From: Kitasatospora phosalacinea
GTDB taxonomy: Bacteria; Actinomycetota; Actinomycetes; Streptomycetales; Streptomycetaceae
NCBI RefSeq assembly: GCF_000716545.1
Contig: NZ_JNWZ01000063.1
Location: 1 to 40,529 of the forward strand
DNA length: 40,529 bases
Direction: 5' to 3'
Position numbers and translations under genes: made by a program
Shown here: in pieces, positions 1-40,529 of the stretch
Numbering within the stretch: the stretch's first letter is position 1
Layout: every line of letters starts with the position of its first letter
The notes under the pieces: model-generated
What the model was told of the DNA's origin: nothing
Seen by the model: the letters and a program-made list of their open reading frames with translations, nothing else
Databases searched by the model: none

Positions 1-35
1 TATCGTCGGCAGCGTCAGATGTGTATAAGAGACAG
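1..35. other. Untrimmed Nextera transposase adapter
   Basis: Positions 3-35 match the Illumina Nextera read-1 adapter with the 19-bp mosaic end at its 3' side (ending GTGTATAAGAGACAG). It is not genomic. In translation it gives the artefact peptides MCIRDS and MYKRQ on the plus strand and the C-terminal LSLIHI on the minus strand. Genomic sequence begins at about 36, so any gene call running into 1-35 is truncated there. Confidence 0.97.
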
Positions 36-1784
36 CTCCAGCACCAGTCGCAGCGCCGCGTCCAGGTCCAGGTGGAGGCTCTGCAGCCACTCCGCCCACT
101 CCTCGTGCCCCGCCCGGTACCCCGTCCCCGCCGGCACCAGCAGCCGTTCCTCCCGGACGGCCCGCGCCCACCCGCCCGCGTCCGGGAACAGCCGCGCGAA
201 CTCCTCGGCGGGCAGCGCCCCGTCCCCCGCGCCGAGCATCAGCCGCGCGGCCTCGTGCAGCCGACCCGCCGCGACGGCCGCCAGCCGCCGCACCTGCCGG
301 GCGTCCTCGCCGGGCGCGGCCGGCCCGCCGCGGCGGTGCCGGCGCGGGCCGCCGGGGGTGAGGGCGACCCGGCGGGCGACGGTGAGGCAGGCCAGGTCGA
401 GCCAGCCGCCGAAGAGTTCGGCCCGGCTGCCGACGGGGCCGTGCACGCCCGCGCCGCGCAGTTCGCCGGCCAGCCGCAGGGCCAACGGGTGGCCGCGCTC
501 GGCCGGGCCGAGGAACGCCTCGGGCAGCCCGTAGCGCCGCCCGGCCCGGGCCGCGGCGTCGTCGGTGAGCGGGCCGAGCCACAGCGCCCGGGCGGCGGAG
601 CGCCAGGGGCCGAGCTGGTCCCAGCCGTCGGGCCGGCAGGCGACCAGGGCCCTGGCCCGGTGGGCGCGCAGCCACTCCAGGCCGGCGGTCAGCCAGCGCG
701 CGGACAGCGCGAGCGGGGCCTCCTCGGGCCCGTCGAGCACCACCAGCAGCGGCCGTCCGGCGTCGGCGCACAGGGCCGCGAGCTCCCCCGGTTCGACCTC
801 GGGCACGCCCGACTGCCGCGCGGCGGCGGCGAGTCGGCGGCGCAGCGGGTCGCCGAGCGTGCGGTCGCCGGGGGCGAGGTCGGCGCCGCGCAGCCACAGG
901 GTGGGCAGCGGCCGGGCGGCGCCGGCCCGGCGGACGGCGAGGGCGGCGAGTTCGGTGGTGCGGCCGCTGCCGCTCTCGCCGAGCAGCACGGTGAGGACGT
1001 CCTGCGGTTCCTCGCCGCTGAGGCCGTCGGGGCGGTCGACCCGGTCGGCGGCGAGTTCGGCGATCCGGCCGGGCCCGGCGGCGGCGCCCTCCAGTTGGGC
1101 CCGGGCCAGGCGCAGCGCGCCGCCGAGGTTGAGCGCCCGCCCGTACGCGGGGGCGTCGGCGCCGTTGCGGGCCAGCAGCCGGCCGAGCGGGGAGTCCCCG
1201 GGGGGCGCGGTGTCGGCGGTGAGCGGGACGGCGGCCACGCCGGGGCCGGGGACGGCGCGCACCCGGGGGGCGATCACGGCGAGCACCGCGCCGGTCTCCG
1301 GGTCGAGGACGGGCGCCCCGGCGAGCGGGGTCGCCGACAGGTCGAGCAGCAGGACGCCGGGGACGGTGCGCACCAGGGCGCCGTCGCCGCAGCGGCCGTT
1401 CTCCCGGCCGATCGGGCCGCCCCGGGCCAGCGCGGGCGCGCCGTCCTCCCAGCGCTGGTGGGGCACCGCGAGGGGGCCGGTGGCCGGGCCGCGCCCGATC
1501 GGCAGGGCGGGGCCCGGCACGCCGCCGACGGCGGCGGTGCGCAGCAGGGCCAGGCCGCGGTCGGGGAGCAGGTCGACGCTCTCCGGGCCGAGCACCCGGG
1601 ACTGCCCGCCGGGGGTGTGCAGCACCAGCCGGGGCAGTCCGGCCACCGCCTCGTGCGCGGTGACCACGGTGCCGTCGCGGTCGGCGACGAAGCCGAGGCC
1701 GCACAGCCGGCCCTGCTGGTCCCTGATCCGCAGCAGCGCCTGTGCCGGATCCCCCGCGAAGCCGGCGCCCGCACCCTCGCCCAT
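36..1784 (-). CDS. S1-peptidase-like domain fused to P-loop NTPase (3' truncated)
   Basis: About 583 residues are visible; the C terminus is cut off by the adapter. Residues 1-190 resemble a trypsin-like (S1/HtrA) domain, with His44 in a TAHE context and Asp75 in a DRGLALL context. Where a GxSGxPV serine motif is expected the sequence reads PLAGAPV, so the nucleophile appears to be alanine (Ala155). Residues 262-450 look like a STAND/NACHT-type NTPase: Walker A GESGSGRTT at 269-277 has Arg where Lys is usual, and Walker B is LLVVLDG near 347-353. The GTG/ATG choice is settled by GGGAGGA eight bases before the ATG at 1784; an ATG at 1871 has no such site. Multidomain S1-NTPase proteins are common in filamentous actinobacteria and have been linked to biological-conflict systems. 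The function here is inferred, and both active sites look weakened. Confidence 0.75.
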
Positions 1785-2132
1785 CCGCCAGTCCTCCCGC
1801 CGGGCCGCGCCCGGCCCCGCGCGGGACCGGGGTACGGCCGCCGTACACGCCGCGGTCAGCCTGCCCCCCACCAGTCACACGGCACCCCGCACGCCCCTCT
1901 CACCACACCGCTTCACTCCGCGCGCCCCCCGCCACCCCGCCGGGCGCGCACCCCGCCCCGAACCACCCGGCCCACCCCCGACCGCCCCAACTCCCGCGCC
2001 GGCCGAAGCACTTGGCCGACGCACCTGGCCGGCGCACCTGGCCGATCCGCCCCACCGCCCCGGGCCACGGCCGGGACCGCCCGCCGGAAAACCGCTGGCG
2101 CCCCGCCCGCCCCGGGGGCCACCCTGCCCGTC
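1785..2132. other. Non-coding gap with a 13-bp tandem repeat
   Basis: This is a divergent intergenic stretch between the NTPase gene (minus) and the GNAT gene (plus). I find no convincing gene: reading frames through it are proline/arginine-rich shadows. The only structure is three tandem 13-mers at 2008-2020, 2021-2033 and 2034-2046 with consensus GCACCTGGCCGRC. They could be a protein-binding array for either flanking promoter, but no clear -10/-35 pair is visible. Confidence 0.5.
2008..2046. repeat. Three tandem 13-bp repeats
   Basis: Direct repeats of GCACCTGGCCGRC occur back to back; the first copy has one T for C change. They lie 87-125 bases before the GNAT start at 2133 and about 225-260 bases before the NTPase start at 1784. 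Confidence 0.7.
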
Positions 2133-2642
2133 ATGGACGTCCGCCTGGAACCCTGGTCCGACTCCCGCCTCGGCCTGCTGCGCCGCATCAACACCCCGCT
2201 GATGCGCCGGCACGTCGGCGGCCCGGAGACCGAGGAGCAGGTGCTGCTGCGCCACCGCCGCTACCTCGCCCTCCCGTCCCTGGGCGGCGCGATGTACGCG
2301 GTGCTGGTCGACGGCGCCGAGGCCGGTTCGATCGCCCACCACCGGCGCGAGTGGCGGGGCGCCGAGGTGCACGAGACCGGGTGGAACGTGCTGCCGGAGT
2401 TCCAGGGCCGGGGCGTCGCGCTGGCGGCCGGCCGGGCGATGCTCACCGCGCTGCGCGCGCTGGTGGCCGCCGACCCGGCCGCCCCCGGCGTGCTGCACGC
2501 CTTCCCCGCCGTCGACAACGCCCCGTCCAACGCGCTGTGTTCGCGCCTGGGCTTCACCGACGGCGGCCCGTGCGACTTCGAGTACCCGCAGCGCTCGGGC
2601 CGCTTCCTGCGCAGCAACGACTGGCACCTGGCGCTGCGCTGA
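2133..2642 (+). CDS. GNAT family acetyltransferase
   Basis: 169 residues, a single GNAT-fold domain. The acetyl-CoA binding region is visible as LPEFQGRGVALAAGRAM near residues 89-105 (Q/RxxGxG/A-type loop), preceded by a beta strand ETGWNV. Toward the C terminus DNAPSNALCSRLGF matches the usual N-x-x-S/A-x-x-L-x-x-x-LGF element. The substrate cannot be read from sequence. The ATG at 2133 has no obvious ribosome binding site, so the start is chosen because the domain begins directly after it. It converges with truB, with a shared hairpin between the stops. Confidence 0.8.
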   Translation: MDVRLEPWSDSRLGLLRRINTPLMRRHVGGPETEEQVLLRHRRYLALPSLGGAMYAVLVDGAEAGSIAHHRREWRGAEVHETGWNVLPEFQGRGVALAAGRAMLTALRALVAADPAAPGVLHAFPAVDNAPSNALCSRLGFTDGGPCDFEYPQRSGRFLRSNDWHLALR

Positions 2643-2682
2643 CGCCGGGGCGGCGCCGGGAAGGCCCCGCCGCCGCCCGGCG
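2643..2682. terminator. Convergent GC-rich terminator hairpin
   Basis: The arm CGCCGGG-GCGGCG (2643-2655) pairs with CGCCGC (2668-2673) and CCCGGCG (2676-2682), with a 2-nt bulge. It sits between the stop of the GNAT gene and the stop of truB, so it can serve both directions. There is no U-tract, as is common in Streptomyces. Confidence 0.55.
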
Positions 2683-2686
2683 GCCC

Positions 2687-3592
2687 TCAGCCGACGAAGA
2701 CCGCCACCGGCTTGGCCTTGCCGCCGCTCTCCTCGATCAGCGCCAGGAACCGCCCGTCCGGGTCGAAGACCGCGACCGGCCCGTCCGCGCCCAGCCCGGG
2801 CGCGTCCAGCCGCATGCCGTTGGAGAGCAGCCGGGCCTGTTCGGCGTCCACGTCCCAGCGCGGGAAGGCGGCCGCCGCGGCCTCGGCGATCGGCAGCACC
2901 TCCAGCTTCTCCTCCAACTGCTCCAGGGTGCGCGCGGATTCGACCGAGTACGGCCCGACCCTGGTGCGCCGCAGCGCGGTCAGGTGCCCGCCGACGCCGA
3001 GCGCCGCGCCCAGGTCCCGGGCCAGCGCCCGGATGTACGTCCCGGAGGAGCACTCCACGGTGACGTCCAGGTCGAGCACCGGCGTGCCGTCCTCGGCGAC
3101 GGCCGGGCGCACCTCGTGCACCGTGAAGGAGTGCACCGTGGTGGGCCGGGCGGCGAGCTCGAAGTCCTCGCCCTCGCGGACCCGCGCGTACGAGCGCTTG
3201 CCGTCGATCTTGATCGCGCTGACCTTGGACGGCACCTGCATGATCTCGCCGGTGAGGGCGGCGACCCCGGCGTCGACCGCCTCGCGCGCCACCCCGTCGG
3301 CCGGGACGGACGCGGTGACCTCGCCCTCCCGGTCGTCGGTGACCGTGGTCTGCCCGAGCCGGACCGTCGCCTCGTACGTCTTGGCGGTGAGCATCAGGTG
3401 GCCGAGCAGCCGGGTGGCCCGCTCGACGCCGATCACCAGCACGCCGGTGGCCATCGGGTCGAGGGTGCCCGCGTGCCCGACCTTCCTGGTGCCGGCCAGC
3501 CAGCGGAGCTTGGCGACCACGCCGTGCGAGGTGATGCCCTCCGGCTTGTCGACGATGACCAGCCCGTCGGGGCCCGTCCCTTTACGCTTCAT
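2687..3592 (-). CDS. truB: tRNA pseudouridine(55) synthase TruB
   Basis: About 301 residues. TruB isomerises U55 to pseudouridine in the T-psi-C loop of tRNAs. The family signature GHAGTLDPMATGVL carries the catalytic aspartate. The N-terminal DGLVIVDKPEGITSH and central SGTYIRALARDLG motifs are also typical, and a PUA-like C-terminal segment follows. The ATG at 3592 (MKRKGTGPDG) fits family N termini, but an in-frame ATG at 3625 would add 11 residues; neither has a strong ribosome binding site. A possible -10, TAGGCT, overlaps the nrnA stop. It is the last gene of the rimP-truB cluster. Confidence 0.95.
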   Translation of the reverse strand: MKRKGTGPDGLVIVDKPEGITSHGVVAKLRWLAGTRKVGHAGTLDPMATGVLVIGVERATRLLGHLMLTAKTYEATVRLGQTTVTDDREGEVTASVPADGVAREAVDAGVAALTGEIMQVPSKVSAIKIDGKRSYARVREGEDFELAARPTTVHSFTVHEVRPAVAEDGTPVLDLDVTVECSSGTYIRALARDLGAALGVGGHLTALRRTRVGPYSVESARTLEQLEEKLEVLPIAEAAAAAFPRWDVDAEQARLLSNGMRLDAPGLGADGPVAVFDPDGRFLALIEESGGKAKPVAVFVG

Positions 3593-3670
3593 CGCTTCAT
3601 CATCATTTCGAAATCCCGCACGCATCCCTGCGCGGCCGCTCCGGCGGCCCGACCACCGAACCGCACGAGC

Positions 3671-4870
3671 CTAGCGCGCGCCCGGCCCCGCGGAGTCCGC
3701 CGCCGCCGCGACCTCGGCCAGCGCCGCCCGGAACCGCTCCACGACGGTCTCCACCGCCTCCCGCGCGCTGAACCCGGCCGCGTACACGTGCCCGCCACCG
3801 CCGAGCCGGGCGCAGACCGCCGCGACGTCGACCGCGCCGCGGGAGCGGCAGGAGCCGCGCAGCGTGCCGTCCGGGTCCTGCTTGAGCACCAGCGCGACGT
3901 CCGCCTCGGCGGGCTTGCGCAGCACGTCGATCAGGCCCTCGATCTCCTCGACGGTGACGCCGAACAGCGCCAGGTCCTGGTACGGCACCCAGGTCCACAC
4001 CAGCCCGTGCCCGCGGGCCTCCTCGGGCTCGAACGCGGCCCGCTCCAGCGCCCCGGCGAGCACCTTGAGGTACCCGAAGGAGGTGGTGTCCCACAGCTGC
4101 CGGGAGATCAGGTCGTGCCGGATGCCGGTGGCCAGCATCCGCCCGGCCATCTCGTGGGTGGCGGGCGTGGTGGCCCGGTACTTGAACGAGCCGGTGTCGG
4201 TGGCGATGCCGGTGTACAGGCAGGTCGCGATGGACCGGTCGAGCGGCACCCGCAGCCGCCGCAGCAGCTCGTCCACCAGGACGGCGGTGGCGGGCGCGGA
4301 CGGGTCGATCAGCCGGACGGTGCCGAAGCCGGGGTTGGAGGCGTGGTGGTCGAACACCACCAGCGCGCCCGCCGCGAACGCCTTGGCGCGCAGCAGGCCG
4401 AGCCGCTCCTCGGAGGCCGCGTCGAAGGCCAGCACCAGCGCGGGCGCGTCGGGCACCGCGGCGGCGGGGACGATCAGCTCCTGCCCGGGCAGGAAGGACA
4501 GCGACTCCGGGATGACCTGCGGGTCGTCGCCGAACGACACCCGCACCCGCTTGTCCAGGCCGCGCAGCGCCAGCGCGGCGGCCAGCGCGGAGCCCAGCGC
4601 GTCGCCGTCCGGGCAGATGTGGCAGACCAGGTCGATCTCGTCGGCGTCCGCGATCAGTTCGAGGGCGCGCCGCCACTCCTCCTCGAACCGGCCCCGGGCG
4701 TCCTGCTCGCCGTCCTCCGCCCCGGAGGCGTCCTGCTTGCCGTCCTCCGCCCCGGAGGCGGCCGGCGACCCGCTGCGAGGGCCCGGAAGCACCGCGAGGG
4801 CGGTCTCCACCGGTGTGGTGGAGACCGCCCTCGCGGTACCGGACTCGGCCGGCTCCCCGGCCACGGTCAC
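3671..4870 (-). CDS. nrnA: DHH/DHHA1 phosphoesterase, NrnA-like oligoribonuclease
   Basis: 399 residues. NrnA-type enzymes degrade nanoRNA/short oligonucleotides and often pAp. The DHH domain shows [11 protein letters not shown] near residue 90 and VFDHHASN near 172, with TDTGSFKY further on; the DHHA1 domain has the RLGGGGH motif near residue 365. The start is a GTG overlapping the rbfA stop as GTGA (4867-4870), implying translational coupling. The first roughly 60 residues are unlike the family: they are encoded by a perfect 20-bp inverted repeat (4791-4837) and a duplicated 30-bp unit (4701-4760). The enzymatic domain itself looks intact. Confidence 0.88.
4701..4760. repeat. 30-bp tandem duplication inside nrnA
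   Basis: 4701-4730 and 4731-4760 are identical except for one C/T difference at the eighth base. In frame this duplicates a ten-residue acidic unit (SGAEDGxQDA) in the N-terminal extension of NrnA, ahead of the DHH domain. Each copy contains the small hairpin CTCCG-CCC-CGGAG. Confidence 0.9.
4791..4837. repeat. Perfect 20-bp inverted repeat at the start of nrnA
   Basis: ACCGCGAGGGCGGTCTCCAC at 4791-4810 is exactly complementary to 4818-4837, with a 7-nt loop. On the transcribed strand it forms a very stable hairpin 33 bases after the nrnA start codon. It has the geometry of an intrinsic terminator or attenuator between rbfA and nrnA but lies within coding sequence and has no U-tract. Confidence 0.9.
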
Positions 4871-5304
4871 TCGTCCTCGTCGTCGTCGCGGGCCGACCTG
4901 TAGGGGTCGGCCTCGCCCGCGAACGCGGCTCCGGCGGCGGCGGTGCGGACGGCGGCGTCGGAGAGCCGGGCCTTGTCCAGCAGGTCGTCGATGTTCCGGG
5001 CGTTGTCCGGCAGGGCGTCGGCGACGAAGGTCAGGGTCGGTGTGAACCGGACCCCGGTCTGCTTGCCGACCTCGGAGCGCAGGATGCCCTTGGCGCTCTC
5101 CAGCGCGGCCGCGCTGGACTCGCGCTCGGTCTCGTCACCGTAGACGGTGTAGAAGACGGTGGCCTCGCGCAGGTCCCCGGTGACCCGGGCGTCGGTGATG
5201 GTGACGTACCCCAGGCGGGGGTCCTTGATCCGGCGCTGCAGGGTCTCCGCCACGACCACCTGGATGCGGTCGGCGAGCTTGCGCGCCCTAGCGGTGTCGG
5301 TCAC
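4867..5304 (-). CDS. rbfA: Ribosome-binding factor A
   Basis: 145 residues. RbfA is a single KH-like domain protein needed for late 30S subunit maturation and 16S rRNA 5' end processing. The N terminus [28 protein letters not shown] and the [10 protein letters not shown] segment are characteristic. The GTG start at 5304 follows GAGGAGG with 5-nt spacing. A very acidic tail (DDDEDE) follows the domain. The stop overlaps the nrnA start. Confidence 0.95.
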
Positions 5305-5443
5305 GTTGCCTCCTCGTGCAGTAGGCGCGTACCCCGGGTCATGACCTCACCCGGTGGGGCCCTCTCCCCAACGTACCCGCCCGCGCCCAGCCTTGTGGGC
5401 GCTCTCGGTCCTGTGCGGGTGTGACGGTGGTGACGCCCGCAGG

Positions 5444-5740
5444 TCATTCGTCGTCGTCGTGGTGGTGGCGCCTCCTCGCGGAGAGCAGCACCACCTCGGG
5501 GCGGCCGGCGACGAGCCGCTCACAGCTGTCCAGGATCTCGCTGACGTACCCGGCGTCGCCGGACACCACCGCGCAGCCGATCTCGGCCCTGCGGTGCAGC
5601 TCCTGGTTTCCTACCTCCGCGGCGCACACGCTGTACTTGCGCTGCAGTTCGGCCACGATGGGCCGCACGATCGACCGCTTCTCCTTGAGCGAGTGCACGT
5701 CGCCGAGGAGCAGGTCGAAGGTGAGTGTTCCTACGAACAT
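5444..5740 (-). CDS. ylxP: DUF503 family protein (YlxP-like)
   Basis: 98 residues. DUF503 proteins sit between infB and rbfA in many Gram-positive genomes, as here, and are linked to ribosome assembly; the biochemical role is not established. The motif HSLKEKRSIVRPI and the pattern AEVGNQELHRRAEIGCAVVSGD are typical. The C terminus is an unusual polar tail of three His, three Asp and a Glu. No strong ribosome binding site precedes the ATG; a -10-like TAGGGT lies about 55 bases upstream, so it may have its own promoter. Confidence 0.9.
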   Translation of the reverse strand: MFVGTLTFDLLLGDVHSLKEKRSIVRPIVAELQRKYSVCAAEVGNQELHRRAEIGCAVVSGDAGYVSEILDSCERLVAGRPEVVLLSARRRHHHDDDE

Positions 5741-5810
5741 GTGGGACAGGCCTGGGCCGGCCTGGGAGCCTCGAAGGAGTTCCGACAGTCCCCGACCCTA
5801 ACAAGCGCGG

Positions 5811-5855
5811 CCGGGGCCGGTCGACGGGATAAGACACCCCGCCGGCCGGCCCCGG
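5811..5855 (-). terminator. Hairpin downstream of infB
   Basis: CCGGGGCCGG (5811-5820) is perfectly complementary to 5846-5855, with a further short stem CGGG/CCCG inside the loop. It starts 12 bases past the infB stop on the minus strand and precedes ylxP, so it may terminate or attenuate read-through from infB. No U-tract is seen. Confidence 0.55.
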
Positions 5856-5866
5856 TCGGTCACCCG

Positions 5867-8980
<3,114 letters not shown>

Positions 8981-9026
8981 TTCGCTCCTGTCTATGCGTC
9001 CGGGGTATTCGTCCGCCGGACCGCTG

Positions 9027-9070
9027 TTACTTCATGGGCGTACTCATCGCGTACTCATCGAGTGCTCATC
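9027..9070 (-). promoter_or_regulatory. Overlapping mini-ORF cascade in the infB leader
   Basis: Three 11-bp near-repeats (9060-9070, 9049-9059, 9038-9048) create successive tiny reading frames on the infB-sense strand. 9069-9055 reads Met-Ser-Thr-Arg-stop, 9058-9044 reads Met-Ser-Thr-Arg-stop, and 9047-9027 reads Met-Ser-Thr-Pro-Met-Lys-stop. Each junction is an ATGA overlap, the classic arrangement for translational coupling. The last stop is 46 bases before the infB GTG. No strong ribosome binding site precedes the first ATG. Confidence 0.5.
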
Positions 9071-9170
9071 GCAATCTCGACCTACTTCCATCTCGCGAGG
9101 TACCTGACTGGGGCGCACGGCGGAGTTCGACGTGCCGTGCGCTGGTGCGTGTTGCCGGGCGCGGGGCCCG

Positions 9171-9473
9171 TCAGTGGGCCGACTGCCGATCGGCCGGACC
9201 TGCTCCCGCCCCGACGTGCTCCCGCAGGGCGCCGGGGTCGAGCGCGCCCTGGACCCGAAGGGCCCGGGGGAACGCCCGGCGGCGGACCGCGAGGTCGAGG
9301 CAGTTCGGGTCGGGGTGCAGGTACGCGCCCCGGCCCGGCAGAGTGCCGCGGGGATCGGGGACGCATCCGTCCTCGCCCGCCACGACACGCAGCAGCTCGT
9401 GCTTGGCCGCGCGCTTGCGGCAGCCCACGCAGGTGCGTTCAGGGCATGCCCGGACATGCGTCCGGCCAGACAC
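9171..9473 (-). CDS. ylxR: YlxR (DUF448) RNA-binding protein
   Basis: About 100 residues. YlxR-family proteins are small basic nucleic-acid-binding proteins encoded between nusA and infB. The signature is PERTCVGCRKRAAKHELLRVV, followed by GRGAYLHPDPNCLDLAVRRRAF. The GTG at 9473 (VSGRTHVRACPERTC) is chosen because GGAGGGG lies 11 bases upstream and the family begins here; an in-frame ATG at 9530 would add 19 unlikely residues. Confidence 0.92.
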   Translation of the reverse strand: MSGRTHVRACPERTCVGCRKRAAKHELLRVVAGEDGCVPDPRGTLPGRGAYLHPDPNCLDLAVRRRAFPRALRVQGALDPGALREHVGAGAGPADRQSAH

Positions 9474-9542
9474 GTTCAAGTCTACCCCTCCGAAGGGACT
9501 CACCGCCGCCGAGTAGATCTCCGGAGGCACATGACAACGTTG

Positions 9543-10544
9543 CTAGCGGGCCGGGGATTCCTCGGACGGGGCCTCGGTGTCCGGGCGGATGTCGATCCGC
9601 CAGCCGGTGAGCCGGGCGGCCAGGCGGGCGTTCTGCCCCTCCTTGCCGATCGCCAGCGACAGCTGGTAGTCCGGCACGATCACCCGGGCGGAGCGCTGGG
9701 CCAGGTCGACGATCTCCACCTTCGTCACCCGGGCGGGCGACAGCGCGGCGGCGACCATCTCGGCCGGGTCCTCCGACCAGTCGACGATGTCGATCTTCTC
9801 GCCGTGCAGCTCGGCCATCACGCCGCGCACCCGCATGCCGTTCGGGCCGATGCAGGCGCCCTTGGCGTTCAGGCCCTGGCGGCGCGACCAGACCGCGATC
9901 TTGGTGCGGTGGCCGGCCTCGCGGGCGATCGAGGCGATCTCCACCGAGCCGTCCGCGATCTCCGGGACCTCCAGCGCGAACAGCCGCTTCACCAGGTTCG
10001 GGTGGGTGCGCGACAGCGTCACCGACGGGCCGCGGACACCGCGCCGCACGCCCACCACGTAGCACTTCAGCCGGGTGCCGTGCCGGTAGTCCTCGCCCGG
10101 GACCTGCTCCTGCGGCGGCAGGATGGCCTCCAGCTTGCCGATGTCGACCAGCACGCTCTTCGGGTCGTTGCCCTGCTGGACGACACCGGTGACGATGTCG
10201 CCCTCCTTGCCCGCGTACTCGCCGAAGGTCTGGTCGTCCGCGGCGTCCCGCAGCCGCTGCAGGATGACCTGCTTGGCGGTGGACGCGGCGATCCGGCCGA
10301 AGCCCGACGGGGTGTCGTCGAACTCCTTCGGCTCGACGCCCTCGTCCAGCTCCGAGGCGTCCTCCAGCGCCCAGACCGTCACGTGGCCGGTCTTGCGGTT
10401 CAGCTCCACCCGCGCCCGGCGGCGCGAGCCCTCGGTGCGGTGGTACGCGATGAGGAGGGCCGACTCGATCGACTCGACCAGCAGGTCGAACGGCACGCCC
10501 TTCTCGGTGACCAGCCCGCGCAGGGCACTCATGTCGATGTCCAC
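9543..10544 (-). CDS. nusA: Transcription termination/antitermination factor NusA
   Basis: 333 residues. NusA binds RNA polymerase and nascent RNA and modulates pausing, termination and antitermination. An N-terminal RNAP-binding domain is followed by S1 and two KH domains ([19 protein letters not shown] near residue 225 and [20 protein letters not shown] near 297, with GxxG loops). The acidic C-terminal repeats of E. coli NusA are absent, as usual in Actinobacteria. The start is GTG with GAGGAGG seven bases upstream, directly after the rimP stop (2-nt gap), so the pair is translationally coupled. Confidence 0.97.
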
Positions 10545-10546
10545 GA

Positions 10547-11089
10547 CTACGCCTCCTCTTCCTCTTCGTCCACGTCCGCGATGTCGGCGGCGGCGTCGAG
10601 CAGTTCCTCGTCCTTGCGGTTGAACTCGACCTGCACCCGGGCCCGCGCGATCTCCGCGAACTCCAGTCGGCGCTCCTTGGGGCGGCCGCGCCCCTTCACC
10701 GGCTGCACCTCGACCAGCGCGCCGTCCTCGTCGCTCTCCAGCACCCGCGCGGTCAGCTCCGCGCCGTCCACCAGCTTGACCGCCGCCAGCCGGCCGGTCG
10801 CCCGGCGCCAGTGCCGCGGCTCGTTCAGCGGGCGCTCGGCGCCCGGGGAACCGACCTCCAGCAGGTACGGGGCCTCGCCCATCAGGTCGGAGGCGTCCAG
10901 CGCCTGGCTCACCAGCCGGGAGAACTCGGCGATCGCGTCGAGGTCGACGCCGCCGTCGGCGTCCACGTCGATCTGCACCTGGCGGCGGTTGCCGGCCTGG
11001 GTCACCTTGACCTCTTCGAGGTCGAGCCCGGCCTCGGCGGCCAGCGGCTCCAACAGAGCGCGCAGCCGGTCAGTGGGGGTGGTGCTCAT
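10547..11089 (-). CDS. rimP: Ribosome maturation factor RimP
   Basis: 180 residues. RimP is needed for maturation of 30S subunits. The N-terminal domain contains [38 protein letters not shown], and [16 protein letters not shown] marks the junction to the Sm-like C-terminal domain. The tail is acidic (a run of five Glu). AGGAG precedes the ATG. It is the first gene of the cluster, so the cluster's main promoter should lie in 11090-11314. Confidence 0.96.
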
Positions 11090-11233
11090 CCGGGTGACTC
11101 CTCGGCCGCGTCTGCTGTTGTCGAAGGTGCTAACTCACGGCGAAGCCTATCGGGTCGACCCCCGAACCGCCGATTCCGACCCGGGCGCCCGCGCCCCCTG
11201 CGAGGAACCTCACAGCGGTCGGATACCGTCCAA

Positions 11234-11247
11234 GCTCCGTACGGAGC
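11234..11247. promoter_or_regulatory. 14-bp perfect palindrome between rimP and a lipoprotein gene
   Basis: GCTCCGTACGGAGC is self-complementary and lies in the divergent 225-bp intergenic region, 145 bases before rimP and 68 before the lipoprotein start. It is a candidate operator. A -10-like TACCGT lies just upstream on the plus strand (about 11224-11229). Confidence 0.45.
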
Positions 11248-11314
11248 GCGTGCGTCTCCGGTAAAGATTCTCCCGACGGGGGACACCGGCCCCCACCGAC
11301 CCGCTGGAGCACCG

Positions 11315-12286
11315 ATGCCCGCGCCCGCACGCCGGACCTTCCTGGCCCTCGGGGCGCTCGCCGGGCTCCAGTCGCTCACCGGCTGCACGGGCGGGCACCC
11401 CGCGCAGCCCGCGCGACCGCAGGCCGAGGACCCGGACCGCCCGCTGCGGCTGCGTCAACTCGCCGCCACCGACGCCCTGCTGGCCGACTACGACGCCGTC
11501 CTCGCCGCGGGCCCCGCCGACGCCGACCGGCTCGGCGCCCTGCGCGAGGACCTCCTCCAGCACCGCGAGGCGCTCGCCCGGACACCGCCCCCGCCGTCCC
11601 CGTCGGCGTCGGCGTCCCCCGCCGCCGCGGCCGCCTCCCCCTCCACCGCCGCCCGGACCTCCGCCGACCTCGCCGCCGCCGAACTGCGCACCGCCGACCT
11701 GCGGCTGGCCGACCTCGCCGCGGCCTCCCCCGGCCTGGCCCGGACCCTCGCCTCGGTCGCCGCCTCCGGCGCGGCCCACGCGGCGGCCCTCGGCGACACC
11801 ACCGCCCCGCCCTCCCCCGCACCCTCCGCTTCGGCTTCGGCTTCGTCCTCGTCCTCGCCCGGCCCGCTCCCCGCCGCCGACGCCGAGGCCCTGCAGACGG
11901 CGCTCGCCGCCGAGCACGCGGCCGTCTACGGCTACGGCGTGGTCGGCGCGTTCCTCCCCGCCGGGCCCCAGCGGGAGGACGCCCGGGGCGCGTACGCCGC
12001 GCACCAGGCCCGCCGGGACGGCTGGCAGCGCCTGCTCACCGCCGGCGGCGCCTCCCCCACCGCCGCGGCCGCCGGCTACCGCCTCCCCTTCCAGGTCAAG
12101 GACGCCCCGACCGCCGCCCGGTTGGCCGCCCACCTGGAGACCCAGCTCACCGCCGCCTACGCCGACCTGGCCGCCACCCCCGCCCTCCGCGCGCAGGCCG
12201 CCGCCGCCCTGCGCGAATCCGCCCTCCGCGCCGCCCACTGGGGCGCCGACCTCCCCGCCCTCCCGGGCCTCGCCGTGGAGCAGTGA
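11315..12286 (+). CDS. Tat-type lipoprotein with ferritin-like (DUF4439) domain
   Basis: 323 residues. The N terminus has a twin-arginine motif (RRTFLALG) and a lipobox LTGC (Cys near residue 24), so export by Tat and lipid anchoring on the outer face of the membrane are likely. The C-terminal part (about 195-320) has ALQTALAAEHAAVYGYGVVGAF and AHQARRDGWQRLLTAGGA, typical of the DUF4439 ferritin-like four-helix domain; whether it binds metal is not known. Two Ser/Pro/Ala-rich stretches separate the helices. GGAG lies five bases before the ATG. The function is unknown. Confidence 0.82.
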   Translation: MPAPARRTFLALGALAGLQSLTGCTGGHPAQPARPQAEDPDRPLRLRQLAATDALLADYDAVLAAGPADADRLGALREDLLQHREALARTPPPPSPSASASPAAAAASPSTAARTSADLAAAELRTADLRLADLAAASPGLARTLASVAASGAAHAAALGDTTAPPSPAPSASASASSSSSPGPLPAADAEALQTALAAEHAAVYGYGVVGAFLPAGPQREDARGAYAAHQARRDGWQRLLTAGGASPTAAAAGYRLPFQVKDAPTAARLAAHLETQLTAAYADLAATPALRAQAAAALRESALRAAHWGADLPALPGLAVEQ

Positions 12287-12364
12287 GGCCCCCCGGACCA
12301 GAACGGCGGGAGGCGGGACCGGGGCCCCGCCGCTGCCCGGGCCCCTGGATCCGCCCCGGCCCCG

Positions 12365-12370
12365 GATAAT
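12365..12370 (+). promoter_or_regulatory. -10 element for a leaderless transcript
   Basis: GATAAT ends seven bases before the ATG at 12378, placing the expected transcription start at or next to the A of the start codon. No ribosome binding site exists upstream of that gene, which supports leaderless translation. No clear -35 is seen. Confidence 0.5.
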
Positions 12371-12377
12371 CGCTCCC

Positions 12378-13277
12378 ATGGCACAACCTGCGCAGTTCGA
12401 CATCCCCCCGCGCCTCGTCGAGTCGGTGCGGGCGGAGGGCACCCCGGCCGGACGGTCCTGGCTGGCGGAGCTGCCCGGGCTGGCCGCACGACGGCTGGCC
12501 GACTGGGGCCTGGTGCCGGAGCGGGTCGTGGAGCCGGGCGGCCGGAGCAGCCTGGTGCTGCACGCGCACCGGGCCGACGACCTGGCACCCGTGGCGCTGA
12601 AGCTCTCCCGGCCGTCCGCCGAGGCGGCCGCGCTGCGGGTGTGGGCGGGCCGGGGGGCGGTGCTGCTGCTGGACGAGGCCGACGGGGCGCTGCTGCTGGA
12701 GCGCCTGCACGGGCAGATCCCGCTGCGTTCGCTGGCGGAGCCGAAGGCGATGCTGGAGGCGACCAGCCTGCTGCGCCGGCTGTGGGTCGAGGTGCCCGCG
12801 GGGCACCCGTTCCCGACCCTGGCGGAGCACGCCGGGCGGCTCGCGGAACGGCTCGCCGAGCGCCGCTCGCTGCCGCCCGCCGCCGACGCCGGTCCGCTGG
12901 TGGACGAGGCGCTGGAGGCGACGGCGCTGGCGGCGGACGGCGGCGGGTGGCTGCTGCACGGGGAGTTCCAGCACGGCCGGGTGCTGGCGGCGGACCGTTC
13001 GCCGTGGCTCGCGGTGGCGCCGCGCCCGCTGGTCGGCGACCGGGCGTACGACCTGGCGGGCCTGGTGCTAGACCGGCTGGACACCCTGGCCGCCGCCCCG
13101 GGCCCGCGCGGGGAGGCCAGGCGCCGGGTGTCCCGGCTCGCGGAGGCGGTGGAGCTGCCCGCCGACCGGGTCCGGGCCTGGACGCTGCTGCGGGCGGTGG
13201 ACACCGCGCTGGCGGCGTTCGCGGCGGGCGACGCCGCGACGGCCGAGCTCCATCTGGAGTTCGCCGCCTGGCTGTGA
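12378..13277 (+). CDS. Aminoglycoside phosphotransferase-like protein, probably catalytically inactive
   Basis: 299 residues with the fold pattern of the APH/hydroxyurea kinase family: Lys75 in VALKLS, LLLERLHG near residue 105, then LLHGEFQHGRVL at 192-203 and LAVAPRPLVGDRAYDLAGLV at 211-230. Active members have HGDxHxxN and an aspartate in LAIDPKP. Here these read HGE, Arg201 in place of Asn, and Ala214 in place of the metal-binding Asp. It therefore looks like a conserved pseudokinase, not a resistance enzyme. It probably has a leaderless mRNA. The next gene, a GNAT, follows after 49 bases with its own -10. Confidence 0.75.
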   Translation: MAQPAQFDIPPRLVESVRAEGTPAGRSWLAELPGLAARRLADWGLVPERVVEPGGRSSLVLHAHRADDLAPVALKLSRPSAEAAALRVWAGRGAVLLLDEADGALLLERLHGQIPLRSLAEPKAMLEATSLLRRLWVEVPAGHPFPTLAEHAGRLAERLAERRSLPPAADAGPLVDEALEATALAADGGGWLLHGEFQHGRVLAADRSPWLAVAPRPLVGDRAYDLAGLVLDRLDTLAAAPGPRGEARRRVSRLAEAVELPADRVRAWTLLRAVDTALAAFAAGDAATAELHLEFAAWL

Positions 13278-13312
13278 GGCCGGGGCGCTCGGCCGTCCGT
13301 GGCGGCAGGTAG

Positions 13313-13318
13313 TAACGT
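13313..13318 (+). promoter_or_regulatory. -10 element for a leaderless transcript
   Basis: TAACGT (TANNNT type) ends eight bases before the ATG at 13327, which lacks a ribosome binding site. The geometry predicts transcription starting at the start codon. Confidence 0.5.
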
Positions 13319-13326
13319 CCCGCTTC

Positions 13327-13878
13327 ATGGAGCAGCACACCGGGGTGACGATCGAGGCCATCGACCTGGCGGCGTGGGCGCCCGCCGTGCTGGAGGTCCA
13401 GGCGGTCGCGTTCGGCCTGGCACCGCACGAGGTGGCGGTGCGGCTGCCGATCGTGGGGCGGCACGCGATGCAGCCGGGGGTGGTGGCGCTGGGCGCGATG
13501 GCGCGGGGGCGGCTGGTGGGGTTCGGGTACGGGATGCCGAACCAGCGGACGCACTGGTGGTCGACGGTGATCGAGCCGTACCTGGCGGCGCGCGGTCACG
13601 AGGGCTGGCTGGACGGCGTGTTCGCGGTGACCGAGCTGCACGTGCTGCCGGAGTTCCAGGGCCTGGGGGTGGGCACCCGGCTGATCCGCACCCTGTGCGG
13701 GCACTCGGGCCTGGACCGGTCGATCCTGTCGGCGATCGACGCGGAGACCCCGGCCCGCCGGCTCTACCGCTCGCTGGGCTACCGGGACTTGGCCGCGGCG
13801 GTGCGCTTCCCGAACACGGCCCGCCCGTACGCGGTGATGGGCGCGCACCTGCCGCTGCGCGACCCGGCGCAGCGCTGA
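13327..13878 (+). CDS. GNAT family acetyltransferase
   Basis: 183 residues. A GNAT domain fills the C-terminal two thirds: VTELHVLPEFQGLGVGTRLIRTL near residues 100-120 is the beta4/acetyl-CoA loop (QGLGVG), and AETPARRLYRSLGYRDL near 140-156 is the usual end of the fold. The substrate is unknown. It ends seven bases before the stop of the convergent GNAT gene, leaving no room for a terminator outside coding sequence. Confidence 0.85.
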   Translation: MEQHTGVTIEAIDLAAWAPAVLEVQAVAFGLAPHEVAVRLPIVGRHAMQPGVVALGAMARGRLVGFGYGMPNQRTHWWSTVIEPYLAARGHEGWLDGVFAVTELHVLPEFQGLGVGTRLIRTLCGHSGLDRSILSAIDAETPARRLYRSLGYRDLAAAVRFPNTARPYAVMGAHLPLRDPAQR

Positions 13879-13885
13879 CGGCCGG

Positions 13886-14779
13886 TCAGAACAGCACGCT
13901 CATGAACGCGCCGACCTCGCGGAAGCCGACCCGGCGGTAGGCGGCGCGGGCCCGGACGTTGAAGTCGTTGACGTACAACGAGACGACGGGGGCGACCTCG
14001 GCCAGCGCGGTGTTGACGACGGCGGCCATGCCGGTCTCGGAGAGCCGCTTGCCGCGGTGCTCGGGGGCGACCCAGACGCCCTGGATCTGGCAGGCGCTCG
14101 CGGTGACGGCGCCGATCTCGGCCTTGAAGACGACCTTGCCGTCCTCGTCGAAGCGGGCGAACGAGCGTCCGCCGGAGACCAGTTCGGCGACCCGGGCCTG
14201 GTAGAGCAGCCCGCCGTCGCCGGCCAGCGGGGAGATGCCGACCTCCTCGGTGAACATGGCCACGCAGGCGGGCATCAGCGCCTCGATCTCGGTGCGGCCG
14301 ACCCGGCGCACCAGCGGGTCGGGCCCGATCTCGGTGACGGGCGTGGAGGTGGCCATCAGCGGCTGGTGGGCGCGGACGTCGCGGGCCGGGCCCCAGGAGC
14401 GCTCCAGCAGCGCCCAGAGCATGGCGGTGGCCTCGGCGGGGCCGACGATGGAGGAGCAGCGGCGGCCCTGCCGTCGGGCGCGTTCGGCGAAGGCCCGGAC
14501 GGCCTCGGGGCCGGCGCCCACCGGGACGAGGTTGGCGCCGGCGTAGCAGAGCGCGTCGAGCCGGCCGTGGGCGTCGTACCAGCCCCACATCTCGCCGCCG
14601 AGCCGCCAGGGGTCGAGGCCGACGGCCTCCACCCGGGTGGCGACGAAGGCGTTGGCGACCGGGTCGCGCTGCAGCACCTCCAGTGCGTCGTCGAGGTCGG
14701 GGGCCTCCAGCACGCGGGTGGCGGCGAGCGCCCGGGCGGCCTGGAAGGGGCCGGGCAGCATCACACCTCGGTCGAGCAC
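13886..14779 (-). CDS. GNAT acetyltransferase with N-terminal DUF4081
   Basis: 297 residues from the GTG at 14779. The N-terminal half (RVLEAPDLDDALEVLQRDPVANAF... DPWRLGGEMWGWYD) matches DUF4081, found ahead of GNAT domains in Actinobacteria. The C-terminal half has IQGVWVAPEHRGKRLSETGMAAVV and SLYVNDFNVRARAAYRRVGF, a standard GNAT core. The GTG is chosen because GAGAGG lies seven bases upstream; an in-frame start at 14812 would lie within a hairpin. It follows ispG in the same direction, so it probably belongs to the dxr operon tail. The substrate is not known. Confidence 0.85.
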   Translation of the reverse strand: MLDRGVMLPGPFQAARALAATRVLEAPDLDDALEVLQRDPVANAFVATRVEAVGLDPWRLGGEMWGWYDAHGRLDALCYAGANLVPVGAGPEAVRAFAERARRQGRRCSSIVGPAEATAMLWALLERSWGPARDVRAHQPLMATSTPVTEIGPDPLVRRVGRTEIEALMPACVAMFTEEVGISPLAGDGGLLYQARVAELVSGGRSFARFDEDGKVVFKAEIGAVTASACQIQGVWVAPEHRGKRLSETGMAAVVNTALAEVAPVVSLYVNDFNVRARAAYRRVGFREVGAFMSVLF

Positions 14780-14797
14780 GGGGGCACCTCTCGAACG

Positions 14798-14827
14798 GGC
14801 GGGGCCGCCCACCAGGGCGGCCCCGCC
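14798..14827 (-). terminator. Hairpin between ispG and the DUF4081-GNAT gene
   Basis: GGCGGGGCCGCCC (14798-14810) and its exact complement (14815-14827) form a 13-bp stem with a 4-nt loop, 16 bases after the ispG stop. There is no U-tract. It may end or attenuate the isoprenoid operon. Confidence 0.6.
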
Positions 14828-14842
14828 GGGGGTTTCAGACCG

Positions 14843-16003
<1,161 letters not shown>

Positions 16004-16085
16004 GTGCGCAGTTTTTTCCTCTGGAGAGGTTCGGTGAGTCGGGGCGCTCACGCGGTGGCGGGGGCGCCCGGCGTCCAACGGTACG

Positions 16086-16119
16086 CCACGGCCGGGTGGC
16101 GGAGCACACCCGGCCGTGG
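16086..16119 (-). terminator. Hairpin between the site-2 protease gene and ispG
   Basis: CCACGGCCGGGTG (16086-16098) pairs perfectly with 16107-16119 across an 8-nt loop, 12 bases past the protease stop. It has 13 base pairs and no U-tract, so it is a possible partial terminator within the dxr-ispG operon. Confidence 0.6.
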
Positions 16120-16130
16120 GTGGCGCGCGG

Positions 16131-17438
16131 TCAGTTGATGCGCACCGGGTTGACGATGTCGGCGGCCATCACGAGGCCGGTGAAGCAGATGAAGATCCCG
16201 GCCACCACGTAGGCCAGCGGCATCAGCCGGGCCACGTCGAACGGCCCGGGGTCGGGCCGGCGCAGCACCCGGGCGGCGGTGCGGCGCACCGACTCCCACA
16301 GCGCGCCGGCGATGTGGCCGCCGTCCAGGGGCAGCAGCGGCAGCATGTTGAACAGGAACAGCATCAGGTTGATCCCGGCCAGCAGCTGCACCGAGAAGGC
16401 GAGCCGCTGGGTGGCGGGCAGGTCCATCGAGAACACGTCGCCGCCGAGCCGGGCGGCGCCGACCATGCCGATCGGCGAGTCGGTGTCGCGGGGGGCCCCG
16501 TCGACCACGGCGTGCCACAGGCCGGGGATCTTGCCCGGCAGCTGGGTCAGCGACTCGACGCTGTGCCGGACCATCGTCCCCATCTGGTCGGCGCTCTCGC
16601 CGAGCGTCATGTGGTGCACGCCGGTGGCGGGGGTGATGCCGAGGAAGCCGGCGTCGACGGTCCGCCCTTTGATCGGGTTGTTGTCCTCGTCGTACGCCTG
16701 GAGCGTGTTGGTCTTGATGTCGGCGCGCAGCGTCTGCTCCTCGCCGCCCCGGTGCCGGACCTGGATGTCGACCTGCTTGCCCGCGGAGTCCCGGATCAGG
16801 TTCTGCAGCTGCGGGTAGTCGTGGATCGGGACGCCGCCGAAGGTGAGCACGGTGTCGCCGGCCCGCAGGCCCGCCAGGTTGGCCGGGGACTTCTCGGCGT
16901 CCGGCGCGCAGTCGTCGGTCTTGGCGCTGACCGGGACGACGCACTCGCTGACCTCCTGCACGGTCGGCACGGCCCGCTGCACGCCGATGCCCATGAACAG
17001 GGCGAGGAACAGCCCGATCGCCAGGACCAGGTTCATGCCCGGGCCGGCGAACATCACGATGACGCGCTTCCACGGCTTGCGGGTGTAGAACAGCCGGGTC
17101 TCGTCGCCGGGCTGCAGTTCCTCGTAGGAGGCGGCCCGGGCGTCCTCGATCATGCTCCGCCAGGGCGAGGAGGACCGCTTCGTCAGCCGGCCGTCCGCGC
17201 CGGGCGGGAACATGCCGATCATCCGGATGTAGCCGCCGAACGGGACGGCCTTGAGGCCGTACTCGGTCTCGCCGCGCTTGGTCGACCAGATGGTCCTGCC
17301 GAAGCCGACCATGTACTGCGGCACCCGGATGCCGAACAGCTTCGCGGTGGAGAGGTGGCCGAGCTCGTGCCAGGCGATCGAGAAGAGCAGCCCGACCACG
17401 AAGATCAGGACGCCCAGCACCCACATCAGCTTGTCCAC
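16131..17438 (-). CDS. M50 site-2 protease (RseP/RIP family)
   Basis: 435 residues. These membrane metalloproteases cleave transmembrane segments, often of anti-sigma factors. The zinc motif HELGH is in the first membrane segment (about residue 24), a PDZ-like domain ([17 protein letters not shown]) lies in the middle, and the C-terminal [12 protein letters not shown] supplies the third zinc ligand. At least four membrane spans are visible. The GTG start at 17438 follows GGAGG with 7-nt spacing. It sits 19 bases downstream of dxr, the usual arrangement in Actinobacteria. The substrate in this organism is unknown. Confidence 0.93.
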
Positions 17439-17457
17439 CGCGTCGCCTCCGTCGTAC

Positions 17458-18687
17458 CTAACCTGCCGCCAGTTCCCGGGCCCGCGCGCGGGCCCAGTGC
17501 TCAGCCTGGAGTACGTCCTCCACCGTGAGCGAAGTTCCCGCCGCCGGGGCGCCGTGTTCGGCGACCACCTTCGCCACAGTGTCCACGATTCCGGTGAAGG
17601 GCAGTGCGCCCTTCAGGAAAGCGTCCACACATTCCTCGTTGGCGGCGTTGAAGACCGCGGGGGCCGTCCCGCCGAGCGTACCCACCTCGCGGGCGAGCTC
17701 GACGGCCGGGAAGGCCTCGTCGTCGAGCGGGAAGAACTCCCAGGTCGCGGCCTTGGTCCAGTCGCAGCCGGGCGCCGCGTCGGGCACCCGGTCGGGCCAG
17801 CCGAGGCCCAGCGCGATCGGCATCCGCATGTCCGGCGGGCTCGCCTGGGCCAGCGTGGAGCCGTCCGTGAACTCCACCATCGAATGAACGACCGACTGCG
17901 GATGGACCACCACCTCGATCCGGTCGAAGGGCACGTCGTACAGCAGGTGCGCCTCGATCACCTCCAGGCCCTTGTTCACCAGGGTCGCCGAGTTGATCGT
18001 CACCACCGGGCCCATCGCCCAGGTCGGGTGCGCCAGCGCCTCGGCGGGGGTGACGCCCGCCAGCTGCTCGCGGGTGCGGGTGCGGAACGGGCCGCCGCTG
18101 GCCGTCACCACCAGCTTGCGGACCTCGGCGCGGGTGCCGCCGGCCAGCGCCTGGAACAGCGCGGCGTGCTCGGAGTCCACCGGCACGATCTGGCCGGGCC
18201 GGGCGGCCGCCTTGACCAGCGGGCCGCCGACGATCAGCGACTCCTTGTTGGCCAGCACCAGCACCCGGCCGGCCCGCAGCGCGGCCAGCGTCGGGGCCAG
18301 GCCGATCGAGCCGGTGATGCCGTTGAGCACCGAGTGGCACTCCAGGGCGGCCAGCTCGGTGGCCGCCTCCGGGCCCGCCAGCACCCGCGGCAGCGGGGCG
18401 CCGCCGGCCTTCGCGGCCAGCGCCTCGCGCAGCGGCCGCTCGGCGGCCGGGTCGGCCACCGCGACGGTGTGCACGCCGAGCGCGACGGCCTGCTCGGCGA
18501 GCAGTCCCACCCGGCCGCCGGCCGCGGACAGCGCGACCACCCGGAACCGGTCGGGGTTGCGGAGCACCACGTCGATGGCCTGGGTGCCGATCGAACCGGT
18601 GGAGCCCAGGATGACCAACTCCCGGGGGCCGTCCGGGTCCTGGACCGCCGGGGTGAAGCGCGAGTGCGGATGGGCGAGCGAGTTCAT
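17458..18687 (-). CDS. dxr: 1-deoxy-D-xylulose-5-phosphate reductoisomerase
   Basis: 409 residues. Dxr converts DXP to MEP with NADPH, the committed step of the MEP isoprenoid pathway. The NADPH motif [15 protein letters not shown] is near residue 26; [11 protein letters not shown] and [13 protein letters not shown] are family signatures of the catalytic domain. The start is the ATG at 18687 ([11 protein letters not shown]); there is no good ribosome binding site, and a -10-like CACAAT just upstream leaves open a leaderless start. The upstream aldehyde dehydrogenase ends with its own terminator hairpin, so dxr likely has its own promoter. Confidence 0.95.
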
Positions 18688-18732
18688 GCCCCCATTGTGT
18701 CCTGCCGCCGGGCCCGTCCCGGCTCCGACGAG

Positions 18733-18775
18733 CCGGTGCCCCGCCGCCGCGACGGGCGCGACGACGGGGCACCGG
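18733..18775 (-). terminator. Terminator hairpin of the aldehyde dehydrogenase gene
   Basis: CCGGTGCCCCG (18733-18743) pairs with CGGGGCACCGG (18765-18775), 11 bp, with a structured 21-nt loop. It begins 17 bases after the dehydrogenase stop and lies before dxr. Confidence 0.65.
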
Positions 18776-18791
18776 GGGCCGTGCGGGGGCC

Positions 18792-20234
18792 TCAGAGGTC
18801 GAGGCCGGTGAGGACCAGCACCTTCTCGAAGGTGAAGTCGTCCATCGCGTAGCGCACGCCCTCGCGGCCCACGCCGGAGTCCTTCACGCCGCCGTAGGGC
18901 ATCTGGTCGGCCCGGTAGGACGGCGCGTCGCCGATCACCACACCGCCGACCTCCAGTTCCCGGTGGGCCCGGAAGGCGGTCTGCACGTCGTGCGTGAACA
19001 CGCCCGCCTGCAGGCCGAACGCCGAGTCGTTGACCGCGGCGAACGCCTCCTCGGTGCCCTCCACCCGGTGCAGCGACAGCACCGGGCCGAACACCTCGGC
19101 CGTGGCCAGGATGGCGTCCGCGGGCAGCTCGGCCAGCACGGTCGGCGCGTACGCGGCGCCGTCCCGGCCACCGCCGGTCAGCACCTTCGCGCCCTTGGCG
19201 ACCGCGTCCTCGACCCAGGACTCGACGCGCTTGGCCGCGTTCTCGTCCACCAGCGGGCCGACGTCGGTGGCCTCGTCGTACGGGTCGCCGGTGACCTGCG
19301 CCCGGACCTTCTCGACGACCTTCTCCACCAGGCGGTCGTAGACGCTCGCGTCGGCGATCACCCGCTGCACCGAGATGCAGGACTGGCCGCCCTGGTAGTT
19401 GGCGAACAGCGCGATCCGGCTCGCCGCCCAGTCGAGGTCCGCCTCGGAGTTCCAGTCCGCCAGCACCACGGCCGCGGCGTTGCCGCCGAGCTCCAGGGTG
19501 ACGTGCTTGCGCGGCACCGAGTCCATGATCTGGTAGCCGACCTTGTCCGAGCCGGTGAACGAGATCACCGGCAGGCGCTTGTCCTGCACCAGGGCCGGCA
19601 TCTTGGCGTTCTCCACCGGCAGCACGCTCCAGGAGCCGGCCGGCAGGTCGGTCTCGGCCAGGATCTCGCCCAGCACCAGGGCGGACAGCGGGGTGGCCGG
19701 GGCGGGCTTCAGGATGATCGGCGCGCCCACCGCGATCGCCGGGGCCACCTTGTGCGCCACCAGGTTCAGCGGGAAGTTGAACGGGGCGATGCCCAGCACC
19801 GCGCCGCGCGGGAAGCGCCGCACGATCGCGTACCGGCCGGTGCCGCCCGGGTCGGTGTCCAGCCGCATGGTCTCGCCGTTGGTGCGGCGGGCCTCCTCGG
19901 CGGCCCAGCGGAACACCGACACGGCCCGGCCGACCTCGCCGCGCGCCCACTTGATCGGCTTGCCGTTCTCCGCGGTGATCAGCTTGGCGATCTCCTCGGT
20001 GCGCTCCGCCAGCCGCTTGGCGACGTGGTCCAGCGCCCCCGCCCGCTGGTGCGCCGGGGTCGCGGCGAACACCGGCACCGCGGCGGCGGCCGCCGCCACC
20101 GCCTCCTCCACCTGCGCGTCCGTCGGCACGCCGACCGTCGCCACCAGGCTGCCGTCGTGCGGGTGGCGCACCTCGAACGCCGTCTCGCCGCTCGCCCGCC
20201 GCCCGGCCAGCCAGAACTCATGAGTGGTGGTCAC
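18792..20234 (-). CDS. NAD(P)-dependent aldehyde dehydrogenase
   Basis: 480 residues. Family residues are in place: the cofactor region [38 protein letters not shown], catalytic Glu in LELGGNAA, nucleophilic Cys in [11 protein letters not shown], and the C-terminal [14 protein letters not shown]. The start is the GTG at 20234 ([11 protein letters not shown]); AGGGAAGGGG lies about 11 bases upstream. A PucR-type regulator follows upstream and gabT is nearby, so it may oxidise succinate semialdehyde or another aminotransferase-derived aldehyde. That specificity is inference only. Confidence 0.9.
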
Positions 20235-20359
20235 GGTCGCACCGGCCCCTTCCCTCGAAAGACTTGTCGCCTTCACGGTAGGGGGCGCCGTCCGGGTTTC
20301 CGATTGGACGGACGGGACGAAACCGGTGGGCCGATTAGTACGCCGCGGACACGCCGCGG

Positions 20360-21925
20360 CTACTCCTCGCCGGACCTGAGCGCCAGCCACAGCTCCATCC
20401 GGACGTCGGTGTCGTCCAGCGAGCGCCCGAGCAGCTCCTCCACCCGCCGCATCCGGTAGCGCAGCGTGTGCCGGTGCACGCCCAGGTCGGCCGCGGCGGC
20501 GTCCCACTGGCCGTGCCGGGAGAGCCAGGCGCGCAGCGAGGCGACCAGGTCGCCGCGGGCGGTGCGGTCGTGCTCGCGCAGCGGGCGCAGCAGGCCCTCG
20601 GCGAAGGCGGTGACCGCCTCCTCGCCGAGCAGCGGCAGCAGCGAGCCGGCGCCGACCTCCTCGTGGTCGACGGTGCGGCGGCCGCCGCGCTGGGCCACCG
20701 CCAGGGCCCGCTCGGCCTGCGCCTGGGCGGTGCCGGCGTCCTCCAGGGCGGCGGGGGCGGAGACGCCCAGCGACAGGCCCTCGTGCTCCTCGACGGCGCC
20801 CAGGCAGGCCCGGTGCACCGAGCCGTTGTCCAGCGCGAGCACCGTCAGGCGCGGCCCGTGCGCGCCGTCCTCGCGGGCGACCAGCAGCTTCTCGCCGACC
20901 TTGCCGCCGGCGTTCTCGGCCCGGTCGGCGAGCTCGCCGAGCGCCTCCGCGGCCTCCGGGCCCGGCCCGGCGGCGGCGACCAGCACCCGGACGGTGCCCT
21001 CGGGCAGGCCGCCGAACAGCCCGGCGGCGACCTGCCGGGCGGTGCCGACCTCGCCGGCCAGCACCATCCGCAGCAGCGCGGCGCCCATCCGCTCCTCGGC
21101 CTGCCGCAGCTCGCGCGAGCGCTCCAGGGTGAGGGTGAGCAGCGCGACGGCCGCGTTCAGCACGTACCGCTCGGTCGGGGTGATCCGGTCCTCGGTGCCG
21201 ACCGCCAGGAAACCGCGCGGTCGGCGGTCGGCGCCCAGCGACTGGACGACGACGTAGTCCTCGTCCGCGGTGTCGATGGTGCCCGCCCGGCCCTGCAGCG
21301 CGGCGCTGGACGGGGCGGGGCGGCGGCGCAGCCGGTCGACCTCGGCGGCCAGCCGGCCGGCCCGGCGGGCGGCCCAGTCGGGGGCCACCGCGGACAGCGC
21401 GCCGGAGCCGTCGTACAGCGCCGCCCAGCCGCCCAGCCGGGCCGCCAGCCGGCGCACCACCGCGGTGGTGCCGTCCTTGCCGAGCGCGGCCCGGGTCAGC
21501 TCCTCCTGCGCCTCGAAGCTGGTGGTGACGGCCTCGTACTGCTCGGCGGCCAGCGCGGCCGAGACGGTCTTGGAGATCGCGATGAACGGCGTCGCCTCGG
21601 GCACCCGCAGCAGCGGCAGCCCGCGCTGGGCGGCGGCCTCCACCAGCGCCTGCGGCACCTCGCTGTGCGATAGGCCGACGCCCAGGCCGAGGCCGACCAC
21701 GCCCGCGTCGGCCAGCCGGTGGACGTACGCCTGCAGTCCGGCGGCGCCCTTGCCCAGCTTGATGCCGGTGGTGAGGAGCAGCTCGCCCCCCTCCAGGAAC
21801 GGGGTGGGGTCGTCCAGCTCACTGGTGTGCACCCAGCGGACCGGGCGTTCCAGGTGGTCCGCGCCGGCCAGCACCGTCAGGTGGAGCGCGCTGGTGCGGA
21901 CGACGGAGGCGAGAGTGGGGGGCAT
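20360..21925 (-). CDS. PucR family transcriptional regulator
   Basis: 521 residues. The N-terminal PucR domain (LASVVRTSALHLTVLAGADHLERPVRWVHTSELDDPTPFLEGGELLLTTG) is followed by a GGDEF-like/CdaR middle region and a C-terminal PucR-type HTH (AAADLGVHRHTLRYRMRRVEELLGRSLDD). Regulators of this class control purine, GABA or amine catabolism. Its position between an aldehyde dehydrogenase and gabT suggests control of those genes. Transcription probably starts near 21982 from a -10 at 21989-21994, beside an inverted repeat. Confidence 0.92.
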   Translation of the reverse strand: MPPTLASVVRTSALHLTVLAGADHLERPVRWVHTSELDDPTPFLEGGELLLTTGIKLGKGAAGLQAYVHRLADAGVVGLGLGVGLSHSEVPQALVEAAAQRGLPLLRVPEATPFIAISKTVSAALAAEQYEAVTTSFEAQEELTRAALGKDGTTAVVRRLAARLGGWAALYDGSGALSAVAPDWAARRAGRLAAEVDRLRRRPAPSSAALQGRAGTIDTADEDYVVVQSLGADRRPRGFLAVGTEDRITPTERYVLNAAVALLTLTLERSRELRQAEERMGAALLRMVLAGEVGTARQVAAGLFGGLPEGTVRVLVAAAGPGPEAAEALGELADRAENAGGKVGEKLLVAREDGAHGPRLTVLALDNGSVHRACLGAVEEHEGLSLGVSAPAALEDAGTAQAQAERALAVAQRGGRRTVDHEEVGAGSLLPLLGEEAVTAFAEGLLRPLREHDRTARGDLVASLRAWLSRHGQWDAAAADLGVHRHTLRYRMRRVEELLGRSLDDTDVRMELWLALRSGEE

Positions 21926-21988
21926 GGCACCTTCGGTGGTTCGACCTGGCCGCGCCGTTGCGGCCGGGCGAGTGAGGGATCTCTCCCC

Positions 21989-22015
21989 ATTATGTACGCT
22001 CCGGACAAGCCGGAG
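21989..22015 (-). promoter_or_regulatory. Probable pucR promoter with operator-like repeat
   Basis: On the minus strand a -10-like CATAAT (21989-21994) is preceded by the inverted repeat CTCCGG-ACAAG-CCGGAG (21999-22015). The repeat lies where a -35 contact or activator/repressor would sit, about 70-90 bases upstream of the pucR start, consistent with autoregulation. No canonical -35 is present. Confidence 0.4.
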
Positions 22016-22081
22016 TGCCGAAATCCGCCGGTCCGTAGCTTCCGTGACCCAATGCTGACCAGGGCCCGGCCTGACGGGGCC

Positions 22082-24097
22082 TCAGTGCCGCAGGTCGACC
22101 AGCAGCGGCGGCACCTGCTCCCCCGTCACCGAGGTCAGCGAGACCACCGCGTGCCCGGACGGCAGCGCGTGCGCCAGGTCGGACGGCGACCAGCGGTGCC
22201 GCTCGACGTCCCGGGTGGTGACCGACTCGGTCTGCGCGGTGGTGCCCGACAGCGCCTTGCGCAGCAGCCGTCCGGCCCGGCGAACCGTTCCTCCCGAGGT
22301 GTCCGGGACGTGCGTGACCGCGGTCTCCCGGACCAGGTGGGTGCCCCAGGCCTCGGAGAACAGCCGGCCGTCCCAGGGCGCGATGCCGGGGAACGCCATC
22401 CGGTTGCCGACCGCGCCGAACAGCGGCGCCCGCAGCGCCTCCGGCAGGTCCGACAGCGTGCGCAGCAGCAGCACCACGCCGGCGTTGGCGCCGCGCAGCC
22501 GCTGGACGCCCCGGATCGCCTGCGCGTCGACGGCGGCGGTCGCGTCGTCCAGCACCATCCCGGCGAACAGCTCCCGGTCCCGGCGGTCGGCCGCGGCCTG
22601 GGTGAACTGGCCCAGCAGCAGCCGCGACAGGATCCGGGCCGCCTCCGGGTGGCTGCGCTCGGGCAGCTTCACCCGCACCCGCAGCGGGTGCTCCAGGGCC
22701 CGCATCGCGAAGGCCGGCTTGGCGTCCGGGCCGCCGGAGAACCCGGCCGCCAGCGCCGGCCGGTCCAGCAGCGCGAGCCGGTCCGCGAGCAGCGCGCCCG
22801 GGTCGTCGGCCCGGCCGTGCATCCGCTCGCGCTGCTGCAGGTCCGCCTCGAACTCCGGCCACCGGCCCGACTTGCGCAGCCGTTCGCCGAGCTCCGCCCA
22901 GCCCTCCCCGTCCCCCGCCAGCAGCGCCCGCAGCGCCCGCACCCCCGGGTAGCCGCCGTACGCCGCCCGGTACGGACCGACCACCTGCTGCATCGCGGTC
23001 CGGGCGCTCTCCGCCCGCGGCGCCAGCTCGTCCGGCAGCAGCGCGTCCGCCAGCCGGGCCGCCGCCTCGTCCGAGTGCGGCGCCGCGCCGTACAGGTCCA
23101 GGCCGTACGGGGCGTCCGGGTCGCCGGGGGCGATCACCACGTCGTACCAGTCGTCCGGCCCGAGGTCCGCGTCGGACGCCCCGACCACCACCGCGCACGC
23201 CGCGCCCGCCAGCGCCTGCAGGCACAGCGCCTCGGCGACCGGGCGGGCCAGCGACGCGGTCTTGCCGGTGCCGGCCGGGCCGACCGCCAGCAGCGAGGTG
23301 CCCAGCACCCGCGGGTCCAGCGCGAAGCCGGCGTTCCGGTGGGCCACCGGGTTCTTCGGCACGTCCTGCGCGGTGCCCAGCCGCACCTGCCGCACCAGCA
23401 GGTCGTGCCGCGCCGCCCGCCCGCCCGGCAGGTCCCGCTGCTCCGAGGGGTGCGCGCACGCCGCCGCGCCCCGGGCCGCCACCTGCCCGGCGAACTCCTG
23501 CCACGCGGCCGGATCGCTCCCCACCGTCCGCCACGCCTGGTGCAGCCGCACGTAGTCCACGTCCCCGACCTGCTCCCCCTCCAGCCGGCGCACGGCCTCG
23601 CCGGCCGGCCGCAACTCGGCCCACACGTCGACGACGGGGGGCTCCTCGGGGGCGGCGGGGATCTCGGTGACGGTGTGGGAGAGGACGGGGACGATCCAGC
23701 GCCGCCACACCTCGCCCCAGCGGCCCATCCGCCCGAAGACCATCAGCACCACGATGATCAGCGAGGCGTTGACGGCGGCGGCGATCAGCAGGGAGATGAC
23801 GAAGGAGTTGGGGACGGTGAGGCCGAAGGTGGTCAGCAGTCCCTGCACCAGGGAGACGCCTTCGAGGTAGACGAAGAGTCCGACCGCCAGGTTCAGCGCC
23901 GCCCGCAGCAGCAGCGGCCCCGCCGGGGTCCTGGCCTGTTCGGCGGCCTCGGGGTCGTGCGGGACGTGGTGCTGCCGGTAGATGCCGGGGGCGGCTTCGG
24001 GGCGCGGGGCGGTGGCCCAGGTGAGGAGGTGGAAGGGGGCGCGGGGCGGGGGGAGACGGGGGTGGGTGTGCTGGGTTCTCGCGTCGTTCAGTTCCAC
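22082..24097 (-). CDS. Membrane-anchored ATP-binding protein (TraG/VirD4/FtsK-like P-loop)
   Basis: 671 residues. Two hydrophobic spans lie at about residues 61-90 and 98-121, followed by a large cytoplasmic ATPase region. Walker A is GPAGTGKTA at 273-281, and a Walker B-like ELFAGMVLDDA appears in the last third. The overall plan recalls the FtsK/VirD4 coupling-ATPase superfamily, and similar proteins occur widely in Streptomyces without assigned function. The start is GTG at 24097 with AGGAGGGG upstream at good spacing. It diverges from gabT across a 220-bp region. Confidence 0.75.
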   Translation of the reverse strand: MELNDARTQHTHPRLPPPRAPFHLLTWATAPRPEAAPGIYRQHHVPHDPEAAEQARTPAGPLLLRAALNLAVGLFVYLEGVSLVQGLLTTFGLTVPNSFVISLLIAAAVNASLIIVVLMVFGRMGRWGEVWRRWIVPVLSHTVTEIPAAPEEPPVVDVWAELRPAGEAVRRLEGEQVGDVDYVRLHQAWRTVGSDPAAWQEFAGQVAARGAAACAHPSEQRDLPGGRAARHDLLVRQVRLGTAQDVPKNPVAHRNAGFALDPRVLGTSLLAVGPAGTGKTASLARPVAEALCLQALAGAACAVVVGASDADLGPDDWYDVVIAPGDPDAPYGLDLYGAAPHSDEAAARLADALLPDELAPRAESARTAMQQVVGPYRAAYGGYPGVRALRALLAGDGEGWAELGERLRKSGRWPEFEADLQQRERMHGRADDPGALLADRLALLDRPALAAGFSGGPDAKPAFAMRALEHPLRVRVKLPERSHPEAARILSRLLLGQFTQAAADRRDRELFAGMVLDDATAAVDAQAIRGVQRLRGANAGVVLLLRTLSDLPEALRAPLFGAVGNRMAFPGIAPWDGRLFSEAWGTHLVRETAVTHVPDTSGGTVRRAGRLLRKALSGTTAQTESVTTRDVERHRWSPSDLAHALPSGHAVVSLTSVTGEQVPPLLVDLRH

Positions 24098-24256
24098 TTC
24101 GGGCCCCTCCTACGTTGCCGGCGGTGCCATACCCGCATCGCCGTCCCACCGACACACCCGGGGGCCAATGTAGTGGAGTGCGCGGGCGCGCAGCCGATCT
24201 TCGGCCACTGGCCGCGTCGGACAACTGGAGCGGTCCGGCAGTACCGAGTGGCGCAT

Positions 24257-24295
24257 GCCCGCGCCGTGCGGGCGGTCGTAGCCTGCGGTTACCGC
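24257..24295 (+). promoter_or_regulatory. gabT promoter region with two inverted repeats
   Basis: GCCCGC-GCCGT-GCGGGC (24257-24273) is followed by a -10-like TAGCCT (24279-24284) and a second dyad GCGGT-T-ACCGC (24285-24295) that would lie at the transcription start. The second dyad is well placed for repression. The sites are candidates for the PucR-type regulator, but no shared motif with the dehydrogenase promoter was proven. Confidence 0.4.
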
Positions 24296-24317
24296 GTCAA
24301 GAACTTGGAGAAGACAG

Positions 24318-25673
24318 ATGAGCGCTGCAACCCCGCTCCCGCAGGAGCGCCGACTGGTCACCGCGATCCCCGGCCCGAAGTCGCAGGAGCTGCAGTCTCG
24401 CAAGCTCGGCGCGGTGCCGGCCGGCGTGGGCACCACGCTGCCGGTGTACGTGTCGCGGGCCGGCGGCGGCGTGCTGGAGGACGTGGACGGCAACAGCCTG
24501 ATCGACTTCGGTTCGGGCATCGCCGTGACGAACGTGGGCAACAGCGCCGCGGCCGTGGTGGCGCGGGCGACCGAGCAGCTGGCCGCGTTCACGCACACCT
24601 GTTTCATGGTGACCCCGTACGAGGGCTACGTGGCGGTGGCGGAGCAGCTGAACGAGCTGACCCCGGGCGACCACGACAAGCGCACCGCGCTGTTCAACTC
24701 GGGTGCCGAGGCGGTGGAGAACGCGGTGAAGATCGCCCGCGCCTACACCAAGCGGACCGCCGTGGTGGTGTTCGACCACGGCTACCACGGCCGCACCAAC
24801 CTGACCATGGGCCTGACGGCGAAGAACATGCCGTACAAGCAGGGCTTCGGCCCGTTCGCGCCGGAGATCTACCGCGTCCCGGTGGCGTACCCGTACCGCT
24901 GGCTGACGGGCGCGGAGAACTGCGCCGCCGAGGCGGCCGCGCAGGCGATCGAGATCATCAACAAGCAGATCGGCGCGGAGAACGTCGCGGCGGTCATCAT
25001 CGAGCCGATCCAGGGCGAGGGCGGCTTCATCGAGCCGGCCAAGGGCTTCCTGCCGGCGATCGCGGAGTTCGCGAAGGCGAACGGGATCGTGTTCGTGGCG
25101 GACGAGATCCAGACCGGCTTCTGCCGCACCGGCCAGTGGTTCGCGTGCGAGGACGAGGGCGTCGTCCCGGACTTGATCACCACCGCGAAGGGCATCGCGG
25201 GCGGTCTGCCGCTGGCGGCCGTGACCGGCCGGGCCGAGATCATGGACGCCGCGCACTCGGGCGGCCTGGGCGGCACCTACGGCGGCAACCCGGTGGCGTG
25301 CGCGGCCGCGCTGGGCGCGATCGAGACCATGAAGTCCGAGGACCTGAACAGCAAGGCGCGGCGCATCGGCGAGGTCATGCTGGCCCGGCTGCGCGAGATC
25401 CAGGAGAAGTTCGCCGACTCCGACCGGGTGCGCATCGGCGAGGTCCGCGGCCGCGGGGCGATGATCGCGGTGGAGCTGGTGAAGCCGGGCGGCAAGGAGC
25501 CGGACCCGGAGGCGACCGCGGCGGTCGCGAAGGCCTGCCACGCGGAGGGCCTGGTGGTGCTGACCGCCGGCACCTACGGCAACGTGCTGCGCTTCCTGCC
25601 GCCGCTGGTCATCCCGGAGCACCTGCTGGCCGAGGGCCTGGACATCCTGGAGTCGGCCTTCGCGGGCGTCTGA
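24318..25673 (+). CDS. gabT: 4-aminobutyrate--2-oxoglutarate transaminase
   Basis: 451 residues, class III PLP aminotransferase. It transfers the amino group of GABA to 2-oxoglutarate, giving succinate semialdehyde and glutamate. Family features include NSGAEAVENAVKIAR, the HGYHGRTNLTMGLT segment, IIEPIQGEGGF, the PLP aspartate in FVADEIQTGFCRTG, and the Schiff-base lysine in TTAKGIAGGLPLAAV. GGAGAAGACAG precedes the ATG. It stands alone on the plus strand, followed by its own hairpin terminator. Confidence 0.94.
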   Translation: MSAATPLPQERRLVTAIPGPKSQELQSRKLGAVPAGVGTTLPVYVSRAGGGVLEDVDGNSLIDFGSGIAVTNVGNSAAAVVARATEQLAAFTHTCFMVTPYEGYVAVAEQLNELTPGDHDKRTALFNSGAEAVENAVKIARAYTKRTAVVVFDHGYHGRTNLTMGLTAKNMPYKQGFGPFAPEIYRVPVAYPYRWLTGAENCAAEAAAQAIEIINKQIGAENVAAVIIEPIQGEGGFIEPAKGFLPAIAEFAKANGIVFVADEIQTGFCRTGQWFACEDEGVVPDLITTAKGIAGGLPLAAVTGRAEIMDAAHSGGLGGTYGGNPVACAAALGAIETMKSEDLNSKARRIGEVMLARLREIQEKFADSDRVRIGEVRGRGAMIAVELVKPGGKEPDPEATAAVAKACHAEGLVVLTAGTYGNVLRFLPPLVIPEHLLAEGLDILESAFAGV

Positions 25674-25706
25674 GCCCGGTTCGGCACACGGAAACCCCTG
25701 GTGAGC

Positions 25707-25752
25707 GGCGCGGGGGCCGGGCGGGGCGGATCCCGTCCGGCCCCCGCGCGCC
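25707..25752 (+). terminator. gabT terminator hairpin
   Basis: CGCGGGGGCCGG (25709-25720) pairs with CCGGCCCCCGCG (25737-25748), 12 bp, with a GC-rich inner stem in the loop. It starts about 34 bases after the gabT stop. There is no U-tract. Confidence 0.65.
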
Positions 25753-25921
25753 GGGCCGCCGGCCGGGTGGGTGGAGGTTGCCCCGCCGGTGGTGAAGATG
25801 CTGTGCACGATGGCGGGTCCGCCGTCGCGGGCCCCGGCTTTGACGTACTGTCATCACAGATGGACAGCGAACAGCACCCACTGCCCACCACCCCGTCCGC
25901 CGTCGAGGCGGACGCACAGGA

Positions 25922-26024
25922 CCGATCGACCGGCCGCCCCGCCCACACCCCCCGGGCCGCGCGGATCGGCGATCACCTTGGCCGCCCCGGAGCTCTCCCC
26001 CCTGCTCCGGGGCGGCCGGTTTTT
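25922..26024 (+). ncRNA. Candidate 6C-family small RNA with intrinsic terminator
   Basis: Two hairpins each expose exactly six consecutive cytosines. The first has C6 at 25948-25953, closed by GCCC/GGGC (25941-25944 with 25954-25957) or by CGGCC/GGCCG, inside an outer stem CCGATC/GATCGG (25922-25927 with 25964-25969). The second has C6 at 25997-26002 in a 10-nt loop closed by a perfect 14-bp stem (25980-25993 with 26004-26017), followed by GGTTTTT, a textbook terminator. Two C6 hairpins, the second a terminator, is the definition of the actinobacterial 6C RNA class, known in Streptomyces and mycobacteria. Upstream, TTGACG (25840-25845) and a -10-like TACTGT (25846-25851) are possible promoter parts, and an extra hairpin lies at 25894-25914. 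The 5' end is not defined by sequence alone. Confidence 0.62.
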
Positions 26025-26036
26025 GCTGTCCTGGCC

Positions 26037-26672
26037 ATGACACTGACGGTGGTGCTGGCCGTCGTCTCCTGGCAGGTGGCGGTGGACGGTCCGCTGCTGG
26101 GGCTGGACACGGCGGTGCGCGACGGGGTGCGGCACCTGCGCCGGGCGATCGGCTCGGCGCCGCTGAACCACCTGGGCGTGGCGCTGTCGGACCTGGGCGG
26201 CGCCCTGGTCGCGGTCCCGGTGCTGCTGGGGTGCGCGGGCCTGGCGGCCCGGCTGGCCCGGCGCGACGGCCGGCCGCGCTGGTGGGTGCCGGTGCCGGTG
26301 GCGGTGGTGGCCGCGGTGCTGGTCCCGCTGCTGGTGGTGCCGGCGAAGACCTGGTTCGCCCGCCCGGGCCCCTACGGGGTGCCGCTGGCCGGGGACCAGT
26401 GGGGCTGGTACCCGTCGGGCCACACCGCGACCTCCTCGATCGCGTACGGGACGGCGGCGCTGCTGCTGGCCCGGGTGCTGCCCGCGGCGGCCGGGCGGCT
26501 GGGCGCGGCGGCCGCGCTGGTGTGCCTGGGGGTGGGGGCGGGCCTGGTGTGGAGCGACTTCCACTGGCTGCTGGACGTGGTGGCGAGCTGGTGCCTGGCC
26601 GGTCTGCTGCTGCTCGGGCTGCACCTGCTGCTGCCGCGCCTGCTGCCCGACCGGCCCCGACCTGCCGACTGA
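26037..26672 (+). CDS. PAP2 superfamily membrane phosphatase
   Basis: 211 residues from the ATG at 26037. PAP2 enzymes dephosphorylate lipid phosphates such as undecaprenyl or phosphatidyl phosphates. The signature runs VPAKTWFARPGP (KxxxxxxRP), WYPSGHTATSSIAYG (PSGH) and SDFHWLLDVVASW (SxxxHxxxD), so the active site is complete. Five or six membrane spans are visible. The start is uncertain: there is no ribosome binding site at 26037, the first span would be slightly short, and an in-frame ATG at 25860 would run through the 6C-like hairpins. The gene begins 13 bases after the terminator U-tract, so it needs read-through or a promoter inside the RNA element. Confidence 0.85.
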   Translation: MTLTVVLAVVSWQVAVDGPLLGLDTAVRDGVRHLRRAIGSAPLNHLGVALSDLGGALVAVPVLLGCAGLAARLARRDGRPRWWVPVPVAVVAAVLVPLLVVPAKTWFARPGPYGVPLAGDQWGWYPSGHTATSSIAYGTAALLLARVLPAAAGRLGAAAALVCLGVGAGLVWSDFHWLLDVVASWCLAGLLLLGLHLLLPRLLPDRPRPAD

Positions 26673-26690
26673 CGGTCCGCCGGTCGGCAC

Positions 26691-26710
26691 TTCGGTCCAG
26701 ACCATTGACG
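26691..26710 (+). promoter_or_regulatory. DasR-like site (dre) overlapping a -35 box
   Basis: 26691-26706 reads TTCGGTCCAGACCATT and matches 12 of 16 positions of the known dre consensus A(C/T)TGGTCTAGACCA(G/C)T, including the GGTC..AGACC core. It overlaps TTGACG at 26705-26710, a good -35; a weak -10 (CACCCT) follows at 17-bp spacing. Streptomyces chitinase promoters carry this type of element, bound by the GlcNAc-responsive regulator DasR. Confidence 0.65.
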
Positions 26711-26772
26711 CCCTCCCGGCCCGCGCGCACCCTGTTCCCCACCCAACAGCACGCGATCGCCGGGAGGCGGAT

Positions 26773-27891
26773 GTGCGTTCCCCAGCCATGCCCATGACAC
26801 GATCCACGGTGGCGGCCTCACTGCTGGCCCTGGCGGTGACGGCCCTGCCGGTCCAGGCCGCGACGGCGGCCGCGACGACGACGGCGGCGGCCTCCCCGGT
26901 GCAGGTGTACGGCGCCTGGCACTGCAGCGACGACGCCTGCACCTGGGCGAAGGTCCGCGACATGGCCGCCTTCGACGCCGCCAACCACTGGCTGGTCGAC
27001 CGCGGCGACGGCCGGCCCTCGGTGAACGTGGTGGTGCTGAGCTTCGTCAACCCGCTGCGGCTCCTGAACGGCACCACCGACGCCGGGAACGCCGCCGGAG
27101 TGCCGGTGGGCATGGACCAGCAGGTGGTGGACTACTTCACGGCGCACGGCATCCGGGTGATGCTCTCCATCGGCGGCATCACGTACACCGGCGACTGGGA
27201 CACCGCGCTGGCCCAGAACGGCACCCTGCTCGGCCAGAAGGCGGCGGCGCTGGCGAGCAGGCTCGGCGTGGGCATCGAGATCGACTACGAGAACAGCAAC
27301 AGCCCGAACCTGACCGGCCTGCAGGCGTTCGTGGACGCCTACCGGGCCGCCCACCCGTACGACGCCTCGGGCGCGGACCCGGCCGCCCGGCTGACCATCG
27401 ACGTCGCGGCCGGCGACCGCTGGCTGATCGGCATCGACCAGTACGCCACCGCGCACTGGATGACCACGGCGAACCCGGTGCTGGACTACGCCAACGCGAT
27501 GGTGCCGAGCAAGCAGCCGTCCGCCTCCTCGGCGGTCGCCAACTGGCAGGAGCACCTGGACGGCAAGCCGACCTACAACCCGGCGATCCCACCGCTGGCC
27601 CCGGCGAAGTTCACCGGCGGCCTGTACATCGCGGAGGGCTCGCAGGTCCGCCCGGAGTGCACGAACTTCGCGAACTCGGTGCAGAAGGCCACCGGGAGCT
27701 GGGTGCAGAGCGCCGCGCCGAACGGGGCGGGCAGCACGACCGGGCTGCTGGGCTTCATGTTCTGGGCGGCCGAGAAGCCCTCCACCCGGGGCGTGACCAC
27801 CGCGCCGCCCAACAGCTGCGAGGGCGGGGTCGGCGCGGGGGCCACCGCCTTCGCGGTGCCGGTGCCGATGCCCCCGCTGCGCCAGGGCTGA
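26773..27891 (+). CDS. Secreted glycoside hydrolase family 18-type chitinase
   Basis: 372 residues. The N terminus (MRSPAMPMTRSTVAASLLALAV...VQAATA) is a Sec signal peptide. VYGAWHCSDDACTWAKVRD starts the barrel, IRVMLSIGGI is the SxGG element, and LGVGIEIDYEN corresponds to DGxDxDxE. The last Asp and the catalytic Glu are kept, but the first Asp is Val and the second is Glu. GFMFWAAEKP fits the eighth strand. It most likely acts on chitin or related GlcNAc polymers outside the cell. The GTG at 26773 follows GGGAGG at 5-nt spacing. A DasR-like operator lies 67-82 bases upstream. Confidence 0.82.
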   Translation: MRSPAMPMTRSTVAASLLALAVTALPVQAATAAATTTAAASPVQVYGAWHCSDDACTWAKVRDMAAFDAANHWLVDRGDGRPSVNVVVLSFVNPLRLLNGTTDAGNAAGVPVGMDQQVVDYFTAHGIRVMLSIGGITYTGDWDTALAQNGTLLGQKAAALASRLGVGIEIDYENSNSPNLTGLQAFVDAYRAAHPYDASGADPAARLTIDVAAGDRWLIGIDQYATAHWMTTANPVLDYANAMVPSKQPSASSAVANWQEHLDGKPTYNPAIPPLAPAKFTGGLYIAEGSQVRPECTNFANSVQKATGSWVQSAAPNGAGSTTGLLGFMFWAAEKPSTRGVTTAPPNSCEGGVGAGATAFAVPVPMPPLRQG

Positions 27892-27927
27892 GCCCCGCCG
27901 GGGAGGAGGGCCGGACGGCTCAGCCCT
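27884..27927. terminator. Bidirectional terminator containing both stop codons
   Basis: AGGGCTGAGCC (27884-27894) is the exact complement of GGCTCAGCCCT (27917-27927). The left arm contains the chitinase TGA (27889-27891) and the right arm contains the complement of the DUF2218 stop (27920-27922), so the two stop codons pair with each other. The loop is GC-rich and can fold further. Confidence 0.75.
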
Positions 27928-28252
27928 CCTCGCCGGTGAGGCGCTGGACGGTGCCGGCCGCCCCGCCCTCGCGCTGCCAGGCGACGACCAGTTCGTCGCG
28001 GGTGCCGAAGCGGACCAGGTGGCGGCCGACCACGTCCTCCAGCTGGTCCAGGGACTCCTCGGCACCCTCCACGGACAGCAGCAGCGCGCCGTCCTCGGCG
28101 GCGAGCTCGGCCCGTCCGGCGCCGAAGGCGAGCGAGCCGCGGCCGGTCTCCTCCGACCACTCGGCGGGGACCTTGCGGCCCATGTGGGCGGCGAGCTGCT
28201 TGGCGTAGCGGGCGGGACGGTCGGTGCTGACGCGAGCGGTGGAGCGGGCCAT
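27920..28252 (-). CDS. DUF2218 family protein, iron-box controlled
   Basis: 110 residues. This is a single DUF2218 domain: ARVSTDRPARYAKQLAAHMGRKVPAEWSEETGRGSLAFG, AELAAEDGALLLSVEGAEESLDQLEDVVGRHLVRFG and LVVAWQR are typical. Members are often found with iron or siderophore genes in Actinobacteria; the molecular role is not known. The ATG follows GAGGAG. Its promoter has a dyad resembling the DmdR1/IdeR iron box over the -10, so expression should rise when iron is scarce. It converges with the chitinase gene and shares its terminator. Confidence 0.88.
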   Translation of the reverse strand: MARSTARVSTDRPARYAKQLAAHMGRKVPAEWSEETGRGSLAFGAGRAELAAEDGALLLSVEGAEESLDQLEDVVGRHLVRFGTRDELVVAWQREGGAAGTVQRLTGEEG

Positions 28253-28283
28253 GACGGACTCCTCGGATCGAAGGCGCGGGGCA

Positions 28284-28325
28284 CTTAGGCTCGCCTAAGC
28301 TACTCGATTGCTGAGCCAAGCTCAA
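28284..28325 (-). promoter_or_regulatory. Promoter with iron box (DmdR1/IdeR-like)
   Basis: On the minus strand, -35 TTGAGC (28320-28325), a 17-bp spacer and -10 TAGCTT (28297-28302) form a clear promoter. The dyad CTTAGGC-TC-GCCTAAG (28284-28299) overlaps the -10 and matches the second half of the actinobacterial iron-box consensus TTAGGTTAGGCTAACCTAA. An Fe-loaded repressor bound here would block polymerase. Confidence 0.75.
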
Positions 28326-28378
28326 CAAGTTATCGAGGCGAGATCGGTCACCCTCCGTACCGGCCCCGACCCGACCGC

Positions 28379-28384
28379 TAACCT
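28379..28384 (+). promoter_or_regulatory. -10 element for a leaderless marR-family transcript
   Basis: TAACCT ends six bases before the ATG at 28391, where no ribosome binding site is present. Transcription would start at about the A of the start codon. No clear -35 is visible. Confidence 0.45.
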
Positions 28385-28390
28385 GTGCCC

Positions 28391-28864
28391 ATGACCTCCC
28401 CCGGCCCCGCCGACACCGCAGCGGAACTCGCCGACGCGCTCACCCGGGCGATGAAGCGGATCCGCCGGCGGACCATGCAGCGGCTGGAGCCGTACGGCAT
28501 CACCCCCGCCCAGGGCCGGGCCCTGCGCACCCTCGCCCACGCGCCCGGCTGCGAGAGCGCCGAGACCATGCGGCTGAGCGAACTCGCCGAGCGGCTGCAC
28601 ATCGCGCCGCGCTCCGCCACCACCGTGGTCGACGCCCTGGAGGAGGCCGGCCTGGTCGCCCGCACCCCCGACCCGGCCGACCGCCGCGCGGTGCGCCTGG
28701 TGCTCACCGAGGACGGACACGGCGCGCTGGAGCGGATCTCCAAGGTCCGGCACGAGGTCGCCCAGGAGTACTTCGGCCCGATCGGCCCCGCCGAGCAGGA
28801 CGTCCTGCTGCGCGCCCTGCGCCGCGCCGAGGAGGCCTACGAGGCCGGGCCGCCCGCCCCGTGA
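28391..28864 (+). CDS. MarR family transcriptional regulator
   Basis: 157 residues. The winged helix-turn-helix is complete: GITPAQGRALRTLAH, then SELAERLHIAPRSATTVVDALEEAGLVARTPDPADRRAVRLVLTEDG with the DxR wing signature. A C-terminal dimerisation helix follows. It diverges from the iron-box DUF2218 gene and ends 13 bases before the convergent ZIP gene. The targets and ligand are unknown. A GTG at 28385 would add two residues, but the leaderless geometry favours the ATG at 28391. Confidence 0.88.
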   Translation: MTSPGPADTAAELADALTRAMKRIRRRTMQRLEPYGITPAQGRALRTLAHAPGCESAETMRLSELAERLHIAPRSATTVVDALEEAGLVARTPDPADRRAVRLVLTEDGHGALERISKVRHEVAQEYFGPIGPAEQDVLLRALRRAEEAYEAGPPAP

Positions 28865-28877
28865 CCGTCCCGGCCGG

Positions 28878-29654
28878 TTACGCCAGCCCCACCACCAGCC
28901 ACATGAAGCCCACCCCCAGCAGCGTGCAGGCGAGCGTCGCCTTCGACGGGTGCGGGCTGTGCGCCTCGGGCAGGATGTCGGAGGTCGCCAGGTACATCAG
29001 GAACCCGCCGAAGAACCCGAGGTAGAGCCCGAGCAGCTGTTCCGGGATGGTGAACAGCAGCGTGATCCCGGCCCCCGTGACGGGCGCGAGCGCGTCGGCG
29101 AACAGCAGCCCGACGGCCCGCCGCCGGTCGTTCCCGTACAGCCGGGTGAGGGTGTACGTGTTGAAGCCGTCCGCGAAGTCGTGCGCGACGACGGCGACGG
29201 CCACCACCGTGCCGACCGTCGTCCCGGCCTGGAACGCGGCGCCGATCGCGAAGCCGTCCATCACGCTGTGCAGGACCAGCGCGGAGGCGGCGGCGATCCC
29301 CACGCCCTGCTCGCGCTGCCGTTCGCCGGGGGCCGACCCGCGCACGTGACCGTGGCTGTGCGTGTGGCCGTGGCTGTGCGCGGCGTACTCGCCCTCGTGG
29401 CCGCGGTGGATGGCGACGGCGCGCTCGACCACGTGGATGGCGAGGAAGCCGGCCGCGAACATCAGCAGCGCCTCGGGGACGCCGTGCAGTTCCTGCGGGG
29501 CCTGTGCCATCGCCTCGGGCAGCAGGTCGAAGGCGACCACGCCGAGCATCAGACCCGCCGCGAGGCCGAGGACGAGGTGGCGGCGGTCCCCGGTGCGCTG
29601 GGCGACGAAGCCGCCGAGCAGGGTCATCAGGAACGCGCCCGCGGCGACCAGCAC
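28878..29654 (-). CDS. ZIP family metal transporter
   Basis: 258 residues, about eight membrane spans. The cytosolic loop has a histidine-rich stretch HSHGHTHSHGHV near residue 95. TM4 carries HSVMDGFAIG and TM5 HDFADGFN, the conserved ZIP metal-site positions; GFFGGFLMYLATSDILPEAH is near the C terminus. It probably imports Zn2+ or another divalent metal. The GTG at 29654 is the annotated start, but GGGGAGG lies 15 bases upstream, better spaced for a CTG three codons earlier. No Zur-like box was recognised. Confidence 0.88.
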   Translation of the reverse strand: MLVAAGAFLMTLLGGFVAQRTGDRRHLVLGLAAGLMLGVVAFDLLPEAMAQAPQELHGVPEALLMFAAGFLAIHVVERAVAIHRGHEGEYAAHSHGHTHSHGHVRGSAPGERQREQGVGIAAASALVLHSVMDGFAIGAAFQAGTTVGTVVAVAVVAHDFADGFNTYTLTRLYGNDRRRAVGLLFADALAPVTGAGITLLFTIPEQLLGLYLGFFGGFLMYLATSDILPEAHSPHPSKATLACTLLGVGFMWLVVGLA

Positions 29655-29690
29655 GGCGGTCAGTTTCGGCCTCCCCCGTCACGGTGCCGG

Positions 29691-29743
29691 GGGCCGGACG
29701 GCTGTGCTGACCGCTGCCCACGGGCATCCAGTCCGTCCGGCCC
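29691..29743. repeat. 11-bp inverted repeat upstream of the ZIP gene
   Basis: GGGCCGGACGG (29691-29701) and its exact complement (29733-29743) flank a 31-nt loop in the leader of the ZIP gene, 37-89 bases before its start. It could be a leader RNA structure or the terminator of the upstream gene (stop at 29841). Confidence 0.5.
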
Positions 29744-29840
29744 GGGCCGGAACGGTGCCGGACCCTGCGACCAGCCTGCGGGAGGCGTGGGCGGCGCGCC
29801 GCCCGGGCGGACCGTCGGGGTGACGGGCGCGGCGGGGCGC

Positions 29841-30278
29841 TCAGCCGTCGCCGGCCGCCCGGTAGACCGCGGCGAGCTGCGGGGCGCCCTGCTCGGCCCA
29901 GTCGCGGCCGATCGCGGTGGCGTCGAGTTCGAAGCCGGTGCCGAGCACCATCAGGGGCCGGCCGTCGGCGGCGAGGCGCCAGCGGGCGCCGGGCACCCGG
30001 TGGCGGATCACCGTGCCGAGGTAGAGGCCGGCGTCGGTGCCGAGCCACTGGGACACCTGCGGGTCGTCGCGCCAGCGGGGCAGCAGCTGGTCGAGGGCGG
30101 TCAGCGAGTCGACGGTGTCGTCGAGCCGGACGCCGGCCGACTCGGCGAGTTCGCGCAGCAGCCCGCACTCGGCGTACATCTCGGCCATCGCCAGTTCGCG
30201 GTCGTGCTCGGACGCCTGCCCGGCCGCCCGGGCGGCCGCGCGCCGGGCGTCCCGGTGACCGGGGAATCGGTTCTCCAC
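29841..30278 (-). CDS. Conserved actinobacterial protein of unknown function
   Basis: 145 residues, soluble, with no signal peptide or membrane span. Visible features are MAEMYAECGLLRELAESAGVRLDDTVDSLTALDQLLPRW, WLGTDAGLYLGTVIRHRVPGARW and LDATAIGRDWAEQG. It resembles a family of small Streptomyces proteins (DUF6278-like by recall) whose function is not known. It lies between the ZIP gene and the restriction-endonuclease-like gene on the same strand, but with gaps and hairpins on both sides. Confidence 0.7.
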   Translation of the reverse strand: MENRFPGHRDARRAAARAAGQASEHDRELAMAEMYAECGLLRELAESAGVRLDDTVDSLTALDQLLPRWRDDPQVSQWLGTDAGLYLGTVIRHRVPGARWRLAADGRPLMVLGTGFELDATAIGRDWAEQGAPQLAAVYRAAGDG

Positions 30279-30348
30279 TCCCCCAGCCTGACAGCCCGTC
30301 GGGCCGTCCGCCGGGCGAACCCGCCGTTTCCCCGCCGACCCCGCGGAT

Positions 30349-30373
30349 CCGGGCCGGACGGCGCCGGGCCCGG
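30349..30373 (-). terminator. Terminator hairpin after the REase-like gene
   Basis: CCGGGCC (30349-30355) pairs with GGCCCGG (30367-30373) across an 11-nt loop that can close further (GGAC/GGCGCC). It lies 3 bases after the stop at 30376 on the minus strand. Confidence 0.5.
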
Positions 30374-30375
30374 CC

Positions 30376-32052
30376 TCACAGGGTCAGCGGCAGCGCCAGG
30401 TGGGTGCGGGCGAGTTCGCGGATGCCGGGGCCGTCCATCAGGTGGATGCGCTGGTGGCGCTCCTCGCCGGTGAGGTCGAGCGCCTCCTCGGTGAACCGGC
30501 CGCAGGTCATCCGCAGGCCGCGGTCGGCGCCCTCCTCGCGGACGGCCTCGGCGAGGGTGGCGATCTCCTCGGCGGTGACGGGGCCGGGGCCGCGCGAGGC
30601 CCACACCACCCAGCGCCCGGGCAGCCCGCTGTCCGGTTCGCCCTTGGCGGTGGCGACCAGCCCGGCCGGTCCGCGCAGCCGCACGCTCCAGTCCCGCAGC
30701 CCGCCCGCGGTGAGGACGGCGCGCACCAGCAGGGCGAACTCGCCGGGCGACAGCTCGCCGAGCGAGGGCACCGCCGAGGAGGCGCTGCCCCAGGGCAGCA
30801 CGGCCTCGCCCGCGTACGGGTCGGGGGTGATCACGGCGGCCAGCGCGCGCAGCCGCAGCAGCGACTCGTCGTGCTCGGCCTCCGCGTAGACGCCGCCGTC
30901 CGCGTCCCCGTCGCCGAGGTGCTCCGCGTCGGGGACGAGCCGGGTGCGGGCCAGCGCGTCGCGGTCGGCGTCGACGCTGAGCAGGCACTGCGGGGGCTGC
31001 CCGGGGACGCGCAGCCAGCCGTTCAGGACGACGCCGGCCAGCACCTCGTCGGTGTCGACGGCGTCGGCGGCCTGCAGGGCGCGCAGCGCGAGCCGGGCGG
31101 CCAGCCGCAGGTAGTCGGTGCGGACGTCGGCGGCGGGGCGGGGCACCGGTTCGATCTCGCCGGCCTCGGTGAGCCGGTAGCCGGACAGCGCGGGGACGGT
31201 GTCCAGCGGCGGCAGGTCGAGGTCGAGGACGGCGGTGCGGGTCAGGGCGCGGAACACGGCGCGGCAGGGGGCGGGCAGGTCCCGGGTGGCGCCCTCGGCG
31301 GCGGCCAGGGCGCGTTCCAGCAGGGACTCGACGGCGGCGGGCTCGGCCTGCCGGTAGGCGCGGCGGCACTCCTCCAGGCTGTCGTTGTACTCCTGGACGG
31401 CCCGGGCCCGGGCCCGCTCGGCCTCCTCGTGGGCCTGCCGGGCGGCGACGGCACCGCTGTCGGCGAGCTCGGCCTGCCGGGTGCGCCACTCGCGCAGCGC
31501 GCGCTGGTGGCGCAGCCGGGCCTGGGCGAGTTCGCGCTGGTAGCCGGAGTCGAGCAGGCGGCGCGAGCGCGGCTGGTCGGGGTCGGTGCCGGCGGGCTCC
31601 GGCGGCGCGAAGTCGGCCCAGGCGGGCTCGGGTTCGCACGCCCCGGATCCGGCGTCCGGGAACGGCCTGGGCTGGTAGCTGCGCAGCTGGCTCTCGAAGT
31701 CCATCGCGGAGACCGGCTGGGCGGCCCGGCGCAGCAGGTCGGCCAGGTGCCGGTGCTCGGCCTGGACGGCGAGGGTGCGGTGGTGGGTGAGCGCGGCGGC
31801 CCGGCCGTGCGCGGCGACCGGGTCGTCCGCCTGCGCGGGGGTGTCCGCCGCGTCCGCCGGGCCGGGCTGCGGCGGCACCGCGGTCGGAGCGGTCGCCGCG
31901 GCGGGGCGTGCCGCGGCGCTCGCGGCGGGATCGGGCGCGGTGGCCGGTTCCTCGTCCTCGTCGGCGCCGAGTTCGCGGAACAGCGAGGCGAGGAATCCGG
32001 GCTGGAGCACCGTGGTGGTGCCGTCGGCGCTGCCCTCGGCTGGATGCTGCAT
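30376..32052 (-). CDS. Large protein with degenerate restriction-endonuclease-like C-terminal domain
   Basis: 558 residues from the ATG at 32052 (AGGGGGAA about ten bases upstream). Residues 30-85 are Ala/Pro-rich; 165-255 form a charged helical, probably coiled-coil region; 260-420 are a conserved region seen in Streptomyces proteins annotated as restriction endonucleases. The C-terminal part starts with LSPGEFALLVRAVLTAGGLRDW, equivalent to the P-x-EFE-x-LVR opening of Mrr-type domains. Active relatives carry a DGVDAVA motif and QAKR; here the positions read GPAGLVATA and WASRG, so metal-binding and catalytic residues appear lost. GRFTEEAL near 519 matches the usual end. A regulatory or non-catalytic DNA-binding role is possible; the function is unknown. 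Confidence 0.65.
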   Translation of the reverse strand: MQHPAEGSADGTTTVLQPGFLASLFRELGADEDEEPATAPDPAASAAARPAAATAPTAVPPQPGPADAADTPAQADDPVAAHGRAAALTHHRTLAVQAEHRHLADLLRRAAQPVSAMDFESQLRSYQPRPFPDAGSGACEPEPAWADFAPPEPAGTDPDQPRSRRLLDSGYQRELAQARLRHQRALREWRTRQAELADSGAVAARQAHEEAERARARAVQEYNDSLEECRRAYRQAEPAAVESLLERALAAAEGATRDLPAPCRAVFRALTRTAVLDLDLPPLDTVPALSGYRLTEAGEIEPVPRPAADVRTDYLRLAARLALRALQAADAVDTDEVLAGVVLNGWLRVPGQPPQCLLSVDADRDALARTRLVPDAEHLGDGDADGGVYAEAEHDESLLRLRALAAVITPDPYAGEAVLPWGSASSAVPSLGELSPGEFALLVRAVLTAGGLRDWSVRLRGPAGLVATAKGEPDSGLPGRWVVWASRGPGPVTAEEIATLAEAVREEGADRGLRMTCGRFTEEALDLTGEERHQRIHLMDGPGIRELARTHLALPLTL

Positions 32053-32160
32053 CGGCGGTGGTTCCCCCTGCTCGTCCGGTCGTCCGGTCGCCCGGCGCAC
32101 GTCGGCGGGCCGCCGCGGCGGGGCCCGAGCAGCATTGTCCCCCGTCCGGGGTCCGGGGGC

Positions 32161-32182
32161 GGCCAACACCGGTGGTTTGGCC
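32161..32182. promoter_or_regulatory. Dyad upstream of the REase-like gene
   Basis: GGCCAA (32161-32166) and TTGGCC (32177-32182) flank a core ACCGGT-containing segment, forming an imperfect palindrome about 110-130 bases before the start at 32052. It is a candidate operator in the gap between the two large unknown genes. Confidence 0.35.
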
Positions 32183-32210
32183 GACCCTTGACGTCCCTCC
32201 AGTGCCGTCG

Positions 32211-32240
32211 GCGGGGGGCGGAAGGCTCACCGCCCCCCAC
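32211..32240 (-). terminator. Terminator hairpin between the two large unknown genes
   Basis: GGGGGGCGG (32213-32221) and CCGCCCCCC (32230-32238) form a 9-bp G/C stem with an 8-nt loop, directly downstream of the stop at 32248. It suggests the two genes are mostly separate transcription units. Confidence 0.6.
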
Positions 32241-32247
32241 CGGACGG

Positions 32248-33756
32248 TCAGTTGGTGCGGGTGTTGGTCAGGTGCAGTCCGATGTAGCCGACGTAGATCC
32301 GGCCGCTGCCGGAGCAGTCGTCCAGGTAGTGCACCCGGGGGGCGGTGCCGCCGCCGCCGATCCGCAGGTGGGCTCCCATGAACGCGCGGCAGGAGGCGTC
32401 GACGGCGGCGGGGACGGGCAGCATCCGCTGGCGCTTCCACTTGCCGTGGCTGGCGACGGTCCGGGACTCGCCGCGGACCGCCTTGCGCGGCGGGAAGCGG
32501 TGGCAGCCGGGCGGGGTGTGCTCGCACCACTGCTTGAAGTCGCCGCCGGCCTCGCCGCGGACGGCGGCGGCCGCGTACTCCTGGAGCGCGGTCAGGCCGT
32601 CCCAGGTCAGCCGGGCCCAGCCGTCGGCCTCGCTCTGGCCGTCCAGGGCGAGCGTCTCCTTGCTGTCGCCGGTGAACTCCAGCAACGGGAACTCGCCGAA
32701 GCGGTCGACGAGTTCGCCGAAGCTGACGGGGCCGGTGCCGCAACGGGAGCGGCGCGGTTCGCGCGGGAGCTCGATCCGCAGCCGGCAGCGCTCCAGCCGT
32801 ACCGGCGGGCGTTCGACGACGGCCCTGGGCGCGGCGGGGGCCTTGCGGGCCTCGGGCGGCAGCCGGAGTTCGGGAACGGCGTCCAGCGGCGCGGGCAGCG
32901 GCAGTTCGGCGGCGATCCGGCGCGGTTCGCGGGCCAGCAGGGCGGCGGCGCGGCGCGGGTTCTCGTCGATCCGGCCGCGCGGTAGGACGGGGTGGCGGGC
33001 GGCGTCGGCCCGGGACGCCGGGTCGACCTCGGGCAGGAAGGTGCGCACCGCGCCGCCGTACACCTTGTGGTACTCCAGCGCCAGGTTGAACCGGGGCAGC
33101 GCGCCGTGCCCGAGCACGTACAGCGAGGCCAGGCCGGGGAGTTGGCGCAGCAGCGGGTCGAGCACCTGGTGCTGCCACTGCTCGACCGGCACGGCGGGCG
33201 GCACGCTGGCCACCACGGTGGGCAGCGTCCGTTCCGGGTCGCAGAGTTCGTCGATCAATCCGTCCAGGTCGGCGGGGGCCAGCAGCCGGGGGGCGACGGT
33301 GAGCGGCACGGGGCCCTCGGCGGCGTCGAGCAGTGGCAGCAGGTGGCGGACCAGGTCCGGGACGGGCGTCCGGCCGGGCGGGACGGCGGTGGCTCCGGCG
33401 GGGAGGTGCTCGGCCTCGATCCGCAGCCGGGTCGGGCCGTCGGCGGTGTCGGAGGCCAGGGTGAGGGTCAGTTGGTCGGTGCCGGGCTGGACGGCGGGTG
33501 TGCGCAGTCTGCGGCGGCTGTAGCGGGCTCCGGGGCCGCGGCCGGGCAGTGGGCCGTCGTCGCGGTCCAGCAGGACCCGGTCGCCGAGCCGTAGTCGTTC
33601 GGCGGGCGTCTGCCGTGCGCGGGGCGCGGGCTCCTCGCGGCCTTCCGACTTCAGCCAGTCGGAGAGCAGTTGGTCGGCGAGGGCGGCGGTCTCGTGGTGC
33701 GGGCGGGGTGTCGCGGCTGTCAGCCGGTACGGTGGCTGGACGTGGTCGGTGGGCAT
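32248..33756 (-). CDS. Large conserved protein of unknown function
   Basis: 502 residues, soluble, no membrane segment. The start at 33756 is supported by GGGAGG eight bases upstream; longer in-frame starts (33924) have none. A middle region (about 175-300) contains VVASVPPAVPVEQWQHQVLDPLLRQL, LASLYVLGHGALPRFN, VYGGAVRTFLPEVDP and ARHPVLPRGRI, which look like a conserved module I cannot name. The C-terminal 170 residues end in VHYLDDCSGSGRIYVGYIGLHLTNTRTN and include His/Cys/Arg-rich WCEHTPPGCHRFPPRKA, suggestive of a folded domain with possible nucleic-acid contact. It is followed on the same strand by the REase-like gene, but with a terminator between. Confidence 0.65.
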   Translation of the reverse strand: MPTDHVQPPYRLTAATPRPHHETAALADQLLSDWLKSEGREEPAPRARQTPAERLRLGDRVLLDRDDGPLPGRGPGARYSRRRLRTPAVQPGTDQLTLTLASDTADGPTRLRIEAEHLPAGATAVPPGRTPVPDLVRHLLPLLDAAEGPVPLTVAPRLLAPADLDGLIDELCDPERTLPTVVASVPPAVPVEQWQHQVLDPLLRQLPGLASLYVLGHGALPRFNLALEYHKVYGGAVRTFLPEVDPASRADAARHPVLPRGRIDENPRRAAALLAREPRRIAAELPLPAPLDAVPELRLPPEARKAPAAPRAVVERPPVRLERCRLRIELPREPRRSRCGTGPVSFGELVDRFGEFPLLEFTGDSKETLALDGQSEADGWARLTWDGLTALQEYAAAAVRGEAGGDFKQWCEHTPPGCHRFPPRKAVRGESRTVASHGKWKRQRMLPVPAAVDASCRAFMGAHLRIGGGGTAPRVHYLDDCSGSGRIYVGYIGLHLTNTRTN

Positions 33757-33860
33757 GCGCGGAACCTCCCGTGGTGCGGTGCTGGGCTCTGCGAGTCCTC
33801 CTCCCGGAGGTCGATGGCGAATCGTCGTTCCTGTTACCCAAGGAGACGAAACGACCAGGA

Positions 33861-33873
33861 GCGGAAGTTCCGC
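33861..33873. promoter_or_regulatory. 13-bp palindrome upstream of the 502-residue protein gene
   Basis: GCGGAA-G-TTCCGC is a perfect dyad 105-117 bases before the start at 33756. A related sequence GCGGAGCTTCC lies near 33965. It is a possible operator; no clear core promoter was identified. Confidence 0.35.
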
Positions 33874-34009
33874 ATCCGGGCCCATTTCCTTCGATCGGGT
33901 GTCATCCGGCGGCAACTGGAACACCTCCGGCGCCGCCTCTGCTACCCGCTCGCCCGCGATGGATGCGGAGCTTCCCCGGCGTCTTCCACCGGGCGGGGTT
34001 GACCCGGCG

Positions 34010-34657
34010 TCAGACCTCGACCTCGACGTAGGTCCGTCCCGCCGGGCGGGCCCCGGCCGATCCGCCGGTCGCCTCGGCCAGCCAGGCGTGGAACCCGGCC
34101 GTGTCCGGCTCGGGGACGCCCACCTCGATCCGCACCCCGTCCGCCAGGTACTCCAGCCCGGCCACCGCGTACCCGGCCGCCCGCAGGTCGTTCTCCAGCC
34201 GGCCGGCCCGGGTGTGGTCGACGGCCACCGACAGCAGTGCGACCGGCCGCCGCTCCAGCAGCCCGACCTCGTCCAGCGCCTCCGACACCGCCGCCCCGTA
34301 CGCCCGCACCAGGCCGCCCGCGCCCAGCTTGATGCCGCCGAAGTAGCGGGTCACCACGGCGGCGGTGTCGGTCACCCCGCGCCGCCGCAGCACCTCCAGC
34401 ATCGGCACCCCGGCCGTCCCGGCGGGCTCGCCGTCGTCGCTGGAGCGCTCGCGCGGCTGCTCGCCGCCGACCACGAACGCGGTGCAGTTGTGCCTGGCGT
34501 CCCAGTACTGCTTGCGGGCGCCCGCGATGAACGCCTGCGCCTCGTCCTCGTCGGCGACCCGCGCCAGGTGGCAGACGAACCGGGACTTCTTGATCTCCAG
34601 TTCGCGGCTGACGGGGCCCCGGACGGTCAGGTACGGCTTGGGGCTCTGCTCCGCCAT
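34010..34657 (-). CDS. YigZ/IMPACT family protein (UPF0029)
   Basis: 215 residues. The family signature TRYFGGIKLGAGGLVRAY is near residue 105, with DDGEPAGTAGVPMLEVL before it and a C-terminal alpha/beta domain. Eukaryotic IMPACT modulates Gcn2; the bacterial role is not settled. GAGAG precedes the ATG. No operon partner is obvious. Confidence 0.92.
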   Translation of the reverse strand: MAEQSPKPYLTVRGPVSRELEIKKSRFVCHLARVADEDEAQAFIAGARKQYWDARHNCTAFVVGGEQPRERSSDDGEPAGTAGVPMLEVLRRRGVTDTAAVVTRYFGGIKLGAGGLVRAYGAAVSEALDEVGLLERRPVALLSVAVDHTRAGRLENDLRAAGYAVAGLEYLADGVRIEVGVPEPDTAGFHAWLAEATGGSAGARPAGRTYVEVEV

Positions 34658-34738
34658 GGCGCTGGTGCTCTCCGCTGTCGGTCTCGTCTCGGCGCCCGGC
34701 CCGTCGCCGGTCTCCCGCCCAGCCTATGCCCGCCGCCC

Positions 34739-34822
34739 GGGGCTCCGGGTCGGCGGCCGGGTCAGCGGCCGGGGCTCCGGGTCAGCGGCCGGGTCAGCGG
34801 CCGGGGTTCCGGGTCAGCGGCC
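34739..34822. repeat. 32-bp direct repeats at the 3' end of the aldolase gene
   Basis: 34739-34770 and 34771-34802 are identical apart from one base, and a third partial copy runs from 34803 into the end of the aldolase gene, including its stop codon region. The repeats therefore look like tandem duplications of the gene's 3' end and tail. Confidence 0.85.
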
Positions 34823-36097
34823 GGCCAGGGCGTCCAGCCGGGCCCGGTCGAGGCCGGTGCGCCCGGTGACCTCGGCGAGGTCGACGGCGCCGCAGTCCAG
34901 GCCGCGCAGCAGGTAGCCGCTGAGCGCGCGGGCGGTGGCTGGCTCGTCCATCACGTCGCCGCCGGACTTGGCGACGTACCCGGCGAGCCGGGCACAGGCC
35001 GCGTCCAGGCCCTCGCGGTAGAAGGCGTACACGGCGGCGTACCTGGTCGGCAGGTGGGCGGGGTGCATGTCCCAGCCCTGGTAGTAGGCCCGGGCCAGCG
35101 AGCGGCGGACCAGGCCGTGGTGCAGCCGCCAGGCGGCGTGCACCTGCTCGGCGGTGCCGGCCGGGACGACGTTGGTGGAGCCGTCGGAGAGCCGGACGCC
35201 GGTGCCGGCCGCGGCGACCTGCATGACCGCCTTGGCGTGGTCGGCCGCCGGGTGGTCCATGCTCTGGTGGGCGGCGGAGACCCCGCAGGCCGCGCTGTAG
35301 TCGAAGGTGCCGTAGTGCAGGCCGGTGGCGCGGCCCTCGGCGGCGTCGATCATCAGCGCGACGGTGGCCCGGCCGTCCGGGCCGAGGACCGCCTGGGTGG
35401 TCTCGATCTGGATCTCGAACCCGATCCGCCCGGCGGGCAGCCCGGCCCGCCGCTCGAAGTCCTCCAGCAGCCGCACCAGCGCGGTGACCTGGGCCGCGTA
35501 CGTGACCTTGGGCAGGGTCAGCACCAGTCCGTCGGGCAGGCCGCCGCACGCCAGCAGGGTGCCCAGGAACAGTTCCAGGGTGCGGATGCCGCGGGCTCGG
35601 ACGGGGGCCTCCATGCACTTGGTCCGGATCCCGACGTACGGCGGGGCGCTGCCGTCGGCGACCGCCGCGGCCACCAGCAGCGCGGCCCGGACGGCCTCGG
35701 CGTCCTCCTCGGCGTCGGGGCGCGGGCCGTAGCCGTCCTCGAAGTCGATCCGCAGGTCCTCGACCGGCTCGCGCTCCAGCTTGGCCCGCACCCGGGCGTG
35801 CACGTCGGCCAGCAGCGCGTCGTCCGCGACCCCGAGCGCCTCGGCGAGCCGTGCGGGCGTGCCGGCGTGCTCGTCGAACGCCGCCAGCGCCTGCGCGCCC
35901 CACTCCCGGACGGTGTGCTCCCCGAACGCGTCGGCCGGCACGTACACGGTGTGCACCGGCTGCCGGGAGCCGGGCTCACCCGGGTAACGGCGCGTCAACT
36001 CGGCGTCCACCGGTGCCAGCAGCGCCTCGACGGCCGAGCGGGCGGCGTCCGAGAACGAGACGGACTGGGCGGCACCGACCTGAGCAGGCTGCGACAT
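34814..36097 (-). CDS. CitE/HpcH-like aldolase family protein (DUF6986-type)
   Basis: 427 residues from the ATG at 36097 (GGAGGAG seven bases upstream). VEDLRIDFEDGYGPRPDAEEDAEAV and GLVLTLPKVTYAAQV, then RIGFEIQIETTQAVLGPDGRA, correspond to the acidic metal-binding and phosphate regions of the HpcH/CitE/malate synthase-like TIM-barrel superfamily. It probably cleaves or forms a C-C bond in a 2-oxo or CoA-linked substrate; the real substrate is not known. A strong promoter and a perfect dyad operator directly upstream suggest induction by a metabolite through a repressor not encoded in this window. Confidence 0.78.
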   Translation of the reverse strand: MSQPAQVGAAQSVSFSDAARSAVEALLAPVDAELTRRYPGEPGSRQPVHTVYVPADAFGEHTVREWGAQALAAFDEHAGTPARLAEALGVADDALLADVHARVRAKLEREPVEDLRIDFEDGYGPRPDAEEDAEAVRAALLVAAAVADGSAPPYVGIRTKCMEAPVRARGIRTLELFLGTLLACGGLPDGLVLTLPKVTYAAQVTALVRLLEDFERRAGLPAGRIGFEIQIETTQAVLGPDGRATVALMIDAAEGRATGLHYGTFDYSAACGVSAAHQSMDHPAADHAKAVMQVAAAGTGVRLSDGSTNVVPAGTAEQVHAAWRLHHGLVRRSLARAYYQGWDMHPAHLPTRYAAVYAFYREGLDAACARLAGYVAKSGGDVMDEPATARALSGYLLRGLDCGAVDLAEVTGRTGLDRARLDALAGR

Positions 36098-36126
36098 CCG
36101 GGGGCTCCTCCACTCACCGCGCGACT

Positions 36127-36175
36127 TCAACAATTTGTTGAGGCGAAGGTAGTGGCGGCTCCGCGGAACCGTCAA
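36127..36175 (-). promoter_or_regulatory. Aldolase promoter with perfect operator dyad
   Basis: Minus strand: -35 TTGACG (36170-36175), an 18-bp spacer, -10 TACCTT (36146-36151). Immediately downstream, TCAACAA-A-TTGTTGA (36127-36141 on the plus strand, centre T) is a perfect 15-bp dyad covering the expected transcription start, 30-44 bases before the ATG. The TTGTT/AACAA arms recall GntR-family sites. This is a typical repression layout. Confidence 0.7.
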
Positions 36176-36176
36176 T

Positions 36177-36208
36177 GGCCGCCCGGCCGGAAGGACCGGC
36201 GGACGGCC
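36177..36208 (-). terminator. Hairpin downstream of the DUF2637 gene
   Basis: GGCCG (36177-36181) and CGGCC (36204-36208) close an imperfect G/C-rich stem around AAGG, about 60-95 bases past the DUF2637 stop. It is probably its terminator, directly abutting the aldolase -35. Confidence 0.45.
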
Positions 36209-36270
36209 ATCGCGTTTCTGTACGTGTCTCCGAACGGCGGGGGCGGATCAGCGCCCGGACCGGCCCCGGA

Positions 36271-37941
36271 TCACTCCCCCCGGCCGGACTCCATGTACCG
36301 CTCCTGTAGGTCCTGCCAGACCTTCTCCACGTCCTTCACCGCGACCCCGCCGTCCGGCCGCGAACCCGCGACGCCGCGCTGGCTCAGGTACTCGGCGAAA
36401 CGGCGCTCGTCGGGCTGCCGCTGGTTCTCCTCCATGTAGCTGACCAGCGCGTCGAAGCACTCGTCGGCGTCCAACGGCTCGGCCGCGCCCGGGATCGGAC
36501 GGCGCGCCGGCACCTCCTGCTCCTCGAACGGCAGCGGCTCCGGCTCGGGCGCCATCATCGTCTCCAGCCGCACCGGCCGCCCGGGCACCAGGACCGGCTC
36601 CGCCGGCGCGTACCGCTGGGCGTGCTGCTGCGCCTGCTGCCCGCGGGGCGCCGGGCCGTGCCCGTTCGCCACCGGGTGGTACTCCTCCTGCCGGTACTCC
36701 TCCGACCGGTACTCCTCCGGGTGGCCCCCCTGCTCGGCGTACGCCCCGGCCTGCGGCGGCTGGTAGCCCGACTGCGGGTGGGCCGCCTCCTCCGGGCCGC
36801 TCGGGCGCGGCGCCTTGAACCACGGCGAGGCCTGCCCCGGCACCCGCGCCGTGTGCACCTGGCCCGGCTCCTCCACGTGCGAGCGCACCGGGCGGGCCGT
36901 CCACACGTTCAGCTCCGCGGACGAGTCGATCACCGGCGCGGCCTGCGCCGCCTGCGGGTCCTGCTGGTCGCGCAACCGCAACGCGGCCAGCTTCGCCAGC
37001 GTCGGCACCGCCACCGCCGCCGACACCTGCGGCACCGCCTGGGCCTGTGCCTGCGTGGCCTGCGCGGCCGGTGCGGGCTGCGCGGCCGGTGCGGGCTGCG
37101 CGGGCGGCTGGGCGTGCGGGCCGGACGCGCCCAGGGCCACCGGCCGGGCCGTCGTCGCCGTCGCCGCCGCCGTCGTCGTCGGCTGATCCTGCGTCACCTG
37201 ACCGCCCCGCACCGCCGGAACCTCCTGTCCGGCTCCCTCCACCGCGCCGGCCGACACCACCAGCGGGCCGTCGATCCGGTCCAGCACCGTCGGGTCCAGC
37301 GGGACGCCGTACTTCGCCAGCTTCAGCGGCAGCAGGGCCTGGAACGGCGCCGACCGCCGCCAGCCCCGCCCGTACCTGAACCGCAGCTGCGCCCGGTACA
37401 CCAGCCGGTTCTGCTCCAGCCGCACCGTCTCGTCGTACGAGCGCAGTTCCCAGAGCTTCATCCGCCGCCACAGCCGGAAGGTCGGCACCGGCGACAGCAC
37501 CCAGCGCATCAGCCGCACCGACTCCATGTGCCGGTCCGCGGTGATCGCCGCGATCCGCCCCACCGCGTGCCGCGAGGCCTCGACCACGACCACGAACAGC
37601 ACCGGGATCACCGCGTGCATCGCCATGCCCAGCGTGTCGCCCCAGGACGCCGCCGCGTTGAACGCGATCGTCGCCGCGGTCAGCAACCACGCCGTCTGCC
37701 GCAGCAGCGGGAACGGGATCCGCAGCCAGGTCAGCACCAGGTCCAGCGAGAGCAGCACCACGATGCCCGCGTCGACGCCTATCGGGAAGGCGTAGGAGAA
37801 GCTGCCGAAGCCCTTCTCCATCGCCAGGTCGCGCACCGAGTTGTAGGACCCCGCGAAACCGATGCCCGAGATCACGCACGCGCCGACGGCCACCACACCC
37901 AGCAGTGCCCGGTGCGCGCGGGTAAGGGAAGGACGTGCCAT
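36271..37941 (-). CDS. DUF2637 membrane protein (Spd/transfer-protein-like)
   Basis: 556 residues. Four membrane spans at about residues 12-32, 52-72, 83-103 and 105-121 make up the DUF2637 domain, found in Streptomyces chromosomal proteins and in plasmid spread (Spd) proteins. A long Ala/Pro/Gln-rich cytoplasmic linker follows (about 245-490), with repeats such as QPAPAA and EEYxxEEY. The last 65 residues (ADECFDALVSYMEENQRQPDERRFAEYL...DVEKVWQDLQERY) look like a small winged-helix-type domain. The ATG at 37941 follows AGGGG by 11 bases. The role is unknown. A large palindrome lies about 90 bases upstream. Confidence 0.8.
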   Translation of the reverse strand: MARPSLTRAHRALLGVVAVGACVISGIGFAGSYNSVRDLAMEKGFGSFSYAFPIGVDAGIVVLLSLDLVLTWLRIPFPLLRQTAWLLTAATIAFNAAASWGDTLGMAMHAVIPVLFVVVVEASRHAVGRIAAITADRHMESVRLMRWVLSPVPTFRLWRRMKLWELRSYDETVRLEQNRLVYRAQLRFRYGRGWRRSAPFQALLPLKLAKYGVPLDPTVLDRIDGPLVVSAGAVEGAGQEVPAVRGGQVTQDQPTTTAAATATTARPVALGASGPHAQPPAQPAPAAQPAPAAQATQAQAQAVPQVSAAVAVPTLAKLAALRLRDQQDPQAAQAAPVIDSSAELNVWTARPVRSHVEEPGQVHTARVPGQASPWFKAPRPSGPEEAAHPQSGYQPPQAGAYAEQGGHPEEYRSEEYRQEEYHPVANGHGPAPRGQQAQQHAQRYAPAEPVLVPGRPVRLETMMAPEPEPLPFEEQEVPARRPIPGAAEPLDADECFDALVSYMEENQRQPDERRFAEYLSQRGVAGSRPDGGVAVKDVEKVWQDLQERYMESGRGE

Positions 37942-38028
37942 TCGTTGATCAACCCCTGGGACTCGGCAGCTGCCGTATACGACCTGTAGCCGCCGAGTAC
38001 ACGTCCCCGCCCCGGGGCGCACACTTCG

Positions 38029-38054
38029 CGTCATCGCGTCGGGACGCGATGACG
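38029..38054. promoter_or_regulatory. 26-bp near-perfect palindrome upstream of the DUF2637 gene
   Basis: CGTCATCGCGTC (38029-38040) and its exact complement GACGCGATGACG (38043-38054) are separated by GG. Twelve-base arms with a 2-nt centre suit a dimeric DNA-binding protein better than an RNA hairpin. It lies 88-113 bases before the start at 37941. Confidence 0.65.
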
Positions 38055-38177
38055 GTGCACCGTCGACAGACTCGGCCCACCGGATACTACTCGCACGGGC
38101 GTTCCCCCTTGCCGCCAGCCCGGATCGCGGCCCCCGATCGCCACCACACCTCCACTGGTCCACACCAATGACGGCAC

Positions 38178-38195
38178 CGGGCACGGCTGTGCCCG
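38178..38195 (-). terminator. Terminator hairpin after the response-regulator gene
   Basis: CGGGCAC-GGCT-GTGCCCG forms a 7-bp stem with a tetraloop, 62-79 bases past the stop at 38257 on the minus strand. Confidence 0.45.
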
Positions 38196-38256
38196 CGGCC
38201 CCGCGCCCCTCGACCTCCGGCGCCCTCCGCCCCGACCACCCCGGCAGCTCGCCGCC

Positions 38257-38925
38257 TCAGCCCTCCACCGACCGCTCCGCGACCCCGTTCAGGTACGCCA
38301 GTACCGCGAGCACCCGCCGGTTGCCGTCCTCCGTCGGCGCGAGCTCCAACTTCCCGAAGATGTTGGCGATGTGCTTGGCCACCGCACCGTCGCTGACCGT
38401 CAGCCGCGCCGCGATCGCCGAGTTCGAACAGCCCTCCGCCATCAGCCCGAGCACCTCCCGCTCCCGCGGCGACAACCGCTGCAGCGGCTCCGACCCGGCG
38501 TTGTGCTGCAGCAGCCGGCCGATCACGTCCGGATCCATCGCCGTCCCGCCCGCGGCCACCCGCCGCACCGCGTCCACGAACTGGTCCGCGTTGAACACCC
38601 GGTCCTTGAGCAGGTATCCCACCCCGCCCGTCCCGTCCGCCAGCAACTCCCGCGCGTACAACTGCTGCACGTGCTGCGACAGCACCAGTACCGGCAGGCC
38701 CGGGATCTCCCGGCGCGCCGCCAGCGCGGCCTGGAGCCCTTCGTCCGTCAGCGTCGGCGGCAGCCGGACGTCCACCACCGCCACGTCCGGCCGCTCCGAC
38801 AGCAGCGCCGCCAGCAGGTCCGGCCCGGTCTCCACCGCCGCCGCGATGGTGAAGCCGTGGATCTCCAACAGCCTGGTCAGACCTTGGCGGAGGAGGTAGA
38901 GGTCCTCGGCGAGGACAACGCGCAC
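38257..38925 (-). CDS. NarL/LuxR-type response regulator
   Basis: 222 residues. The receiver domain has the acidic pair ED near residue 7, phosphoacceptor Asp52 (VAVVDVRLPP), the conserved switch Ser in VLVLSQHV and Lys in YLLKDR. The C-terminal LuxR HTH is LSPREREVLGLMAEGCSNSAIAARLTVSDGAVAKHIANIFGKL. The GTG at 38925 has GGAG five bases upstream and lies within the end of the kinase gene (overlap of about 49 bases), so the two are translated together. Confidence 0.93.
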   Translation of the reverse strand: MRVVLAEDLYLLRQGLTRLLEIHGFTIAAAVETGPDLLAALLSERPDVAVVDVRLPPTLTDEGLQAALAARREIPGLPVLVLSQHVQQLYARELLADGTGGVGYLLKDRVFNADQFVDAVRRVAAGGTAMDPDVIGRLLQHNAGSEPLQRLSPREREVLGLMAEGCSNSAIAARLTVSDGAVAKHIANIFGKLELAPTEDGNRRVLAVLAYLNGVAERSVEG

Positions 38926-40286
38926 GGCAGCTCCATCGTGATCGTGGTCGGCCCGCCCACCGGACTGTCGAGCGAGATCATTCCGTCGAACGTACCCAAC
39001 CGCTTCTCGATCCCCCGCAGCCCACCGTCCGCCTCCATCCGTGCACCCCCGTGCCCGTCGTCCGTCACCACCACCCGTAGCCGGCCCGCCCGGTGCAGCA
39101 CGTCCACCCACGCGTGCCGGGCCCGGGCGTGCTTCGCCGCGTTCGCCAGCAGCTCGCTCACGCTGAAGTACACCGCCGTCTCCAACGCCGCCTCCGGGCG
39201 CCCCGACAGACTCACCGTCACCTCCGTCGGCACCACCGACGTCAACGCCAGCTCGCGGACCGCGTCCGGCAGCCCGCGCTCCGCCAGCACCGGCGGATGG
39301 ATGCCCCGGACCAGATCACGCAACTCCTGCAACGCCTTCGCCGAAGCCTCCCTGGCCTCCGCCAGCAGTTCCCGGGCCGCCGACTGGTCCGTGGCCATCA
39401 GGTGCTCGATCGCCCCCAGCGTCAGCCCGATCGTCACCAGCCGTGCCTGCGCCCCGTCGTGCAGATCCCGCTCGATCCGCCGCAACTCCGCCGCCTGCGC
39501 GTCCACCGCGTCGGCCCGGGTCTCCGTCAGGTGCGCCACCCGCTCGGTCAGCTGCGCCCGGCTCTGCTGCGGCCCGCCGCCCAGCACCCGGCACGCGAAC
39601 GCCCCGTGCATCCGCACCGCCCACGGCATCGCCGACAGCCCGGCCGCCGCCAGCACCGCGCCGATCAGCGCGGAGAACAGCAGGCTCACCGGCTGGCTGT
39701 TCAGCCCGAAGAAGTGCCGCGAATCCACCGTCGCCGAGACCGCGAACACCAGCCCGCCCCACACCAGCGCCATCGGCACCCCCAGCAGCACAGCCACCCC
39801 TACCGGATTGGCCAGCAACCACACCCCCTCCCGCTGAACCTGGTGGTCCCGCACCGCCCACCGCACGAACTGCACCAACCGCGCCACCTCCCGGCTCCGG
39901 TGGTACGACGCCCCCGTCCACCAGAACCCCCGCACGTCCTGCTCCAACGCCTCCCGCGGCGAATACACCACCCACCACCGTTCGCCGGCCTCGCGCTCCA
40001 CCCGCTGCCGCGTCCACGCCGCACCGCGCCGCACGAACCAGTACAGCGACAACACCCCCACCAGGGCCGTACTCGGCACCGCCGCGTACAGCCCCAGCGG
40101 CCCGTGATCGAACAGCTGCCCCACGGCCAGAGCCGTGAACACGACCGCCAGCACCGGCACCACCAGAGCAGCCGCAGCCGCCACCGTCATCACCAAGGCC
40201 TGCCCGCCGGCCCGCACCGCCACCCGCGCCCGCTCACCCAGTACGGACCTGGCGGCCCCAGCACCGAACCACACCGTCGTCGCCAA
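38877..40286 (-). CDS. Sensor histidine kinase (HisKA_3 type)
   Basis: 469 residues. Four or five membrane spans occur in the first 225 residues (about 33-55, 66-85, 158-184, 200-222) with no large extracellular loop, suggesting it senses a membrane-related signal. The HisKA_3 phosphoacceptor is His276 in RRIERDLHDGAQARL, and the HATPase region shows SELLANAAKHARA (N box), VTDDGHGGA and GLRGIEKRLGTFDG. The start is TTG at 40286 with GGGGAG six bases upstream; a GTG four codons later is possible. It partners with the overlapping response regulator. The inducing signal is unknown. Confidence 0.92.
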   Translation of the reverse strand: MATTVWFGAGAARSVLGERARVAVRAGGQALVMTVAAAAALVVPVLAVVFTALAVGQLFDHGPLGLYAAVPSTALVGVLSLYWFVRRGAAWTRQRVEREAGERWWVVYSPREALEQDVRGFWWTGASYHRSREVARLVQFVRWAVRDHQVQREGVWLLANPVGVAVLLGVPMALVWGGLVFAVSATVDSRHFFGLNSQPVSLLFSALIGAVLAAAGLSAMPWAVRMHGAFACRVLGGGPQQSRAQLTERVAHLTETRADAVDAQAAELRRIERDLHDGAQARLVTIGLTLGAIEHLMATDQSAARELLAEAREASAKALQELRDLVRGIHPPVLAERGLPDAVRELALTSVVPTEVTVSLSGRPEAALETAVYFSVSELLANAAKHARARHAWVDVLHRAGRLRVVVTDDGHGGARMEADGGLRGIEKRLGTFDGMISLDSPVGGPTTITMELPCALSSPRTSTSSAKV

Positions 40287-40381
40287 AGCCCACTCCCCGA
40301 GAAGTCGAAGCCGTCCCTCGAACGCTCCCAGTCTCTCTTCGGCACCACGGCCGGCACATTGGCCGTGCCACCCCTCTTTGA

Positions 40382-40399
40382 GGTGGACCTAAGTCCACC
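40382..40399. promoter_or_regulatory. Operator-like dyad upstream of the two-component operon
   Basis: GGTGGAC-CTAA-GTCCACC has perfect 7-bp arms. It lies 96-113 bases before the kinase start and 36 bases from the 5S terminator. LuxR-type regulators bind such dyads, so autoregulation by the adjacent response regulator is plausible. No confident -10/-35 was found. Confidence 0.5.
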
Positions 40400-40434
40400 C
40401 TGCTTGCTGGCGTCTACTTCCCCCGAAACGCAAG

Positions 40435-40465
40435 AAAGCCCCCCGACGTCCCGTCGGGGGGCTTT
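40435..40465 (-). terminator. Intrinsic terminator of the rRNA operon
   Basis: AAAGCCCCCCGACG (40435-40448) and its exact complement CGTCGGGGGGCTTT (40452-40465) form a 14-bp stem with a 3-nt loop, followed on the minus strand by CTTG. It directly follows the 5S rRNA 3' end. Confidence 0.85.
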
Positions 40466-40474
40466 CCCACAATG

Positions 40475-40529
40475 ATTGTTCGGCGGCGTCCTACTCTCCC
40501 ACAGGGTCCCCCCTGCAGTACCATCGGCG
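40475..40529 (-). rRNA. rrf: 5S ribosomal RNA, 3' part
   Basis: The reverse complement begins CGCCGATGGTACTGCAGGGG and ends GGGAGAGTAGGACGCCGCCG followed by AACAAT, the typical 3' half of actinobacterial 5S rRNA. About 55 of the usual 120 bases are present; the 5' part lies outside the window. The exact 3' end is uncertain by a few bases. The gene points out of the contig, so the rest of the rrn operon would lie beyond 40529. Confidence 0.93.

Follow-up and report, generated by a model that had tools for sequence, protein, structure and literature searches.

What is the double hairpin with cytosine-rich loops that lies between a gabT-like gene and a gene for a PAP2-family phosphatase in Kitasatospora phosalacinea: a 6C RNA, a regulatory leader of the downstream gene, or a small RNA (sRNA) of another kind? 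The window considered here (the whole stretch of DNA that was analysed) is 40,529 nucleotides long, and at positions 25922-26024 its sequence reads as two hairpins whose loops each hold six cytosines in a row (C6) plus one further C.

25924-25974, + strand: hairpin 1, an interrupted stem with loop ACACCCCCC at 25945-25953
25980-26017, + strand: hairpin 2, a perfect 14-bp stem (25980-25993 with 26004-26017) with loop TCTCCCCCCT; terminator-like
26020-26024, + strand: U-tract TTTTT, preceded by GG after the stem of hairpin 2

Folding of 25918-26030 gives −67.3 kcal/mol (z −5.57), and 0 of 200 shuffles reach so low a value. The sequence-only reading, which had described two C6 hairpins, the second with a 14-bp stem and a U-tract, is borne out by the letters and by the fold, and the coordinates agree with its placing the end of the stretch 13 nt before an ATG at 26038. 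A perfect stem of at least 7 bp closing a C6 loop occurs in the window, both strands considered, only as hairpin 2; 40 dinucleotide shuffles of the window yielded a mean of 0.65 and a maximum of 4 C6-loop hairpins with stems of at least 7 bp, and none with a stem of at least 12 bp. The terminator-like end stands on a real C-loop double hairpin.

6C RNAs are defined by two hairpins with at least six cytosines per loop (available text of PMC8388888), and in this respect the earlier assignment to that class stood, the element having two such hairpins; it did not stand in the covariance score. In the RF01066 check proposed with that assignment, nothing in the window reached the gathering score of 47 bits, the 501 bases that surround the element (25660-26160) stayed without a match even at E ≤ 10, and the element is absent from the model's 10 genome-wide matches (lowest 20.6 bits); the lack of a covariance match had been named in advance as refuting, and it applies to the name 6C, so that membership was rejected on the covariance score. 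The genomic place of 6C is that of scr3558 beside SCO3558 (excerpts of PMC8539372). The element lies between gabT and PAP2, and the canonical 6C of the K. phosalacinea genome (RF01066, 55.7 bits) is on another contig (C40), so the context does differ from the known one, as had been suspected. That canonical copy has for neighbors what we take to be a CpaE-like and a HAD-like open reading frame (ORF). The further suggestion of a second, here diverged, copy of 6C fails by the RF01066 score and is very unlikely: the two RNAs have in common the plan of paired hairpins with C runs and a nearly identical loop 2 (letters CUCUCCCCCCUG as in the 6C consensus), and our own model of the element gives the canonical 6C a weak 28.6 bits, but hairpin 1 of the element is longer and interrupted, the element stands within codons, the canonical copy is elsewhere in the genome, and the cross-match is no better than those of other GC-rich hairpins (L006, 35.9 bits; L002, 32.4 bits), which both outscore the canonical 6C, so that low scores of this model are uninformative.

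The 6C label is unsupported, yet the element is conserved as a structured RNA.

25921-26016, + strand: conserved structured RNA element, inside PAP2 codons (model R2, 94.3 bits, E 3.4e-14; covariation; frozen synonymous sites)

Among 30 loci of the same genus the element forms a nearly invariant block, with a mean column identity of 94%. A covariance model (R1) built from these 30 Kitasatospora loci matches 264 of 297 genomes of the family, with a single match in each genome listed, and 107 of the 121 genomes of the largest genus (g23), the weakest of which (G309, 41 bits) is doubtful; g23 is probably Streptomyces, judging by RF02832 matches (see below) and by the names among the listed pattern matches. 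Scanning named contigs with a pattern gave at least 118 stretches, and the 80 that carry titles among the matches listed are all from Streptomyces or Kitasatospora. Relatives of the PAP2 protein itself were found in 52 of 61 genomes, K. phosalacinea counted. Outside the family, 0 of 15 genomes of the same order matched at E ≤ 0.1, and in a sample of the class 40 of 394 genomes matched, 37 of them in Streptomycetaceae and 3, all weak (38.0–39.6 bits), in family f11.

The f11 matches were rejected as the same element, because they form a distinct double C-loop hairpin and lie elsewhere (L134:1501-1569; L135:1501-1567 and L136:1501-1570, both − strand). They have at least six C in each loop run and directly follow what reads as an NlpC/P60-like ORF, with a c-di-AMP riboswitch (RF00379) further upstream. 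Yet another double C-loop hairpin, at L002:1506-1590 (− strand), is matched at the DNA level in 29 of 37 Kitasatospora genomes, has no Rfam match at the gathering score, and is flanked by ORFs that by their sequence resemble aldehyde dehydrogenase and uridine kinase. These two further cases suggest that 6C-like loop pairs are wider in actinobacteria than one Rfam family.

Covariation was assessed in 91 aligned loci (77 distinct rows). In this alignment, which was fitted to the model and takes the best 30 of 107 g23 loci (29 used, one being a repeat), so that its figures favor structure, 96.2% of cells are paired and 18 of 29 pairs show two-sided changes, amounting to 133 cells where shuffles give 35.5 (none of the 500 as high); when the partner is slid along, just 3–7 pairs and 6–22 cells show such changes. 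Two-sided changes affect 12 of the 13 modelled pairs of the hairpin 2 stem. Three pairs of hairpin 1 are poorly paired (failing in 36, 21, and 13 of 77 rows), and RNAalifold omits them, leaving 26 pairs, of which 15 change on both sides; in all 91 loci this hairpin keeps its C6 run and the CCC and GGG that flank it without variation. That the element is a structured RNA we regard as virtually certain.

The relation of this RNA to the downstream gene turns on where PAP2 begins.

25860-26672, + strand: ORF of 270 aa, PAP2-family phosphatase (Pfam PAP2, 49.5 bits, residues 149-259), with a proposed nearly leaderless ATG
25846-25851, + strand: −10 box TACTGT (TAnnnT), 8 nt before ATG 25860, by sequence reading

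The database entry starts the gene at 26038 (211 aa), and the element had been read as lying upstream of PAP2. It is in frame with PAP2 from the ATG at 25860, however, and hence within the ORF; this ATG is most likely the start, judging by the frame and by the −10 box, which follows the TAnnnT consensus found on average 6.3 nt from the start site in Streptomyces lividans (available portion of PMC8079986). The hairpins would then occupy approximately codons 22–53 and are not a leader before PAP2. In 86 of 91 loci the element's frame continues as far as PSGH, a PAP2 motif; the other five have a contig end (L050), frame breaks (L076, L102, and L111), or an ORF in between (L105). When any ATG 6–11 nt behind a TAnnnT was counted in the 170 nt upstream, regardless of frame, 84 of the 91 loci had a single such ATG, and 82 of these 84 are in frame, at 15 different spacings from 28 to 133 nt (the out-of-frame cases are L076 and L105). 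The seven loci without the expected ATG are L028 (CTG), L072, L075, and L077 (ATC or ATT), L112 (TTG), L111, and L088, in which an ATG stands 160 nt away and its −10 box outside the 170 nt searched. Among the at least 118 named stretches, 93 were long enough, of which 85 have an in-frame ATG and 82 of those reach PSGH (11 failures); here the ATG was chosen for being in frame, and the periodicity of its spacing arises partly by that selection.

In 81 aligned PAP2 genes the freezing of synonymous sites is confined to the element, the mean third-base entropy of fourfold codons being 0.149 in the element vs. 0.80 in the rest of the gene in Kitasatospora (40 sequences; p 6e-11) and 0.328 vs. 1.09 in Streptomyces (32 sequences; p 1e-10); in Kitasatospora, GC3 drops from 0.965 to 0.72 within the element. 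Translation through the element in most species is very probable, and the frame evidence weakens the reading of a noncoding stretch followed by a PAP2 start at 26038. Among the 120 listed of 233 PAP2 relatives, some of which are annotated as undecaprenyl-diphosphatase, 28 database entries contain the element-coded peptide (pattern HTPR or close to it) and 15 start with MDS; since the entries begin at differing places, PAP2 start codons in databases are probably often misplaced. The locus makes a strong case of a structured RNA that overlaps codons in most sampled genomes of one bacterial family.

The region upstream of the PAP2 start is conserved as well.

24318-25673, + strand: gabT-like class-III aminotransferase (Pfam Aminotran_3, 421.8 bits), the upstream neighbor
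25792-25805, + strand: upstream box GTGAAGANNNTGTG, 68 nt before the PAP2 ATG; possible activator site

A gabT match was found in 19 of 20 fetched loci of the family. Behind gabT, a GC-rich hairpin without a U-tract (25709-25749), which has a chance Rfam match on top of it, is probably the gabT terminator. The GTGAAGANNNTGTG box has one match in the window, where none is expected, and is present in 80 of 83 loci, either 68–70 nt (41 loci) or 80–82 nt (39 loci) before the ATG; the two positions are about one helical turn apart, which suggests a putative activator bound there. As a regulon-wide site the box was rejected, its matches not being clearly more than in the reversed control (5 vs. 5 in the genome, 22 vs. 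10 in four relatives).

The same locus in Streptomyces is the source of an sRNA, Scr5676 (RF02832).

25858-26024, + strand: predicted sRNA of about 165 nt, counterpart of Streptomyces Scr5676, placed by the position of RF02832 at orthologous loci

RF02832 scores at or above its cut-off of 56 bits at 5 of 10 and 9 of 16 fetched sources, and the window is without a match at E ≤ 10; genes in the window are arranged as at the Scr5676 locus, and the −10 box 8 nt upstream of the ATG would place a transcript start close to it. The five matches of the 10-source set begin 2 nt before the PAP2 ATG, and all 14 (e.g., L069:1881-2010) end 10 nt inside the element, within hairpin 1. Judged from these positions, the reported Scr5676 seems to be the 5′ part of the PAP2 transcript, with an Rfam model that is probably truncated on the 3′ side and omits the structured half. 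In the parts of the literature at hand, scr5676 is among 11 S. coelicolor RNAs with confirmed expression, its S. ambofaciens homologue was predicted both as untranslated region (UTR) and as noncoding RNA and was counted as an sRNA (PMC8388888), S. lividans SLIV_10247 (RF02832) is marked as transcribed (PMC8079986), and 12 earlier sRNAs resembled highly expressed 5′ UTRs (PMC3765725). An overlap of Scr5676 with PAP2 code is not mentioned in the available portions of PMC8388888 or PMC8079986, and the excerpts obtained on Scr5676 and its locus hold no description of C-loop hairpins or PAP2 overlap. Judged by gene order alone, PAP2 would be the counterpart of SCO5675, for which a literature search returned no paper. 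Scr5676, an orphan among Streptomyces sRNAs, can now be linked with a conserved C-loop structure as well as with a single gene, PAP2.

Does the double hairpin act as a terminator? A GC-rich stem followed by a U-tract, as in an intrinsic terminator, is present at 25980-26024. In the window's Kitasatospora clade 14 of 16 loci have TTT within 18 nt after stem 2, as do 22 of 40 in Streptomyces and 1 of 26 in the other Kitasatospora group (background at most 0.6%; 9 loci from other genera left out). The structure outlasts the U-tract in evolution, and since 25 of the 26 loci in that last Kitasatospora group lack the tract, termination is not the sole role. On the model of a stem with a U-tract, partial termination at hairpin 2 is fairly likely in the window's lineage. 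A conserved antiterminator pairing was not found, the longest complement between the arms compared being 9 nt in the window and at most 8 nt in the other 90 loci; the 9-nt complement was rejected as an antiterminator because it is not conserved. An attenuator gated by the ribosome would need no alternative pairing.

The RNA and PAP2 are apart at several loci. The PAP2 match starts 910 and 883 nt after the element in L129 and L132, and 725 nt after it, behind an ORF of 278 aa, in L105; in L131 no PAP2 was found within the 1.5 kb examined. In L076, PAP2 is 189 nt away in a different frame, and in L128 the frame of the N-terminal part is separate from that of PAP2. The lower-scoring Streptomyces loci L128–L132, which look closely related, so that the uncoupling may represent few events, keep hairpin 1 and have, by their sequence, a second C-loop hairpin further downstream. 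Retention of the hairpins without an adjoining PAP2 (L105, L129, L131, and L132) argues for a role of the RNA beyond PAP2, and such loci allow cis and trans roles to be tested separately.

We consider it reasonably probable, taken as a whole, that these features belong to a nearly leaderless PAP2 transcript with the hairpins in its first codons and either an sRNA or an mRNA as its outcome. A promoter ending in TACTGT would start this transcript at the ATG (25860) of PAP2, a membrane phosphatase; its first ~60 nt would be ordinary codons, and the next 96 nt codons that also fold into the two C6-loop hairpins. Hairpin 2 and the U-tract would stop part of transcription and release an sRNA of about 165 nt, the counterpart of Scr5676, and polymerases that read through would make the PAP2 mRNA. 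If a ribosome followed the polymerase closely, it would keep the hairpins covered, and translation of the N-terminal PAP2 codons could then determine how much sRNA is made relative to mRNA; we infer such gating as a natural link between the translated N-terminus and termination. The released sRNA might act in trans by its C-loops on G-rich ribosome binding sites, as the C-loops of mycobacterial 6C RNA reportedly do. This action, proposed by analogy, has in our estimate slightly less than an even chance, and the genome is 75% GC, so C-rich loops have many possible partners. More tentative is the full combination, in which the 96 nt would be both PAP2 N-terminal codons and a 6C-like regulatory RNA, the N-terminus would serve as a leader peptide, ribosome traffic would choose between trans-acting sRNA and mRNA, and a few Streptomyces would have been left with the RNA alone; we regard this as possible and doubtful.

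The other explanations divide these features differently. A purely cis-acting attenuator of PAP2, the short RNA being waste, would account for the in-frame overlap, the U-tract in many species, and the single match per genome adjoining PAP2, but L105, L129, L131, and L132 retain the hairpins although PAP2 there is displaced or was not found, invariant C6 runs in the loops exceed the needs of a terminator, and no alternative pairing is conserved; it is unlikely. The uncoupled loci, which speak against that attenuator, favor an independent trans-acting sRNA to which PAP2 was fused downstream by accident, with little or no translation through the hairpins, as do the filing of RF02832 as an sRNA and the retention of the hairpins in lineages without the ATG. 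This explanation seems to us still less probable, since it leaves aside the frame-keeping spacing of the ATG in 82 of 84 loci and the continuation of the frame into PAP2 in 86 of 91.

In-frame translation of the region in most loci would also be expected if the constraint lay on the protein (an Arg/Pro-rich N-terminal tail) or on the DNA (a palindromic binding site) and not on RNA. Two-sided pair changes far above those in shuffles and slides, frozen synonymous sites, and a frequent stem 2 swap of A-U to G-C (45 and 30 of 77 rows) that changes Ala/Ala to Thr/Val in the protein make this extremely improbable. The preferred reading remains the nearly leaderless PAP2 transcript with hairpins among its first codons.

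Among the closest known systems, Scr5676 shares the gabT-PAP2 locus and is transcribed in Streptomyces, as far as the available text of PMC8388888 and PMC8079986 reports; its RF02832 model, unlike the window's element, is without both C-loops. The trpL and leuL attenuators of Streptomyces, which have leaderless leader peptides (available portion of PMC8079986), resemble the PAP2 element in their leaderless start, translated stretch, hairpin, and U-tract, as that portion describes them; in contrast to them, the translated stretch of the PAP2 element is the enzyme's own start, no stop codon precedes the hairpin, and the element has no conserved alternative pairing. VcdRP of Vibrio is a dual-function sRNA (excerpts of PMC8672173). 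Compared with what those excerpts relate of VcdRP, the PAP2 element codes for the beginning of a full-size enzyme rather than for a small protein, and its regulatory role is a proposal; like VcdRP, it is a single RNA that codes for protein and may also base-pair.
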